Origin: Haloterrigena sp. H1
GTDB taxonomy: Archaea > Halobacteriota > Halobacteria > Halobacteriales > Natrialbaceae
DNA: 64,000 nucleotides
Direction: 5' to 3'
NCBI RefSeq assembly: GCF_005938085.1
Contig: NZ_SMZK01000001.1
Span: forward strand, 2,666,001 to 2,730,000
The notes below the pieces were generated by a model. It was not told where the DNA came from and did no database searches. It saw nothing but the letters and a program-made list of their open reading frames with translations. A program made the position numbers and the translations under genes. Shown here piece after piece: positions 1-64,000 of this stretch. Each line of letters starts with the position of its first letter. The stretch's first letter is position 1.

Positions 1-1
1 G

Positions 2-487
2 AAAGGCCAGTACGAGGGCACCGAGGTCGACGTGCCGGCCGACCCCGAGCTGTACGACCTCGTCCTCGAGGGATTCCCCCACGCCATCATCGAGGATCCG
101 GCGCTGACCGACGAGACGCGGCCGCTGTTCGAGGACCCCGACGTTCGATCACGCGTCTCCTGGGACGCCCCGATCCACGGGCTCGACGACGTCGAGTCGC
201 TGCCATGGGAGCCCGACTGGGTAAACATCAAACCGTCGCGTTTTGGCTCACTCGAATCGCTGCTCGAGACGATTACCTACTGCAACGAGCGCGGAATTCG
301 ACTGTACGGCGGCGGGCAGTTCGAACTCGGCGTGGGTCGTGGACAGATTCAGACGCTTGCCTCGCTGTGCTATCCCGACAGCCCCAACGACGTTGCCCCG
401 CGGGCGTACAACGAGCCCGCAGTCGGTGACGGGCTGCCGGTGAGTCCGCTCGAGCCAGCCGGCGAGTCCGTCGGATTCCGCTGGTAG
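2..487 (+). CDS. C-terminal part of an enolase-superfamily-like protein (5' end outside window)
   Basis: The frame is open from the left edge, so only about 161 C-terminal residues are visible and no start can be given. The tail contains NIKPSRFGSLESL, then YGGGQFELGVGRGQIQ and PDSPNDVAPRAYN. These resemble the last barrel strands of enolase-superfamily proteins annotated in actinobacteria and haloarchaea as mandelate racemase- or enolase-like, where a Lys in NxKPSR and a Gly-rich GGG..ELGVGR segment line the active site. Substrate and reaction cannot be told from this fragment. It ends 71 bases before the next gene on the same strand. The family is recognised from memory of related sequences; the protein could also be an uncharacterised paralogue. 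Confidence 0.5.
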   Translation, partial: KGQYEGTEVDVPADPELYDLVLEGFPHAIIEDPALTDETRPLFEDPDVRSRVSWDAPIHGLDDVESLPWEPDWVNIKPSRFGSLESLLETITYCNERGIRLYGGGQFELGVGRGQIQTLASLCYPDSPNDVAPRAYNEPAVGDGLPVSPLEPAGESVGFRW

Positions 488-558
488 CGGCTGGCCCGTT
501 TAGCCACGTCATGACAACAGGATTATAATCACTCGAGCGGAACGTCTCGGCGACGTCG

Positions 559-1473
559 ATGGACGGACTCACAGGCCTCGTCGCGCTACTGGTGGCGTTT
601 CACGTCGTGGTGTTCGCGCTCGCTCCGCTTTTCGTCGACCACCGACGGCGGACGTTTCGCCGGCGCTTTCACGTGCCGATGCGGCCACTCGCGATTACGT
701 GGACGGCGGCGCTCCTCGCGTGTGTCCTCCTGGCCGCCGTGGGAGACCTGCCGCTCGAGGCCTCGATGGGACGGCGCGAGGTTCGGGCGGTCGGCCTCGT
801 CGGAACGTTGCTCGTCGGCGGGACGACCGTCGGCTGTGCCGCCATCGTCGGCGGCCTCCTCGTCGGCCGCCGCGTCCACCGGCTTCGGACTGGCAAGTGC
901 GAACCGCCGGGCGAAATCGTTGCGACCGGCCGCGCCGTCCCGACCGCTGACGGCGAGCCAGAGCCGAGTCCCGTGTTCGAGCGGCCGGCCGTCTGCTGGG
1001 CCTGGACGCTCGAGGCGAACGACCGGTTCGGCGGCGATAGCGGGTGGACGATGGCCCGATCGGGCTCGGGCGGCGTTCCGTTCCGCGTCGAACGAGACGC
1101 CGAATACAGCGACGTAATGGTCGATCCCGACAGTGCACACGTCGACATCGCGCGGTCGGATTCGACCATCCAGCCGCCAGATGACCCAGCACCTGGCCGC
1201 CTCGAGCGACTGGCGGATACCGACGTCGGCGGCACTGACCACCGATACAGCGAGGGTGTGGTCGCGCCCGGCGACACCGTCACGGTCGTCGGCGACGTCG
1301 ACGCCGAGGGGCGAGTGATCGACGACGGATCGCTGGCAACACACGTCACCGCGGGCGAGCAAGCAGCGGTTATCCGCCGTCTCGGACGCCGTGCGCTCGG
1401 CTACCTCGTCATCGGTTCGGTGTGTCTACTGGTTTCGATCCAGAAATACCTCACCTGGCTGCAGCTTCGCTGA
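559..1473 (+). CDS. Membrane protein with GIDE-like domain
   Basis: 304 residues, ATG start. There are about three hydrophobic segments in the first 110 residues (one at the extreme N terminus, then near 48-65 and 76-100) and one at the C terminus (about 280-297). The soluble part between them carries RYSEGVVAPGDTVTVVGDV, which resembles the GIDE domain of membrane proteins related to the mitochondrial E3 ligase MULAN but without a RING finger. Such proteins are common in haloarchaea and their role is unknown. The layout predicts a membrane-anchored protein with one folded soluble domain. Nothing in the neighbours suggests a pathway. Confidence 0.7.
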   Translation: MDGLTGLVALLVAFHVVVFALAPLFVDHRRRTFRRRFHVPMRPLAITWTAALLACVLLAAVGDLPLEASMGRREVRAVGLVGTLLVGGTTVGCAAIVGGLLVGRRVHRLRTGKCEPPGEIVATGRAVPTADGEPEPSPVFERPAVCWAWTLEANDRFGGDSGWTMARSGSGGVPFRVERDAEYSDVMVDPDSAHVDIARSDSTIQPPDDPAPGRLERLADTDVGGTDHRYSEGVVAPGDTVTVVGDVDAEGRVIDDGSLATHVTAGEQAAVIRRLGRRALGYLVIGSVCLLVSIQKYLTWLQLR

Positions 1474-1780
1474 GAGGCGAACGTCTGTTCGGCCACCAAC
1501 ACTTTACGGGACGGTGACAAGGTTGAGAAGTCCGGGGTGGACTGGATGGATGTGAGTGCTGCGGTCCAGCCTGGATGTGAGTTTTTCCCGGACGTTCCAC
1601 GGGTTTCGAGTCCGCTGTAAAATAGCTGGGGGTTCGTCACCCGCCGGCCGGCACGCTCGCTGTAGGCTCGAGTCGGCCGGATTCGAGATCAAAGTGGCGG
1701 AGATAGTCCTGTTAGCACACCGAACAGGCTCCAGCGGCCATTCCAAACGGTTTATGGCCGTCGGTTGATTACGCCGGGAC
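1474..1780. other. Intergenic region upstream of eIF-5A
   Basis: A 307-base gap. The only clear signal is the TATA-like box just before the eIF-5A start. Short open frames here on either strand lack haloarchaeal codon or amino-acid character and are not supported as genes. Confidence 0.5.
1751..1757 (+). promoter_or_regulatory. TATA-like box of the eIF-5A/agmatinase operon
   Basis: TTTATGG centred 27 bases before the ATG of eIF-5A. The spacing places transcription start at or next to the start codon, i.e. a leaderless mRNA, as is usual in haloarchaea. Confidence 0.6.
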
Positions 1781-2155
1781 ATGGCGAAACAGCAGACCGA
1801 AGTTCGCGATCTCCAGGAAGGCAGCTACGTCATGATCGACGATACGCCGTGTAAAATCAACGCCTACTCGACGGCCAAGCCAGGTAAACACGGCAGCGCC
1901 AAGGCTCGCGTCGAGGCCGAGGGCGTCTTCGACGGCAAGAAACGCTCGCTCTCTCAGCCCGTCGACGCGAAGATCTGGGTCCCGATCATCGAGCGCAAAA
2001 ACGGGCAGGTCGTCTCGGTAGACGGCAACGACATGCAGGTCATGGACCTCGAGACCTACGAGACGATCACGATGCGCGTCCCAGAGGACATAGACGTCTC
2101 CCCCGACGAGAACATCGAGTACCTCGAGATGGAAGACCAGCGAAAGATCGTCTAA
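1781..2155 (+). CDS. eif5a: Translation factor aIF-5A (hypusine-containing)
   Basis: 124 residues, the usual length of archaeal IF-5A. It binds the ribosome and relieves stalling during peptide-bond formation. The hypusine loop [13 protein letters not shown] is intact, with the modified lysine predicted at K36 (PGKHG). A C-terminal OB-fold domain follows. The start is fixed by a TATA-like box 27 bases upstream. The TAA stop overlaps the ATG of the agmatinase-family gene by one base (TAATG), so the two are translationally coupled. This fits published work in Haloferax volcanii, where hypusination is proposed to use agmatine and the adjacent agmatinase homologue. Confidence 0.97.
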
Positions 2156-3003
2156 TGTTTCCTGGGGCGGCTGACGAACGCGAGGGGACCGACGCGGCGG
2201 CTGATGCCGACCGTGGAGACGCGAACTTCGTGGTCGTCGGTGCGCCGCTGGACGCCACGACGACCTTTCAACCGGGGACCCGATTCGGGCCCCAGCGGAT
2301 CCGCACTTTTGCCGAACCGTTCGACGATTACGATCACCGAACAGGCCAGCATTTCTCCGACCTGGGCGTCGTCGACCGCGGCGATGTCCGTGCGTGGGAC
2401 GACGTTCCGGACTACCTCGAGTACCTGACGAGTACGCTGCGCGAGGCCGTCTGGAACGACGCCGTCCCACTGCTCCTGGGGGGCGAACACACTGTCTCGC
2501 TCGCGGGCGCACGCGCGGTCGAACCTGACGTATTCGTCTGCCTCGACGCCCACCTCGACCTCTACAGGGCCTACGACGGTAACCCGCTCTCCCACGCTGC
2601 CGTTACCCGACGGATTCTCGAGGACGTCGACGCGGTCGAAGAGGCGATTATCCTCGGCGCGCGCACCGGCAGCGAAGCCGAGTGGGAACGGGCAGCGGCA
2701 GACGACGTGACCGTGGTGCCACCCGAGGACGTCGCAGGCTGGGACCCTGGCGACCGACTCGCCGATCGCGACGTCTACCTGAGCGTCGACATCGACGCCG
2801 CCGATCCCGGCTTCGCGCCAGGCACCGGGACAACCGAACCGTTCGGTCTCGAGCCACGGGAACTCCGCGACATCGTCCACACGGTGGCACCCCACGCCGA
2901 CGGCTTCGACGTTGTCGAAGTCAACGACCGCGACGACGGGCAGGCGGCCGCCTTAGCGGCCAAACTCGTCCGGGAGTTCGTCTTTTCGAACGCCAACGGG
3001 TAA
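2155..3003 (+). CDS. speB: Agmatinase-family ureohydrolase
   Basis: 282 residues, arginase/agmatinase fold. Metal-binding signatures are GGEH (109-112), DAHLDL (131-136) and SVDIDAADP (D212, D214), followed by APGTGTTEPFG, so all Mn ligands appear present. The family hydrolyses agmatine or related guanidino compounds with release of urea. The one-base overlap with the eIF-5A gene argues for a role in IF-5A modification: in H. volcanii this homologue is thought to remove the guanidino group of an agmatine-derived intermediate to give deoxyhypusine. Free agmatine breakdown to putrescine is the alternative. Confidence 0.9.
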   Translation: MFPGAADEREGTDAAADADRGDANFVVVGAPLDATTTFQPGTRFGPQRIRTFAEPFDDYDHRTGQHFSDLGVVDRGDVRAWDDVPDYLEYLTSTLREAVWNDAVPLLLGGEHTVSLAGARAVEPDVFVCLDAHLDLYRAYDGNPLSHAAVTRRILEDVDAVEEAIILGARTGSEAEWERAAADDVTVVPPEDVAGWDPGDRLADRDVYLSVDIDAADPGFAPGTGTTEPFGLEPRELRDIVHTVAPHADGFDVVEVNDRDDGQAAALAAKLVREFVFSNANG

Positions 3004-3048
3004 ACGGGCCCGTCAGCCACTTGTCGATGTAGTGCGGTGGCGTGTGCT

Positions 3049-3081
3049 GAGCCACAGTGAGCGGGCAGCGAACTGTGGCTC
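3049..3081 (+). repeat. 10-bp perfect hairpin downstream of speB
   Basis: GAGCCACAGT (3049-3058) and ACTGTGGCTC (3072-3081) form a perfect stem with a 13-base loop, 46 bases after the speB stop. It could act as a terminator or stabilise the mRNA end. The following DNA (3100-3140) is rich in gcgagtgagtg-type sequence that recurs near 53349. Confidence 0.5.
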
Positions 3082-3256
3082 GAACGCACGCGAGGGATGA
3101 GCGAGCGAACGCGAGTGAGTGAATCGGTTGGGGAGGGTGTGGGTTCCCAATCATTACGATAGCAGCATGGCTCTATCGGCAGCGACACTCTCCGAACGGA
3201 GTCACTCGACTCGAGCGAGCGGACACGCTTTTTTCGCTGCACGCGAACCGACCGAT

Positions 3257-3748
3257 ATGCTCGAGACGACGCTGTGTTTCCCGCTTCGGGACGGCGATTC
3301 CAACGCGGGGCGAGAAGTGCTCCTCATCGAGAAACGCCGCGGGCTCGGCGAGGGCTGGTACAACGGTCCTGGCGGGAAATGCGAAGCCGGCGAAACGCCG
3401 CGAGAGTGTGCCGTCCGTGAAACGCGCGAGGAAGTCGGCCTCGAGGTCACAGACCTCGAGAAAGCCGGTGAACTCACCTTCCTGCTCGACGACGACACAC
3501 ACTCGGTCTGTCACGTCTTCCGGACGCGTTCGTTTACCGGCGAGTCGACCGCGTCCGACGAAGCCCATCCGGAATGGGTCCCCATCGAGGACGTGCCCTA
3601 CGACCGGATGTGGGACGACGATCACCTGTGGCTCCCCGGCGTACTCGAGGGGCGGACAGTCGTCGGCGAGTTCCGATTCGAAGGTGGCGAGCCCCTAGAC
3701 GAGGCCGAGTTCGTCGAGCACGACCTCGAGTGGGACGGTTCGGTGTGA
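3257..3748 (+). CDS. NUDIX hydrolase, MutT/MTH1-like (probable 8-oxo-dGTP diphosphatase)
   Basis: 163 residues from the ATG at 3257. A longer in-frame start at 3119 exists but is rejected because a TATA-like run (cttttttcg, 3228-3236) lies 26 bases before 3257 and the extension is not acidic. The Nudix box is complete: G40-x5-E46-x7-R54E55-xx-E58E59-x-G61. The context GWYNGPGGK resembles eukaryotic MTH1 (GWNGFGGK), which cleaves oxidised purine nucleoside triphosphates to monophosphates and keeps them out of DNA. Substrate assignment is inference; the hydrolase class is certain. Confidence 0.85.
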   Translation: MLETTLCFPLRDGDSNAGREVLLIEKRRGLGEGWYNGPGGKCEAGETPRECAVRETREEVGLEVTDLEKAGELTFLLDDDTHSVCHVFRTRSFTGESTASDEAHPEWVPIEDVPYDRMWDDDHLWLPGVLEGRTVVGEFRFEGGEPLDEAEFVEHDLEWDGSV

Positions 3749-3773
3749 GTGCTCGAGCGGCGGGGCCGTCGAG

Positions 3774-4748
3774 TTAGGGTTTCAACACGACCTTGCCCGA
3801 ACTCTTCCGGTCCTCGATGTACTGGTGGGCGTCGGCGGCGTCTTCGAGTGCGAACGATTCGCCCACCACGACCTCGAGATCGCCACTCGCGAGTCCCTCC
3901 GTGAGGTCGGGTACCGCCTGCATTACGCTGCTCGGGTCGTGGGTGGCGGCCTGACCGAGGTGGAAGCCTTTGACGGTCTTGTTCTCGAAGAGCAACCGCC
4001 GGTTGCTGACCTCGGCGGGGACGCCGCTGGCGACGCCGTAGGTAACCATCCGGCCGAAGTGGGCCATCGCGTCGAGGCTGCGCTCGAAGACGTCGTCACC
4101 GACGCTCTCTAAGACGAGGTCGACGCCCTCACCGTCGGTTTCCTCCTCGATGACCTCGCGGAAGTCCGTCTCGGTGTAGTCGATCGGATGGTCACAGCCT
4201 AATTCGGCCGCAAGCTCGAGTTTCTCCTGGGAGCTTGCAGTGCCGAAAACCTCCGCGCCGGCGTTCGACGCCAGCTGAACCGCAGCCGTGCCGACCCCGC
4301 CCGCGGCGGCCTGGATCAGCACTGACTCGCCTTCCTCGAGGCCACCCCACGCGAACAGACAGCTATGCGCGGTGAGAAACTGAATCGGGAAGCCGGCGGC
4401 TTCCTCGAAGCTCATCGCTTCCGGCACGGGAAAGAGCATCTCGGCGTTCGCAACCGCGTATTCGGCGTAGCCGCCAGTTTCGACCATCGCGACGACGCGG
4501 TCGCCCTCCGAGACGTCCTCGACGCCGTCACCGACCGCATCGATCCGCCCTGCGGCTTCCATCCCAGGAGCGTACGGCGGCTCGGGACCGCCCGGATAGA
4601 GGCCACGACGCTGCATGATATCCGCGAAGTTGATCCCCGCCGCCTCGACGGCGATGCGGACCTCGCCCGGGCCCGGCTCTGGACGGTCCGTGTCGATGAC
4701 TGCGAGTCGATCGCTGTCGCCGTATTCTGTTACCTCGATCGCTTTCAT
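3774..4748 (-). CDS. NADPH:quinone oxidoreductase-like protein (zinc-independent MDR family)
   Basis: 324 residues, full length for the quinone reductase branch of the medium-chain dehydrogenase/reductase superfamily. The N-terminal catalytic domain has the family segment AAGINFADIMQRRGLYP and lacks the catalytic-zinc Cys/His set of alcohol dehydrogenases. The nucleotide-binding domain has AAAGGVGTAAVQLA around residues 146-160. It probably reduces quinones or other enone-type carbonyls with NAD(P)H. It converges with the NUDIX gene (25-base gap) and shows no operon partner. Confidence 0.85.
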   Translation of the reverse strand: MKAIEVTEYGDSDRLAVIDTDRPEPGPGEVRIAVEAAGINFADIMQRRGLYPGGPEPPYAPGMEAAGRIDAVGDGVEDVSEGDRVVAMVETGGYAEYAVANAEMLFPVPEAMSFEEAAGFPIQFLTAHSCLFAWGGLEEGESVLIQAAAGGVGTAAVQLASNAGAEVFGTASSQEKLELAAELGCDHPIDYTETDFREVIEEETDGEGVDLVLESVGDDVFERSLDAMAHFGRMVTYGVASGVPAEVSNRRLLFENKTVKGFHLGQAATHDPSSVMQAVPDLTEGLASGDLEVVVGESFALEDAADAHQYIEDRKSSGKVVLKP

Positions 4749-4914
4749 ACTACTCCTGCGGGCGACAGGCGGATAAACCTCTGAGAACCGGAGGAAACGA
4801 ACGGTCAGTTGTGGGGCGGGATATCGTTACAATGGACGGATTTGTTACTCGATCCAACACTCGAGTTCGCCGCGTTGCAGCCGGCCGCGGTTCCGTCGGT
4901 CATGGACCGAGACG

Positions 4915-5838
4915 CTACAGCTGGTCGATGATCTCGTCGGCAAACGTCGACAGCGCCGCCTCTCGGTCGTCATTCTGGATCCCGATAATAGCGTGATCGA
5001 GGCTCAGTTCCTCGAGTCGGCCGAAGTACTCCCGGAACCACTCGACGCCAGCCCGGAAGCCCAGATGCAGCGGTTCGGGCTCGGCCGTTCGGTCGTCGGC
5101 CAACTCGACGCGAACTGCGATCGCGAACGGTTTCTCGCCGGCGCGGTCGCGCCAGTCATGGAGGTAGCTCTCGAGCGTGCGCTCGGGTAGGTGATAGAAT
5201 AGCCAGCCGTCGCCGTGCTCGCCGATCCACTCCTTGGACTGGCGGGCGTGGCCGGTCGGGAGCAGCGGAATCGTCTCCGTCGTCGGTTCCGGCACGACGT
5301 CGAGGTCGCCCTCGAGCGATCCCCACTGGCCCTCGAGGTCCGGAAAGTCCTCGCGCCAGACCGTCCGGATGGCATCGACGCTCTCGCGGAACAGCCGGCT
5401 GCGGTCGTCGGGGTCGACGTCGAAGGCAGGGTACTCGGGGTCGCGGTCGCCGGAGGCGATCCCGAGGACGAGCCGCCCGTCCGAGAGCTGATCGACCGTC
5501 GCCGCGGATTTGGCAACGTGGAGCGGATGGCGAAGCGTGAGGACGACACTCGAGGTGCCGAGCGCGATGTCGTCGGTCCGGGCCGCGACGTGTGAGAGCC
5601 ACGGCCAGGTGTCGAACGTCTGGCCGGCGTCGCCGAACTTCGGCCAATAGGTTGGGACATCACGCGCCCAGAGGCCGTCGAAACCGACCGCCTCGGCATG
5701 TTCGGCAAGGTGCAGTTCGGCGTTGATATCCGGTTGCGAGCGGTTCGTGCCCGTCAGCGGGAAGCCGGCACCGAAGGTCAGGCCGTCGTGGTCGAACAGG
5801 CGTCGGTAGCCCGCGTTTGCGTGTCCGCCGGAGTGCAT
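4915..5838 (-). CDS. Luciferase-like (LLM class) flavin/F420-dependent oxidoreductase
   Basis: 307 residues with the TIM-barrel pattern of bacterial-luciferase-like proteins: GFDGLWARDVP near residue 52, then ALGTSSVVLTLRHPLHVAKS and DQLSDGRLVLGIASGD. The cofactor is FMN or F420; haloarchaea make F420 and it is a reasonable guess, but the sequence alone does not decide. Substrate is unknown. The start is the first in-frame ATG. A 166-base gap separates it from the quinone reductase gene on the same strand. Confidence 0.8.
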   Translation of the reverse strand: MHSGGHANAGYRRLFDHDGLTFGAGFPLTGTNRSQPDINAELHLAEHAEAVGFDGLWARDVPTYWPKFGDAGQTFDTWPWLSHVAARTDDIALGTSSVVLTLRHPLHVAKSAATVDQLSDGRLVLGIASGDRDPEYPAFDVDPDDRSRLFRESVDAIRTVWREDFPDLEGQWGSLEGDLDVVPEPTTETIPLLPTGHARQSKEWIGEHGDGWLFYHLPERTLESYLHDWRDRAGEKPFAIAVRVELADDRTAEPEPLHLGFRAGVEWFREYFGRLEELSLDHAIIGIQNDDREAALSTFADEIIDQL

Positions 5839-6040
5839 TCGATCATGCTATCGGGCGAAGCGGTATGACGATGGCGTTGTTCGACGGCTGTGGGTGGCGA
5901 CGCTTTGCAGTCGGGTCCTCACAGCGGATCGAGACGGCGTGTGCGTTCGCCTCGAGTCAGTGACCGCGTTGCCACTCGGGCGACGCGAAAAAGTGGAGAA
6001 TTCGAGATGGAAGTGGCAGCCTGGTCGTCAGTCGACCCGA

Positions 6041-8014
6041 TCAGTCGTCGGCAGGTGCAGCGCCGGAGCCTTCCTGGGCCTGCTCTTTGGTCCAGGAGAG
6101 CTTGCCGCCGGCTGCGAGGATTGCGCGCTCGCGTTCGGAGGCGCCGAGCGTCGCCGTGTACTCGTCCTCGCCGTTGACGCGGACGGTGAACTCTTCCTGA
6201 CCGGAGGTGACGGCGTCGTAGACGTCGTCGACGATCTCGATCTCGTCGCCCTGCTCGATGTTCTCGTAGGTGTCCTCGTCGATCGTCAGCGGGACGATAC
6301 CGAAGTTGAAGAGGTTCGCACGGTGGATGCGCGCGAAGCTCTGTGCGAGGACGCCCTCGATACCGAGGTACATCGGGCACATGGCAGCGTGCTCACGCGA
6401 GGAGCCCTGGCCATAGTTCTCGCCAGCGACGAGGAAGCCCCCGTCAGCGTCAGCGGCGCGCTGGGCGAAGGTCTCGTCGACGCGGCTAAGGGTGAACTCC
6501 GAGAGCTTGTCGATGTTCGACCGGTACATCAGGATGTCCTGCGTCGCAGGGATGATGTGGTCGGTCGTGATGTTGTCCTCCATCTTGAGGAGGGCATCGC
6601 CCTCGATGTTCGATCCCAACTGATCTTTCAGCGGGACGTCACCGATGTTCGGGCCCTTGACGAGCTCGTCGTCGGGGGCCTCGTCGGGCGTGATGAGGTC
6701 GGTCTTCGAGCCGTCGTACTCGTCGGGCAGCTCGATGCCGGGTGCCTCGAGGTCGCCGAGTTCGTCGGCGAGGTCGCGCGGGTCGATGATTTCGCCCTTG
6801 ATCGCCGCGGCGGCGGCGACCTCCGGCGAACAGAGGAAGACGTTGTCGTCCTCGATGCCCGAGCGGCCCTCGAAGTTGCGGTTGAACGTCCGCAGCGAGA
6901 CCGAATCGGAGGCGGGGACGTGACCGATGCCGATACAGGCACCACACGTCGCTTCCGAGAAGTTGACGCCAGCGGCCATCATCTCCGCGACCCACCCCTC
7001 ACGGGCGAGCATCTCGGAGGCCTGCTTGGAGCCGGGCGCGACGATCATCTCGGTCGTCGGGTTGACCTCGCGGTCCTCGAGCATCTTCGCGGCCGGGAGG
7101 ATATCCTCGTAGCCACCGTTGGTACAGGAACCGACGATGACCTGCTCGACGGACTGGCCAGCGACTTCGCTGACGGGCACGACCTTGTCCGGCATCGAGG
7201 GCTGAGCGATCAGCGGCTCGAGGTCGGAGAGATCGACGACGATCTCGTCGTCGTACTCGGCGTCGTCGTCAGGCTGGAGTTCGACATACTCGTCGCCGCG
7301 GTTGACGCGCTCGAGGTAATCCTGGGTCTGCTCGTCGGTCGGGAAGATCGACGTGGTCGCACCGAGCTCGGTGCCCATGTTGGTGATAGTCATCCGCTCG
7401 GGGGCGGTCAGACTCTCGACACCGGGGCCGGTGTACTCGAGGATCTTGCCGACGCCGCCTTTGACGGTCAGCCGTCGCAGGAGCTCGAGGATGACGTCTT
7501 TCGCGGTGGCCCACTCGGGGAGTTCGCCCTCGAGGCGGACGTTGACGACTTCGGGCATCTCGATGTAGTAGGGGGCACCGCCCATGGCGACGGTGACGTC
7601 GATTCCGCCAGCGCCGATGGCGAGTTCGCCGAGGCCGCCGGGGGTTGGCGTGTGGCTGTCCGAACCCAGCAGGGTCTTGCCGGGGGCCGCGAAGTTCTCG
7701 CGGTGGACGTTGTGACAGATGCCGTTGCCGGGGCGAGAGAAATAGGCGCCGTAGGTACCGGCTGCAGAGCGGAGGAAACGGTGGTCGTCGGTGTTTTTGA
7801 AGTCGAACTGGTAGGTCTGGTGGTCGCAGTACTGTGCGGCGATTTCGGTCTGGACCTCGTCCAGCCCCATCGCTTCGAACTGGAGCCAGACCATGGTTCC
7901 GGTCGTGTCCTGTGTGAGAACCTGGTCGATCTCGATCCCGATCTCCTCGCCGGTCTCGAGTTCGCCCTCGACGAGATGGTCGTCGAGAATCTTCTCGGTG
8001 AGTGTCTGTCCCAT
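6041..8014 (-). CDS. acn: Aconitate hydratase
   Basis: 657 residues. Converts citrate to isocitrate via cis-aconitate in the TCA cycle. The three cysteines of the [4Fe-4S] cluster are visible: C297 in SCTNGG and C357/C360 in CGACIG. The swivel domain follows with GENYGQGSSREHAA. The length is that of the shorter mitochondrial-type or archaeal aconitases rather than the 890-residue AcnA. It lies alone; a long open frame antisense to it is a shadow of its GC-rich third positions. Confidence 0.95.
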   Translation of the reverse strand: MGQTLTEKILDDHLVEGELETGEEIGIEIDQVLTQDTTGTMVWLQFEAMGLDEVQTEIAAQYCDHQTYQFDFKNTDDHRFLRSAAGTYGAYFSRPGNGICHNVHRENFAAPGKTLLGSDSHTPTPGGLGELAIGAGGIDVTVAMGGAPYYIEMPEVVNVRLEGELPEWATAKDVILELLRRLTVKGGVGKILEYTGPGVESLTAPERMTITNMGTELGATTSIFPTDEQTQDYLERVNRGDEYVELQPDDDAEYDDEIVVDLSDLEPLIAQPSMPDKVVPVSEVAGQSVEQVIVGSCTNGGYEDILPAAKMLEDREVNPTTEMIVAPGSKQASEMLAREGWVAEMMAAGVNFSEATCGACIGIGHVPASDSVSLRTFNRNFEGRSGIEDDNVFLCSPEVAAAAAIKGEIIDPRDLADELGDLEAPGIELPDEYDGSKTDLITPDEAPDDELVKGPNIGDVPLKDQLGSNIEGDALLKMEDNITTDHIIPATQDILMYRSNIDKLSEFTLSRVDETFAQRAADADGGFLVAGENYGQGSSREHAAMCPMYLGIEGVLAQSFARIHRANLFNFGIVPLTIDEDTYENIEQGDEIEIVDDVYDAVTSGQEEFTVRVNGEDEYTATLGASERERAILAAGGKLSWTKEQAQEGSGAAPADD

Positions 8015-8237
8015 AGCACACCGAAATGGGCCGTCTACCCTGATAAAACCAGCGTGTTTCTACGAAACGTAACCATCATGAGAGTATCTCAAAGAGTAGC
8101 ATGAAACTAACTCGTGTGGTGAGAGATCACCCAACACGAGTTCGTTCAACCTCGCGAGTGGCGTGTCGATTGGTACCGACACCTCGAGAGGCCGTGAACG
8201 GACATGCTTTTCTCGTCGCCGCGGCGTTAGCACACGT

Positions 8238-8720
8238 ATGTTCCGTTCCGGTGTGTTCGTCGCCGACCACGTCTCGCCGACGACCGACGCGCAGATCCAA
8301 CCCAACGGCGTGGACCTCACTGCTGACGTCGTCTTCGAGCAACTGGAACCGGGCCGCATCGGCACGGACAGTAAAGAAATCGGCGAGCGGATCGCCCGCC
8401 CACTCGAGGAACTCGAGCAGAAAGATCCCGACACCTACTACCTACCGAAGGGAGCCTACGTGGTCCGCTACGGCGAGCGGATCGCGATCCCCGAGGGTCA
8501 CATCGGCTTCGTCTACCCCCGGTCGTCGCTCATGCGCAACTCCTGTATGCTCAACACGGCGGTGTGGGACGCCGGCTACGAAGGTCGTGGCGAGGGCCTG
8601 TTGCAGGTCCACCACGACATCGAACTCGAGCGCGGTGCCCGAATCGCCCAGCTGGTCTTCGCCGAAGCCGACCACGAGGACGTCTACGACGGCAGTTATC
8701 AGGGCGAGAACCTCGAGTGA
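8238..8720 (+). CDS. dut: dUTP diphosphatase / dCTP deaminase-family nucleotidohydrolase
   Basis: 160 residues from the ATG at 8238. The in-frame start at 8163 is rejected because a TATA-like ctttt (8207-8213) lies about 28 bases before 8238, and family members start with MFRSG-type sequence. The trimeric DCD/dUTPase signatures are seen: YPRSSLMRNSCMLNTAVWDAGYEGRGEG. In this branch the enzyme hydrolyses dUTP to dUMP and so limits uracil in DNA and feeds dTMP synthesis. Full length. Confidence 0.88.
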   Translation: MFRSGVFVADHVSPTTDAQIQPNGVDLTADVVFEQLEPGRIGTDSKEIGERIARPLEELEQKDPDTYYLPKGAYVVRYGERIAIPEGHIGFVYPRSSLMRNSCMLNTAVWDAGYEGRGEGLLQVHHDIELERGARIAQLVFAEADHEDVYDGSYQGENLE

Positions 8721-8809
8721 CCGACGACTGGCGCTGACGACATCGTCATCTCGCCTACCGGTTCGCATACCGTTTTGGCGGTCCCCGACCTACCCTCAAG
8801 CGAGCCCCG

Positions 8810-9364
8810 ATGATGGCGACTACCCACGCGTTTACCGGCCTCGCGATCGTCGCGCCGCTCGCTTACGCCCTCCCCGAGTTCGCGACCGCGCTCGCCGTCG
8901 GCGCGATCCTCGGCGGCGTCGCCCCCGATTTCGATCTCGTCTTCGCTCACCGACGGACGTTGCACTTTCCCGTCATCGGGCTCGCCGTCGCCGGTCCGAC
9001 CGTCGCTCTCGCGGCGATTACCCCCTCGAGCGTGACCGTCGCGGTCGCCGCATTCGCCGTCACGGCCTGGCTCCACGCCGCAAGCGACGCGATCGGCGGC
9101 GGTCTAGAAATGGACCCCTGGAACGACCGTACCGAGCGAGCCGTGTACAATCACGTCCGCAGCCAGTGGATCCGTCCGCGGCGCTGGATTCGCTACGACG
9201 GCGCACCGGAAGACGCCGTGGTCGCCGTCGCGCTCGCGATCCCGGCGCTAGTCGTCTTCGACGCCTGGCTCACGCCCGTCATCGCCGGCGGCGTGGCCGT
9301 TTCGTTGTGCTACGCGCTCCTCCGACGGCGACTCGTCGCGTGGACGCCCGACTGGCTCGAGTGA
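8810..9364 (+). CDS. Membrane-bound metal-dependent hydrolase, YdjM/DUF457-like
   Basis: 184 residues; the second Met (8813) is an equally good start. The N terminus THAFTGLAI, then GGVAPDFDLVFAHRRTLHFP, gives the His/Asp pattern (TH...PDFD..HR..LH) of the DUF457/YdjM family of predicted membrane hydrolases. Four to five hydrophobic segments are present. No substrate is known for the family; the bacterial homologue YdjM is LexA-regulated, but no such site can be claimed here. It sits 89 bases after dut on the same strand. Confidence 0.75.
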   Translation: MMATTHAFTGLAIVAPLAYALPEFATALAVGAILGGVAPDFDLVFAHRRTLHFPVIGLAVAGPTVALAAITPSSVTVAVAAFAVTAWLHAASDAIGGGLEMDPWNDRTERAVYNHVRSQWIRPRRWIRYDGAPEDAVVAVALAIPALVVFDAWLTPVIAGGVAVSLCYALLRRRLVAWTPDWLE

Positions 9365-9437
9365 CCCGTTAGACGCGACGACTGTCTCGCGAGCCGAAGT
9401 CGGAACGCTGATACGCGCGCTGGCCGAGCGGCTCAGT

Positions 9438-9902
9438 ATGGTCGACCAGCTCGCCGCCAGAACGACACATCTGGTATTTGCCGCACTCTGGGCCGGTAGC
9501 GTCTGTTTCGTCGCCGCCGTCGTCCTGCCGCTGGCACGCGACGGCGCGTTTAACACGACCCGCCCGCTCGAGGTCATCTCGGGCAGGCTTACCACTGTTT
9601 CGCGAGTGAGTTCGCTCGTTCTGTTCCTCTCGGGAAGTCACCTCGCAGGGACCACCTACACTGCCGAGCGCCTCTTCGGAACGGTCAACGGATGGCTGGT
9701 GCTCGCGATGGTCGGACTCTGGCTGGTCCTGACTGCGCTCGTCGAAATCGGCGCGAAGCGCTTCGAGGCCGGCCTCACCGGGAAGAAGATTCGCGAGCCG
9801 GCACGCGAAGCGATGCCGGTGTTCTGGGCTGCTGCCGTCGCCGCCGTCGGACTGCTGGTCGTGGCGGGACTGCTCTCGGCCAACGTCGCACGGCTGCTGT
9901 AG
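9438..9902 (+). CDS. Four-helix membrane protein, CopD/DUF4149-like
   Basis: 154 residues with four hydrophobic segments (about 10-32, 55-70, 85-105, 128-150). The first has THLVFAALWAGSVCFVAAVVLPL, typical in form of CopD-like and DUF4149-type membrane proteins, where helix 1 carries a conserved His and W. Often annotated as a transporter; there is no direct evidence of substrate. The positions of H11 and W18 would suit heme or metal binding, which is inference. Confidence 0.65.
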   Translation: MVDQLAARTTHLVFAALWAGSVCFVAAVVLPLARDGAFNTTRPLEVISGRLTTVSRVSSLVLFLSGSHLAGTTYTAERLFGTVNGWLVLAMVGLWLVLTALVEIGAKRFEAGLTGKKIREPAREAMPVFWAAAVAAVGLLVVAGLLSANVARLL

Positions 9903-9977
9903 AATTCGCGGCGCTGACAGTTGGCTGCGGACGTTCTTACGAAAGATACTTAATCAGTTACTGTAAGATACTGGCTA

Positions 9978-10412
9978 ATGATCAGGGGTAAAGAGATGGT
10001 CTTCTCGCTTCTCGCAGTGGGAACGGCTGCCGTGGCCGGCTACGTCCTCCGCTCCGACCGATCACGGACCGCCACGTCGCGATCGAAGGCTGACCTCGGT
10101 GCCCGTCTCGTCAGCCCGGCCGACGTGCCGGCCGACGCGACAGTGGTCGACGCGTCCGCACGACGGCTCGGCGAAATCCCCGGTGCGCGACGCGCACTGG
10201 ATCGAGCAGTCCGCAGCGGCGCGCGCGACGAATGGGAACACATCACGCTCGAGCGCGACGGTGCCTGGTCGATCGTCGACCGGATTCGCGAGTCGCTGCC
10301 CTACTACGAGTCCGACACCGACGCCTACAACGGCGTCTACGTCCGGTACAACGACCGCATCGTCGTCCTCGATGCGATCGGCTGGGCCCGGCTCGAGGAG
10401 CCGATCCAGTAA
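9978..10412 (+). CDS. Membrane-anchored hypothetical protein
   Basis: 144 residues. One hydrophobic segment at the N terminus (about 8-25) is followed by a basic stretch and a soluble acidic domain containing ADATVVDASARRLGEIPGARRALDRA and YNGVYVRYNDRIVVLDAIGWA. It looks like a protein anchored by its N terminus with the domain on one side of the membrane. I do not recognise the family. A TATA-like TACTTAAT about 28 bases before the ATG supports the start. Confidence 0.65.
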   Translation: MIRGKEMVFSLLAVGTAAVAGYVLRSDRSRTATSRSKADLGARLVSPADVPADATVVDASARRLGEIPGARRALDRAVRSGARDEWEHITLERDGAWSIVDRIRESLPYYESDTDAYNGVYVRYNDRIVVLDAIGWARLEEPIQ

Positions 10413-10564
10413 CGACACCGATCGCTCCGGGTGGTCGGTCACAGGCTTCGGTTCTCGGACAGTCGGCGATCGTCACGAGCCGCCGCGCTACGCTCGGCAC
10501 CGTCGACGACCGTCCACCGCCCCGAATCGCAACCACTACCACCGCGGCCGCCCGACGCCTATCC

Positions 10565-11464
10565 ATGCAACTGGGCCTGATCGGACTCGGACGGATGGGA
10601 CAGATCGTCGTCGACCGAACCCTCGCAGCGGGCCACGACGTCGTCGCTTTCGACCTCGATGACGACGCCGTCGCAACGGCGGCCGACGCCGGTGCCGACC
10701 CCGCCGACTCGCTCGCTGACTTCGTCGACCAGCTCGGATCGGACAAACGCATCTGGCTGATGGTTCCCGCCGGCGAGGCGGTCGACGTCACGCTCGAGGA
10801 ACTCGAGGGGCACCTCGACAGCAACGACGTCGTCGTCGACGGCGGCAACTCCTACTTCGAGGATTCGGTGCGCCGCGCCGAGTCCTGTCCCGCGGCCTAT
10901 CTCGACTGTGGCACCTCCGGCGGTCCTGCTGGTGCCGAACTCGGCTTCTCACTGATGATCGGTGGCCCCCAGTGGGCCTACGACGAACTCGAGCCGGTCT
11001 TCGACGCCGTCGCGACCGGCCCCGACGGCCACGAGCGGATGGGTCCCACCGGGTCGGGCCACTACGTCAAGATGATCCACAACGGCGTCGAGTACGCGCT
11101 CATGCAGGCCTACGGCGAGGGCTTCGAGCTGCTCCACGAGGGCCGGTTCGACCTCGACCTCGAGAACGTCGCCTCGGTCTGGAACAACGGCGCGGTGATC
11201 CGCTCGTGGCTGCTCGAACTCTGTGAGGAAGCCTTCCGCGAGGAGGGTACCGACCTCGGAACGGTGGCCGATCGCATCGAAGGTGGGTCGACCGGCACGT
11301 GGACCGTCCAGGAGGGCCTCGAGCAGGAAGTTCCCCTGCCGCTGATCTACACGGCGCTGTCCGAACGGTTCGGCTCGCGGGCCGACGACGGCCGGTTCTC
11401 GCGACGGCTCGCGAACCGACTCCGCTATGGGTTCGGCCGTCACGAGGTGCCGCGCCGAGAGTAA
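10565..11464 (+). CDS. gnd: 6-phosphogluconate dehydrogenase (decarboxylating)
   Basis: 299 residues from the ATG at 10565; an upstream in-frame start at 10232 overlaps the previous gene and lacks family sequence. The NAD(P) site GLIGLGRMG (4-12) opens the protein, GTSGGPAG (116-123) and the catalytic lysine in GHYVKMIHN (K169) follow, and GGSTGTWTVQ lies near residue 240. The short form belongs to the GntZ-type enzymes that use NAD. It converts 6-phosphogluconate to ribulose 5-phosphate; the haloarchaeal enzyme functions in an oxidative pentose phosphate pathway for pentose supply. Confidence 0.93.
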   Translation: MQLGLIGLGRMGQIVVDRTLAAGHDVVAFDLDDDAVATAADAGADPADSLADFVDQLGSDKRIWLMVPAGEAVDVTLEELEGHLDSNDVVVDGGNSYFEDSVRRAESCPAAYLDCGTSGGPAGAELGFSLMIGGPQWAYDELEPVFDAVATGPDGHERMGPTGSGHYVKMIHNGVEYALMQAYGEGFELLHEGRFDLDLENVASVWNNGAVIRSWLLELCEEAFREEGTDLGTVADRIEGGSTGTWTVQEGLEQEVPLPLIYTALSERFGSRADDGRFSRRLANRLRYGFGRHEVPRRE

Positions 11465-11692
11465 TCGCCCCGGGACCCACCAGTCAGTGGCCGTCGGGAC
11501 GAACAGCGCGACTACAGCGGTCCTGATCGCACGACGGCCATGACCGGCGTGTCTCGGTTCGGGTGGGACACTGTCGACCGAGATGGGCGAGACGCCGCGC
11601 CGACGCTGCAATGGTGGGCTCGTGTTTTCTCCACCGTCGCGCCGCGGAAATCTTGAGCTATCCTCTTTACTCTCGGTCGCTCATCTAGAGTC

Positions 11693-12013
11693 ATGAAATC
11701 GCCACCGCCGCCCACCTCCAGAACTGACGCCCCGCTTAGTATGACCGTCGTCGAACGCGTCGCCGAAGCCGAGGACACCGATCCGGTCGCCCTCGAGCCG
11801 CTGTACGACGCGATCGATCCCGACCTCCTCGATTCGTTGCCTGACGCGGACGGTTTTGCCAGCCTCGAGTTTGTCTACCAGGGCTACACCGTTGCTGTCA
11901 CGGCAGCCGACGACGGGACGACAGTCTCGGTTGTGGGCCCCGGCACGTCGGCCGACGGGTCGACGGTCACGCTCACTGACACCGAATCGTCGACTGAGGG
12001 CTCGAGACCGTAA
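11693..12013 (+). CDS. HalOD1-domain protein (halobacterial output domain)
   Basis: 106 residues. The segment VVERVAEAEDTDPVALEPLYDAIDPDLLDSL followed by ASLEFVYQGYTVAV matches the halobacterial output domain HalOD1, usually found behind response-regulator receivers and also alone. A CTCTTTACT box about 28 bases upstream supports the first ATG; the second Met (11741) begins the conserved part. The C-terminal tail is Ser/Thr/Asp rich. The role is presumed signalling output; partner unknown. Confidence 0.7.
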   Translation: MKSPPPPTSRTDAPLSMTVVERVAEAEDTDPVALEPLYDAIDPDLLDSLPDADGFASLEFVYQGYTVAVTAADDGTTVSVVGPGTSADGSTVTLTDTESSTEGSRP

Positions 12014-12070
12014 CTGTCGCAGAAAGAGGAACCGTTATGTCTCCGCTGTGGCTACTATAGACGTGCTCGA

Positions 12071-12220
12071 GGGCGCGTAGCTCAGTGGACAGAGTCCTTG
12101 GTTCCGGACCAAGATGTCGGGGGGTCACGCGAGTGTCAGCGAGCGTGACGTTGCTGGCACCTCCCGCGCAGCGAAGCGAGCAGGAAGTGCCAGCTGGAGT
12201 TCAAATCCCTCCCGCGTCTG
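12071..12220 (+). tRNA. tRNA-Arg(CCG)-like gene interrupted in the T arm
   Basis: The acceptor strand GGGCGCG (12071-12077) pairs with CGCGTCT (12213-12219, two G-U pairs). The D arm is GCTC/GAGT. The anticodon stem CTTGG/CCAAG encloses TTCCGGA with anticodon CCG (12104-12106). The T-stem G-run (12119-12124) pairs with CCCTCC (12207-12212), but about 75 bases lie between the G-run and the T loop TTCAAAT (12200-12206). Without the insert a cloverleaf forms, with a T stem of six rather than five pairs. It is therefore either an intron-bearing tRNA with a non-canonical intron or a broken tRNA gene. Haloarchaeal introns normally lie at position 37/38. Confidence 0.6.
12125..12199 (+). other. Two-hairpin insertion inside the tRNA-Arg T arm
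   Basis: The insert folds as two consecutive stems: GTCACGC (12124-12130) with GCGTGAC (12143-12149), and GCTGGCAC (12153-12160) with GTGCCAGC (12187-12194). The second loop contains gcgcagcgaagcgag-like sequence common in haloarchaeal spacers. No bulge-helix-bulge splice motif could be recognised by eye. Confidence 0.5.
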
Positions 12221-12334
12221 GCTGATTGAGAGTTCTTTTCCAACGCTCTCGAGAGACATCACGTACATCGAAGCTACAGGGATACTACTGGTTCTCCCAA
12301 ACGCTTACTTTCACATAATCGAAATATTCACTCC

Positions 12335-12742
12335 ATGGTCGAATGTGCACGGTGTAGTGCGTTCACCGACAATCCTGCAGAGGGAGACTATCCATACTGT
12401 GATGACTGCCGTGGTTATTTTGAGAGCATTCGAGAAGGTGGGGTAATCGTACAACAAATGCCTAACTCTGGAGGGTATCGAATCTACGTGACTGCCAATA
12501 AGGGGCAGAATCAGGGTGGGACAGAGAAAACACAAGTCGATGCACTTGCGCGCGGGAAGCACTTAGCCGATGAATATGGCCTCGAGGCACTGTTCGAGTA
12601 TCAACGAAGCGGCTCACAATGGGTTCTCGATGAATATCTGCAAGATCATCCCAAAATCGGACAGGACGTTCGGGATCGACTTCGTCGAACGCCCGATAAG
12701 ACAGACAGTGGATTCGTGAAACGACTTCGAAACCTATTCTGA
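12335..12742 (+). CDS. Small zinc-ribbon hypothetical protein
   Basis: 135 residues. Two CxxC knuckles at the N terminus (C4/C7 and C22/C25) predict a zinc ribbon. The middle resembles a short alpha/beta domain (GYRIYVTANKGQNQGG), and the C terminus is basic (RRTPDKTDSGFVKRLRNLF). Base composition and codon use are clearly more AT-rich and less biased than in the flanking core genes, which suggests transfer. A cttacttt box about 28 bases before the ATG supports a leaderless start. Function not recognised; it lies just after the interrupted tRNA, a typical accessory position. Confidence 0.65.
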   Translation: MVECARCSAFTDNPAEGDYPYCDDCRGYFESIREGGVIVQQMPNSGGYRIYVTANKGQNQGGTEKTQVDALARGKHLADEYGLEALFEYQRSGSQWVLDEYLQDHPKIGQDVRDRLRRTPDKTDSGFVKRLRNLF

Positions 12743-12871
12743 ACTGGCTCTGTTGAAACCAGCAGTTGCTGACAGTTTGGTGAGGCCGTGCCGAATACAG
12801 GCGCGTATCGGCCACACCCGCCGATAAGGAATCGCAGGTCAAAACGCGGCTGGAACGCCCTCGAACGTCCG

Positions 12872-13564
12872 TTAGTCGGTAATCGTGCCAGCCGAATCAC
12901 GAGAAGTCGCCATTAAGTAGCCACCGAACGCGGGTAACCAGAGGATAAGTGGATAGACAACCCACCGTTCGATTCCACCGCCACCGAGGAACTCGAGTGG
13001 GTGAGGGCCACGGATAACCAACCCGTAGAAAAAGACACTGACGAGGACGAGCAGGGAGATGCCGCCGAAGAGACCACAGAGAATGGAGAACGGTCTGGAA
13101 ACGACTCGAGAAGAGAGAACGACCGTGATACCCCCGGTGAAGAACGTGAGCAGCGCGAATAGGCCGTGCCACGGCGTCACGTTCCCCGGGAATACGCCGA
13201 CGCCGAACGCACCGAATCCGAAGACGGCGAGCGCAAGCGGGAATCCCCGGCGGTCTACAGCGCGGTAGAGGAGGTACCCCGAGATCATGACCATGGCCCC
13301 TGTCACGAGCATCGTCGTGTTGAAGATGGTCGCTGACGGTTCGTGAATCACTGGATTGGGTGGGCGGGTCGAGCCCAGATCGCTGATGTCCTGTCTCGTC
13401 GAATAGTTCGGGTAGAGGACTTCTGCGGTGATGATACCCATTAACCCGATGAACCCTGACAACGTCAGGCCGAAGCCTGCTAGCGACAGTTCTGAAACTC
13501 CGAGTCGGGACTGAAGGGTAGTATCGTCGCCCATTGGTTGGTTGTTCTTTCGCTGAGATGACAA
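12872..13564 (-). CDS. DUF998-family membrane protein
   Basis: 230 residues with about six hydrophobic segments. DISDLGSTRPPNPVIHEPSA and IFNTTMLVTGA, then GVFPGNVTPWHGLFA, match the DUF998 pattern (SDLG, P..iFN, G.FP...H). The family is multi-pass and of unknown function. A Met at residue 11 is an alternative start. It is flanked by imperfect inverted sequences GGCTCTGTTGAAACC (12746-12760) and GGTTCAACAGGCTC (13643-13656), reminiscent of insertion-sequence ends. Confidence 0.75.
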   Translation of the reverse strand: MSSQRKNNQPMGDDTTLQSRLGVSELSLAGFGLTLSGFIGLMGIITAEVLYPNYSTRQDISDLGSTRPPNPVIHEPSATIFNTTMLVTGAMVMISGYLLYRAVDRRGFPLALAVFGFGAFGVGVFPGNVTPWHGLFALLTFFTGGITVVLSSRVVSRPFSILCGLFGGISLLVLVSVFFYGLVIRGPHPLEFLGGGGIERWVVYPLILWLPAFGGYLMATSRDSAGTITD

Positions 13565-13590
13565 TATTTTCGGTGTGGTATTCGACCTCG

Positions 13591-13619
13591 CTGCTGACTA
13601 CATCCTCTATAGTCAGCAG
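13591..13619. repeat. Perfect 10-bp inverted repeat
   Basis: CTGCTGACTA (13591-13600) and TAGTCAGCAG (13610-13619) with a 9-base loop, about 30 bases upstream of the DUF998 gene start on the minus strand. It may be an operator or a remnant of an insertion-sequence end. Confidence 0.5.
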
Positions 13620-13725
13620 GCCAGTCCTATCGTTCGCAGAGGGGTTCAACAGGCTCTCTGAATTACCTCTGGCGACTGTCAGCAATTGATCGCAAGCGAC
13701 AGTCAGGAACCGGCATCGACAGAGA

Positions 13726-13746
13726 CACACCACCGTTGCAAGTGAA
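13726..13746 (-). repeat. ORB-like origin repeat, copy 1
   Basis: A 21-base copy on the minus strand fitting TTCACNTGNAANNGTGGTGT. Shared with six other copies around the orc1/cdc6 gene. Confidence 0.6.
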
Positions 13747-13943
13747 GCCCAGAACATGGGAAGGGGGTGATCGCCGTGTGTTCTGGCTCGAGTCGGCACC
13801 CCCAAACGAAAGGCCGTGAGCGGCCGCTAACCGGAACGATCGTGGATACGCCTGCTCGAGTCGTATGGTCGATCTGCCATTATATGTCAACGCTTTAGAC
13901 GAAATCGCGGACTGTTCTCTCTAGCACTTCCACTAGACTAGTC

Positions 13944-13964
13944 TTCACATGAAAGAGTGGTGTG
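13944..13964 (+). repeat. ORB-like origin repeat, copy 2 (partial copy follows)
   Basis: TTCACATGAAAGAGTGGTGT plus one base. A partial copy TCAGATGAAAGAGTGG follows at 13981-13996 and abuts the orc1 TATA box, so Orc1 binding here could also repress its own gene. Confidence 0.6.
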
Positions 13965-13997
13965 TGTGAGTTCACTTGCATCAGATGAAAGAGTGGC

Positions 13998-14005
13998 TTT
14001 AAATA
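13998..14005 (+). promoter_or_regulatory. TATA box of orc1/cdc6
   Basis: TTTAAATA centred 27 bases before the ATG at 14028, implying a leaderless transcript. It directly follows a partial ORB-like repeat. Confidence 0.65.
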
Positions 14006-14027
14006 GTACATCTCGCTTGATACGGAT

Positions 14028-15254
14028 ATGCCTCGGTTCGAGCGGAAGCAGAACATCTTCCGGAACAAGGACGCCCTGGGGGAGTCGTACCAGCCCGAAC
14101 GGATCGAAGAGCGCGACGACGAGATCGAGGCGTATATGGACGCGCTCCAGCCCATCATCGACGGCTGGGAGCCGAACAACATCTTTCTCTACGGAAATAC
14201 GGGCGTCGGCAAGACTGCCGTCACGGACTACCTCCTCGATGTCCTCCAAGAGGACGTCACCAAATACGACGACGTCGACCTCTCCGTGCTCAGCGTCAAC
14301 TGCAAGACGCTCAACTCGTCGTATCAGGTCGCCGTCGAACTGGTCAACACCCTTCGACCGGCCGGTGCCGAAATCAGCACGACCGGCTATCCCCAACAGA
14401 CCGTCTTCAAGAAACTCTACAGCGAACTCGAGGCACTCGGCGGCACGGTCGTCATCGTTCTCGACGAGATCGATTCGATCGGTGACCGCGACGAACTCCT
14501 GTACGAACTCCCACGGGCGCGCTCGAACGGCTATCTCGAGGCGACGAAAGTCGGTCTCATCGGCATCAGCAACGACTTCAAGTTCCGCGAACAGCTCGAT
14601 CCCCGGGTCCAGGACACGCTCTGTGAACGTGAACTCCAGTTTCCACCCTACGAAGCGTCCGAACTGACGAACATCCTCGAGTCGCGAGCCGAGGTCGCGA
14701 TCGCAGACGACAGCTGTGCTGGCGGCGTCCTCAATCTCTGTGCGGCACTCGCCGCACGCGACAGCGGGAGTGCCAGGCAGGCGCTGGATTTACTCCGGCT
14801 GGCCGGGGAGGTCGCGGAGAACAACGACGACGACGAGATTCAGGAATACCACGTCGATCAGGCGCGCTCGAAACTCGAGCAGGAGCGCGTCGAAGAGGGG
14901 ATGCGGGAACTGACGACCCACGGCCGTCTCGCCTTGCTGGCAGTCGTCTCGAAAGCCGCCAAGGAGTCGACACCCTGCCGGACGCGGGAACTCTATCAGG
15001 AGTACGAGGCGCTGTGTGAGTCGGCAGGAACCGACTCGCTCGCCCAGCGGTCAGTCCACAACCACCTCTCCGATCTCCGGATGCTCGGCATCCTCTCGGC
15101 GAAGGAAAACCGCAGCGGCTCTCGGGGCAACTACTACAGTTACGAACTCGACGTACCCTTTACGAGTGCTGTCGACGCGATGGCCGACGTGCTGTATCTC
15201 GATGCGGAGATCGAGACGATCCGTGACATCGCTCGCATGAACAGCGTCGTTTGA
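14028..15254 (+). CDS. orc1: Orc1/Cdc6-family replication initiator
   Basis: 408 residues, normal for archaeal Orc1/Cdc6. The AAA+ domain has Walker A GNTGVGKT (56-63) and Walker B VVIVLDEID (141-149), with sensor-1 GLIGISND; a winged-helix DNA-binding domain occupies about residues 295-390. These proteins bind ORB repeats and load the MCM helicase. Seven ORB-like repeats flank the gene on both sides, the usual layout of a haloarchaeal origin with its own initiator. The TGA stop is the outer end of a palindromic element (15252-15336). Whether this is a main chromosomal or an accessory origin cannot be told here; the accessory neighbours favour the latter. Confidence 0.93.
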   Translation: MPRFERKQNIFRNKDALGESYQPERIEERDDEIEAYMDALQPIIDGWEPNNIFLYGNTGVGKTAVTDYLLDVLQEDVTKYDDVDLSVLSVNCKTLNSSYQVAVELVNTLRPAGAEISTTGYPQQTVFKKLYSELEALGGTVVIVLDEIDSIGDRDELLYELPRARSNGYLEATKVGLIGISNDFKFREQLDPRVQDTLCERELQFPPYEASELTNILESRAEVAIADDSCAGGVLNLCAALAARDSGSARQALDLLRLAGEVAENNDDDEIQEYHVDQARSKLEQERVEEGMRELTTHGRLALLAVVSKAAKESTPCRTRELYQEYEALCESAGTDSLAQRSVHNHLSDLRMLGILSAKENRSGSRGNYYSYELDVPFTSAVDAMADVLYLDAEIETIRDIARMNSVV

Positions 15255-15336
15255 TACGGTTTGCTGTGACGATTTCCCAGTGCAACCGCGATCGCCCTGC
15301 GGTTGCACCGGCAATGACTTACAGTAGACCGTATGA
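15252..15336. repeat. Palindromic element, family A (copy at orc1 3' end)
   Basis: The outer arms TGATACGGTTTGCTGT and ACAGTAGACCGTATGA are imperfectly complementary; an inner perfect stem GCAACCGC/GCGGTTGC sits at the centre. Its first three bases are the orc1 stop codon. Confidence 0.65.
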
Positions 15337-15361
15337 GACTGTCGGACAGCCTGGACCGGCT

Positions 15362-15382
15362 CACACCACCGTTGCGAGTGAA
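15362..15382 (-). repeat. ORB-like origin repeat, copy 3
   Basis: A minus-strand copy nearly identical to copy 1 (one base difference in the core), placed right after the orc1 gene in the opposite direction to copies 4-7. Confidence 0.6.
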
Positions 15383-15431
15383 CGCCGGTCGACCCGACTC
15401 GAGTCGTAGTGATGCCGATGCCACCGCCGGT

Positions 15432-15636
15432 TTCACTTGTATCGGTGGTGCGTCACCGACCATCGTTTACTGATAGTTCAGTCGGTAGGCCGATCGATCC
15501 GGGCTCGAGTCGGCACATGTTCACGTGCAAGAGTGGTGTCCGTGGGGATCGGATCCAACTCGAGCGATCGTTAGTGTGTCCCGTTCACATGAAACAGTGG
15601 TGTGTCGCCGACCAGTTCACTTGCAGCGATGGTGTG
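15432..15636 (+). repeat. Four direct ORB-like repeats, copies 4-7
   Basis: The copies are at 15432-15452, 15520-15540, 15584-15604 and 15616-15636, all on the plus strand. TTCAC and GTGGTG are almost invariant, with the middle variable. The spacing falls from 67 to 11 bases. This is the densest part of the candidate origin. Confidence 0.65.
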
Positions 15637-15764
15637 CAGATAGACAGGTTGATCGTGAGAGACTGAATCCAACTCGGTCGGCCGCGCTGTCGCACGTCGA
15701 ACGGTCGCTTGCCGCTCGTTTTATTTCTCCGCCGGCACAATAACAGTCGTACTGACTGTCATCG

Positions 15765-17198
15765 ATGGGAGAAGAAAAACGAAACATCGCAGTCCGGTTT
15801 TTCGGCGGTGCAGGGAATTACACAGCTGTTCTCGAACGACTCTGTGCGTTCATCCTCACCGAGAATCCGACCGAAGCAGCAGTTCTCGAATGGGTCAAAT
15901 CGAATACGCGAGCGACGAGTGATGGCGGAATACGGCGGCGGTTGACATTTCTCGAGGGCATCGAGTTGCTCGAGACCGACACGGAGCGTGTTCGGCTCAC
16001 CCAACAGGGGCTCACGTGGCTCTCGGAGACCGATCCGGCAGTGCTCTACGATCTGCTTTCGAGGAACGTCCGCGGCTTCGAGACGATACTCGAGGCGCTG
16101 CTCGATGGTCCGAAGACAGACGCCGAGTTAGGTGAGTCGATCGCAGCTGCTCATCCCGGGTTCGGCTGGAAGGATGCCTCTGGACCCGCTCAGCACCGGG
16201 GTTGGCTGCAAAGCCTTGGCTACGTCAAGCGGTCAGATGGGGTGAACTCGCTGACGGACAGCGGCCGGGAACTGGCCCGGCGACAGACATCGAGATACCC
16301 GGATCTCGAGCAAGGCGAGTACTACGCACAGACCGCTCTCGAGGACGCTTTCGACACCAGCTTCGGCTCGTACATCAAGGGAATCAATCCTCGAACGACC
16401 GACGAGGGAGAACTGTCGTATATTATCGTCAAAGCCCGCGAAGACGGCCCCTACAACGACGAGATCGACGGGGCGCGCTTCACCTACATCGGCGAGGGCG
16501 TGCCCGAGAAAGGTGACCAGCAGTTGACCGGTGCCAACAGCGCCCTTCTCGAGCAGGCCGAGCGTTCGACTGTCCCGGTGTATTTCTTTTATCAACCAGC
16601 GGATAGCGACTCCCTCCGGTACGAGGGACTGGTCGATGTCGTCGATGCCGAGTACGTCCGCCGGGAAGGCCGGCTCGTCTACCAATTCACGATGGAGCAC
16701 CTCGAGATCGGCCCGGCCCAGTTCGAGGCGCTCTCGGAGTCGGTTGCCGGGAGTAGCGAGGACGACGAGCCGCCGTTGACCGACGACGAAGACGACTTCA
16801 CCGAAGTCCAGCGTCGGGTCCGCTTGAGCGCGTTCCCGAAAACGGTCAAAGCCGCCTACGACGCCCAGTGTGCCATCTGTGGAAAATCGCGTGACTCACC
16901 GGACGGGACGATCGACATCGAGGCTGCACACATTTACCCGAAGCGAGAGAACGGGCGCGATACCGTTCGAAACGGCCTCGCCCTCTGTCGGCTCCACCAC
17001 TGGGCGTTCGACAGCGGTTGGCTCGCGGTGGCCGACGACTACCGAATCCTGGTCGCCGATCGGCCCGATCTCGAGGGCTACGAAGAGTTCGCACCGCTCG
17101 AGAACGAGTCACTCACGCTCCCCACGAAGACGGAACATCGGCCGCACGCGAAATTCCTCGCCGCACATCGCGAACGGCATGGGTTCGAATCCCCGTAA
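15765..17198 (+). CDS. HNH endonuclease with winged-helix and SRA-like domains
   Basis: 477 residues. Residues 1-90 and about 95-175 look like winged helices. Residues about 195-315 (SYIKGINPR, FTYIGEGVPEKGDQQLTGAN, YFFYQPADSDSLRYEG) resemble the SRA-like base-reading domain of ScoMcrA-type enzymes. The C-terminal HNH nuclease has C369xxC372, AAHI with H389, N403-G404, LC408RLHH and D416, so the catalytic and zinc residues are complete. The architecture suggests a restriction enzyme that cuts modified DNA (methyl-C or phosphorothioate); substrate is inference. Its last codons read like a tRNA T arm (17181-17195). It converges with a PD-(D/E)XK-like gene. Confidence 0.8.
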   Translation: MGEEKRNIAVRFFGGAGNYTAVLERLCAFILTENPTEAAVLEWVKSNTRATSDGGIRRRLTFLEGIELLETDTERVRLTQQGLTWLSETDPAVLYDLLSRNVRGFETILEALLDGPKTDAELGESIAAAHPGFGWKDASGPAQHRGWLQSLGYVKRSDGVNSLTDSGRELARRQTSRYPDLEQGEYYAQTALEDAFDTSFGSYIKGINPRTTDEGELSYIIVKAREDGPYNDEIDGARFTYIGEGVPEKGDQQLTGANSALLEQAERSTVPVYFFYQPADSDSLRYEGLVDVVDAEYVRREGRLVYQFTMEHLEIGPAQFEALSESVAGSSEDDEPPLTDDEDDFTEVQRRVRLSAFPKTVKAAYDAQCAICGKSRDSPDGTIDIEAAHIYPKRENGRDTVRNGLALCRLHHWAFDSGWLAVADDYRILVADRPDLEGYEEFAPLENESLTLPTKTEHRPHAKFLAAHRERHGFESP

Positions 17199-17229
17199 CC
17201 GGCTCTGGCTCGACCATAGACATTGGGCA

Positions 17230-18480
17230 TCACACGGGCTCTCGAAGGGCCCAGCTATCTTCGAGTGGCTCGAGCCGGCTCGGCTCTGCCCCCCGCTCGG
17301 CGAGAATCCCGGTGTGGTACAGCATCGCCTTCAACTGGAAGACCGTCGGCGAGTGATAGACGGAACCGTCCGCGAGCGCCGAGGGTCGAAGTTCGCCGTC
17401 GTCGGTCAACACCTCACGTCGAACCCCGTCGTCGCCCCGGACGAACAGTTCGACGGTAAACGAGGGATGGAGTTCGTGTAGATACTCGACCGTATCGACC
17501 AGCGACGGCTCCGTGATCCCGTCCTCGTACATCGTTTGCAACTCCGTGACCAGCAGTTCGGTCGCCGGGTAGGCGAAGACGACTCGTCGGGCTAGCCGTC
17601 CCCACGCCGGCGCGAGGTCGACGAACCGCTTTGATGATCGATACCAGTCTTCGAACGCCGCGAGCGCCGCGTCGACGGACCCGTAGCGTGCCTTCGCAAA
17701 GCGGATGACTTCCTCACCGAGCGAGGTTAGTTCGACGCCCTCAGCACTCACACCGTCTTTGATCAGGCCCAGAAACGCCGCTCCACGCCGGGCATCCGTA
17801 ACGGCACTCACGACCTTGTATTCCGAGAGCAGTGTCGCAGTGTCCCCCGTGGCGTAGTGGGCGAGTGGATAGCCGAGATAGTTCTTCGGATGGTTCAACC
17901 CGAACGATGCGTCCGCGACCCCCTGTGTGCTCGCCTGAAACCGCAGCGCCGTTGCCTCGCTCGTCGTCCGGTTGCCGACGACGCGGGGCACCTCGAGCGC
18001 CGCAACCGTCCCTGTCGCATCCACGCCGAGGACGCCGACGTTCAACTCCCGCGCGAGCGTCCGGTCGGTTTCGGAGATGGCAGCTGACGGCGCGGCGAGA
18101 TAGGCTGCGTTCGCCTCGTGGAGTCGATCATAGGCCTGCACGATCCCGCGTTGCGTATCGACGCCGCTGTTCGTCATCCCCTTCGCTTCGATGGCGATCA
18201 ACGGCGGCTCGTCGCCGAGGCGGTCGACGGCCAGCAGGTCGGACTCGAGGGTTCGAACGCCGACGAGGTCGGGATACCCGCCGCCGATCCGGACGTGGTT
18301 GAACGGGGCCAGTCGCTCGCGGATCGCAGGCTCGACGGGCTGGCCGGGGAGCCACTCGTCTTTCGCAAACTGCGTGTCTGCCACCGCGTACGTGGTCGAC
18401 TCGTCGGTATCCGGAAAGAGCCGCCGCTTCGTGTGGGCCAGTACCTGCGGTTCCGAGAGCGAGTCGGCCGCACTGCTCAT
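17230..18480 (-). CDS. PD-(D/E)XK nuclease-like protein of unknown function
   Basis: 416 residues, ATG start. GGGYPDLVG (D71) followed by LIAIEAKG (E98, K100) and an alpha-helix with Q115-AY match the catalytic core of PD-(D/E)XK nucleases. The C-terminal two thirds (about 190-400) are helical and unassigned, and include winged-helix-like pieces (GVELTSLGEEVIRFAKARYG). Haloarchaeal homologues are mostly hypothetical. It converges with the SRA-like/HNH gene with 31 bases between the stops, and the two may form a defence locus, though nothing proves co-function. Confidence 0.6.
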   Translation of the reverse strand: MSSAADSLSEPQVLAHTKRRLFPDTDESTTYAVADTQFAKDEWLPGQPVEPAIRERLAPFNHVRIGGGYPDLVGVRTLESDLLAVDRLGDEPPLIAIEAKGMTNSGVDTQRGIVQAYDRLHEANAAYLAAPSAAISETDRTLARELNVGVLGVDATGTVAALEVPRVVGNRTTSEATALRFQASTQGVADASFGLNHPKNYLGYPLAHYATGDTATLLSEYKVVSAVTDARRGAAFLGLIKDGVSAEGVELTSLGEEVIRFAKARYGSVDAALAAFEDWYRSSKRFVDLAPAWGRLARRVVFAYPATELLVTELQTMYEDGITEPSLVDTVEYLHELHPSFTVELFVRGDDGVRREVLTDDGELRPSALADGSVYHSPTVFQLKAMLYHTGILAERGAEPSRLEPLEDSWALREPV

Positions 18481-18579
18481 GACCCATCATTTGCCAGCGG
18501 TGGCATGACTGTTCTGGTGACAGGTCGACCGAACAGCCATCGAGTCAAGCGTTTGTAGCTCGAGTACGTTCGAACAACT

Positions 18580-18966
18580 ATGACCGAGGAAATCTTCGTC
18601 TACGACGACGACTGCGGCTTCTGTACGTGGTGGGCTGAGTTCTTCGATGGGCGGTCTGACCTCCGTATCGTCGGCTTTCACGAGCTCACCGACGAACTGC
18701 GCGAGCGCTTGCCGGATGACTACGAGGAGTGTGCCCACCTCGTGACCGACGATGCGGTCTATTCCTGTGGGGCGTCGATCGAAGAGGCACTCGTCCGCGC
18801 CGATGCTGTCGGCCCTGTCGACGAGGTCATCGCGTTCCTCCGGCACTTCGAGGATTACGACCAGTACCGCGAGCGTGCCTATCGGTGGGCCGCGAACAAC
18901 CGCGATCGATTAGGGACGTATCTCTCGACGACGCCGCCGACACGTCAGGAGTCGACCGAGGGCTGA
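18580..18966 (+). CDS. DCC-family (DUF393) thiol-disulfide oxidoreductase-like protein
   Basis: 128 residues. The N terminus IFVYDDDCGFCTWWAEFF has the DCC signature with a CxxC redox pair (C12, C15) at the start of a thioredoxin-like fold, followed by IVGFHEL and AVYSCGASIEEAL. Proteins of this family are predicted to reduce or isomerise disulfides; the partner is unknown. No operon partner on the same strand. Confidence 0.8.
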   Translation: MTEEIFVYDDDCGFCTWWAEFFDGRSDLRIVGFHELTDELRERLPDDYEECAHLVTDDAVYSCGASIEEALVRADAVGPVDEVIAFLRHFEDYDQYRERAYRWAANNRDRLGTYLSTTPPTRQESTEG

Positions 18967-19041
18967 TCGCAGCGGTCGGTGTCGCCGATCCACAGATCAC
19001 ACGTCCTCGTGCGAGCAGGTGTGCAACGACTGTCAGTGACT

Positions 19042-19176
19042 CTAGGTCTCGTCGTACCGATACCGCAACACACCCTCAGCGACCGCGACGACGCGGGCGG
19101 CCGACGCCAACAGCCCCAGCCCCGGCGTATTCGACTCGATAGCGTCGTCCCTCGAGACAGCAACCCGTCGTTTCAT
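19042..19176 (-). CDS. Possible small protein downstream of the P-type ATPase
   Basis: 44 residues (begins MKRRVAVSRDDAIESNTPG, ends RYRYDET), ATG start 33 bases beyond the ATPase stop on the same strand. About 36 of 44 codons end in G or C, as in real genes here. The ATG lies in the outer repeat of a short family A palindrome, so its initiation would depend on that element. A central hydrophobic stretch (LGLLASAARVVAVAEGV) could be an amphipathic helix. It may also be a chance frame. Confidence 0.4.
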   Translation of the reverse strand: MKRRVAVSRDDAIESNTPGLGLLASAARVVAVAEGVLRYRYDET

Positions 19177-19212
19177 ACGGACTCCGGTAAATAGTGACAG
19201 CGGACCGTCTCA
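19173..19212. repeat. Short palindromic element, family A (ATPase 3' end)
   Basis: TCATACGGACTCCGG and GACAGCGGACCGTCTCA face each other over about 40 bases. The last three bases (19210-19212) are the stop codon of the P-type ATPase gene. Confidence 0.55.
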
Positions 19213-21753
19213 GTCGTCGATGAGCGATCGTTCCGCGTTGGCGGCGATAAGAATCGAACCCACCACGACGGCAACGGTCGTTACGAGCGGGTTCACGAGG
19301 CCGAGGACGGCCGGCGGGATGGCGATCGCGTTGTAGACGAACGCAAGGGCGAGGTTCTGCCGGAGCCGATCGCGTGCGGCCTGTGCCAGCGCGAACGCCT
19401 GCTCGACGGCGGCCAGATCGTTGTCGACGATCGCGACGTCGGCCGCGTCTGCGGCGAGTGCCGTGCCGCTGCCCAGTGAGATCCCGAGATCGGCCGCGGC
19501 GAGCGCCGGCGCGTCGTTCGTCCCGTCGCCGACCATCGCCACCCGGTTGTCGGCTTTCATCCGCCTGATAGCTGCTGTTTTCCCCTCGGGCGAGACGCCG
19601 GCGAAGACGTGATCGACGCCCGAATGCCGGCCGAAGACGTCGACCGCCGGTCCGTCGTCGCCGGTCAGCACCACGACGTCGACCCCTGCATCGTCCAATG
19701 CCGTGACCCTCTCGCCCCACGCCTCGCGAGGTTCGTCGCCGACGATGACGACTCCTTCTGCCGTTCCCTCTCGCCCAACGACGACCGGGAGCCGGCCACC
19801 CTCGCGTGCCCGCTCGAGTTGCGCCGCGAGGTCATCGCCAACCGTCCACCCACGCTCTCGGAAGAGATCAGGGTGACCGACCAGCACCGTTTGGCCGTCG
19901 ACGATACCCTCGACACCAGTAGCGTGGGTATGGAACTCCTCTACGGTCAGCCCGCCGCCCGTCGCCGTCCCGCCGTCCGTGCGAGGCGCGCCGTCGGCGT
20001 CGGTTCCATCGGCGTCACCATTGCCGCCATCGAACGTCTCGGCGATCGCCGTCGCCGCCGGATGGGCCGCACGCTGCTCGAGCGCGGCAGCAGCAGTCAG
20101 GAGTTCGTCGGGCGCGTCGGCCTCGAGGACGGACATCTCGCCGGTCGTCAGCGTCCCGGTTTTGTCGAAGACGACGACGTCGACCGCACGCAGGCGCTCG
20201 AAGACCGTCTCGTCGAAGACGACGATACCGCGCTCGAGGGCTTCCTCGAGGCTCGTCGCGACGGAGTACGGCGTCGCAAAACCTAGCGCCCACGGGCTGA
20301 CGACCATGAGTGTCATGAGGACGGCCAGCGCGGTCGTCAATGCGCTCGCTCCGAGCAGCATCGACCCCACGCCGACGACAACCGGGGCCGCGAGGACGAC
20401 CGGTGCGAGTCGCGCCGCGAGTTCGTCGGCCCGGCGCGTGACGCCGTGGTCTGCGCTCTGGACGTTCCAGACGACCCGCATGAGCCGGTCGATACTGCTG
20501 GTCGTCCGCTCGCCGACGTCGATGATCGCCGCGTCGGTCGTCACGATCGAACCGCCGACCACCGGATCGCCCTCGCGTTTCGTGACTGGCAGCGACTCGC
20601 CGGTGACCACGGCCTCGTCGACCGCACACTCGCCGTCTGCCAGCGTCCCGTCGACGGGAATCCGCTCGCCCTCACGGACGAGGACCTGATCGCCGGACTC
20701 GAGGTCGGCGACGGGAATCTCCGTCGTCGAGCCGTCATCGGCGTAGAAGCGGGCCGTGTCGACCTGCGAGACGGTGAGGTCGGTCAGCCGGTCGGTCGCG
20801 CGGCGCTTGACCGTCGCCTCGTAGTAGGTCGCGCCCATCACGATCGAGGCCACGACGATCGTCAGGTCGAAGTAGATGTCGTTGCGCCCGAGTCCGGAGA
20901 CGATGATGCTAAAGACGTACGCGCTGACGATCGTCAGCGCTGCGAGCAGGTCCGTGGTCGGCCGCCGGAGCTTCAGACTGACGTACGCCCCCCGGAGCAG
21001 CGGGCCGCCGGTCAGATAGAGGATCGCCCCGGTCATGATCAGAAACAGCGGCAGGTACAGCGGGCCGCTGAAGCCGGTGAAGGCACTCTCGAAGTGCGAG
21101 ATCGCGCCCCAGTCCGTGAACTCGGTGAGATACATCGGGTAGAAGACGGCCACGAACGGTAACAACAGGAACGAGCCGAAGACGATCCCCACGACGTACC
21201 GCATCTCGAGCATGTCTTCCGCGCGGCGTTTCCGGATGCCGGTCATCTCCCGCGAGCGCCGCGTGCCGCCGGTCTCGTCGTCTGCAGTCGCCTCCTCCCG
21301 GAGATAGGCTGTGTAGCCGACCGTGCTCAGCGCGTCCTCGAGGTCGCCCGCCGAGACGTGATTCGGATCGTGGTCGACCCGGACCGTCTCGGTGACGTAA
21401 CTCGCCTCGGCGTCGGTGACGCCGTCGTGGTCTTCCGCGACGGCCTCGAGGAACGCCTCACAAGTCGCCGAGTGCATCCCGTCGACCCGGAGGAACGTAC
21501 GGACGGTGTCCGGGTCGTCCGCGGCCGCACGTCCGGTGGCCGCCTGCTCTCTGTCGGTTCCCGGTTCGGGTTGGGCGTCGACTCCGTTCCCGACTCGCAT
21601 GTCGCCGTCATCGCTCGCGTCGAACTCGGCAGCGATGTCACGACAGCCCGTCGAGCAGAAGCCACTCGCCGCCCGCTCGTCACTCGTCGAAAGCGGCGAC
21701 CCACACAGTCGACAGCGGTCGAACTGGTCGTCGCCCGCGCGTCGATCGCTCAC
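19210..21753 (-). CDS. P1B-type heavy-metal ATPase with unusual metal motifs
   Basis: 847 residues, GTG start with a TATA-like box 27 bases upstream (21777-21783). All ATPase motifs are intact: TGES (384-387), DKTGTLT (D530), an HP motif (AAHPAATA) and GDGTNDAPAL. Eight membrane segments are expected. The N terminus has C14xxC17 and C33xxxC37, then an HMA-like domain in which GMxCxxC reads GMHSATC, so the first Cys is Ser95. The transmembrane metal motif, normally CPC, reads SPW (486-488). A transported ion therefore cannot be assigned; copper is the default annotation but is doubtful here. Confidence 0.85.
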   Translation of the reverse strand: MSDRRAGDDQFDRCRLCGSPLSTSDERAASGFCSTGCRDIAAEFDASDDGDMRVGNGVDAQPEPGTDREQAATGRAAADDPDTVRTFLRVDGMHSATCEAFLEAVAEDHDGVTDAEASYVTETVRVDHDPNHVSAGDLEDALSTVGYTAYLREEATADDETGGTRRSREMTGIRKRRAEDMLEMRYVVGIVFGSFLLLPFVAVFYPMYLTEFTDWGAISHFESAFTGFSGPLYLPLFLIMTGAILYLTGGPLLRGAYVSLKLRRPTTDLLAALTIVSAYVFSIIVSGLGRNDIYFDLTIVVASIVMGATYYEATVKRRATDRLTDLTVSQVDTARFYADDGSTTEIPVADLESGDQVLVREGERIPVDGTLADGECAVDEAVVTGESLPVTKREGDPVVGGSIVTTDAAIIDVGERTTSSIDRLMRVVWNVQSADHGVTRRADELAARLAPVVLAAPVVVGVGSMLLGASALTTALAVLMTLMVVSPWALGFATPYSVATSLEEALERGIVVFDETVFERLRAVDVVVFDKTGTLTTGEMSVLEADAPDELLTAAAALEQRAAHPAATAIAETFDGGNGDADGTDADGAPRTDGGTATGGGLTVEEFHTHATGVEGIVDGQTVLVGHPDLFRERGWTVGDDLAAQLERAREGGRLPVVVGREGTAEGVVIVGDEPREAWGERVTALDDAGVDVVVLTGDDGPAVDVFGRHSGVDHVFAGVSPEGKTAAIRRMKADNRVAMVGDGTNDAPALAAADLGISLGSGTALAADAADVAIVDNDLAAVEQAFALAQAARDRLRQNLALAFVYNAIAIPPAVLGLVNPLVTTVAVVVGSILIAANAERSLIDD

Positions 21754-21776
21754 GCTAGTGGCTGTGCGTTCGACGG

Positions 21777-21783
21777 CAATAAC
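21777..21783 (-). promoter_or_regulatory. TATA-like box of the P-type ATPase gene
   Basis: GTTATTG on the minus strand, centred 27 bases before the GTG start at 21753; supports that start and a leaderless mRNA. Confidence 0.5.
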
Positions 21784-21831
21784 AGTGGCCGATTTCGACG
21801 GCCGCCAAACTATCGTCCACGGGTGAGTCCA

Positions 21832-23055
21832 TCACCACCGTTCGACGACAGTCCCGTCCTCGCCCACTGCGACCGCTCGGTGGCCGTCGCCAGCGACCGA
21901 GACGGCGAGCAGCGACTCGGATGCGAACGTGTCAGCTCGAGTCCACGCTGCCATCGCTGTCCGCTCGTGGATCGCCCCATCCGCGTCGCAGACGATCGTC
22001 TCCCCCTCGCGTCGTGTGATACCACAGATCGCTTCCTCACCGACCCGTTCGGGCGTCCACGTTCCCCCGTCGTAGCGGTGGACGACACCATCGTCGGCAC
22101 TTACGAAACAATCGCCCTTCCCCAGCGTCGCGAGGTTCTCGAGCGTCCCGTCGGCACCCACCGGCCCGACGCGAGCAAACGAATCGCCGCCGTCGGTCGT
22201 CTCGAAGACGCCATCGTTCGTATCACAGCAGTAGCCGACCGATTCGTCGGCCAGTGCAACACCGCTCAGACTCGAGCCGCTGCCGGGTGTGACGGGCTCG
22301 TTCCAAGACAGGTCGCCATCGCGATAACACCCTCTGAGGACGGCACCGGAGCCGTTGATCAACAGGACCGTCTCGTCGCCGGCCGGCCCGCCGACGGCGA
22401 CCCCAAGCCAGTTGTCTGTGATCTCCGCGGGTGCCGTGTAATCGGTGTGGCGTCCGGTCTCGGCCTCGAGCCGACCCACTGTGCCGCTGTCGCCGGCGAC
22501 CCAGACGGCCGCTCCGTCGGCCGTGGCGTCGACTCCGTGGAGGTCCTCGCCCGCGGCGGCCGGCCCGTCCGCGAGCGCGATCGACCACTCACGGTCCGTG
22601 CTGTCGGGGCCCGTTCCAGCGAGAACCAGCCCGTCTTCGCCCACCGCGTGGACCGCGCCGGCCGCGGTGACACAGACGTCCCGGAGCGTCGCCTCTGTCG
22701 TGGCGTCGACGAGCGTCCAGGTGCCGGCGCGCTCGGGTTCGGGACTCGTCGCGTCGGCTGGCCGCTCGAGCGACGCCGGCTCCGCGTCCGTCGAACCGTC
22801 GCCGGTCGCCACCGGCTCCGCGCTGTCGGGAGTGGCGTCGCTCTCGGCCCGGTCGGTCGACGGCCGCCGGAGGTACAGCACGATCGGCGGCACGACGTAG
22901 GCGGCGAGCGCGAGGACGGCGAACCCACGGTGGACGATCGTCAGCGTCCCGAAGGCGGTCATGCCGGCCGCCGCGACCGCATGCACCCACGTCTGCGCGT
23001 AGCGGCGAAAGAACGGGACGAATCCGTCGCCGGACGAACCATCGTGAGTAGCCAT
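21832..23055 (-). CDS. Membrane-anchored beta-propeller protein
   Basis: 407 residues. One or two hydrophobic segments near the N terminus (about 25-62) are followed by a Pro/Glu/Ser linker (65-110) and a repetitive all-beta region with recurring GVAVG, GVALADESVGYCCDTNDGVFETTDGGDSF and AVGEDGTVV motifs. These are the short blades of YCF48/photosynthesis-stability-factor-like or BNR-like propellers. It is probably exported or membrane-facing. The 78-base gap to the ATPase gene on the same strand leaves co-transcription open, but the ATPase has its own TATA-like box. Confidence 0.65.
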   Translation of the reverse strand: MATHDGSSGDGFVPFFRRYAQTWVHAVAAAGMTAFGTLTIVHRGFAVLALAAYVVPPIVLYLRRPSTDRAESDATPDSAEPVATGDGSTDAEPASLERPADATSPEPERAGTWTLVDATTEATLRDVCVTAAGAVHAVGEDGLVLAGTGPDSTDREWSIALADGPAAAGEDLHGVDATADGAAVWVAGDSGTVGRLEAETGRHTDYTAPAEITDNWLGVAVGGPAGDETVLLINGSGAVLRGCYRDGDLSWNEPVTPGSGSSLSGVALADESVGYCCDTNDGVFETTDGGDSFARVGPVGADGTLENLATLGKGDCFVSADDGVVHRYDGGTWTPERVGEEAICGITRREGETIVCDADGAIHERTAMAAWTRADTFASESLLAVSVAGDGHRAVAVGEDGTVVERW

Positions 23056-23156
23056 TATTCGAATCGACAGCGTCCGTCCAGTATCCGGCCGGCGAGCAAA
23101 AGCGTGCTGCAGGCACGCCGTAACCGCGTGTAGCGGCCGATACTACCTTTCAAAGA

Positions 23157-23268
23157 CATACTTCCGACAGAACGACGTGACGATCGATCGCGCTACTGCG
23201 GCCGTCTCACCCGGAGACGGCCACGAATTCGCGACCGACTTCGTATTGAGTTCTGTCTGACAGTATCA
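23157..23268. repeat. Palindromic element, family B (inverted copy)
   Basis: CATACTTCCGACAGAACGACGTGA at the left and TTCTGTCTGACAGTATCA at the right; the right half read backwards matches the copy at 36153-36265 (ACTCAATACGAAG.CGGTCGCGAATT). The last three bases are the stop codon of the gene at 23266. First motif is given in two parts: CATACTTCCGACAG then AACGACGTGA. Confidence 0.6.
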
Positions 23269-23490
23269 GAAGCCGTGTGGCTCGTCGACCAACACGAGCC
23301 GTGTCCGATCGTCTATCCGCTCGTACTCCATGGAGACGAGTTTGCCGACGACGTCGACCGCGATGTTCCGGTCCTCACCGTTCGAGACGACCGCCGTGAT
23401 CGTTTCCTCGTCGGGCTCTCGGTCGAAGCGCGACTCGTCGATGTCGAGGTCGTCCGCGAAATCGTCTTTCGTGTAGTAGTCGTCGCTCAT
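23266..23490 (-). CDS. Small acidic hypothetical protein
   Basis: 74 residues from the Met of MSDDYYTKDDFADDLDIDE; the upstream in-frame ATG (23523) adds a non-acidic tail. A compact alpha/beta protein with TITAVVSNGEDRNIAVDVVG and a C-terminal RTRLVLVDEPHGF. Family not recognised. Its stop codon is formed by the end of a family B palindrome. It lies 57 bases before the next minus-strand gene's stop, so the two could be cotranscribed. Confidence 0.6.
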   Translation of the reverse strand: MSDDYYTKDDFADDLDIDESRFDREPDEETITAVVSNGEDRNIAVDVVGKLVSMEYERIDDRTRLVLVDEPHGF

Positions 23491-23547
23491 CGCTGTGGTC
23501 GCGATTCGGACCCGCAGGATCAACGTGGAGCAGGCGAATACCGGCGA

Positions 23548-23859
23548 TTACCGGTCGTCCCCTGCGACCGGTGGCGCGTGGGTCTCGAGCGAGACGGTGA
23601 GGACGCCGTTGTTGTAGACGGCCTCGCGATCGTCGCCGAAAACGAGGCCGGGCGGGAGTGGCGTGATGGTTCGTTTCACGACGCCGTTGTCGCGATCGAC
23701 CGCGATCCGGAGGCGACGCGCACCGGCCCTGACCGTCACGTCGTCGGCGGGAAGGGGATCGACATCGACGGTGACGCGAAGCCTGTCAGCGGTGCCGTCG
23801 TAAACGACCTGTGTCGGGAACGGAAACGACGTCGTTTCGGGAGGCGAAGCGGGGGACAT
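23548..23859 (-). CDS. Hsp20/alpha-crystallin-like protein
   Basis: About 103 residues from the Met of MSPASPPETTSFPFP; a longer frame to 24003 is open but un-haloarchaeal. The core TRVQ-type strands TQVVYDGTADRLRVTVDVDPLP and RRLRIAVDRD, ending in YNNGVLTVSLETHAP, match the C-terminal part of alpha-crystallin domains (A.y.nGvLtv.l). Small heat-shock proteins hold unfolding proteins; this one lacks an obvious I-x-I tail, so oligomerisation may differ. The assignment rests on the domain pattern only. Confidence 0.65.
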   Translation of the reverse strand: MSPASPPETTSFPFPTQVVYDGTADRLRVTVDVDPLPADDVTVRAGARRLRIAVDRDNGVVKRTITPLPPGLVFGDDREAVYNNGVLTVSLETHAPPVAGDDR

Positions 23860-24103
23860 GGCTCCAGGTTCCGACGACGGTCGGAAACGTCTCCGCATGT
23901 ACAGGTGTCCGTTTGATATCGTCGTCTGCTGGACATCGAAGATTCGACGTGCGGTGTCACACTGGCGCCGCGGTGGGCCTGCCCTGCCTGTAGATCGTCG
24001 CACAGACGAATAGGGAGGTCACTCCAACGGTTTCACCGGGTGGTCTATTTTCACCAGATAGCTTTATTCCGTGTCTTGGTGCCATACCACATGGTGTTCA
24101 GCA

Positions 24104-24715
24104 ATGGCACAAGAATGGTCCATCAAAGGCGACTACGTCGAAGCCTGCAACTGCGATGTTGCCTGCCAGTGCGTGTGGATGGAACCACCAGACGAGGACG
24201 TCTGTACCGTCTCGCTGGCGTGGCATATCAAGGAGGGCAGCTACGGCGACGTCGACCTGAGTGGGGTAGACGTCGGCATGCTCATTTCGACCGATGAGGG
24301 GGTCATGTTCGACCCCGAGACGGAGTGGGACGTCGTGTTACTCGTCGACGAGACAGCCGACACCGACCAGCGCGATGCCATCGAGGACATCTACTTCGGC
24401 CGCGCCGGTGGTATCTGGGCGCCCGTCGCTGACACACACGTCCGGTCCGCCGACGTTGCAACCGTTCCGATCAGGTTCTCGCGGGACGGGGCGGACTTCT
24501 CAGTCGAGATCGAAGATGCCATCGAAATGGACGCGAGCGGCGCGGTCGGGTTCAACGAGGAGGTCGGTACGGTCTCGCCCCACCCGCTGACGAAGAGTCT
24601 CGAGGTACAGACCGGCAAGTCGACCACGGCCACCGTCTCCTACGACGACCAATTCACGTGGGATGTTTCGGGAAACAACGCCTACCTTGGGGACTTCGAA
24701 CTAGCGAACTCCTGA
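24104..24715 (+). CDS. DUF1326-family protein
   Basis: 203 residues from MAQEWSIKGDYVEACNCD. The cluster C15xC17xxxC21xC23 at the N terminus is the family hallmark, and the rest is a beta-rich domain (GSYGDVDLSGVDVGMLIS). An earlier in-frame start at 24071 is less likely. The next gene, 32 bases on, is a DUF2182 membrane protein; this pair recurs in many bacteria and archaea, suggesting joint work, possibly with a metal or thiol chemistry. No reaction is established. Confidence 0.8.
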   Translation: MAQEWSIKGDYVEACNCDVACQCVWMEPPDEDVCTVSLAWHIKEGSYGDVDLSGVDVGMLISTDEGVMFDPETEWDVVLLVDETADTDQRDAIEDIYFGRAGGIWAPVADTHVRSADVATVPIRFSRDGADFSVEIEDAIEMDASGAVGFNEEVGTVSPHPLTKSLEVQTGKSTTATVSYDDQFTWDVSGNNAYLGDFELANS

Positions 24716-24747
24716 AGAGAGACGAATAGCGATACAGACGATCTACC

Positions 24748-25545
24748 ATGGGGACACAGGACTCGTTCCGGGATCGAATCCGTCGCCAGCGTCTCCCGAT
24801 TGTCGCGCTTGTCACCTACGTGATCGCGTTGCTCGCGTGGGCGGCGGTCATCGGTCGCTGGTTCCCGATGCCTGGTGGACAGATGGATATGCAGATGCAC
24901 ATGTCTGATCCGGGAGCACCGGAGGCGATGGCGCTCTCGAACGGGATGACTGGCATCAGCCTGTACCTTCTCATCTGGGGGGTGATGATGGTCGCCATGA
25001 TGTATCCGTCGTCGGTCCCGCTCTTCCGACTGTACGCCGAGACACTCGAGGGGACGACGCCGGCGGGGAAAGCAACGCGAGTTGGAGCATTTATCGGGAC
25101 GTACGCGCTCGTGTGGACGCTGACAGGAATCGTCCCGCTTGTCGTCAATGCGCTCGTGCCGATCGGTAGCCTCGCGAACGCCCACGGCGGGCTGCTGATG
25201 GGTGGGTCGTTGCTGCTCTTATCTGTGTACCAGCTCTCACCGTACAAATATCGGTGTCTGCGGAATTGCCGGTCACCGCTTGGGTTTCTTCTGAGCCATC
25301 ACCAGCCAGGGGTGCGTGGCGCTGTTCGAATGAGCTGGCAGTTCAGCGTCTTCTGCGTCGGCTGTTGTTGGGCGCTGTTCGCGTTCATGGTGGTCGTGGG
25401 TTCGATGAATATCGTCTGGATGGCGCTCATCGCCGTTGTACTCTCGCTCGAACGGTCGGTTGCGTGGGGTGAGAAACTGGCGCGCGTGGTCGGTATGCTT
25501 GCTGGCATCTCCGGGAGTACCGTTCTCCTGATCTCACTGGTCTAG
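24748..25545 (+). CDS. DUF2182-family integral membrane protein
   Basis: 265 residues, about seven hydrophobic segments. A Met-rich loop (MPGGQMDMQMHM, about residues 43-54) follows the first helix, and YKYRCLRNCRSP and CVGCCW lie between later helices, all plausible soft-metal ligands. The family is annotated as predicted metal-binding membrane protein. The gene is 32 bases downstream of the DUF1326 gene and probably cotranscribed. Role in copper or thiol handling is inference. Confidence 0.8.
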   Translation: MGTQDSFRDRIRRQRLPIVALVTYVIALLAWAAVIGRWFPMPGGQMDMQMHMSDPGAPEAMALSNGMTGISLYLLIWGVMMVAMMYPSSVPLFRLYAETLEGTTPAGKATRVGAFIGTYALVWTLTGIVPLVVNALVPIGSLANAHGGLLMGGSLLLLSVYQLSPYKYRCLRNCRSPLGFLLSHHQPGVRGAVRMSWQFSVFCVGCCWALFAFMVVVGSMNIVWMALIAVVLSLERSVAWGEKLARVVGMLAGISGSTVLLISLV

Positions 25546-25695
25546 TACTCCGTCACGCGTCGACGTGCAAGTCGAACCAGATAGCCGCGATCGGTTCGAC
25601 CCGCAAAGGCAGGCTTAACGAACCACTAACCGCGATGATCACGTATGCGTACGTACCGTTCGTCTCGACAGTCTTTCGAAACACAGCATCCGTCG

Positions 25696-27219
25696 TTACA
25701 GGTAGCCCAGATCCGCGAGCCGCTCTTTCGTCCCTGCCTGCATCTCGATGTCCGCGCCCGCCGATGCACCCTCTGCTGACGCGTCGGTCGCCTCGAGCGG
25801 CTCGAAGCGCTCCGCGAGTCGCCGCCGAAGTGCCTGCACTCGCTGGGGCTCGTCGTCGCTGATATCCGTCCGCTCGAGCGGGTCGGTCCGAACGTGGTGG
25901 AGGCGCTCGAAGCCGTCGTCACCACGGACGTACTTGTACTCGGCCGTGCGGACCGCCCGCAAGCGCCGATCGAACGTTCGGACGCGCTCGGGAACCTCAC
26001 CGAAGCGGTCCTCGAGCCGGTCGATCGAGGGCTGGGGGGCGACGTACTCCGCGAAGACTGCGTCGCGGGCGTCGTCGCTCGAGGCAGGGTGGAACGACCG
26101 GCTCGACCACTGCTGGCGCAGATCGGGATCGTCGATCCCGGCCGTCTCGAGCAGCGTCGCGGGGAGATCGAGCAACTGGACGAGATCGTTTCGTCGCCCG
26201 CCGTCAGTGAAGGGGCCGCCGTGGACGACCAGCGGGACGTGAAGCAGCGTGTCGTAGAGATTGTACTGGTGACCGAAGAAGCCGTGCTCGCCGACGTGCT
26301 CGCCGTGGTCGCCACAGACGACGAACAGGGTGTCTTCCCACTCGCCGGCGGCCTCGAGCGCGTCCCGGAGCCGGCCAAGCTGGTGGTCGACGTAGGCCAG
26401 TTCCGCACGGTAGAGGCCCCGAAGCATGGCGAACTCATGATCCGAGAGGTCGTAGTCCTCGCAGTCGTAGGCTCGAGGATCCTGCCTGATCGCGGTCGCG
26501 TCCTCGTAGCTGGTCCCCTCGGGGAGGAACCGCTCGGCGTACTCCTTTGGGGGGTCGTACTCGACGTGAGGTTCGATGAGGTTACAGAAAAGGAAAAACG
26601 GCCGCTCGTCGTCCCGACCGACGAGCCAGTCGGCGATCCAGTCGGTCGCCTTGTCGGCGCCGTCGTCGCCGGCTGGCTGCAGGAGTTCGCTGTAGAGGAC
26701 GTTGGCGGCGTTGACCAGCGGGTTGCCGTCGAAAAGTCGGTTTCGCGTCGCCGCGAGCTTCTCCCTAACGTCCTCGCCGCGAACCACGGCCCCCATGTCC
26801 GCGTCGGATTGGATGTACTGCCAGCCCTTGCGAAGGTCGTCGAACCCGCGATCGAAGCCGAACTCCTCGGTGATCCAGGTGTTGTTCGAGACGCCGACCG
26901 TCTCGAATCCCGCGTCGGCGAACGCCTCAGGTAGCGTTCGCAGGTCGCCGTCGAGATAGGTGTGTCCGCCGTGGGTGCCGTGCTCGGAGGGGTACGTCCC
27001 GGTGAAGATCGATGCATGAGAGGGAAGCGTCCAGGGTGCGGGCGCAAAGGCGTTCTCGAAGGCGGTTCCCGCCTCGGCCAGGTCCGTCAGCGTCGACATC
27101 AGTTGTGCATCGACGCTTTTCGCCCGGGCGGTATCGAGAACGACGAAAACGACGTTCCGCACAGTGCTATGTGACTCGTCGTCACGTCCGTTGTATTCCG
27201 ACATAGGAGAGTACTCCAC
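25696..27219 (-). CDS. Sulfatase-fold (alkaline phosphatase superfamily) hydrolase
   Basis: 507 residues; Met6 is an alternative start. VVFVVLDTARAKSVDA opens the fold and APWTLPSHASIFTGTYP aligns with the sulfatase motif C/S-x-P-x-R, but the position of the formylglycine Cys/Ser is Thr (TLPSH) and Arg is His. VVCGDHGEHVGEHGFFGHQ supplies the C-terminal metal ligands. A Thr nucleophile is normal in phosphodiesterases and phosphoglycerol transferases of this superfamily, so a phosphate rather than sulfate ester may be the substrate. No signal peptide is visible, so it is cytoplasmic. Confidence 0.75.
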   Translation of the reverse strand: MEYSPMSEYNGRDDESHSTVRNVVFVVLDTARAKSVDAQLMSTLTDLAEAGTAFENAFAPAPWTLPSHASIFTGTYPSEHGTHGGHTYLDGDLRTLPEAFADAGFETVGVSNNTWITEEFGFDRGFDDLRKGWQYIQSDADMGAVVRGEDVREKLAATRNRLFDGNPLVNAANVLYSELLQPAGDDGADKATDWIADWLVGRDDERPFFLFCNLIEPHVEYDPPKEYAERFLPEGTSYEDATAIRQDPRAYDCEDYDLSDHEFAMLRGLYRAELAYVDHQLGRLRDALEAAGEWEDTLFVVCGDHGEHVGEHGFFGHQYNLYDTLLHVPLVVHGGPFTDGGRRNDLVQLLDLPATLLETAGIDDPDLRQQWSSRSFHPASSDDARDAVFAEYVAPQPSIDRLEDRFGEVPERVRTFDRRLRAVRTAEYKYVRGDDGFERLHHVRTDPLERTDISDDEPQRVQALRRRLAERFEPLEATDASAEGASAGADIEMQAGTKERLADLGYL

Positions 27220-27447
27220 GACAGACAGGGAAGGTCCTCAGCCCGGAGCATGCAGGGCGGAAACCGAAGAAATCATCCGTTACCGGAGCGGAAACCGACG
27301 ATCTCGGCAGTGTATGATATCGAGCAGCTCCGTCCGCAGTCGCCATCGGATCACGTGCTCTGGTATTCGCCACCGTCGGCACAGTGGGTAGTCATCTGCC
27401 GGTCGAATATTCATCCCGCCGTAGCGCCTACGGCCGACAGCGTTCCA

Positions 27448-28221
27448 ATGACTACAGACACCGATCACGACGCGACGACGGATCTCTCGCCGAGCGAGGT
27501 CGAGAACCTCGAACAACTGGACACGCCGATCGGGCGAGTTACCTCGGTAACAGCCGATGCGCTCGAGAGCGGGACGCTGCCGCTGGTCGGCGGCGGACTC
27601 ATGCTCGGGGCGGCGATCCGATCGCTGGCCGCGAACCGACTACGGGCGATCCCGCTCGGCATCGCTGGGAGCGCACTCGTCGGGCTCGGGCTCCGGACTC
27701 GCCGCTCGAGCGACGAGTTCGAGCCGGGTGAGGGCGTCCCGGATGTCGAGGGCGGGACACCAGGGAAAGAGACGTCGGACGAGGCCAGCGCCGCCGCCAA
27801 CCGCGTCGATGCCGGCCGGGTGTCCGAGGTCCAGCCCGACGGCGAGATCGCGGGCGAACCCGAACTCGACGAGACGCGGGACGAGGGGTCCGAGGTCGAG
27901 TTCACCGAGGAGCAGGACGACGATCCATCCCGATCCAGACCCGATCTCGGCGCGGCGGAGCAAGATCCGCGGCGCGACACCGAAGACGACGAGGTCGCGA
28001 TCGATATCTCCGACGCGGCGATGGCCGACGAGGAAAGCGAGGCGACGGGTCCGGACCCGCGACAGGCCGAGCCGACCCAGACCGAAGACACGGAACCCGA
28101 CGAGAGCCCCGCGGAGGACGCCTCGCACATGAAAGTCGATCCGCCGGACACGGACGAATCAGAGTCGGCTGCAGACGAGACGGACACAGCGGACGACGAG
28201 GAGTCCGAGGACAACGAGTAA
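27448..28221 (+). CDS. Acidic protein with N-terminal membrane hairpin
   Basis: 257 residues from the Met of MTTDTDHDATTDLSPSEVEN; the open frame upstream to 27250 is not acidic and is discounted. Two short hydrophobic segments (about 44-62 and 66-84) are followed by a long, almost structureless tail rich in Asp, Glu, Ser and Pro. It may be a membrane-tethered spacer or adaptor. No family recognised. Confidence 0.6.
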   Translation: MTTDTDHDATTDLSPSEVENLEQLDTPIGRVTSVTADALESGTLPLVGGGLMLGAAIRSLAANRLRAIPLGIAGSALVGLGLRTRRSSDEFEPGEGVPDVEGGTPGKETSDEASAAANRVDAGRVSEVQPDGEIAGEPELDETRDEGSEVEFTEEQDDDPSRSRPDLGAAEQDPRRDTEDDEVAIDISDAAMADEESEATGPDPRQAEPTQTEDTEPDESPAEDASHMKVDPPDTDESESAADETDTADDEESEDNE

Positions 28222-28244
28222 CCGCGAACGCCAGCGGTTCCGAA

Positions 28245-29183
28245 CTATTGCGATCGGGCGGGGGACCGCCGGCCAAGACCGCCGACGTGATCCGAACGAT
28301 ACAGGACCGGTGCCGTGACGAACGCGGCGGCGGCCAGTCCGAGAAGGCCGCTCCCGGCGATCACTGGCGCGGTCCAGTATGAGATCGTGGAGGCAGCGAG
28401 CGTGACGACGACGAGCGTGGCGACGGTGGCTCTGGCGGTCAGCGATCGGCTGGCCCGGATCGGGCCGGCACCCGCCTCGAGGTCACGAACGAGGACGGCG
28501 AGTTGCCAGCCGGCGAACGCGCCCAGTGACGCCCCGAACAACAGGACTGCGTCGGGGTCCGTCCGGGCCGGGACGAGCGAGAGCACAGCGACGCCGACCG
28601 CGATCGCGAATCCGATCGTGCCACGGTGGTCCGGATACCGGTCCAAGAGGGCAGCTACGAGCGCCAGAAACACTAGCCCGACGACGACGCCGGCCACGAC
28701 GTCGACGAGGTAGTGGACGCCGAGCCCGACGCGGGAGAAACTGACGGCGGTGACGATCCCGGCCGCCGCGAGGTACCGCTGTCGGCGCGTGCCCACCGAG
28801 AGGTACTCGGCCAGACTCAGGTAGACGATCGTCGACATCAGGGCGTGGCCGCTCGGAAACCCGTAGCCAGTCGCCGTCGCGGTGGCCCGATACAGCGGGT
28901 GGACCGTCTCCGGCAGCGTCTCGATCGCTGCGAGCACTCGGTCAGGCCGCGAGAGCGCGAAGATTTCTTTCAGTCCCGTGATCAGCGAGAGACCGGCCAC
29001 CATCAGTCCGAAGACAGCCGCGGCCTCGTCCCGTCGAGCCGGCGTCGCCGCCCAGTAGACGGTGCCGACGAGGAGTCCGAGAAACCATACGTCGCCGAGC
29101 TGGGTCACCAGCCCGAGGAGGACGACGCTCCACTCGGGGGCGACCGAACGAAACGAGTCGAACCAGCCGATCCCTCGAGACAT
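28245..29183 (-). CDS. PAP2-family membrane phosphatase
   Basis: 312 residues. The three phosphatase motifs are complete: K-x6-RP in KEIFALSRPDR, PSGH in YGFPSGHAL, and SR-x5-H-x3-D in SRVGLGVHYLVDV. About eight to nine membrane helices; the catalytic motifs face one side in the N-terminal half. It probably dephosphorylates a lipid or isoprenoid (di)phosphate such as dolichyl phosphate species; substrate not determinable. Converges with the acidic membrane protein gene. Confidence 0.88.
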   Translation of the reverse strand: MSRGIGWFDSFRSVAPEWSVVLLGLVTQLGDVWFLGLLVGTVYWAATPARRDEAAAVFGLMVAGLSLITGLKEIFALSRPDRVLAAIETLPETVHPLYRATATATGYGFPSGHALMSTIVYLSLAEYLSVGTRRQRYLAAAGIVTAVSFSRVGLGVHYLVDVVAGVVVGLVFLALVAALLDRYPDHRGTIGFAIAVGVAVLSLVPARTDPDAVLLFGASLGAFAGWQLAVLVRDLEAGAGPIRASRSLTARATVATLVVVTLAASTISYWTAPVIAGSGLLGLAAAAFVTAPVLYRSDHVGGLGRRSPARSQ

Positions 29184-29362
29184 GTTTCAGGTTACGGGCG
29201 ACGAGGTACATAAACGGTTTCCGTGAGCCGGCTGTGCCCTGTGTCGGTCACGCCGGCGATCGGGTCACCAGAAGAGAGAGTCACCGCAACGCGGGAAAAC
29301 CCTCATTTCCGCGTCACCTGTAGCCTTCGGGGACGCCGGCCGTCGGCGTGGTGTCCGGCCCA

Positions 29363-31054
29363 ATGAGCGAGACAACCGAGCCCGAACCCGAGCGCGAGCG
29401 TATCGATCCGGAGTACGACCATCGGCGCGAGGAGGGCGTCGACGAGACGGCACTCGAGGCCCTGCTTTCCGACTACGCGATCGGCCGGGACGACCACGAA
29501 AATGCGCCTGCCTTCGTGATCCGCCCGGACGAAGTCCAGGAGGTGGTCCGTCTGTTGCGCGACGAGGCAGGGTTCGATCACCTCTCCTGTCTCACGTCCC
29601 AGCAGTACGAGGACCGCTACGAGTCGCTCATCCACATGACGAAATACGACCAGCGAACCCACGAGGTAACGCTGGTCGTTCCGCTGCCAATCGACGAGCC
29701 AGTCTGTGAGTCCGCCGAACCCGTCTTTCGCACCGCCGACTGGCACGAGCGCGAAGCGTTCGACCTCGTCGGCATCGAGTACGACGGCCACCCTGATCTC
29801 CGGCGAATCCTCCTCCCCGAATCGTGGCAGGGCCACCCGCTGGCGCTTGACTACGATCAGGACAAGCCACAGGTCGTCCGGTATGCCGAACACGCGAACC
29901 CACTGCAGGACGACCGACATCTCCCCGAGTCGGAGACGATGTTGCTCAACATCGGGCCCCACCATCCCGCGACTCACGGCGTGCTCCACCTCGAGACGGT
30001 GCTAGACGGCGAGTCAGTCGCGAACGTCGTGCCTGACATCGGCTATCTCCACCGCTGTGAGGAACAGATGTGCCAGCAGGGGACCTATCGTCATCAGATC
30101 ATCCCCTACTCGAACCGCTGGGATTACACGGCGAACCTCCCAAACGAGTGGGCGGTCGCCCGCGCGATCGAGGACCTGGCCGATATCGAGGTGCCCGCCT
30201 ACGCGCAGGTCCTGCGGACGATGGCGACCGAGTTCGGCCGCATGCTCGGGCACTTCCTTGCCGTCTCGACGTTCGCGCTGGACGTCTACGGCGACTTCAC
30301 CGCCATCTTCCAGTACGGCATGCGCGACCGTGAGGTCGTCCAGGACATCCTGGAAGATCTGACCGGCCAGCGGATGATGTTTTACTACTTCCGGCTGGGT
30401 GGTGTCTGCTGGGACCTTCCCGAACCCCGTGAGGAGTTCATCGAGAAGTGTCGAGACTTCCTCGACGAACTCCCCGCGAAGGTCGACGAGTACCACGACC
30501 TGCTGACCGGCAACGAAATCTTCCAGATCCGGACGCTCGACACCGGGGTTCTCGAGCCCGAAGTCGCCAAGGACTACGGCTGTACCGGCCCCGTTGCCCG
30601 TGGGTCGGGCATCGATTACGACATCCGCCGGGACGATCCCTACGGCTACTACGAGAACCTCGAGTGGAACGTCGTCACCGAGGGCGGCTGTGATAACCAC
30701 GCACGCGTGCTCGTCCGCCTGCGCGAGGTCGAGGAGTCCGCGAAGATCATCGAGCAGTGCCTCGACCTGCTCGTAGAGTGGCCCGAAGACGAACGCACCG
30801 TCCAGAGCAACGTCCCGCGAACGCTGAAACCCGACGCCGACACGGAAACCTACCGCGCCGTCGAGAGCGCGAAGGGCGAACTCGGTATCTACATCCGTGC
30901 GGACGGCACGAACTCGCCGGCGCGGTTCAAGATCCGCAGTCCGTGTTTCCACAACCTCTCGGCACTGCCCGAGATGTCCGAGGGCGAGTATGTCGCGGAC
31001 CTGGTCGCCTCGCTCGGCAGTCTCGATATCGTGTTGGGCAGCGTCGACCGCTGA
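29363..31054 (+). CDS. nuoCD: NuoCD-like fusion: NADH-quinone oxidoreductase-type subunits C and D, solitary
   Basis: 563 residues from MSETTEPEPERERIDPE. Residues about 30-185 match the 30-kDa subunit C (TADWHEREAFDLVGIEYDGHPD), and about 195-563 the 49-kDa subunit D (NIGPHHPATHGVLHLETVLDGE, YLHRCEEQMCQQ). It belongs to the peripheral arm of complex I at the quinone site. In haloarchaea the nuo genes normally form one long operon; here neither neighbour is a nuo gene. In the segment EFGRMLGHFLAVSTF it differs from the operon-type sequence I recall. It may be a paralogue or the product of a relocated operon. Confidence 0.88.
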   Translation: MSETTEPEPERERIDPEYDHRREEGVDETALEALLSDYAIGRDDHENAPAFVIRPDEVQEVVRLLRDEAGFDHLSCLTSQQYEDRYESLIHMTKYDQRTHEVTLVVPLPIDEPVCESAEPVFRTADWHEREAFDLVGIEYDGHPDLRRILLPESWQGHPLALDYDQDKPQVVRYAEHANPLQDDRHLPESETMLLNIGPHHPATHGVLHLETVLDGESVANVVPDIGYLHRCEEQMCQQGTYRHQIIPYSNRWDYTANLPNEWAVARAIEDLADIEVPAYAQVLRTMATEFGRMLGHFLAVSTFALDVYGDFTAIFQYGMRDREVVQDILEDLTGQRMMFYYFRLGGVCWDLPEPREEFIEKCRDFLDELPAKVDEYHDLLTGNEIFQIRTLDTGVLEPEVAKDYGCTGPVARGSGIDYDIRRDDPYGYYENLEWNVVTEGGCDNHARVLVRLREVEESAKIIEQCLDLLVEWPEDERTVQSNVPRTLKPDADTETYRAVESAKGELGIYIRADGTNSPARFKIRSPCFHNLSALPEMSEGEYVADLVASLGSLDIVLGSVDR

Positions 31055-31104
31055 ACGTGTGCGGTCAGCCACCCGGTGTTCGCCAGCGGGTTCGCCACCA
31101 GTAG

Positions 31105-31128
31105 CGGAGATATTTTCTCATATCTCCG
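31105..31128. terminator. Inverted repeat after nuoCD
   Basis: CGGAGATA (31105-31112) and TATCTCCG (31121-31128) form an 8-bp stem with the T-rich loop ttttctca, 51 bases after the nuoCD stop. It may terminate nuoCD or act as an operator for the small gene at 31176. Confidence 0.45.
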
Positions 31129-31175
31129 ACGGATTCGGCAACCGTTAACTGTGGCGAGGTTCGGAACCAGCATAT

Positions 31176-31316
31176 ATGTCGATCGATGGATGGCGGCCGA
31201 CCGCCGAGACCGTGACCGGTCGCTGGTCGGCGCTGGAACGTGACTGGAAGAGCGTTATCGTCGGCGGGACGATCGTCGCACTGGTCAGTGCGCTCGAGTT
31301 GCAGATCCCCTGGTGA
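31176..31316 (+). CDS. 46-residue membrane protein upstream of YeiH-like exporter
   Basis: MSIDGWRPTAETVTGRWSAL begins the protein; it ends with one hydrophobic helix (VIVGGTIVALVSAL) and ELQIPW. A gttaact TATA-like box lies about 28 bases before the ATG. The stop is four bases before the ATG of the exporter gene, so the two are coupled. It may be a small accessory subunit of the exporter, or a leader-like gene. Codon use is haloarchaeal. Confidence 0.6.
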   Translation: MSIDGWRPTAETVTGRWSALERDWKSVIVGGTIVALVSALELQIPW

Positions 31317-31320
31317 CGAG

Positions 31321-32304
31321 ATGGCCATCCGTCGTCTCCTGCCGGGCGTGCTTGCCCTCTGTCTTGGCGCACTGCTAGCGCGGGGACTCGCGCTGTCACT
31401 TGGCGTCAACAACCTGTTGCTCGCCATCGCACTCGGCGTCGTCGTGACGAACGTCGTCGGTGTGCCGGCGCGACTCGAGTCCGGGATTGCGACACACAAG
31501 CTGTGGCTCGGTGCCGGAATCGTCCTCATGGGTGCGTCGATCTCGGTTGGGACCGTGCTCGAGGTCGGTGGCCGTGTCTTCCTCGTCGTGATCGCAGTCG
31601 CCACGCTCACGCTCATCGTCGTGGAACTGCTCGCGCGAAACGTCTTCGGGCTGGCCGAACGGCTGGGCTCGCTGCTTGCAGCCGGAGCAAGTATCTGTGG
31701 CGTCTCGGCAGTCGTCGCGGTCGCCGGTGCCGTCAGCGCGCGCGAAGAACAGGTCGCCTATGCGGCGGCGACAGTGCTCCTGTTCGATGCGATCACGATC
31801 GCGGTCTATCCGATCGTCGGTGATCTGCTTGCTCTGCCGAGTACGGTTTTTGGGATCTGGGCCGGCGTCAGCATGTTCTCGACGGGGCCGGTCGTCGCGG
31901 TCGGCTTTGCCCATTCCGAGGTTGCCGGCCAGTGGGCGACGATGACGAAGCTCTCGCGCAACGCCCTGATCGGCGTCGTCGTCCTCGCGTACGCGAGCTA
32001 CTACGCCCGGTCCGGCGACGGCGACACACCCTCCGTCCGAACCCTCTGGGCGGAGTTTCCGAAGTTCGTCGTCGGCTTTCTCGCGCTCGCCGCGGTCTCG
32101 AGTCTCGGTGTCTTCTCGACGGCCCAGCAGGCCTCGATCGAGCATGCGTACAACTGGCTGTTCCTACTGGCGTTCGTCGGCCTCGGCACGGAGATCCAAC
32201 TCGGTGAACTCCGCCGGACTGGGGTCATGCCTGCGTTCGTCGTCCTGCTGTCGTTGCTCGTCGCCAGCAGTCTCTCGCTTGCACTCCTGCTCGTGCTCTT
32301 CTAG
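31321..32304 (+). CDS. YeiH/UPF0324-family putative sulfate-type exporter
   Basis: 327 residues from the ATG at 31321, immediately after the small upstream gene. About ten hydrophobic helices with family segments LGVNNLLLAIALGVVVTN, AAGASICGVSAVVAVAG and GVSMFSTGPVVAVGFAHS. YeiH proteins are predicted exporters of sulfate or related anions and are regulated by LysR proteins in bacteria; transport activity is hardly characterised. An in-frame start at 31240 is possible but would overlap the small gene. Confidence 0.85.
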   Translation: MAIRRLLPGVLALCLGALLARGLALSLGVNNLLLAIALGVVVTNVVGVPARLESGIATHKLWLGAGIVLMGASISVGTVLEVGGRVFLVVIAVATLTLIVVELLARNVFGLAERLGSLLAAGASICGVSAVVAVAGAVSAREEQVAYAAATVLLFDAITIAVYPIVGDLLALPSTVFGIWAGVSMFSTGPVVAVGFAHSEVAGQWATMTKLSRNALIGVVVLAYASYYARSGDGDTPSVRTLWAEFPKFVVGFLALAAVSSLGVFSTAQQASIEHAYNWLFLLAFVGLGTEIQLGELRRTGVMPAFVVLLSLLVASSLSLALLLVLF

Positions 32305-32457
32305 ACCCGTCCGCGTTTCTAGTGCATCCGCGCTGTCGAAGGTCGAGGAAATATTTGCCATAAGCTACGAGACGGATCGAGACCCGCGCTCGAACCGCGA
32401 GCGCCGCCATCGACGCCACGGAACTTACTTGACGGTGAGCGCGCAATGGACCGGCAT

Positions 32458-33612
32458 ATGTCCAACGGAGAGTTCGAAGGGTACGGTGGGCGATACGTTC
32501 CGGAACCGCTCAAGGAACCGCTCGAGCAACTGGCGACGGCCTACGACGACGTCGCCGCGAGCGACGAGTTCCAGTCGGAACTGCGTGGCTTGCTCGAGGA
32601 GTTCGCCGGTCGCCCGAGTCCGCTGTACTACGCGCGTAACTTGAGCGAGCGCTACGGTGCCGAGATCTATCTCAAGCGCGAGGACCTGCTCCATGGCGGC
32701 GCACACAAGGTCAACAACGCGCTCGGACAGGCCCTGCTCGCCAAAAAGGCAGGCCGCGAGCGCCTGATCGCCGAGACCGGGGCCGGCCAGCACGGCACCG
32801 CGACGGCGATGGTCGGCGCCTTACTCAACCTCGAGACGGAGATCTACATGGGGAAAAAGGACATCGAGCGCCAGGAGATGAACGTCTTCCGGATGCGCCT
32901 GATGGGCGCGGAGGTCAACGAGGTCACCCGCGGGAACGCAGGTCTGGCCGACGCCGTCGACGCCGCGCTCGAGGACTTCGCCGAAAACGTCGATGACACC
33001 CACTATCTGGTGGGCAGCGTCGTCGGCCCCGACCCGTTCCCGCGGATGGTGCGGGACTTCCAGTCGGTCATCGGCGAGGAAGCCCGCGAACAGATCATCG
33101 AGCGCACCGGCGAGTTACCCGACGCCGCGGTCGCCTGTGTCGGCGGCGGGTCGAACGCGATCGGCCTCTTTCATGCCTTCCGTAACGACGACGAGGTCGC
33201 GTTCTACGGTGCCGAAGGTGGCGGGAAAGGGACCGATTCGACACGACACGCTGCGCCGCTCGCGGACGGGAAAGACGAGGTCCTCCACGGGATGAAAACG
33301 CGCGTCATCGAGGACGACGTCGAGGTCCACTCCGTCTCGGCGGGACTGGACTACCCCGGTGCTGGCCCCGAACACGCCATGTACCGTGCCGTCGGCCGCT
33401 GTGAGTACACGGGCGTCACCGACGACGAAGCACTGGCCGCGTTCCGCGAACTGAGCGAAACCGAGGGCATCATTCCGGCACTCGAGTCCAGCCACGCGAT
33501 CGCCCGCGCGATCGAACTCGCCGAAGCGGGCGAGCACGAGACCATCCTCGTGAACCTCTCGGGACGTGGCGACAAGGACATGGAAACGGCGGCCGCGAAG
33601 TTCGATCTCTAA
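32458..33612 (+). CDS. trpB: Tryptophan synthase beta chain, solitary
   Basis: 384 residues from [16 protein letters not shown]; the ATG at 32446 adds four residues. A TATA-like aacttactt (about 32422-32430) fits either. The PLP lysine is in [13 protein letters not shown], the phosphate loop in GGGSNAIG, and [13 protein letters not shown] and NLSGRGDKD are family-typical. It condenses indole with serine. The protein is TrpB1-like, but the usual HTGAHK is HGGAHK. trpA and trpC are not adjacent, so it may be a second, free-standing copy. Confidence 0.9.
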
Positions 33613-33668
33613 GTCGGCGCATTTGTCACCGAGCCGACGGAGGTCGGTCCCTGATTCGCGCACGGTGT

Positions 33669-34079
33669 TCAGAGGAGCGCACGAACCTGCGCTGTCAGCG
33701 CCGCCGCCTCGTCGGAATCGAGTTCCGTTCGCGACAGCGACAGCGTCACGTCGTCGTCGGCAAATCGTGGCACGAGGTGGATGTGCGCGTGATCGACGGT
33801 CCCGACCAGTGAGCCGCTGGTATGAAAGACGCTGAACCCGTCGGGCTCGAGGACCGCCTCGAGTGCGCGTGCGACGGTCCGGATCGTCTCGAAGACGGCC
33901 GCCGACCCCGGGTGGTCGTTCGTCAGGACCTCGCCCTCGTGGACACGCGGTGCGACGAGTGTGTGCCCCGTCACGGCCGGGTTCCGATCGAGAAAGGCGA
34001 TCGTCAGCTCGTCCTCGTAGAGGACGTGTGCCGACTGCTCGCCAGCAACGAGCTGGCAGAACTCACAGGTATCGTCCAT
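33669..34079 (-). CDS. HIT-family nucleotide hydrolase
   Basis: 136 residues. The histidine triad HAHIHLV is complete, and CEFCQLVAGEQ at the N terminus resembles the zinc-binding start of HinT/Hit proteins. It probably hydrolyses a nucleoside phosphoramidate or dinucleoside polyphosphate. The gene starts at ATG and stands alone between trpB and a glycosyltransferase. Confidence 0.88.
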   Translation of the reverse strand: MDDTCEFCQLVAGEQSAHVLYEDELTIAFLDRNPAVTGHTLVAPRVHEGEVLTNDHPGSAAVFETIRTVARALEAVLEPDGFSVFHTSGSLVGTVDHAHIHLVPRFADDDVTLSLSRTELDSDEAAALTAQVRALL

Positions 34080-34118
34080 AGCCGAATTTTCTCTGGAATC
34101 GACATATAGATACCCCTG

Positions 34119-34204
34119 TCATACGGACGCCTGTCAGTCAGTGCTGGTGGGCCCGCGACCCATCCTGCGGGTGCACCAGTACATCGGGACAGCAGACCGT
34201 ATCA
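34119..34204. repeat. Palindromic element, family A
   Basis: TCATACGGACGCCTGTC and GACAGCAGACCGTATCA are imperfectly complementary ends of an 86-base element; the centre holds GGTGGGCCCGCGACC and its near complement GTGCACC. It lies between the HIT gene start and the glycosyltransferase stop (both minus strand), 32 bases from that stop. Confidence 0.6.
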
Positions 34205-34235
34205 GTGCTCGGCCGTCGGAAACGTCACTGACAGC

Positions 34236-35297
34236 TTACAGGAGTCCGTGTTTCTCCTGCAACGTCCGGTACCGCTCGAGATACTGCTCAGCCACTGCCG
34301 ACCCGTCGTAGTCGGCGAACCGATCGTCGTACTCGCGGCATTCGAGATCGCCCGCGGCGAGGATGGCCTCGGCCAGTTCGTCCTCGCTGGTAGTCCGAAA
34401 GCCCCGCTCCCAGCCCTCGACGAGTTCGTGGGCACTCGAGTTCGCGTGGTACTCGACGATCCCGACACAGCCCGATGCGAGCGCCCACAGCATTTCCGTC
34501 GGGAAGACGCAGTGTTCGGCCGTCTGTGCGAAGACGTGTGCGCCGCGGTAGGCCGCGATCCGCTCGTCGAGCTCGAGGTCGCCACGAAACGTCACTCGTT
34601 CGTCGATCCGGAGATCGCTCGCGAGGCGCTCGTAACGATCCCGGTCGGGCCCGTCGCCGATGACGGTCGCCTGCCAGTCGCGATCTCGGAGTTCGGCCAG
34701 CCCCAGCAGGAGGCTCTCGAGGTTGGCCCCGTCGTCGAGGCGGCGCGCGTAGATTACGTCGACGTCCGCGCCCGGTTCGACGTCCTGAATCCGATCGCAG
34801 TCGATCGGGTTCGGGACGATACCGACGGCGTCACCGTCGGCACCGATCTCTTGGGTCCTCGTCGAGACGAGTTCCGACGGCGTGATGATCCCATCGGGTC
34901 GGCCAGCCGCAAGCCGCGTCCAGCGTGTCTCCGGGATGCCGTCGTCGCCGTACCACTCGACGACCAGCGGCGTCCGCGCAAGCGTTGCGCCCACCCGCGC
35001 CGCGAGCACCTGCCCCGGCGGCTGTGCGCTGGCGTGGATCACGTCCGGGTTCGCAGCCGCGAGCACGAACGGCAGCCGCGCAAGAAACGAACTCCGGGCC
35101 TCCGGGCCAGTCGAGACCGCGTGGTAGGTGACGTTCTCGTGCTCGTAGGTTGGCTCGTCGCCAGCCCAGAACCCGGAACAGTAACAGTGGACGTCGTGGC
35201 CCGCCGCTGCGAGGAGTTCGAGAATCGTCCGAAACCGCTGGTTCGTCTCGCTGTCGCGGTGGTGGACCGTTTCGAACGAGACGAACGCGAGTCGCAT
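34236..35297 (-). CDS. Glycosyltransferase, GT4-like GT-B fold
   Basis: 353 residues. N-terminal Rossmann half begins MRLAFVSFETVHHRDSETN; the hinge region has PNPIDCDRI; the C-terminal half has VIGDGPDRDRYERLA and FAQTAEHCVFPTEMLWALASG, where the E-x7-E pattern of GT4 enzymes appears with His/Phe (EHCVFPTE). It probably transfers a sugar from a nucleotide donor. No glycosylation cluster is visible around it. The ctataaag TATA box 28 bases upstream (35322-35329) makes the start firm. Confidence 0.8.
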   Translation of the reverse strand: MRLAFVSFETVHHRDSETNQRFRTILELLAAAGHDVHCYCSGFWAGDEPTYEHENVTYHAVSTGPEARSSFLARLPFVLAAANPDVIHASAQPPGQVLAARVGATLARTPLVVEWYGDDGIPETRWTRLAAGRPDGIITPSELVSTRTQEIGADGDAVGIVPNPIDCDRIQDVEPGADVDVIYARRLDDGANLESLLLGLAELRDRDWQATVIGDGPDRDRYERLASDLRIDERVTFRGDLELDERIAAYRGAHVFAQTAEHCVFPTEMLWALASGCVGIVEYHANSSAHELVEGWERGFRTTSEDELAEAILAAGDLECREYDDRFADYDGSAVAEQYLERYRTLQEKHGLL

Positions 35298-35321
35298 ATT
35301 CGGCCGCCACGTAGCCCCGGG

Positions 35322-35329
35322 CTATAAAG
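35322..35329 (-). promoter_or_regulatory. TATA box of the glycosyltransferase gene
   Basis: CTTTATAG on the minus strand, centred 28 bases before the ATG at 35297; leaderless arrangement. Confidence 0.6.
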
Positions 35330-35385
35330 TCACTTTTTTCAGTCTCTTCGACGGCTCGAGGATCGACCGTCGGCCGTGCGACCAG

Positions 35386-36000
35386 TCACTCGTCGCCGTC
35401 GTCACTAGTCGCGGACTCTTCGAAGAGGGAGTCGATCTCCGAGAAGAAGTCCTCATCGTCCTCGTCAGCCGTCTCGCCCGCAGTTTCATCTTCGTCCGCA
35501 TCCGTCTCATCCGCGGTTCCGTCCTCACCGACGGCATCCGATTCGCCGTCATCATCGTCTTCGAAGACCGTGTCGTCGCTCTCTTCGTCATCACTACCAG
35601 CCCCCGTCTCGGGGCCGTCCTCGTCGGCGTCGTCATCATCCTCGATATCCCGCCCGTCGGGACCGTCAGCCGCAGTTTCGGCGACAGTCGCCGTCGAATC
35701 CTCACGGCCATCAGCCCCATCGTCGCCGCTTCCGGTCTCGCTCGCCGCGGTCGAATCGGCTGCCGACCCGTCGCCCCCAGCGTCGCCACTGTCTCCGGCG
35801 TCGCTGGCAGTTGTCTCCTCGCCGTCGTCACCTGCACCCCCCAGCGGTTCCGTCTCGCCGTCGGCCTCGGGCCCCGGGTCCGATTCGGCCACGAACAGCT
35901 CCGGGCCGACGACCGCGACAGTCACTCCGAACACCGAGAGGATGAGTACGGTCGTTACAAGGACCGCAGCGATCGATGACGGGTCGGACTCCTCGGCCAT
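35386..36000 (-). CDS. Membrane-anchored extremely acidic low-complexity protein
   Basis: 204 residues. One membrane helix (about 10-38, AAVLVTTVLILSVFGVTVAVVG) is followed by about 160 residues made mostly of Asp, Glu, Gly, Ser, Thr and Ala with runs such as EDDDDADEDGPE. The C terminus (EDFFSEIDSLFEES) may be a short helix. It resembles a disordered surface or tether protein; no family is recognised. Confidence 0.6.
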   Translation of the reverse strand: MAEESDPSSIAAVLVTTVLILSVFGVTVAVVGPELFVAESDPGPEADGETEPLGGAGDDGEETTASDAGDSGDAGGDGSAADSTAASETGSGDDGADGREDSTATVAETAADGPDGRDIEDDDDADEDGPETGAGSDDEESDDTVFEDDDDGESDAVGEDGTADETDADEDETAGETADEDDEDFFSEIDSLFEESATSDDGDE

Positions 36001-36308
36001 TAACCGGCCCGACGACGCGAGACGGTTTTGTTAGGTGCAGCCATCGCCAGTCCGGAGTCAACCTCATGGGCACTCGGACTCCGTCGCTCGAATCCAGTGC
36101 CGTCACCGAATCGAGTGTAATCAGTCCCTACTCGGGCGCGTCGGACTGTCGCTGATACTACTGAACAGCAGTCAATACGAAGCCGGTCGCGAATTCGCGG
36201 CCGTCCCCGCAGGTGACGGACGCAGACATGCGACGGGCTTCACGTCGTTCTGTCCGGCAGTATGAATCGACCGAAACGACTACTCCCTCGCGTCCGTACG
36301 CCTCTGGC
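36001..36308. other. Intergenic region between acidic protein and S9 peptidase
   Basis: A 308-base gap that contains the family B palindromic element at 36153-36265. No supported gene. Confidence 0.5.
36153..36265. repeat. Palindromic element, family B
   Basis: TGATACTACTGAACAG at the left and CTGTCCGGCAGTATGA at the right are imperfect inverted ends. The inside GTCAATACGAAGCCGGTCGC and GGCTTCACGTCGTTC is shared with the copies at 58425-58504 and (inverted) 23157-23268. This copy is longer by an internal segment (about 36205-36235). Confidence 0.65.
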
Positions 36309-38129
36309 ATGGGACCCTACGATATCGAGCGATACCTCAATATCCGCAGCGCCTACGGGGCCTCGTTCGGACCCGACGGCGAGCGACTCTCTTTCCTGAT
36401 GGACACGACCGGGACCTCGCAGGTCTGGACGCTCGCAGAACCGCGTGGCTGGCCCGAACAGCGGACCTTCTACGACGAACGAGTCACCTTCGCCTCGTGG
36501 TCACCCGAACGGCCGGAGTTGATCTTTGGGATGGACGAGGGCGGTAACGAGCGCGCCCAGCTGTTCAGGCTCGACGCCGAGACTGGCGAAATCGAGAATC
36601 TGACGGCGATGCCAGAGGCTAAACACCGCTGGGGCGGCTGGAGCCACGACGGCGATCGCTTCGCCTTCACCTCGAATCGCCGCGACGAGTCCGTCTTCGA
36701 CGTCTACGTGCAGGGTCGCGACGAAACGGGGGAGGACGCAACGCTCGTCTACGAGGGCGACGGCTGGCTCTCGCTCGCCGGCTGGAGCCCCGACGATTCC
36801 CGAGTGCTCGTCTCGCAGGCCTACTCTAACTTCGATCAGGACCTGTACGTGCTCGATCTCGAGGCCGACGAGCCCGACCTCAAGCACCTGACGCCCCACG
36901 AAGGTGACGTCCGGTATCAGAGCGCGAGCTGGGCCCCCGACGGCGAGGGGATCTACCTCGTCACTGACGACGGCGACGCCGACACCCTGTATCTGGCCTA
37001 TCTCGACCTCGCGAGCGGCGACCTCGAGACGGTCATCGACGGAGACGGCTGGAACGTCGACGGCATCGCGCTGGACGACGAGACCGGCCGGTTCGTCTGC
37101 TCGCGCAACGTCGAGGGCTACACCGAACTGACTGCTGGCGAGTTCGACGCCGACGAGCCCACCGCCTACAAAACGTTCCCCGAACCAGACCTGCCGGGCG
37201 GGGTCGCCGGCGGCGTGAGCTTCGATCCCGACGCCGAACGGTTCGCGCTGTCGACCTCCGGAGACACGGTCAACACGAACGTCTTCGTCGTCGATATTGA
37301 GACCGGCGCGGCAGACCGGTGGACGAGCGCCCCGACCGCAGGTATCCCCCGCGAGACGTTCGACGAATCCGACCTCGTCCACGTCGAGAGCTTCGATAGC
37401 CTCGAGGTGCCCGGTTTCCTGACCCTGCCCGACGACCACGAGGAGGGCCAAACGCCGGTCATCGTCGACATCCACGGCGGCCCCGAGAGCCAGCGCCGGC
37501 CTTCCTTCTCGAGTGTCAAACAGTACTTCCTCGATCGGGGCTACGCCTACTTCGAGCCGAACGTGCGCGGCTCGTCGGGCTATGGGGCCGACTACGCGGC
37601 GCTCGACGACGTCGAGAAACGAATGGACTCGGTCGCAGACATCGAGGCCTGCGTCGAGTGGTTGCAGGACCATCCCGCGATCGACCCCGACCGGATCGCC
37701 GCCAAAGGCGGCTCCTACGGCGGGTTCATGGTGCTGGCTGCGCTGACCGAGTATCCAGACCTCTGGGCTGCCGGGATCGACGTTGTCGGTATCGCCAACT
37801 TCGTCACCTTCCTCGAGAACACGGGCGACTGGCGGCGCGAACTCCGCGAGGCCGAATACGGCTCGCTCGCCGAGGACCGCGACTTCCTCGAGGAAATCTC
37901 ACCGATCAACAACGTCGAGCAGATCGAAGCGCCGCTGTTCATCCTTCACGGCGAGAACGACCCTCGCGTCCCAGTCGGCGAAGCCGAACAGATCGTCGAG
38001 GAGGTTCGGGAACACGGCGTGCCCGTCCGAAAACTGATCTTCGACGACGAAGGTCATGGCTTCTCGAAGCTCGCAAATCGCATCGAGGCCTATTCGGAAA
38101 TCGCCGACTTCCTCGACGAGCACGTCTGA
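36309..38129 (+). CDS. S9-family peptidase (prolyl oligopeptidase / acylaminoacyl-peptidase type)
   Basis: 606 residues from MGPYDIERYLNIRSAYGAS; the frame extends to 36213 but the extension lies in a repeat. Residues about 20-350 form a beta-propeller of WD-like repeats (GWSPDDSRVLVS, ASWAPDGEGIYLV). The C-terminal alpha/beta-hydrolase domain has the nucleophile in GGSYGGF (Ser about 469), Asp in GENDPRVP (about 551) and His in DEGHGF (about 582). Cytoplasmic, no signal peptide. It should trim short peptides. Confidence 0.88.
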   Translation: MGPYDIERYLNIRSAYGASFGPDGERLSFLMDTTGTSQVWTLAEPRGWPEQRTFYDERVTFASWSPERPELIFGMDEGGNERAQLFRLDAETGEIENLTAMPEAKHRWGGWSHDGDRFAFTSNRRDESVFDVYVQGRDETGEDATLVYEGDGWLSLAGWSPDDSRVLVSQAYSNFDQDLYVLDLEADEPDLKHLTPHEGDVRYQSASWAPDGEGIYLVTDDGDADTLYLAYLDLASGDLETVIDGDGWNVDGIALDDETGRFVCSRNVEGYTELTAGEFDADEPTAYKTFPEPDLPGGVAGGVSFDPDAERFALSTSGDTVNTNVFVVDIETGAADRWTSAPTAGIPRETFDESDLVHVESFDSLEVPGFLTLPDDHEEGQTPVIVDIHGGPESQRRPSFSSVKQYFLDRGYAYFEPNVRGSSGYGADYAALDDVEKRMDSVADIEACVEWLQDHPAIDPDRIAAKGGSYGGFMVLAALTEYPDLWAAGIDVVGIANFVTFLENTGDWRRELREAEYGSLAEDRDFLEEISPINNVEQIEAPLFILHGENDPRVPVGEAEQIVEEVREHGVPVRKLIFDDEGHGFSKLANRIEAYSEIADFLDEHV

Positions 38130-38159
38130 CTTACCGACGCCCGGCAGCGTCGGTCGACG

Positions 38160-39221
38160 TTAGTCGATAACGCCCGTTTTGTGTGCTACGTCTCGAGCCG
38201 CCTGCTCGTTCATTCCGTTGCCGAGGATCGTATAGCGATCGCGGATCTCGTGGCAGGTCGTCAGGGCCTCGACGATCGTCTCGTCGTCGATCCCGAGTTC
38301 GGCGGCGGTCGTCGGCGCGTCGATGCTCGCGAGCGCGTCGCGAATGTCCCGCCAGAGCCCGTCCTCACCCTGATGGAGGTAGGCCGTCATGATCGAGCCG
38401 ACGCCGACCTGATGGCCGTGGAGGGCTGCGCCGGGTGCCAGTCGATCGAGCTGGTGTGAAAAGAGGTGTTCGGCCCCGCTCGCTGGTCGCGAGGAGCCGG
38501 CGATGCTCATCGCGACGCCCGAGGACATCAGCGCCTTGGTGACGACCCAGGCCGACTCCTCGAGCCCCGGCCGAATGAGATCGGCGTTGCCCACGAGGAT
38601 TTCGGCGGTCATCTCGGAGAGCGCGGCGGCATACTCGGAGAACTCGACGTCTTGCAGCCGGTTGGCGAGTCGCCAGTCCATCACCGCGGTGTAGTTCGAG
38701 ATGATGTCGGCACAGCCGGCGGTCGTCAGCTCCCACGGCGCGTCCGCGAGGATCCCGGTGTCGGCGACGACCGCAAGCGGCGGCTCGGCGGCAACGCTGT
38801 GGCGGGAGTCACCGTTCGGGACGGAGCCACGATTGCTGACGATCCCGTCGTGGCTCGCTGCGGTCGGTACGGAGCAAAAACCCATATTGAGGTGATAGCT
38901 GGCCAGTTTCGCGATGTCGATGGCCTTGCCGCCGCCGATGCCGACGAGATAGGAGACGTCCTCGTCCTCGGCGACATCGATCACCCGCTCGACGGCGTCG
39001 AACGTCGCCTTCTCGATCGTCACCATCGCCGGCTCGATTCCAGCGGCCTCGAAGTCGGCCGCGATCGGGTCCGCGGCGACCTCTCGAGGCGTCGGACTCG
39101 TGACGAACAGCGGTCGCCCCTGTAGATGGAGGTCATCGATCACGTCGAGGACCTCGCTGCGAACGCCGTGGCCGACGACGACGTTTCGCGGGAGGCGAAT
39201 CCACGTCGACTTCTCGAACAT
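38160..39221 (-). CDS. egsA: sn-Glycerol-1-phosphate dehydrogenase
   Basis: 353 residues from MFEKSTWIRLPRNVVVGHGV; the longer frame to 39389 has a non-family extension. The NAD(P) site is GIGGGKAIDIAKLASY, and SVPTAASHDGIVSNRGSVP and the zinc-ligand histidines in SGAEHLFSHQ and LHGHQVGVG are present. It reduces dihydroxyacetone phosphate to sn-glycerol-1-phosphate, the step that gives archaeal lipids their stereochemistry. Essential gene, solitary here. Confidence 0.93.
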   Translation of the reverse strand: MFEKSTWIRLPRNVVVGHGVRSEVLDVIDDLHLQGRPLFVTSPTPREVAADPIAADFEAAGIEPAMVTIEKATFDAVERVIDVAEDEDVSYLVGIGGGKAIDIAKLASYHLNMGFCSVPTAASHDGIVSNRGSVPNGDSRHSVAAEPPLAVVADTGILADAPWELTTAGCADIISNYTAVMDWRLANRLQDVEFSEYAAALSEMTAEILVGNADLIRPGLEESAWVVTKALMSSGVAMSIAGSSRPASGAEHLFSHQLDRLAPGAALHGHQVGVGSIMTAYLHQGEDGLWRDIRDALASIDAPTTAAELGIDDETIVEALTTCHEIRDRYTILGNGMNEQAARDVAHKTGVID

Positions 39222-39455
39222 ACTGGTTCCCACACACCCCCGGGACATGTGTTTTTCCTCGTCGCGTTGCTCGAATGGCCGTGACGAACGAACGCGCGGG
39301 AGCACAGCGGCCGCCGACCTCGCGCGACCTCGAGCGCCCGTCACGACAGTGCCGATGCTCGGCACCGTGACCGGGTTAGGTAATACCAATCATTCGTTTC
39401 CGATCCCCGATCTGTATTTGGTCATACGTAAATAGCTTCGGCTCAAAACCGCTGT

Positions 39456-39593
39456 ATGAACGGCCCCGAAGACAGCGACCCAATCACCGGCGTTCCGATC
39501 GACGACCCCGACGTTCCCGTCTACATGCCCGGAACGCCGACCGGCTCGTTTCTGCGATTTATCGAGCGAGCCGTCGACATGCTGTGGCGCTGA
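39456..39593 (+). CDS. 45-residue conserved-looking small protein
   Basis: It begins MNGPEDSDPITGVPIDDPDV and ends GSFLRFIERAVDMLWR, so it has an acidic, Pro-rich start and an amphipathic C-terminal helix. An acgtaaata TATA-like box about 26 bases upstream and GC-rich codon ends support it as a leaderless gene. No function recognised. Confidence 0.6.
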   Translation: MNGPEDSDPITGVPIDDPDVPVYMPGTPTGSFLRFIERAVDMLWR

Positions 39594-39698
39594 GGCGTCT
39601 CGAGCACGAAATCGAAACGTCCGCTGGCCGTCGATCGTTCAGTACAGTGACCTACAGGGTGGGGTTCTTTTGATCCCTCCGTAGTAGAGCGCGTCGAT

Positions 39699-40703
39699 AT
39701 GTCTGACCAACGCTGGACAGAGCGTACGGCCGAGTATCCACTCGAGTGCGAGCACTGTCACTATCCAATTCCGGGTGAGCCCGTCGCGAGCGACGACGGC
39801 CGCTACTGTTCGGTCGCCTGCCGTGAGGCGGCCAACGACACGACGCTGCCAGACCCGCAGGCGTACAAACGGGTCGTGACGGGGATTGAACCGATCGATT
39901 CGCTCGTTCCCAACGGCATCCCCGCTGACTCGTTTCTCCTGCTCTCGGGCGACGAAGGGACCCGCAGGGCTGAACTCGGGATCGAACTCGTCTGGCGTGC
40001 CCTCGAACGCGGCGAGCCCGCCGTCGTCGTTTCGCTTGCCAACCCGCCGACGGCGACGCTCGAGCGCTTCTATCAGAACGGCTGGAACGTCCTGCCGGCC
40101 CTCGAGAACGACCGGTTGCGGATCATCGACTGTTATACACACCGACTCGGCGACCGGGACGGGTTCAGCGCACAGCGCACCGAGTGGCCGACGTTCCTCG
40201 GCGAGGCGGCAAGCGACGCGATCGTCGAGGTACGCGACCCGAGCGACCGCAGCGAGGTGACCCACAGCCTCGCCGGCGCGCTCGACGACCTCGAGATGAG
40301 CGAGACTGGGCTGGTCACGATCGACTCGCTGGACGAACTCGAGCGGGTCTTTCAGGACCGGCAGGTCCACGAGTTCGTCGAGGAGATCCGAGCGACGGTC
40401 TGTAAAGCGCGGTTCGTCCCGATCGTCGCCGCCGCCTCGAGGGCCGACGAGGACGACATCCCCGAGGCCGAGTACGTGTTCGACGGGATCATCGATCTGC
40501 AACTGACGGACCAGCGAGCACCGAACACGCGGCATAAACAGCTCGCTATCCGGAAGCTGATCGGCGCCCAGTTTCTCCCCCAGTGGATCCAGTACGATCA
40601 CGAACCGGCTCGTGGGCTGTTCGCGTCCAGTCCGAACACAGGCCCGGGCACACAGCAGGGGTACGAGGTCGGGGCCGAGCCGTCACAGCCGGATCGGCCC
40701 TGA
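39699..40703 (+). CDS. RecA/KaiC-superfamily-like protein with zinc ribbon (HTR-like)
   Basis: 334 residues. The N terminus CEHCHYPIPGEPV...YCSVACRE is a zinc ribbon (C17, C20, C38, C42 approximately). The rest follows a RecA/KaiC fold: VTGIEPIDSLVPNGIPADSF, then SGDEGTRRAEL where a Walker A should stand without its GKT, and ALDDLEMSETGLVTIDSLDEL as Walker B region. The degenerate P-loop predicts little or no ATPase activity; haloarchaeal relatives are annotated HTR-like. TATA-like cttttgat 27 bases before ATG. Role unknown, possibly regulatory. Confidence 0.65.
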   Translation: MSDQRWTERTAEYPLECEHCHYPIPGEPVASDDGRYCSVACREAANDTTLPDPQAYKRVVTGIEPIDSLVPNGIPADSFLLLSGDEGTRRAELGIELVWRALERGEPAVVVSLANPPTATLERFYQNGWNVLPALENDRLRIIDCYTHRLGDRDGFSAQRTEWPTFLGEAASDAIVEVRDPSDRSEVTHSLAGALDDLEMSETGLVTIDSLDELERVFQDRQVHEFVEEIRATVCKARFVPIVAAASRADEDDIPEAEYVFDGIIDLQLTDQRAPNTRHKQLAIRKLIGAQFLPQWIQYDHEPARGLFASSPNTGPGTQQGYEVGAEPSQPDRP

Positions 40704-40894
40704 CAACGTGACGTGAGCCAGGCACGTCGGAACGACGGCGCTCTGGTGACGACACGCGAGCGCGCGCTCAGGATTTATCGGTGCGTTCGAGCTAGCACCC
40801 ACCGCACCGTCACGGCCATCAGTGACTTGCGTAGCGGTTGGGCGAGTCCATTATCGACCGCGCATCGCCACTCGACAAGCCACACAGCCTATCC

Positions 40895-42226
40895 ATGAAC
40901 GACAGATACGACAGCGACCGACAACGGAGAAACGAGCGAGGTACCGACCGCTCGAGCGACGTCGAACGACGCGGCCACGAGCAGCGTCACGGCGACGAGC
41001 AGGACCGCGGCCCCGATCGAAGTCAGTACGGCGACGACCGGGGCTGGCTCCACGGCACGTTTAGCCGCGGTGGCAGTAGTGACGTCGGCTCTCAGGGTCC
41101 CGACCACCGCAGGCGCGAGCGCGAGCAAACGGAGGGACACCACGAACGGACCCAACAGGGCGGACGGCAGCGCCAGCAGGGACAGGAACCCAGCCGATCG
41201 GGCGAACCGGGACAGCGATTTACCCAACAAGAGTCCCAGGACTACCAGCAGGAGCCCCAGCGACGAGGCCGACAATCCGAACGGCAGCGACAGGGCGGCC
41301 GACAGCGTCAGCAGGGACAGGAGCCTAGACAGAGCGGACCGAGACCGCGACAGGACGAACGGCAGCGCCAGCGGGGTCGGCAACCCAGTCAACCGGGCGA
41401 ACCGGAACAGCGGTTCACTCAACAGCGGTCTCAAGAGTACCGGCAGGAGCCCCACCGGCGAGGCCGACAGTCCGGACGGCAGCGACAGGGCGGCCGGCAA
41501 CAGCACAGCGGGTTCGAAACCGACGCGATAGACGAGGCGAACCTCGAGTACGGTGGCGAAGCCCGACAGCGAGAGTATCGCGGTCAGCGGGCCGAGAGAC
41601 AGGCCCAGTCCGGTCAACAACGTCAACGCGGCCGCAGCACGCAGGGACGGCGCAGCCACCGAGACGAGCAGCGAGGTCGGCACGACCGGCCCGAACCCGA
41701 CGACTTCGAGCAGCAACGAAGCCAGCGGGGCGAGGGCGAGCGGCGCACCCATCGAGGTAGCGATCGATACGAGCGTCGCTCTCAGCGCGGCGACGAGGAA
41801 CGCAGGCAGCGCCACCAGGACCAGCCGGAGTACGGTCGCCATCAGCGAAGCGAGGGCCATCAGACGGGGCGACAGCGAAGCCGCGGTAACGGCGAGCAAA
41901 GCCGGCGATCAGGGCGGGACTATCAGGACACCCAGCAGTTCGAGCGTCGAGGAGAGCGAGGAGGCTCCGAGTCCACGTCCGGCGGCCGTATGAACCGGGA
42001 ACAGTCCCGCAGCGACCTCGAATATCGCCAGCGAGGTCGGCGATCCGAGGGGGACGACCGGACCGACCGCTCGAGGACGGAGCAAGGCTCGCGTGGCGAC
42101 CGTAACCCGCAGCTCCACGACGAGGACATGACGTCCCGTCGGCACGTCCACGAACTCGAGCCGCGGACCGACGACGAGCGCGATCGCGACGAGCGGGACC
42201 GCGGCGCTGGATATCGGCCACGGTAG
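40895..42226 (+). CDS. Arg/Gln/Gly-rich low-complexity repeat protein
   Basis: 443 residues from MNDRYDSDRQRRNERGTDR. About one residue in four or five is Arg, with many Gln, Gly, Glu and Ser, but no Lys or Cys at all. It contains many RG/RGR/RGQ units and a 65-residue tandem repeat (repeat starts GEPGQRFTQQ and GEPEQRFTQQ, DNA offset 195 bases, about 41201 and 41396). Such composition is opposite to the acidic haloarchaeal norm and recalls RGG-type RNA-binding, phase-separating proteins. The frame is unbroken; a hydrophobic antisense frame (40889-41899) mirrors it. Reality of the protein is likely but unproven. Confidence 0.6.
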   Translation: MNDRYDSDRQRRNERGTDRSSDVERRGHEQRHGDEQDRGPDRSQYGDDRGWLHGTFSRGGSSDVGSQGPDHRRREREQTEGHHERTQQGGRQRQQGQEPSRSGEPGQRFTQQESQDYQQEPQRRGRQSERQRQGGRQRQQGQEPRQSGPRPRQDERQRQRGRQPSQPGEPEQRFTQQRSQEYRQEPHRRGRQSGRQRQGGRQQHSGFETDAIDEANLEYGGEARQREYRGQRAERQAQSGQQRQRGRSTQGRRSHRDEQRGRHDRPEPDDFEQQRSQRGEGERRTHRGSDRYERRSQRGDEERRQRHQDQPEYGRHQRSEGHQTGRQRSRGNGEQSRRSGRDYQDTQQFERRGERGGSESTSGGRMNREQSRSDLEYRQRGRRSEGDDRTDRSRTEQGSRGDRNPQLHDEDMTSRRHVHELEPRTDDERDRDERDRGAGYRPR

Positions 42227-42288
42227 CGATCCGCTGGGACACGATCAAAACACCCCCGTTTTTGCCGTCACGAACCCGACCGCAGCGT

Positions 42289-42705
42289 ATGAGCGGTACG
42301 TACGTCCTCGTGATCGACGTCCCCCGAACGACGAGTTTCGAGGTTGGCGCGCTCGGCGAGTACACGTTCGACGCCGGCACGTACGCTTACGTCGGCAGCG
42401 CGTTCGGCCCGGGCGGCTTCAGTCGCGTCGAGCGCCACCGCGACCTCGCTGCCGGCGAGCGTGACACGCGCCACTGGCACATCGACTACCTGCTCGGCCG
42501 GCCTGAAACGACCCTCGAGACCGCGATCATCTTCCCAGATGCCGACCGAGAGTGCGAACTGGCCGCGCAGTTGCCGGGAACGCCGGTCGACGGCTTCGGG
42601 GCCTCGGACTGTGGGTGTGCAGGGCATCTACTCGCCGCGCCGGACGCCGACACCGTATGCGAGGCGGCGATCGATGCAGGCGGTGTCATCGACGAGGTGC
42701 GGTGA
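42289..42705 (+). CDS. GIY-YIG-like nuclease fold protein (DUF123)
   Basis: 138 residues from MSGTYVLVIDVPR. GTYAYVGSAFGPGGFSRVERH is the GIY-YIG-like signature of the DUF123 group, and HWHIDYLL with a C-terminal CGCAGHL completes it. Archaeal relatives are single-domain proteins, some fused to endonuclease III in hyperthermophiles, which suggests a DNA-repair nuclease. Activity is unproven. Confidence 0.8.
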   Translation: MSGTYVLVIDVPRTTSFEVGALGEYTFDAGTYAYVGSAFGPGGFSRVERHRDLAAGERDTRHWHIDYLLGRPETTLETAIIFPDADRECELAAQLPGTPVDGFGASDCGCAGHLLAAPDADTVCEAAIDAGGVIDEVR

Positions 42706-42750
42706 GAATCGGACCCGCGAGTTATTACCGATGCGTGTAAACTGGAGCCT

Positions 42751-43356
42751 ATGACCGATGCAGATTCAGAGACTGGCACCGATCCGCAACTCAACGACGA
42801 CGCGATGGAGCGGTTTCCCGTCCCCACGTTCGAAGACCTTCCCGAGGACCTCCAGGAGCGGATCGCCGAGGAGACCGACCGCTCTGGCTTTACCCCGAAC
42901 GTGTTCTCGGCGTTCGCGTACAAACCCTCGCACTTCCGGGCCTTTTTCCAGTATCACGACGCGCTCGTCGAAGATACCGCCTTAGCGCGCGAGGAGATCG
43001 AGATGATCGTCGTCGCCGTCTCCGGCGTCAACCACTGTTACTACTGTAACGTCGCTCACGGCGCGCTCGTGCGACTCTACGCCGAGGACCCGACGCTCGC
43101 AGATCAGTTGATCGCGAACTACCGAACAGCGGACATCAGCGAGGCCCACCGGACGATGCTCGACGTCGCGGTCAAACTCACCGAGCGCCCGACGGAGGTC
43201 GAACCCGCGGATCTAGAGGCGCTGCGCGAGGCCGGCTTCAGCGACGAAGCGATCTGGGACATCGGAGCCGTCACCGCATTCTACAACCTCAGCAATCGGA
43301 TGGCGATGTTCGCAGAAATGCAACCCAACGACGAGTTCCACACGCTCGGCCGATAA
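42751..43356 (+). CDS. Carboxymuconolactone decarboxylase / AhpD-like peroxidase-related enzyme
   Basis: 201 residues. NHCYYCNVAHGALVRL carries the CxxC plus His signature of AhpD-like proteins (redox pair near C91/C94), followed by FSDEAIWDIGAVTAFYNLSNR, the family tail. It probably acts in peroxide or thiol redox chemistry as a subunit of an oligomeric all-alpha protein. TATA-like cgagttatta about 30 bases before the start. Confidence 0.85.
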   Translation: MTDADSETGTDPQLNDDAMERFPVPTFEDLPEDLQERIAEETDRSGFTPNVFSAFAYKPSHFRAFFQYHDALVEDTALAREEIEMIVVAVSGVNHCYYCNVAHGALVRLYAEDPTLADQLIANYRTADISEAHRTMLDVAVKLTERPTEVEPADLEALREAGFSDEAIWDIGAVTAFYNLSNRMAMFAEMQPNDEFHTLGR

Positions 43357-43372
43357 CTCGATTCGACTTCTC

Positions 43373-43455
43373 TCATCCGGTCTACTGTAACGATGTACCC
43401 GCGCACCCGCAGGACGGGTCGCGGGTGCGCCGGAACTGACTGACAGCAGTCCGTA

Positions 43456-43458
<3 letters not shown>
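43373..43458. repeat. Palindromic element, family A (gltB 3' end)
   Basis: TCATCCGGTCTACTGT and ACAGCAGTCCGTATCA are inverted ends; the centre GCGCACCCGC/GCGGGTGCGC is a perfect stem. The last three bases are the gltB stop codon, and the left end is 17 bases from the stop of the convergent AhpD-like gene. Confidence 0.65.
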
Positions 43459-48009
<4,551 letters not shown>

Positions 48010-48030
48010 ACACTCCCGTAGCGGGATCAG

Positions 48031-48037
48031 CTATAAG
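48031..48037 (-). promoter_or_regulatory. TATA box of gltB
   Basis: CTTATAG on the minus strand centred about 26 bases before the ATG at 48009; leaderless arrangement. Confidence 0.6.
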
Positions 48038-48058
48038 AGACTAATCCATTATGACTAA

Positions 48059-48073
48059 GTGTATTATATACAC
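48059..48073. promoter_or_regulatory. Palindrome upstream of gltB promoter (site 1)
   Basis: GTGTAT and ATACAC separated by three bases, about 25 bases behind the TATA box. The size and position fit a homodimeric regulator site. Confidence 0.5.
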
Positions 48074-48084
48074 ATATAAATCAA

Positions 48085-48110
48085 TATAAGGTGATTGTAG
48101 CCACCTTATA
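48085..48110. promoter_or_regulatory. Palindrome upstream of gltB promoter (site 2)
   Basis: TATAAGGTG (48085-48093) and CACCTTATA (48102-48110), a perfect 9-bp inverted repeat with an 8-base spacer in AT-rich DNA. Likely operator or activator site; the binding protein is not identifiable. Confidence 0.5.
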
Positions 48111-48552
48111 GATGTGACATACGTGTAAGAGCTACGTTCAGCGGACGTGGCCACGACTGTTGGCACGCTGATCTCTCCGTCAAACCTGTCAAGCGAGAAC
48201 TGTCTGTTCGAACCCCCTCCGGAAAACGATGTTTCCGGCAGCGGGGTCGCTGTGTCAGAGGCACGTAGTGTTCACCCACCAGAGTGAACACCACACAAAT
48301 CTAGTCATGCGCCCCTGGTAAGCAATATGGGGCTAAAGACTTAGGTCCGAATGACAACGAAGCACACGATCGATCAGGGTCGTCTTTCCGTGATTTCAAC
48401 CGGAGTTATCACTGAGTGACACATTTCATAGGTGTCGACTCGAGTATTGATGGTGGACGCTGACGTTACTGTTGTCCCCTCGACGCGATCTCGGAGACCG
48501 ACGAGCGGCCACTCAAAACGCGGCAGTCGGGATACCCGACGGTGGTAAACGG

Positions 48553-50034
48553 TCAGTACGACTTCGCGAAGTATGCGATCTCGTCGGCGGGGTCGCCACA
48601 GACGCCACACTCGTCGACCTCGGGTTCGGGGACCTCACCGGCTGTCGTCCCGCCCTCGTCGGTCAGCGGCTGCATGACGATCTCGGCGGCGATCTTCTCC
48701 TTGATCGCTTCCTCGCAGGCCTCGTCGCCACACCACGGCGTCTTCACGTAGCCGCCGTGTTTGCCGATCGTCCCGAGAATGTCCTCCGGACTGTGGGCCT
48801 CGCGGACGTTCTCCTCCAAGTTCTCTTCGGCCGCGTCGTAGAGCTTGTCGTAAATCTCCTCGAGATGGGTGTCGACGGCGTCGACGATCTCGGCGCGATC
48901 CTCGACGGCTTCCGCGTTGTCCGGCCGGTGGACCAGCGTGACCTCCTCGTCGTCGACTTCGTAGGGGCCGATCTCGAGTCGCAGGGGAACCCCGTTGAGT
49001 TCGTGTTCGTTGAACTTGAAGCCGGGATTGCGCTCGTCGCGGTCGTCGAGTTCGACGCGGAAGCCAGCCTCCTCGAGGTCGGCGGCGATTGCCTCGGAGT
49101 ACTCGAGAACGTCGTCTTTCGTGTCTTCCTGCCAGATCGGGACGATGACGACTTGCGTGGGTGCGACCGTCGGCGGGAGCACGAGCCCCTGATCGTCGGA
49201 GTGGGTCATGATGAGCGCGCCGAGCGCGCGCCAGGAGAGTCCCCACGAGGTTGTGTACGCCGTCTGTTCGTCTTCGTTTTCGTCGGCGAACGTAATGTCG
49301 AACGCCTCGGCGAAGCTCTGCCCAAGGTTGTGGCTGGTCGCTCCCTGGACGGACTTGCCGTCGGGCATCAGCGCCTCGACGGTCGTCGTGGTGTCCGCAC
49401 CGGGGAACTTGTCGTGTTCGGGCTTTTTGCCCCGCAGGACCGGGATCGCGAGCACGTCCTCGTAGACCTTCTCGTACTGGCTCAGGCGGGTCCAGACCTC
49501 CTCCCACGCACCCTCGTCGGTGGCGTGGGCGGTGTGACCCTCCTGCCACATGAACTCCTTCGTCCGGAAGAAGGGCTTGGTCTCGGTGGCCTCCCAGCGG
49601 ACGACCGAACACCACTGGTTGAGCCGCATCGGCAGGTCGCGGTGGCTACGGGTCCAGTCGGCCATGAATGGCGCGATGATCGATTCACTGGTGGGTCGGA
49701 CGGCGAGGCGTTCCTCGAGCTCGTCGTGACCGCCCTGGGTCACCCACGCGACTTCAGGGTCGAAGCCTTCGACGATGTCCTTTTCCCGCTCTAAGAAGCT
49801 CTCGGGGATGAACATCGGGAAGTAGACGTTGTCGACGCCGGTCTCTTTGAACCAACCGTCCAGCGCGTCCTGAATGGCCTCCCAGAGGGCGTAGCCGCGA
49901 GGTTTCGTGACGATAAATCCTCCCATCGGCGCGTAGTCCGCGAGGCCCGCCTTCTGGACGACCTCGGCGTACCACTCGCCGGGCTTGTGTGATTTCGACT
50001 CGGTGATCCCGAGTTCCTGACTCTCGTCGCTCAT
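48553..50034 (-). CDS. proS: Prolyl-tRNA synthetase, archaeal/eukaryotic type
   Basis: 493 residues from MSDESQELGITESKSHKPGE; longer frames to 50349 overlap the next gene antisense. Class II motifs: RPTSESIIAPFMADWTRSHR (motif 2 region with RWE in VVRWEATETKPFFRTKEF), and a C-terminal zinc-binding domain with CGDEAC and CGVCGD. The protein ends in Tyr (AKSY), a trait of eukaryote-like ProRS. It charges tRNA-Pro. Solitary; a 52-base gap separates it from the next minus-strand gene. Confidence 0.95.
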   Translation of the reverse strand: MSDESQELGITESKSHKPGEWYAEVVQKAGLADYAPMGGFIVTKPRGYALWEAIQDALDGWFKETGVDNVYFPMFIPESFLEREKDIVEGFDPEVAWVTQGGHDELEERLAVRPTSESIIAPFMADWTRSHRDLPMRLNQWCSVVRWEATETKPFFRTKEFMWQEGHTAHATDEGAWEEVWTRLSQYEKVYEDVLAIPVLRGKKPEHDKFPGADTTTTVEALMPDGKSVQGATSHNLGQSFAEAFDITFADENEDEQTAYTTSWGLSWRALGALIMTHSDDQGLVLPPTVAPTQVVIVPIWQEDTKDDVLEYSEAIAADLEEAGFRVELDDRDERNPGFKFNEHELNGVPLRLEIGPYEVDDEEVTLVHRPDNAEAVEDRAEIVDAVDTHLEEIYDKLYDAAEENLEENVREAHSPEDILGTIGKHGGYVKTPWCGDEACEEAIKEKIAAEIVMQPLTDEGGTTAGEVPEPEVDECGVCGDPADEIAYFAKSY

Positions 50035-50086
50035 TGTGTCGACATGCAGGCAGCGCAGGCTTAAACCATGCGAAGGGCACCGGCGA

Positions 50087-50527
50087 TCAGTCGTGATCGG
50101 CGTCTTCGGCACGCTCGCGCAACCGGCGCTTCTGCCGGCGCTCGGTGACGTGATCGACGCCGTCGGCCAGTTTGTCTCTGACCTCGCGTTCGAAGGCGTC
50201 GACGTCCTCGAGAAACTCCTCGGAGAACTCCTCGACGAGTTCGAACGTCCACTGGTCGCTGATCGCGCCCGCCGGGAGATGGTCGTCGCGGAGTTCGTTC
50301 GCCCACGCCTCGTGGCCGGCTTCGCGAAGGTGGTCCTCGGCATCGCCAAGCCGGTCCATCGCGTGGCCGAGCTGGTGGTGAAACTCGAGCAACGTCCCGT
50401 AGGCTCGGTGGACGTGCTCGATACTCAACTGGAGGTCGTGAAGCGACGCTTGCTCGGTCTCGCTCAGGTCGAGGTCGTCGAGATCGGGGGCCGCTTCGGG
50501 GCCGCCGTTCGGATCGGAGTCAGTCAC
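50087..50527 (-). CDS. Hypothetical all-helical protein
   Basis: 146 residues from the GTG of VTDSDPNGGPEAAP; a second GTG at 50542 adds five residues, but a gattttcc TATA-like box 27 bases before 50527 favours the shorter form. It consists of predicted helices with heptad-like spacing (LSETEQASLHDLQLSIEHVHRAYGTLLEFHHQ) and an acidic middle (EEFSEEFLEDVDAFEREVRD). A His-rich N-terminal helix pair may bind a ligand. Family not recognised; found next to proS. Confidence 0.6.
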   Translation of the reverse strand: MTDSDPNGGPEAAPDLDDLDLSETEQASLHDLQLSIEHVHRAYGTLLEFHHQLGHAMDRLGDAEDHLREAGHEAWANELRDDHLPAGAISDQWTFELVEEFSEEFLEDVDAFEREVRDKLADGVDHVTERRQKRRLRERAEDADHD

Positions 50528-50608
50528 GCGGACGAAGACCACGGCTCGAGGGAAAATCCTGACCGTTGAACGTGCCGGATCGACGGACGGGTCGGATCGC
50601 GCTGTCTA

Positions 50609-50695
50609 CTCATACGGACTCCTGTCAGTGGGTGCCGGCGCACCCACAACCCGTCATGCGGATACGCCGGTACACAGTGACAGCAGACCGTATCA
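50609..50695. repeat. Palindromic element, family A (beta-CASP gene 3' end)
   Basis: TCATACGGACTCCTGTC and GACAGCAGACCGTATCA are the ends of an 87-base element with GTGCCGGCGC in the middle and a near complement GCGGATACGCCGG. The last three bases are the stop codon of the gene at 50693. Confidence 0.65.
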
Positions 50696-51931
50696 GACTG
50701 TGAGTCGCTTGCCCAGGGCGGGCGCTGACGCGTCGTAGCCGTCCGCGCGCAGTTCCTCGGCGAACGCCTCGCAGCGATCGCCGTGGTTGACCAGGATTGG
50801 CGTGTCGGTGTAGGACCCGAGGAACGATCGAAGCCCCGCGCGATCAGCGTGCGCGGAGAAGTCGTACTGTTCGACCTGTGCGCTGACCCGCATCACGCGG
50901 CCGTCGAGTTCGGCGCTGCCGGTCTCGAGCAGGTCGCGACCGGGCGTTCCCTCGACCTGATAGCCGGTCATGGCGATCTTGTTCGTTGGATGCGAGCGGA
51001 TCGCCGGCACGTAGGTCATCGCGGGTCCGCCGTGGAGCATCCCGCTGGTGGTGACGATCACGGTGTTTTGTTCGGCGATCCGCCGGCGCTGGCCGTCGCG
51101 ACCGTCCACGAATCGGGCGTTGCCTTTCGCCCGGCGCAGGAGGTCGGGATCGCGCAGAAAGTCGCGATTCTCGTCTCGAAGGAAGAGTTCCGTGACGCGT
51201 TTGCCCATGCCGTCGACGTAGCACTCGAGATCGTATTCCTCGCAGAGACACAGTATCTCCTGGGTGCGGCCGATGCCGAAGGCGGGGACGACGACGGTGC
51301 CACCCTCCCAGATCGTAGTCCGCAGACTCTCGGCGAACTCGCGTTCGATCTGTTCGCGTGGCGGTCGCGTCACGTCCGAGTAGGTGCTCTCACAGAGGAC
51401 GACATCGGCGTCGGGCCGGGCGGTGGTCCCGGCGAGCAATCGCTGTTCGTCGGTGTGAAAGTCACCAGTATAGAGCAGGCGGGTATCACCGTCGTCGACG
51501 AGGACGTGAGCACTACCTGGCACGTGGCCGGCGTCGAAGAAGGTAACCTCGTAGCCCGCGGCTTCGAAGGTGTCACGGTAGCCGTGGGTCTGTGAGACTT
51601 CCGCGACGCGTGCGAGTTCCGCCTCGGTAAACGGACAGTCGTAGCTCCCGCCGTGAAGCTTCAGCGTGTCGCGGGCCAGCACCATCGTGAGGTCGTACGT
51701 CGGCGGCGTCCAGTGAATCGACGGCCGCGCATCGCCCGACAGCAGCGTCGGGACGGAGCCGACGTGATCGAGGTGGCCGTGACTGACGACGACGGCCTCC
51801 GGCTCGACATCGCCGATCGGAAACGCCGGCGGGTTCCCCGAATCCATCCCGAAATCGAGCACGAGTGTGTCGTCGATGCAAATCGCGCTCCGACCGATCT
51901 CTCGCGCGCCACCCAACAACTGGACGTCCAT
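50693..51931 (-). CDS. Beta-CASP metallo-beta-lactamase ribonuclease (mRNA 3'-end processing factor-like)
   Basis: 412 residues from MDVQLLGGAREIGRSAICID; the upstream open frame to 52303 is discounted. Motif HGHLDHVG, then YTGDFHTDE and the beta-CASP pieces VVPAFGIGRTQEILC, IVTTSGMLHGGPAMTYV and DFSAHADRAGL give a complete metal site. Short archaeal members lacking KH domains resemble aRNase J or CPSF-like exonucleases that trim RNA. RNA substrate is unknown. Confidence 0.85.
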   Translation of the reverse strand: MDVQLLGGAREIGRSAICIDDTLVLDFGMDSGNPPAFPIGDVEPEAVVVSHGHLDHVGSVPTLLSGDARPSIHWTPPTYDLTMVLARDTLKLHGGSYDCPFTEAELARVAEVSQTHGYRDTFEAAGYEVTFFDAGHVPGSAHVLVDDGDTRLLYTGDFHTDEQRLLAGTTARPDADVVLCESTYSDVTRPPREQIEREFAESLRTTIWEGGTVVVPAFGIGRTQEILCLCEEYDLECYVDGMGKRVTELFLRDENRDFLRDPDLLRRAKGNARFVDGRDGQRRRIAEQNTVIVTTSGMLHGGPAMTYVPAIRSHPTNKIAMTGYQVEGTPGRDLLETGSAELDGRVMRVSAQVEQYDFSAHADRAGLRSFLGSYTDTPILVNHGDRCEAFAEELRADGYDASAPALGKRLTV

Positions 51932-52019
51932 TACCGACCGGGTTGGGTCTCGACCGGTTTGCCTCCGTTGGTTCTGCACGAGGGGTCCGTTGGGCACATC
52001 TCGAGAACGAGACCCGGCG

Positions 52020-52439
52020 CTACCGATCCCGGAGCCGACGGTCGGTCGCGGAATCGCGTGTGGACGAGAGGTCCATTCCCGGCCGATCCCGCCGCTGGTC
52101 CGGACCCAGGATGCGCTCGAGTTCCCGTTCGAATTCGCCCTCATCGAGTTCGCCGTCAACGTATCGGGCGCGAAGACGGGCTTCGGGATCGGTGTGGGAG
52201 GTGGACCGATGTGACGGGTGCCGCTCGGCGTCGGTGGCTGCGTTGTGACTGAGCACTGAGAAGAGGCCGACGGCTGCCAGTACGAAGACACTGAGGACGA
52301 CACCTGTCACGATCATCGCGAACACAGCCGCGATGATCGACAGCGCGATACCAACGACCGTTCCGACGACGCTCAGGACGAGAAGCGCGAGGAGGAGCAC
52401 GCCGAATCCGGTGACCAGGACGGAACTGAGACGTCCCAT
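52020..52439 (-). CDS. Two-helix membrane protein with C-terminal SHOCT domain
   Basis: 139 residues from MGRLSSVLVTGFGVLLLALL. Two hydrophobic segments (about 5-30, 35-65) precede DPEARLRARYVDGELDEGEFERELERIL, a SHOCT (short C-terminal) domain. Such proteins are frequent in haloarchaea; SHOCT is thought to mediate oligomerisation or nucleic-acid contact. The gene is on the same strand and 88 bases upstream of the beta-CASP nuclease start. Confidence 0.7.
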   Translation of the reverse strand: MGRLSSVLVTGFGVLLLALLVLSVVGTVVGIALSIIAAVFAMIVTGVVLSVFVLAAVGLFSVLSHNAATDAERHPSHRSTSHTDPEARLRARYVDGELDEGEFERELERILGPDQRRDRPGMDLSSTRDSATDRRLRDR

Positions 52440-52541
52440 ACGCACGGTTTGTTGGACGTGGACAAAAACCATGCGGGGCCACAGACGGTGACATTCACCC
52501 AGTAGCGACGTTCTCAAAGTCGAACGCGTACGACCGCGCTG

Positions 52542-52886
52542 TCAGGAACGATTCGAATGGAGGTCGTCCGCGCCGGCCGTCCTGGCAGCGGTTCGCTCGG
52601 TCAACCCGATGAGATAGACGTCGAGCAGACAGACGAGCAAGATGGCAAGCGGCACGGCCACGTCGGCGTAGCTCACTGCGTCGAACTGCAGTGCCGTCAC
52701 GACGAACGGTTCGTCAAGATCGAGTGCACCCGACAGCGATCGAGCGCTCAGGAACGCGACTGCGAGTGCGTACAGGACGAACCAGATCCCGCCGCGTTTC
52801 CACCGTCCGAGATAACAGTGGCCGAGACCGGCGACGAGCGCCGAAAGCGGATACGCCGGCCAGACCGGTCGCGACAGCTCACTCAT
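52542..52886 (-). CDS. Small membrane protein
   Basis: 114 residues, about three hydrophobic segments (about 12-25, 33-50, 72-95). LSALVAGLGHCYLGRWKRGGIWFVLY resembles the GxGhxYlGr..kG TM2-like pattern of haloarchaeal small membrane proteins. A tail of about 20 residues is soluble. Role unknown. Confidence 0.6.
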   Translation of the reverse strand: MSELSRPVWPAYPLSALVAGLGHCYLGRWKRGGIWFVLYALAVAFLSARSLSGALDLDEPFVVTALQFDAVSYADVAVPLAILLVCLLDVYLIGLTERTAARTAGADDLHSNRS

Positions 52887-52924
52887 TGTGCAGCCCTACG
52901 TCGTGGAAGACAATCGGTGTTGCC

Positions 52925-53224
52925 CTATTTCCGATACTTTCGAATGCCGAACCGCTCGTAGTCGCCATACGCGAGCTCGAGCGAGCCGAGCCACCAGTTC
53001 CATCGCTCTGCCGGCGTCCCCTCAGGGGCGTCCGATAGCTCGTCGACGACGAACTCGGTCGTCAGCGTCGTGCCCATGTCGGCCTCGTACTGCCCGGAAT
53101 CGGCGAGATCGACGGCCTGGCGAACGACGACCCGTGACTGGCTGGCCGTGCCGCCGAACTCCTCGCGGAGTCGCTCCTCGAGCCGCTCGGGATCGATGAA
53201 CACACGTCGACGTAGGGAGTCCAC
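52925..53224 (-). CDS. Hypothetical protein
   Basis: About 99 residues from a GTG (VDSLRRRVFIDPERLEERL); the frame continues to an ATG at 53296 but the added 24 residues are not acidic. A helix-rich N terminus (PERLEERLREEFGGTASQSRVVVRQ) is followed by ...GQYEADMGTTLTTEFVVDEL and a C-terminal WNWWLGSLELAYGDYERFGIRKYR. Haloarchaeal-type protein with no recognised family. Start uncertain. Confidence 0.6.
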   Translation of the reverse strand: MDSLRRRVFIDPERLEERLREEFGGTASQSRVVVRQAVDLADSGQYEADMGTTLTTEFVVDELSDAPEGTPAERWNWWLGSLELAYGDYERFGIRKYRK

Positions 53225-53590
53225 GTACTTGACTGTTCGAGCGGAATTGGCGTGGAACCGAACTGCGGCGATCGGCTGGGAGGATGGCTCGAGCACTGCG
53301 AGAGCCGTCTAACCGGGGGGGTGAGCAGGCACTGCACTGATACCGACCGCGAGTGAGTGAAGCGAACGAGCGGGCCGACGACCGACCCGTAGGGGAGGGA
53401 GGAGTGCTTTTGATCGACCCTAAGCGGGAGCAAAGCTCCCGCGAGGTCCGAGAGAGCTTTGCTCTCTCGAGATTTTGCCGAGGGACGGTGCGCTGTGCGG
53501 CAGCTACGCTGCCGTCAGCGCAACAGACTGCAGTGCAAAAGGCCGGTTCCGATCGATGATCTTTTGAGCGACGGCCGTCTTCCGTCGGGC
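53225..53590. other. Intergenic region upstream of rps6e with three hairpins
   Basis: A 366-base gap (294 if the upstream gene starts at 53296). It holds gcgagtgagtg-type sequence near 53349, three tandem perfect hairpins at 53424-53521, and a TATA-like cttttga 27 bases before rps6e. Confidence 0.6.
53424..53521 (+). repeat. Three tandem perfect hairpins
   Basis: Stem 1 is GCGGGAGC/GCTCCCGC (53424-53442, loop aaa). Stem 2 is CGAGAGAGC/GCTCTCTCG (53449-53469, loop ttt). Stem 3 is GGCAGC/GCTGCC (53499-53513, loop tac) nested in GCGCTG/CAGCGC (53490-53521). All have triloops. Confidence 0.6.
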
Positions 53591-53995
53591 ATGGCAAGTT
53601 TCACTGTCGTTGTCGGCGATCCCGACTCGGGGATGGCCTATCAGCTCGAGGCAGAGGACCAGGACGCAAACCGGTTTAGCGGCAAGTCGATCGGCGACGA
53701 AGTCGACGGTGGCGCGGTCGGCCTCGACGGCTACACGCTCGAGATCACCGGCGGCTCCGACGAGGCGGGCCGTCCGCTCAACAGCGAGGTCGCCGGGCCG
53801 AACCTGCAGGAAGTGCTGATGACCGGTCGACAGACGGGCTATCACCCAGAGCGTGACGGCGAGCGACGCCGCATCACGGTCCGTGGCCGCGAAGTCTCCG
53901 ACGCCGTCGCCCAGATCAACGCCTCGATCACCGAGCGCGGTAGCGCCGACGTCGACGACCTCCTCGGCGAGGGCGAGGACGAGGACGACGAGTAA
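53591..53995 (+). CDS. rps6e: 30S ribosomal protein S6e
   Basis: 134 residues. The opening [20 protein letters not shown] and [21 protein letters not shown] are typical of archaeal S6e, and the C terminus ends in an acidic run (GEGEDEDDE). It is a component of the small subunit. The open frame extends upstream to 53459 but the ATG at 53591 fits family length and has a TATA-like box 27 bases before it. Confidence 0.92.
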
Positions 53996-54024
53996 CTCGC
54001 GTCGATTCACTCGATTTGTTTTCA

Positions 54025-54462
54025 ATGGCTGACCGAATTGCGAGCGATCATCCAGCAGTAGAGACGGTCCGATCGACGTGTACGGAGACGGCAACCGGCG
54101 TCAAACTCGTGGTACCGGCCGACGACCGCGATGCGTTTCCGACTGACGAGGTCGTTCGAGTCGTCCTCGATGGCGAGGAACTGTTCGCACACGTCGAGCG
54201 AGCGTTGACCGGCGACGACCTGGCCATTCCGGGCGTCTACGAGACCCCGGACAGCGCCCGCGACCCGAGCGGCGCGACCGACCGACTCACTGCATGGACC
54301 GACGACCACGACGTTCCCGCAGGCGGCTCGGTGCTGATCGACGTCGTCGAACCCGAGTTCCTCTATGGCCTTCGCGCACCCGGCGAAACGGCCTACTACG
54401 ACGCTCGGGAGCCACCAAGCGACAGTCTGAGCGAGATCGCGAAGGATCTCGAGGATCAGTAG
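54025..54462 (+). CDS. Conserved haloarchaeal hypothetical protein
   Basis: 145 residues from MADRIASDHPAVETVRSTCT. Acidic alpha/beta protein with VVRVVLDGEELFAHVERALTGDDLAIPGVYETP and a C-terminal VLIDVVEPEFLYGLRAPGET. It follows rps6e by 29 bases on the same strand, so it may be cotranscribed. No domain with a known function is recognised. Confidence 0.7.
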   Translation: MADRIASDHPAVETVRSTCTETATGVKLVVPADDRDAFPTDEVVRVVLDGEELFAHVERALTGDDLAIPGVYETPDSARDPSGATDRLTAWTDDHDVPAGGSVLIDVVEPEFLYGLRAPGETAYYDAREPPSDSLSEIAKDLEDQ

Positions 54463-54554
54463 TCGCGACTGGTCAAATCGTCGATCCAGCGCTCGAGTCA
54501 CGAGCGACGAGTCGAATACCGTCCTTTTTCCACCTCGAGTGCCAACCAGCGGGC

Positions 54555-55004
54555 ATGAGTGACCAACGCGAGGAATTTCTGGCCGGCAAGCGGCCCGATG
54601 ATGTCGCGCTCTTTCTGGCGGAATCGTACGTCTCCGACGACCGACTCGAGCAGTTCGGCGAGCGCGTCGACGACGGGACCCTGATCGTCGTCGACGGCGA
54701 GCGGGGGCGCAACGCCTTCCAAGCGGCGACCGGCACCGGCGCGATGGAGTTCGCCAAGTCCGCGATGAATACCGAGGGAGAGATCGACGCCGATCTCGCG
54801 GGTGGGCAGTGTCCGGACGCCGATGCCGATGCCGACGCCGACGGCGAGCACGCGGTCCAGTACGTCTTCGCGTTCGCCGAAGAACAAAACGAGTCGGTCG
54901 GCGGCATCTACGCCGACGGCGACGTGGTCCACGCCTACGCACAGTGTACGTGCGGGACGGCGTTTTCCGATCGGTGGAACGCGACTGAGGAGGAAGACGA
55001 CTAA
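54555..55004 (+). CDS. Conserved haloarchaeal hypothetical protein (DUF5807-like)
   Basis: 149 residues from MSDQREEFLAGKRPDDVALF. The N-terminal helical part is followed by GTLIVVDGERGRNAFQAATG and a C-terminal CTCGTAFSDRW with a CxC pair. A DADADADADGEH run in the middle is a coding repeat. Its TAA stop (55002-55004) is the first base triplet of a family B palindrome. The function is unknown. Confidence 0.65.
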   Translation: MSDQREEFLAGKRPDDVALFLAESYVSDDRLEQFGERVDDGTLIVVDGERGRNAFQAATGTGAMEFAKSAMNTEGEIDADLAGGQCPDADADADADGEHAVQYVFAFAEEQNESVGGIYADGDVVHAYAQCTCGTAFSDRWNATEEEDD

Positions 55005-55114
55005 TACTGCCGGACAAAACGGTTCATACCTCGATCACACTCAAGACGCTGTCGCCGACGGCGACAGCCGTCGAGACGCGATCGAGTGTTCACTGACTGT
55101 TGTCCGGTAGTATA
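55002..55114. repeat. Palindromic element, family B-like
   Basis: TAATACTGCCGGACAAAAC at the left and TGTTGTCCGGTAGTATA at the right are inverted ends about 113 bases apart. The centre GTCGCCGACGGCGAC is a short hairpin, flanked by CGATCACACT and its near complement. The stop codon of the upstream gene is its first three bases. Confidence 0.6.
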
Positions 55115-55218
55115 GCGATCGATTGCCGCAGTCGGATCGTGAGTCGATCACAGCGCCGGTGTTGAGACTGGCAGCTGTCGGGCGACAACTTTTGGTACCG
55201 TATAGCATAGGACCCACG

Positions 55219-55914
55219 ATGAGTGCGACCGAAACCCCGTCCGAGACCGGCCGCGGGTTCGGTCTCTCGAGCCGCGAGGCGCGTGTAATCGGCGGTGCGA
55301 CCGCGCTGATGGCAATCAACGTCCTCCTGATGTACGTCCTCGTCGCGACGCCGCTCGCGGCGGTCAACGACTACCTGTTCTCGATCCCGATCGTCGGCGT
55401 GATCGCCTACGGCGCGGCGATCATGGCCGGCCAGCTGGTCGCCGAACGGGGTGTCGAAGGCGGTGACACGGAGATCGCGCTCGTCGGGATGGTGATCCTG
55501 CAACTGGCGTTCGGGGTCTTCGGGGCCGGTGTGCTTCAATTCGCGCCTCGAGCGTCCCAGCCGACGATCCTCGTCGTGACGGCGATTATCGTGGTCGTCA
55601 TCACTGCTCTCATCGCAGCCTACGTCTACGCACGGCCGAAGACGTTCGACCACTGGGGATCGTACGCCAACTACGCGTTTATCGGCGGTCTCGTCGCGAT
55701 TCTGATCGGGACGTTCGTCGCGCCGGCGTTGCTCGCCGGCTTCGTCCTCATTTTTCTCGGCTTCCTGCTCCGGCTGGGTTGGGAAATTTGGAAGGTACGC
55801 GATCAACGGAACGCATCAGTGGCCCTGCAGACGATCGGCGTCTACATCGCCGTCGCCGGTGTCTTCGTCCACGTTCTGCAGCTGGTGATGCGGTATTTCG
55901 CGTCGCGGCAGTGA
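55219..55914 (+). CDS. Seven-helix membrane protein
   Basis: 231 residues from MSATETPSETGRGFGLSSRE. About seven hydrophobic segments with YVYARPKTFDHWGSYANYAFIGG between helices and LGFLLRLGWEIWKVRDQ near the end. The overall pattern recalls BI-1/YccA-like proteins, but no decisive motif is seen. A cttttgg TATA-like box about 27 bases upstream supports the start. Transport or stress role is inference. Confidence 0.6.
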   Translation: MSATETPSETGRGFGLSSREARVIGGATALMAINVLLMYVLVATPLAAVNDYLFSIPIVGVIAYGAAIMAGQLVAERGVEGGDTEIALVGMVILQLAFGVFGAGVLQFAPRASQPTILVVTAIIVVVITALIAAYVYARPKTFDHWGSYANYAFIGGLVAILIGTFVAPALLAGFVLIFLGFLLRLGWEIWKVRDQRNASVALQTIGVYIAVAGVFVHVLQLVMRYFASRQ

Positions 55915-55973
55915 CCGCGCAGTGGCCCGTCAATCGTCCTCACTTCGCGTTGACTGATAGCGGTACGATCGAG

Positions 55974-57176
55974 TCAGTCGTCGCTCGTTTCAGCGTCGTC
56001 ATCCTCATCGTCGTCCGCTTTTGCGACGACATCACGGAAGGCGTCGAGGATAACCCGTTTCGTCACGGCCCCGCGGGTCGTCCAGTGATTCGCGTAGTCG
56101 AGCATATCGTCGTAGATGTCGGGCTTACAGCCCGCGGCCTTCGGGTGGCCGCCGCCGTTTACCTTCCCTGCGACTTCGTGGCACCGATCGAACTCGTCGG
56201 TGCCCCGAATCGAGGCCGAGCCAGCGGGTTTGACGATCACGGAGGCGTCGGCACCCTGTTCGCGCATCGCTTCGGCGACCTCGTTCTGTGAACAGCGGCC
56301 GTAGGTGATCCCGACCGTGTAGCCGCCGATCTCTCGCAGTTCCGCCCGGCCGATCGCCTGTTCGATTAGTGCCTCCTTCTCGACGCGGCGTTCGGCGATG
56401 TACTCTTGGACCCAGTCGGGCAGGTCGACGCCGTACTCGCGGACGACCTCGACGTATTCGGCGGGATCGGTCCAGTAGGCGTAGTCCGCCAGATCGTCGC
56501 TGCGTGAGTCCTCGCGCAGCCAGAGGTCGTGATCTCGGGTGACAGCCGCCAGTTCCTCGTACATCGGCCCGAAGTCGTACTCGAGCGAGCGATACACCAC
56601 GTCGGCGCTGCACTCCTCGTCGGAGTCACCGACGACGAGTTCGACACCGGCGTCCAGAACGGCCTGTGCGACGTCGTCGCCCCACTGGTGGTGGTCGTAC
56701 CACGCGACGCTGTCGGCGGTCTCGAGGGCCGCATCGAGTTCCGACTCGACGTACTTGTAGCGATCGGGTGCGAGATCGCAGACGAAGATATCGATCCCCT
56801 CGTCGCCGTATTCGGCGACGCGAGCCAGCGCGTCCTCCACGTCGTGGGGACTCGCAGGAATGAGCGCGACGGTGTGTGGCGTCGGCTCGGGCTCCTCGAG
56901 GGGCTCCTCGTCGGTATCGTCGTCGGCCTCGGTATCGTCGTCCGGTTCCGGGACGTTCTGAACGTCGTCGTAGGCTTCGCGAAGCAGTGCAACGCAGGCC
57001 AGTCCGTCCGCGTCCGGGTCCGCGATAACCGCGACGTTAGCCCCCTCGAGGGCGGCTTCGGTCTGCTGTGCTTCGAGATCTTCCTCGAGCGTGTCGGGCA
57101 GGAAGAAGCCAGTTCCCGGCAGCACAGATTTGCGCGCGAGCGGCAGATCGCCGCTCTCAATGAGTTCGTCGTACAT
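55974..57176 (-). CDS. DHH/DHHA1-family phosphoesterase
   Basis: 400 residues from MYDELIESGDLPLARKSVL; an upstream frame to 57293 is not family-like. ADPDADGLACVALLREAYD (motif D-x-DaDG), WYDHHQW (DHH) and GGGHPKAAG (DHHA1) are all present. An acidic insertion (about residues 77-97, DDDTEADDDTDEEP) separates the first motif from the rest. The family contains nanoRNases and cyclic-dinucleotide phosphodiesterases; which one is unknown. Convergent with the preceding membrane protein gene. Confidence 0.85.
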   Translation of the reverse strand: MYDELIESGDLPLARKSVLPGTGFFLPDTLEEDLEAQQTEAALEGANVAVIADPDADGLACVALLREAYDDVQNVPEPDDDTEADDDTDEEPLEEPEPTPHTVALIPASPHDVEDALARVAEYGDEGIDIFVCDLAPDRYKYVESELDAALETADSVAWYDHHQWGDDVAQAVLDAGVELVVGDSDEECSADVVYRSLEYDFGPMYEELAAVTRDHDLWLREDSRSDDLADYAYWTDPAEYVEVVREYGVDLPDWVQEYIAERRVEKEALIEQAIGRAELREIGGYTVGITYGRCSQNEVAEAMREQGADASVIVKPAGSASIRGTDEFDRCHEVAGKVNGGGHPKAAGCKPDIYDDMLDYANHWTTRGAVTKRVILDAFRDVVAKADDDEDDDAETSDD

Positions 57177-57231
57177 GATAGCTGCTGGGTCTCCTGTCGG
57201 GAAGTAACCGCCGGTCTCGGGTGCCAACGGG

Positions 57232-57311
57232 TGAGACGGTCTGCTGTCGCGACCTCCCGATCCGACCGAAGGACGGTCGCGGCCGGCACCCACTGACAGG
57301 AGTCCGTCTTA
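57232..57311. repeat. Palindromic element, family A (usp 3' end)
   Basis: TGAGACGGTCTGCTGTC and GACAGGAGTCCGTCTTA are the imperfect inverted ends of an 80-base element with a GGTCGCGGCC-like centre. The last three bases are the TAA stop of the universal-stress gene at 57309. Confidence 0.6.
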
Positions 57312-57770
57312 GGAGTCGGCAGTCGACTCGTCGTCACCGTCGGCTTCGGGATCGAGTTGTCGCACGGTCAACACGGGGACGGGTGACGTCCGGACGATGC
57401 GCTCGGCGACGCTGCCAAGCAGCAGGCGGTTCTCGCCGTGGCGGCCGCGGGTGCCAGTCGCGATGACGTCGGCGTCGATCTCACGGGCGTACGCACAGGT
57501 CTCGTCTGCGGGCCGGCCCTCGCGGATCGCGGTCGTCACTTCCTGGTCGGCGCGGTCCTCGACGGTACCGAGGGCGGCATCGGCGGTCGTCTCGAGGGCG
57601 GTACGGAACTCGTCTTGGAGTTGCTCCGGCGAGGCGTCGACCTCGCTGGCATCGATGACCGACAGGGCGTGAATGTCGGCCTCGAAGCGGTCTGCGAGAT
57701 CGAGTGCGATGTCGACGGCCCGTTTGACGCTGTCGGAGCCGTCAGTAGCGACCACGACCGTATCGAACAT
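57309..57770 (-). CDS. Universal stress protein UspA family (ATP-binding type)
   Basis: 153 residues. The N terminus MFDTVVVATDGSDSVKRAVD and the ATP motif G-x2-G-x9-G in GTRGRHGENRLLLGSVAERI are complete, so nucleotide binding is expected. Such proteins respond to starvation, salt and oxidative stress. It diverges from another Usp gene starting 136 bases away. Confidence 0.88.
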   Translation of the reverse strand: MFDTVVVATDGSDSVKRAVDIALDLADRFEADIHALSVIDASEVDASPEQLQDEFRTALETTADAALGTVEDRADQEVTTAIREGRPADETCAYAREIDADVIATGTRGRHGENRLLLGSVAERIVRTSPVPVLTVRQLDPEADGDDESTADS

Positions 57771-57906
57771 ACCGACGACTTACGTTCGCGGTCGCTTAAA
57801 CGTCCCCGTTCGGGCAGGGGTAACGGGCGACGGCCGTGCGAAGGCACAGCGAGCGGCGAGCACGGCGTGGGGTGGCTTTTTTGCCACGGAACACTCACTG
57901 CCGTGT

Positions 57907-58365
57907 ATGGATGCCAGCGAGCCGTTTACCGTCGACACCGTTCTCGCGCCGGTCGACGGTAGCGACGAGTCAGCCACCGCCGTCGAATACGCTATCGCCG
58001 TCGCCGACCGCTACGATGCGTCCGTCCACGCCCTGTTCGTTCTCGGACGGGGCGTCGTCTACGGGCTCGATAACGGCACCGTCGACGAAGACGATATCGC
58101 CGAGACGACACAGGGGTTTTTCGACGACGCCCGTGCGCTCGCCGCCGACGCCGACGTGTCGCTTGCGACCTCCGTCGACGACGGCTTCTCGAAACTACGG
58201 AAGACGCGCCATCCCGGCAACGTCGTCCTCGACACCGCCGATTCGATCGACGCCGACTTCATTGTCCTCCCCAGAGAACCCGTGACCGGTGCCGAAGTAG
58301 AGGTCCTCGAAGATGCCGCCGAGTACGTCCTCTCGTACGCGAGCCAGCCCGTCCTCTCGGTGTAG
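57907..58365 (+). CDS. Universal stress protein-like, without nucleotide motif
   Basis: 152 residues from MDASEPFTVDTVLAPVDGSD. The N-terminal strand-loop APVDGSDESATAVEYAI is of UspA type, but the C-terminal G-x2-G-x9-G(S/T) is missing; the corresponding part reads FIVLPREPVTGAEVEVLED. ATP binding is therefore doubtful. Divergently transcribed from the canonical Usp gene, it may form a heterodimer with it, which is inference. Confidence 0.8.
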   Translation: MDASEPFTVDTVLAPVDGSDESATAVEYAIAVADRYDASVHALFVLGRGVVYGLDNGTVDEDDIAETTQGFFDDARALAADADVSLATSVDDGFSKLRKTRHPGNVVLDTADSIDADFIVLPREPVTGAEVEVLEDAAEYVLSYASQPVLSV

Positions 58366-58371
58366 CCGGCA

Positions 58372-58427
58372 TCATACGGACGGCTGTCAGTGGCTGCGCC
58401 GGAACTGGCTGAGAGGAGTCCGTCTCA
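58372..58427. repeat. Short palindromic element, family A
   Basis: TCATACGGACGGCTGTC at the left and GAGAGGAGTCCGTCTCA at the right, 56 bases apart, with TGCGCCGG in the middle. It begins six bases after the stop of the Usp gene and overlaps the start of the adjoining family B element. Confidence 0.55.
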
Positions 58428-58504
58428 TACTACTGGACAGCAGTCAAGACGAAGCCGGTCGCGAATTTCCGGCCGGCTTCACGTCGTTCTGTCCGACAGT
58501 ATCA
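58425..58504. repeat. Palindromic element, family B (GNAT 3' end)
   Basis: TCATACTACTGGACAG and CTGTCCGACAGTATCA are the ends; inside, GAAGCCGG and CCGGCTTC are perfect complements. Sequence closely matches the copy at 36153-36265 but lacks the latter's internal insertion. The last three bases are the GNAT gene stop codon. Confidence 0.65.
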
Positions 58505-59074
58505 GTCGTCGTCAAGCAGGATCGCCATCTCCTGTTCGAAGCTCTCGGTCCCGGTCGACTCGAAGCCGACCCGTTCGTAGAGGGCGATCGCCGGATTGTT
58601 CCAGCGCTCGACGGTCAGCCACACGCGTCTGATGCCGAGATCAGTAGCGTGACCCAGCAGGTTCTCGAGCAGGATCGTCCCGATACCGGCCTGCTGGTAG
58701 GCCTGCAGGACGAAGATCGCCAGTTCCCACTCGATGCCACTTTTCGCTTCGATCGCGTCCGGATCGTCGCTGTCGGGGACGAGCATCGCGTGGCCGATGG
58801 CGTCGCCGTCGTGGTAAGCGACGACGGTAACGCTGTCCTCGGCGATCGTCTCGAGCCAGTTGCGGATGCGATCCTTACCGGTCGGCGGAATCCCCTGTGC
58901 CCGGTCAGCGGGGTCGAATTCGACGTACATCTCGACGACATCGTCGAGCGCGTCGGCGGTGAACTTCGCCGGTGCGCGGATCTCGATCGGCCGTCCGTCC
59001 CGATCCTCGACCGTCGTCGGCGGCGAGGGGAACGGACCAGACGGCTCGTCTGGGTACTGACGCGATCCAACCAT
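58502..59074 (-). CDS. GNAT-family acetyltransferase
   Basis: 190 residues from MVGSRQYPDEPSGPFP. The acetyl-CoA loop is QQAGIGTILLENLL, preceded by WELAIFVLQAYQ and followed by VWLTVERWNNPAIALYERVGF, a typical GNAT motif A/B order. Substrate unknown. Its start lies two bases after the stop of the Usp gene at 59077, so the two are an operon with the Usp gene first. Confidence 0.85.
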   Translation of the reverse strand: MVGSRQYPDEPSGPFPSPPTTVEDRDGRPIEIRAPAKFTADALDDVVEMYVEFDPADRAQGIPPTGKDRIRNWLETIAEDSVTVVAYHDGDAIGHAMLVPDSDDPDAIEAKSGIEWELAIFVLQAYQQAGIGTILLENLLGHATDLGIRRVWLTVERWNNPAIALYERVGFESTGTESFEQEMAILLDDD

Positions 59075-59076
59075 TG

Positions 59077-59448
59077 TTATCGCACCAGCTTGACTGTCGT
59101 CGGAGCATTGAGCAGGACGAACTCCGTGATCGGCCCGAGCTGGATCTTCCCCATCGGGCTCAGGGTTCCACCGCCGATAACCAGCTCGTCGAACTCGCCT
59201 TGCTCGGCATAATCGACGAGTGCGCTTCCGGGGTCGCCCTCGAGTTTCTCGACGGTGGCGTTCTCGAGGCCTGCATCCTCGAGATGATCGACCGTCAACT
59301 CGTACGTTTCGTCCTGTGAGCGTTTCGATTCGGGCTTGGCAACGATAACGACGGTCAGGTCGTCGCCGACCTCTTGTGTGCGGTCGATGGTCCGCCGAAG
59401 CGTCTTCACCGACTCGTCGCTCCCGCCGAGACCCAGCAACACGTTCAT
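59077..59448 (-). CDS. Short universal stress protein-like
   Basis: 123 residues from MNVLLGLGGSDESVKTLRRT. It has the UspA N-terminal strand and the region DELVIGGGTLSPMGKIQLGPITEFVLLNA in which the ATP-motif glycines are replaced in part. It is shorter than the typical 140-160 residues. Operon with the downstream GNAT gene (two-base gap). Third Usp-like gene within 2 kb. Confidence 0.75.
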   Translation of the reverse strand: MNVLLGLGGSDESVKTLRRTIDRTQEVGDDLTVVIVAKPESKRSQDETYELTVDHLEDAGLENATVEKLEGDPGSALVDYAEQGEFDELVIGGGTLSPMGKIQLGPITEFVLLNAPTTVKLVR

Positions 59449-59523
59449 ACAAAAGACTGTGAGCCGATGGACGAAAACGGTTATGCCGTTTTCCCGGGCG
59501 GTCCGCCATCGTGATTGGGGTCT

Positions 59524-61017
59524 ATGAGTGAAACGCCATCGCATACGCGGCGCATGACGACGCTGTTAAGAATGTGTAGTGAGTACGATGACCGAATGAG
59601 TAATGCGGCGCTCGATGTCGTGGAGTTCCTGCTCACGACGAGCGTGTATTCGGACGACCGGACGCTAGACGAGAACGATCTCCCGCCGTCGTTCCGCCGC
59701 GTATACTGGACCGGCGGCGTCGACGACGACAGCGGAGACGGGGATAACAGCGGTACCAACCGCAAACCCGCCGGGATCAGTCGTCCGCTGTCAGTAACGA
59801 CCACCACTGCGCGTGAGGGGACCGGGGTCGACCGCCCGTGGGAGGCCATCTCGGATCTGATGTTCACCGAACGCGACGAGTTCTCCGGCACGATCACCCT
59901 CGCCCAACAGGAGATGGCCGAGGAGTGGTTCGCCGAGCGCGTCGACGAGGACCGCCTGCTCGAGAACCCGACGCTCGCAAAATACTTCGAGCGCCACGAC
60001 GAGTACGACTTCGACGTCACGCACGAGGAGGCCCGCGAACGCAACCGACCGATTCAGGCCGACCGCGTCTGGATCGACGGGTTGCTCAACCAGTACTTCG
60101 ACGAGGACGACGACGAGGAGATGCTCGACCTTGTCGAAGTGCGCGCCCCAGAGGAGGTCGAGACCTCGCTCGACGACCTCGTGCTCACCAAAGACCAGGA
60201 GAACGAACTCGACAAGATCTCGAAGGCGATCGAACACCGCGAATATCTCGCGAACATCGGGCTGCGCGAGATCGGGAAGCTGCTGTTCGTCGGGCCGCCA
60301 GGCACCGGGAAGACATCGACCGCACAGGCGCTGGCTCAAGACATGGACCTGCCGTTCGTCGAGGTCAAACTCTCGATGATCACCTCGCAGTATCTCGGCG
60401 AGACGGCGAAAAACGTCGACAAGACCTTCGAGGTCGCCAAACGGCTCTCGCCGTGTATCCTCTTTATCGACGAGTTCGACTTCGTCGCCAAGACTCGCCG
60501 CAGCGACGAACACGCCGCACTCAAACGTGCGGTCAACACCCTGCTCAAAAGCATCGACAACATCTCGCTGATCGAGGACGACGTCTTACTCATCGGCGCG
60601 ACGAACCATCCGGACCAACTCGACGACGCCGCCTGGCGGCGCTTCGACGAGATCATCAACTTCCCCAAACCCGACCGCGGCATGCGAGCGGACATCCTCG
60701 ACGTTATCACCCGCACGATGGATATCGAGGAGTTCGATCCACAACTTATCGCTGAAGTCACGCAGGGACTGACCGGCAGCGACCTCCGGATGGTCCTTCG
60801 GGAAGCCGTCCTCGAGGCACTGACCGAAGACCGGACGACGCTGACCCAGGAAGATCTCCTCGACGCCGTCGAGGAGTTCGAGGAGCGCGACACCTTGAAG
60901 AACATGGATATGATGGGCGGCGACCACGATGCGCTCGTCGCCGGTGGCGGCGACCTCGGCGACGCGGCCAGCGACGGTGGGCACTCACACGACCACGACC
61001 ACAGCCACGATCACTGA
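59524..61017 (+). CDS. CDC48/FtsH-type AAA ATPase with His-rich tail
   Basis: 497 residues. Residues 1-205 are an uncharacterised helical acidic domain. The single AAA module has Walker A GPPGTGKT (257-264), Walker B ILFIDEFD (312-319), and an Arg finger region DDAAWRRFDEIINFPKPD. A C-terminal tail ends in GHSHDHDHSHDH, a likely metal-binding segment. No protease domain is present. The family in haloarchaea is a membrane-free unfoldase-like protein of unknown client. The ATG at 59524 is preferred over a TTG nine bases upstream. Confidence 0.8.
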   Translation: MSETPSHTRRMTTLLRMCSEYDDRMSNAALDVVEFLLTTSVYSDDRTLDENDLPPSFRRVYWTGGVDDDSGDGDNSGTNRKPAGISRPLSVTTTTAREGTGVDRPWEAISDLMFTERDEFSGTITLAQQEMAEEWFAERVDEDRLLENPTLAKYFERHDEYDFDVTHEEARERNRPIQADRVWIDGLLNQYFDEDDDEEMLDLVEVRAPEEVETSLDDLVLTKDQENELDKISKAIEHREYLANIGLREIGKLLFVGPPGTGKTSTAQALAQDMDLPFVEVKLSMITSQYLGETAKNVDKTFEVAKRLSPCILFIDEFDFVAKTRRSDEHAALKRAVNTLLKSIDNISLIEDDVLLIGATNHPDQLDDAAWRRFDEIINFPKPDRGMRADILDVITRTMDIEEFDPQLIAEVTQGLTGSDLRMVLREAVLEALTEDRTTLTQEDLLDAVEEFEERDTLKNMDMMGGDHDALVAGGGDLGDAASDGGHSHDHDHSHDH

Positions 61018-61126
61018 CGGGCGGTCGGCCCAGCAGTAGCTCGCGGGTTCTGTATTTTCCGACGCGGATTAATTGCACTGTCCGACCGAATCGATAGAAA
61101 TCCGCTGTCCGACAGCAACCGCCGTC

Positions 61127-61714
61127 TTACTCGCCGTTCGATTCTGCGTCCTCGAGCAACGCCCAGAACCGCTCGGTATCACCCTCGAAGCGCTCGAGCA
61201 GGTCGCGCATCTCCTGTCGGTGGTCGTCGGTCACGTCGACGTGGACCATCCCCTCGTCGGGCTGGCCGTAGACGACGCTTGCACCGTCGGGCGCGGCGAC
61301 GATGGCGGGGAGCGCGACTAGATCTTCCTCACCGTCAACCAGAATCGTCGTCGGCTCGTCCGCCGCGAGCGCGCGCCGAAGCGCCCGCACGACCGGCGCG
61401 GCGAGTTCGGCCGGCGGGTTGGTCACCTCGAGGCTCGCGCCGGCCGTGACCGCCTCGCGGATCTCCGCGTCGACGGCCTCGCGTTTCGTCCGCCCGTCGA
61501 CGAGCGCCACGTCGGGCTGGCGGCCCGCTTCCAGGAGGTGGTAGGTGACGACGTCGCCGACGGCGATGATGGGGCCGTCGACGGCCTCGAGCAGTCGCTC
61601 GGCGTCAGTCTCGATCGGGCCCAGCGGCTCTTTGAGTTCGTGGCGGAGGTCGTCAGGCAATACAAGCAACTGCTCGTCGGCGGGCGTGTCGTCGGCTGTC
61701 TCGTCGCGAGTCAC
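61127..61714 (-). CDS. GTP-dependent dephospho-CoA kinase (DUF359)
   Basis: 195 residues. DGPIIAVGDVVTYHLLEAGRQPDVALVDGRTKRE and ILVDGEEDLVALPAIVAAPDGASVVYGQPDEG are the signatures of the archaeal DUF359 kinases that phosphorylate dephospho-CoA with GTP, completing CoA synthesis. It is the last gene of the aIF2-gamma operon, five bases after spt4. The assignment follows the characterised Thermococcus enzyme. Confidence 0.9.
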   Translation of the reverse strand: MTRDETADDTPADEQLLVLPDDLRHELKEPLGPIETDAERLLEAVDGPIIAVGDVVTYHLLEAGRQPDVALVDGRTKREAVDAEIREAVTAGASLEVTNPPAELAAPVVRALRRALAADEPTTILVDGEEDLVALPAIVAAPDGASVVYGQPDEGMVHVDVTDDHRQEMRDLLERFEGDTERFWALLEDAESNGE

Positions 61715-61719
61715 GACTG

Positions 61720-61917
61720 TTAGCGGACTTTCAGCGCGTACGCACCTGGTTCGGTGATCTGCATCTCCGTCGCAATCTCGCTTTCCTCTGGGTGGGCGAT
61801 GATGACATAGCCCGCCCAGTCTTCGGTCAGCGAGGAGGAGTTACAGGCGTCGCAGGTCTCGTTGTCCGGTTCGTTGACCCGGTGACACTCGCGACAGACG
61901 AGGCGGTTCGATGCCAT
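61720..61917 (-). CDS. spt4: Transcription elongation factor Spt4 (RNA polymerase subunit E'')
   Basis: 65 residues. Two CxxC pairs (CREC and CDAC) make the zinc site, and WAGYVIIAHPEESEIA and ITEPGAYALKVR are family-typical. Spt4 pairs with Spt5 and keeps RNA polymerase processive. It follows rpo7 by two bases. Confidence 0.93.
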   Translation of the reverse strand: MASNRLVCRECHRVNEPDNETCDACNSSSLTEDWAGYVIIAHPEESEIATEMQITEPGAYALKVR

Positions 61918-61919
61918 GG

Positions 61920-62489
61920 TTATTCACCTGCGGTCGCTTCGCGTTTCTTGCGCTCCTCTTCGAGCCACTCGTGTTTGCCGAGGCCGGGCTGTTTCGCGGT
62001 GAGCCCGATCTTCGAGTCGCGCGGGTTGCGCTCGTCGATGCTCTTGGTGACAATGCGGGCCCGGACGGCGTCGTCGACGCCGAGGGACCGGTCGGACTCG
62101 TTCGAGGAGAGCTGCTGATTCTCGCCGTCGAAGGCCAGATACTCGTCGCTGATCTGGGAGACGTGGAGCAGCCCGTCGACGGGACCGATGCCGACGAAGG
62201 CACCGAACTCGACGACTTCGACGACGGTGCCGTCGACGACTTCCTGCATCTCCGGATCGAACGTCACCGCATCGAATTCGGCCTCGTAGTAGACACCTGG
62301 CCGGTTCGGGAGCACTGCCCCCTCACCGATGTCGTGGACTTCGGTGACGGAGACGACGCTCCCGACGTCTTCGTCCATCCGTCCCTCGAGTTTGTCCTGG
62401 AGCAGTCGCTTGACCAACCCCGGCGAGACGTCGCCGAGCTCTTCCGGCGGTACTTCTACCGTATCCTTCAATCTAACCCGTTTGTACAT
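61920..62489 (-). CDS. rpo7: DNA-directed RNA polymerase subunit Rpo7 (E')
   Basis: 189 residues. The N-terminal tip domain (MYKRVRLKDTVEVPPEELG, GVYYEAEFDAVTFDPEMQEVV) is followed by an S1/OB domain (GTVVEVVEFGAFVGIGPVDG). With Rpo4 it forms the polymerase stalk that guides RNA and helps open-complex formation. It directly abuts the PIN-protein gene (stop and start touch) and precedes spt4. Confidence 0.95.
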   Translation of the reverse strand: MYKRVRLKDTVEVPPEELGDVSPGLVKRLLQDKLEGRMDEDVGSVVSVTEVHDIGEGAVLPNRPGVYYEAEFDAVTFDPEMQEVVDGTVVEVVEFGAFVGIGPVDGLLHVSQISDEYLAFDGENQQLSSNESDRSLGVDDAVRARIVTKSIDERNPRDSKIGLTAKQPGLGKHEWLEEERKKREATAGE

Positions 62490-62882
62490 CTATGGTTGAG
62501 TGATCGCTAACTTGTTTCTCCCGCGTAATGCAATTACCGGTCTGCCGGCTTCGAGCACCCGGTCGCGCAGCGGGCGGTCGTTCGTGACGACGTAGTCGAC
62601 GACGCCCTCGCGGGCGAGTTCGACCAAGGCGTCGTCCGCGTACGATGCTTCCGTGTCGACGGCGAGACAGCGTTCGGTCGCCAGGTCGTGGCCGACAGTC
62701 GCGGCCGTTCCCTCCTGGCCCCCTTTCTCGGAGAGCCGACGGAGTTCCTCGAGGACGGCCTGTGGGAGTATCGGCTCGTAGGCGTCAAGCAGCCGCTCGA
62801 GCTCGTCGAACAGCCGGACGTCGAGTTCGACCGGCATCATCAACGCGCTCGTATCGAGGGCGACCTGCGTCCGATCGCTCAT
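62490..62882 (-). CDS. PIN-domain ribonuclease-like protein
   Basis: 130 residues. ALDTSALMM (first acid), VLEELRRLSEKGGQEG, YADDALVELAREG and VVTNDRPLRDRVLEAG give the four acidic positions of a PIN nuclease. This Fcf1/VapC-like protein is conserved next to aIF2-gamma across archaea, and a role in rRNA or mRNA processing is assumed. No antitoxin gene is adjacent, so it is unlikely to be a toxin. Confidence 0.85.
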   Translation of the reverse strand: MSDRTQVALDTSALMMPVELDVRLFDELERLLDAYEPILPQAVLEELRRLSEKGGQEGTAATVGHDLATERCLAVDTEASYADDALVELAREGVVDYVVTNDRPLRDRVLEAGRPVIALRGRNKLAITQP

Positions 62883-62883
62883 C

Positions 62884-64000
62884 TCAGTCCGTCAGCGTTC
62901 CCAGTCCGATCAGCCGCCAGCGGGCGCCGATGCGGCGGTTGATCGCGATTTTCGTCCCGGGATCGGCGGCGACGGGCCGTTTGAGGTTGACCTCACACTC
63001 TCCTTCGCGGGCGCTGGTGACGGCGCCGACGGTCGTCGCCGTACCGACGGTCATCATCAGCGGTTCACCGGTGCTGATCTCGTCGACCGTCTCGCCCTGT
63101 TCCGCGCCGACGACCCGCTCGAGCAGGTCGACTTCCATAGTGAACTGCTCCCACGTCGGCGGGAGCGAGCCCGGCGGCCCGGCCATGCGGCCCGCCAGCG
63201 CGTCACCTTTGGTGAGCGAGGGATCGAGTCCGGTTCCGACGCCGAGCAGCCCGCCCGGCGTGACCGTGTCGACCGTTTCGCCGCCGGCCTGCAGCGAGCG
63301 GATCGTCGTCTCGATCGGGACGTACTCGGTCTGGCCGCCCTCCTCGACCTCGCGGCCGGGGCGGATCTCGATCTCGTCGCCGACCTCAAGTTCGCCCTGC
63401 ACGAGACTGCCGCCGAGGACGCCACCAGAGAGGTCCCGTGCGGTCGTGCCGGGTTTGTTGATGTCGAAACTGCGGGCGACGTGCATCCGTGGGTCGGCGT
63501 CGGGATCCCGATCCGGCGTGGGGATCTCCTCTTCGATCGCCTGGATGAGCAGATCGAGGTTGACCTCCTGGCCCGCGGAGACGGGGACGATGGGGGCATC
63601 TTCGGCGACCGTGCCTGCGACGAACTCCTTGATCTGTTCGTAGTTGTTCCGAGCCGTATCGGCGTCGACGAGGTCGACCTTGTTCTGAGCGATGACGATG
63701 TTGTCGATGCCGATGATATCGAGCGCCATCAGGTGCTCTTCGGTCTGGGGCTGGGGGACGGGCTCGTTGGCGCTGACGACCAGCACCGCGCCGTCCATCA
63801 GCGAGGCACCCGAGAGCATCGTCGCCATCAGGGTCTCGTGACCCGGGGCGTCGACGAACGAGACGGTCCGCAGCGGCTCGCTTTCCGAGCCGTCCGGACA
63901 CTCCTCCGTGACGGTGTAACATTCGGGTTCGTCGAGTCCCTCACAGTGACGGAACGTGGCGTCGGCGTAGCCGAGTCGAATGGAGATGCCGCGTTTCATC
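62884..64000 (-). CDS. eif2g: Translation initiation factor aIF2 subunit gamma (5' end outside window)
   Basis: About 371 C-terminal residues are visible; the P-loop (G1) lies beyond the right edge. The second and third G-motifs DAPGH and NKVD (AQNKVDLV) are present, followed by domains II and III ([20 protein letters not shown]). The gamma subunit carries Met-tRNAi to the small ribosomal subunit with GTP. It heads an operon with the PIN gene, rpo7, spt4 and DUF359 kinase. Confidence 0.95.

Follow-up and report, generated by a model that had tools for sequence, protein, structure and literature searches.

The closest described counterparts of the protein analyzed here are eukaryotic RG/RGG-motif RNA-binding low-complexity proteins, hydrophilins and LEA proteins, and protamine-type Arg-rich polymers; its setting is the haloarchaeal cytoplasm, which contains up to about 4 M KCl. 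Hydrophilins are defined by high glycine content and high hydrophilicity (PMC4190154). Arg-rich protamine undergoes phase separation without any partner molecule at 2.75 M KCl or NaCl; this reentrant behaviour at high salt is not seen with a Lys-rich peptide (PMC9705477).

In the window, i.e., the whole 64-kb stretch of DNA that was analyzed, a 443-aa protein is encoded at 40895–42226 (+), from an ATG at 40895 to a stop codon ending at 42226. The ORF, the alignments, the selection tests and the structural model together describe a gene for a predicted intrinsically disordered, Lys- and Cys-free, Arg/Gln/Gly-rich protein. A longer alternative start, TTG at 40838, is available, but in the alignment the M(N/T)DR start found in relatives coincides with the ATG at 40895. 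The sequence-only reading had described a frame dominated by Arg, Gln, Gly, Glu and Ser and devoid of Lys and Cys, and this composition is found at the locus: R 23.3%, Q 15.6%, G 12.9%, E 10.8%, S 8.1%, with neither K nor C. The 65-residue tandem duplication that it noted is also present, as two 150-nt copies (41155–41304 and 41350–41499, both +) that are 83% identical and offset by 195 nt (65 codons). Among the 50 ORFs called in the window, the Arg content compares with a median of 6.5% and a next-highest value of 12.7%, and the Gln content with a median of 2.45%. The proposed contrast with an acidic proteome holds for the isoelectric point (10.9 vs. a median of 4.5 for the window ORFs) but not for acidic residues, with a D+E content of 19.2% that is normal among them. 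The accompanying view that haloarchaeal proteins are Arg-poor has to be corrected: they are poor in Lys instead, and in the window, where the median Lys content is 1.15% and several neighbours have none, the absence of Lys alone is not unusual. An ORF of the opposite character, 204 aa long with 36.8% Asp+Glu, 1% Arg and no Lys, lies at 35386–36000 (−).

The bias is shared by the family. In the 35 members compared, median contents are R 21%, Q 15.6%, G 15.7%, D+E 17.7% and K 0.2%, the net charge per residue is +3%, and aromatic content is low (about 3%). These members contain 3436 Arg and 34 Lys, where ~757 Lys would be expected from the Lys share of neighbouring proteins, and one Cys against ~156 expected; the Arg:Lys ratio is thus ~100:1, compared with roughly 4:1 in the proteome. 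The protein is a strong polyampholyte of nearly neutral net charge whose positive residues are almost without exception Arg. Compared with shuffled sequences of the 35 members, there is an excess of RG dipeptides (746 vs. 515, z 12) and of tri-RG clusters (56 vs. 14); QRG, GQQ, DR and RS are also over-represented, RR is under-represented, and charges are more evenly mixed than random (median z −2.3). Di-RGG clusters stay at expectation (2 vs. 2). The many RG units that had been noted in the window protein do amount to 20, but only two are RGG and neither tri-RG nor di-RGG clusters occur in it. The earlier comparison with RGG/RG proteins is therefore apt only in part, for RG and tri-RG across the family, and the protein does not look like a classical RGG protein.

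An AlphaFold2 model built on a 13-row alignment has a mean pLDDT of 42 and contains no secondary structure, and the protein is predicted to be fully disordered. Conservation is unevenly spread over residue types: 50% of W, F, Y, L, I, V and M occupy columns with conservation in 80% or more of the Natrinema sequences, compared with 19–27% of Q, R and G. From the alignments, the anatomy can be read as a polyampholyte matrix of spacer character, dotted with a small number of conserved hydrophobic motifs. These comprise, all on the + strand, DRGWLHGTFSRG (residues 48–59, 41036–41071; DRGWLHGLFSR in relatives, alignment A1), the most conserved motif SGFETDAIDEANLEYGGEAR (residues 205–224, 41507–41566), with invariant columns in alignments A1 and A2, and, from the alignment, QPEYGRHQRSEGHQTG (residues 310–325, 41822–41869), GRMNREQSRSDLEYRQRGRRSE (residues 364–385, 41984–42049; SGGGLEYRQQGRRSEQGDWT in relatives) and the C-terminal SRRHVHELEP (residues 414–423, 42134–42163; MSNRRHVHERDP in relatives). 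The SGFETDAIDEANLEYGGEAR motif is found one to three times in other genera, with multiple copies in L053, L054 and L069. The pattern FET.A.....LEYGGEAR is present as a single copy in Natrinema, as two copies in Natrialba and as many as three in other genera.

GC-rich repetitive DNA can hold long frames by chance, and the frame could in principle be non-coding or decaying sequence that has simply stayed open: several frames are partly open in this DNA, and in two genomes (G018 and G024) the frame appears broken. The family pattern speaks against such an origin. Natrinema orthologues range from 292 to 567 aa with a variable number of repeats, and the motif islands are common to them and keep their order. 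Pairwise dN/dS among orthologues is 0.22–0.59, indicating purifying selection. Seven close pairs were aligned unguided at the nucleotide level; substitutions at codon positions 1, 2 and 3 number 248, 303 and 542, and 40 of the 44 gaps are multiples of three. A lack of frame conservation in relatives had been set beforehand as the refuting outcome; the frame is kept and is under purifying selection, and the caveat of a chance frame raised in the sequence-only reading is thereby removed. Together with the motifs kept between genera and the cross-genus matches to a C-terminal profile, these signatures refute a non-coding origin for the family, which is scarcely credible, and they indicate a real gene kept by natural selection. 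The seeming frameshifts or interruptions in G018 and G024 (L017 and L012) may reflect either decay or assembly error, and in G014 (L018) the orthologue is split by an ambiguous base.

The first search gave matches in 16 of 41 genomes, all in a single genus. Matches in named species place this genus as Natrinema (N. versiforme, N. thermotolerans, N. zhouii and N. mahii), and further matches were found in Natrialba aegyptia, N. taiwanensis and N. asiatica. A full-length profile matched in Natrialbaceae only, and a profile of the conserved C-terminus matched in 55 of 125 Natrialbaceae genomes, covering 16 of 29 genera; the genome set covers roughly half of the reference taxonomy's species, so that these family counts are samples. 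C-terminal-profile matches elsewhere in the order (E 0.003–0.01) were dismissed as chance; the two that were checked (L174, L175) share only 'RRHVHE' within Arg-rich frames. By these profile searches, the family appears convincingly present only in Natrialbaceae among the genomes searched. In an incomplete genome of another haloarchaeal family (G039), a 439-aa low-complexity frame with 25% Arg (L205:2183-3502) starts with MTDDDRRHRRERREYDS, contains SLHYGGDSRR and lies directly upstream of a KaiC-like gene; it may be a distant relative or convergent, and profile comparison lent no support to relatedness (probability 0.4%, E 0.15).

In most genera examined, the gene occupies a conserved slot with the order KaiC-like ATPase, Arg-rich gene, DUF123, CMD-like protein and glutamate synthase. 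In the window, Pfam and slot comparison place on the + strand a KaiC-like ATPase with an N-terminal Cys motif (PF06745, 39699–40703) as the usual upstream neighbour, a DUF123 gene (PF01986, 42289–42705) as the usual downstream neighbour, and a conserved carboxymuconolactone decarboxylase-family protein (PF02627, 42751–43356). The most diverged members keep mainly their ends (MND.YD, RGWLQG, GGLQYRQ, RRHVHD) and retain the slot and a similar composition; in L169, L172 and L173 composition is kept in the same slot despite strong sequence divergence. Near the Natrialba members (L068–L070), CMD and glycerol-1-phosphate dehydrogenase-like genes are present, and the fetched flanks yielded no KaiC-like gene. 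Two further observations concern the DUF123 relatives of 42289–42705 (L076–L097): no match was obtained in five Natrinema genomes (G003, G018, G019, G023, G024), and in G005, G006 and G008 the gene is in two pieces, with frame changes. In G104, a 163-aa member (L171, approx. 1741–2232) is acidic and Arg-poor (11% R, 36% D+E) and keeps the SGGGLEH..RDESGSWT motif and the slot beside DUF123; here the composition flipped and the motif stayed.

Upstream-region comparison identified a conserved promoter-like element at 40751–40797 (+), with a TATA-like ATTTAT at 40773–40778. Its 47-bp family consensus is TGCAcGCgaaCkCrCGCTCaGGwTTTATcc..cgTTCGG..TAgcA; 31 of the 34 upstream regions, drawn from different genera, match it at no fewer than 30 of the 47 positions. 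In relatives the element starts 92–194 nt 5' of the ATG, which implies a leadered transcript with its own promoter; in the window the probable transcribed 5' leader spans 40798–40894 (+, ~95 nt), with the start site estimated from the TATA position. A strict version of the element occurs exactly once, at the Arg-rich locus, in each of ten other Natrinema genomes; the window's own copy is more diverged and is missed by this pattern. No wider regulon emerged at up to two mismatches, where every genome with a match has the locus copy only. The comparison thus points to a gene with its own conserved promoter-like element and chromosomal slot in Natrialbaceae.

The gene is absent from 11 of 29 Natrinema genomes. 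Among these are the nearest relatives of the window species by the DUF123 gene (G017, G020 and G012, 90–92% identity), which carry between the KaiC-like and DUF123 genes a remnant corresponding to roughly the final two dozen codons. In G016 the promoter-like element and the leader survive together with ATG AAC GAC CGA, after which comes an out-of-frame tail, and in G002, G021 and G091 no trace of the gene is left. These remnants point to repeated loss of the gene, with deletion scars left behind, and such loss suggests that its function is conditional.

Searches of Pfam, NCBIfam, PHROGs, PADLOC, PDB and Rfam returned no match to the protein or gene, including none to LEA or KGG models (Pfam, NCBIfam) and none to phage or defence proteins (PHROGs, PADLOC). 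Members of alignment A1 had no Pfam match at E ≤ 1, RNA-binding domains such as RRM and KH included, and at E ≤ 10 four other-genus members gave one weak collagen-like match (one member, E 0.006, below the cut-off). The family is absent from the sequence-domain libraries searched. The literature searched for haloarchaeal proteins of low complexity, Gln-rich or RGG type, or linked to condensates, yielded no paper on it and no direct evidence of its expression or salt response, and the family is apparently undescribed.

We hypothesize, with a probability of about 0.4, that the protein serves as an arginine-sticker scaffold and undergoes condensation at molar salt. Most telling is the combination of abundant Arg with excluded Lys, read beside the behaviour of protamine at a salt concentration near that of the cytoplasm. 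The protein would act as a multivalent 'sticker' scaffold in a cytoplasm of roughly 4 M KCl, where charge attraction would be screened and Lys would contribute nothing, while Arg–Arg, Arg–Gln and Arg–aromatic contacts would persist or strengthen, so that chains would condense reversibly. The motifs DRGWLHGLF, FETxA...LEYGGEAR, SGGGLEYRQ...WT and RRHVHE may recruit a partner or tune self-association. Expression might be triggered by a particular condition, perhaps salt or water stress, and this would account for the dispensability and repeated loss of the gene. In its broadest form, the proposal is that Natrialbaceae carry a dedicated condensate scaffold tuned to molar salt, with Lys almost purged, Arg/Gln/Gly stickers working, or only working, in 3–4 M KCl, and short motifs recruiting clients; this version is more tentative, and we regard it as doubtful. 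Condensation itself is what we infer from the family composition, by analogy. The exclusion of Lys, the enrichment of RG, QRG and GQQ, the well-mixed charges, the gathering of hydrophobic and aromatic residues in conserved columns, the predicted disorder, the composition kept despite divergence and the promoter-like element favour the scaffold; against it, protamine is far more Arg-dense than the family (~21% Arg with ~18% acidic residues), aromatic content is only ~3%, and one member (L171) is acidic and Arg-poor.

The main rival is a hydrophilin- or LEA-like protectant, a hydrophilic, Gly-rich, disordered shield for proteins or membranes in desiccation or osmotic shock that forms no defined condensates. 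It gains this place because a median Gly content of 15.7% and a mean Hopp–Woods hydrophilicity of 1.06 (35 members) fit the loose hydrophilin description, that of a physico-chemical class and not a homology family (PMC4190154). Full predicted disorder and repeated loss, as expected of a conditional protectant, agree with it as well. Bulk hydrophilicity, however, leaves the conserved aromatic motifs and the strong selectivity for Arg unexplained. LEA-like proteins are usually Lys-rich and no LEA or KGG family was matched in Pfam. Overall, a protectant is rather unlikely. Binding of RNA, raised in the sequence-only reading, or of chromatin through RG/RS-type Arg-rich tails would account for the family-wide excess of RG, tri-RG and RS, for a slightly positive net charge in an acidic proteome and for the pI of 10.9. 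Such binding is handicapped by near-neutral charge (about +3% per residue, with ~18% acidic residues) and by high salt, electrostatic binding being weak at 4 M KCl; with di-RGG at expectation, no RNA-binding domain, and neither tri-RG nor di-RGG clusters in the window protein, we consider it unlikely.

The chromosomal slot suggests yet another role: the protein may partner or regulate the KaiC-like ATPase, or else the DUF123 and CMD proteins encoded downstream, with the short motifs, which resemble docking motifs, as contact sites; many genera keep the position beside the KaiC-like gene. Natrialba members nevertheless keep the Arg-rich gene with no KaiC-like gene in the fetched flanks, the KaiC-like gene persists where the Arg-rich gene is lost, and the latter has its own promoter-like element. 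As each gene occurs without the other, neither needs the other: an obligatory dependency on the ATPase is rejected, and a regulatory partnership is quite improbable.

If the arginine-sticker scaffold is correct, the family would be a natural test case for the association of disordered proteins with electrostatics switched off by salt, and its ~100:1 Arg:Lys ratio would be an evolutionary readout of the principle that Arg-rich, not Lys-rich, peptides condense at molar salt, which to our knowledge has so far been shown in vitro only. Haloarchaeal cell biology gains a family missed entirely by sequence-domain databases. The conserved promoter-like element and the natural deletion strains make it experimentally tractable, and its function is directly testable.

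Compared with known systems, the family resembles eukaryotic RG/RGG-motif RNA-binding low-complexity proteins in being disordered, Arg/Gly-rich and enriched in RG and tri-RG. Unlike them, it almost lacks di-RGG, contains much Gln and many acidic residues, has no folded RNA-binding domain and carries its own conserved motifs, and no sequence relationship to them was found. With hydrophilins and LEA proteins it shares high hydrophilicity, a Gly-rich composition, predicted full disorder and a plausible role in water stress, but it uses Arg in place of Lys, matches no LEA or KGG model in Pfam and has distinct conserved motifs. Unlike protamine-type Arg-rich polymers, it is a near-neutral polyampholyte with Gln and Gly, in which condensation is hypothetical; like them, its cation is Arg rather than Lys, the feature that permits association above ~2.75 M KCl (PMC9705477).
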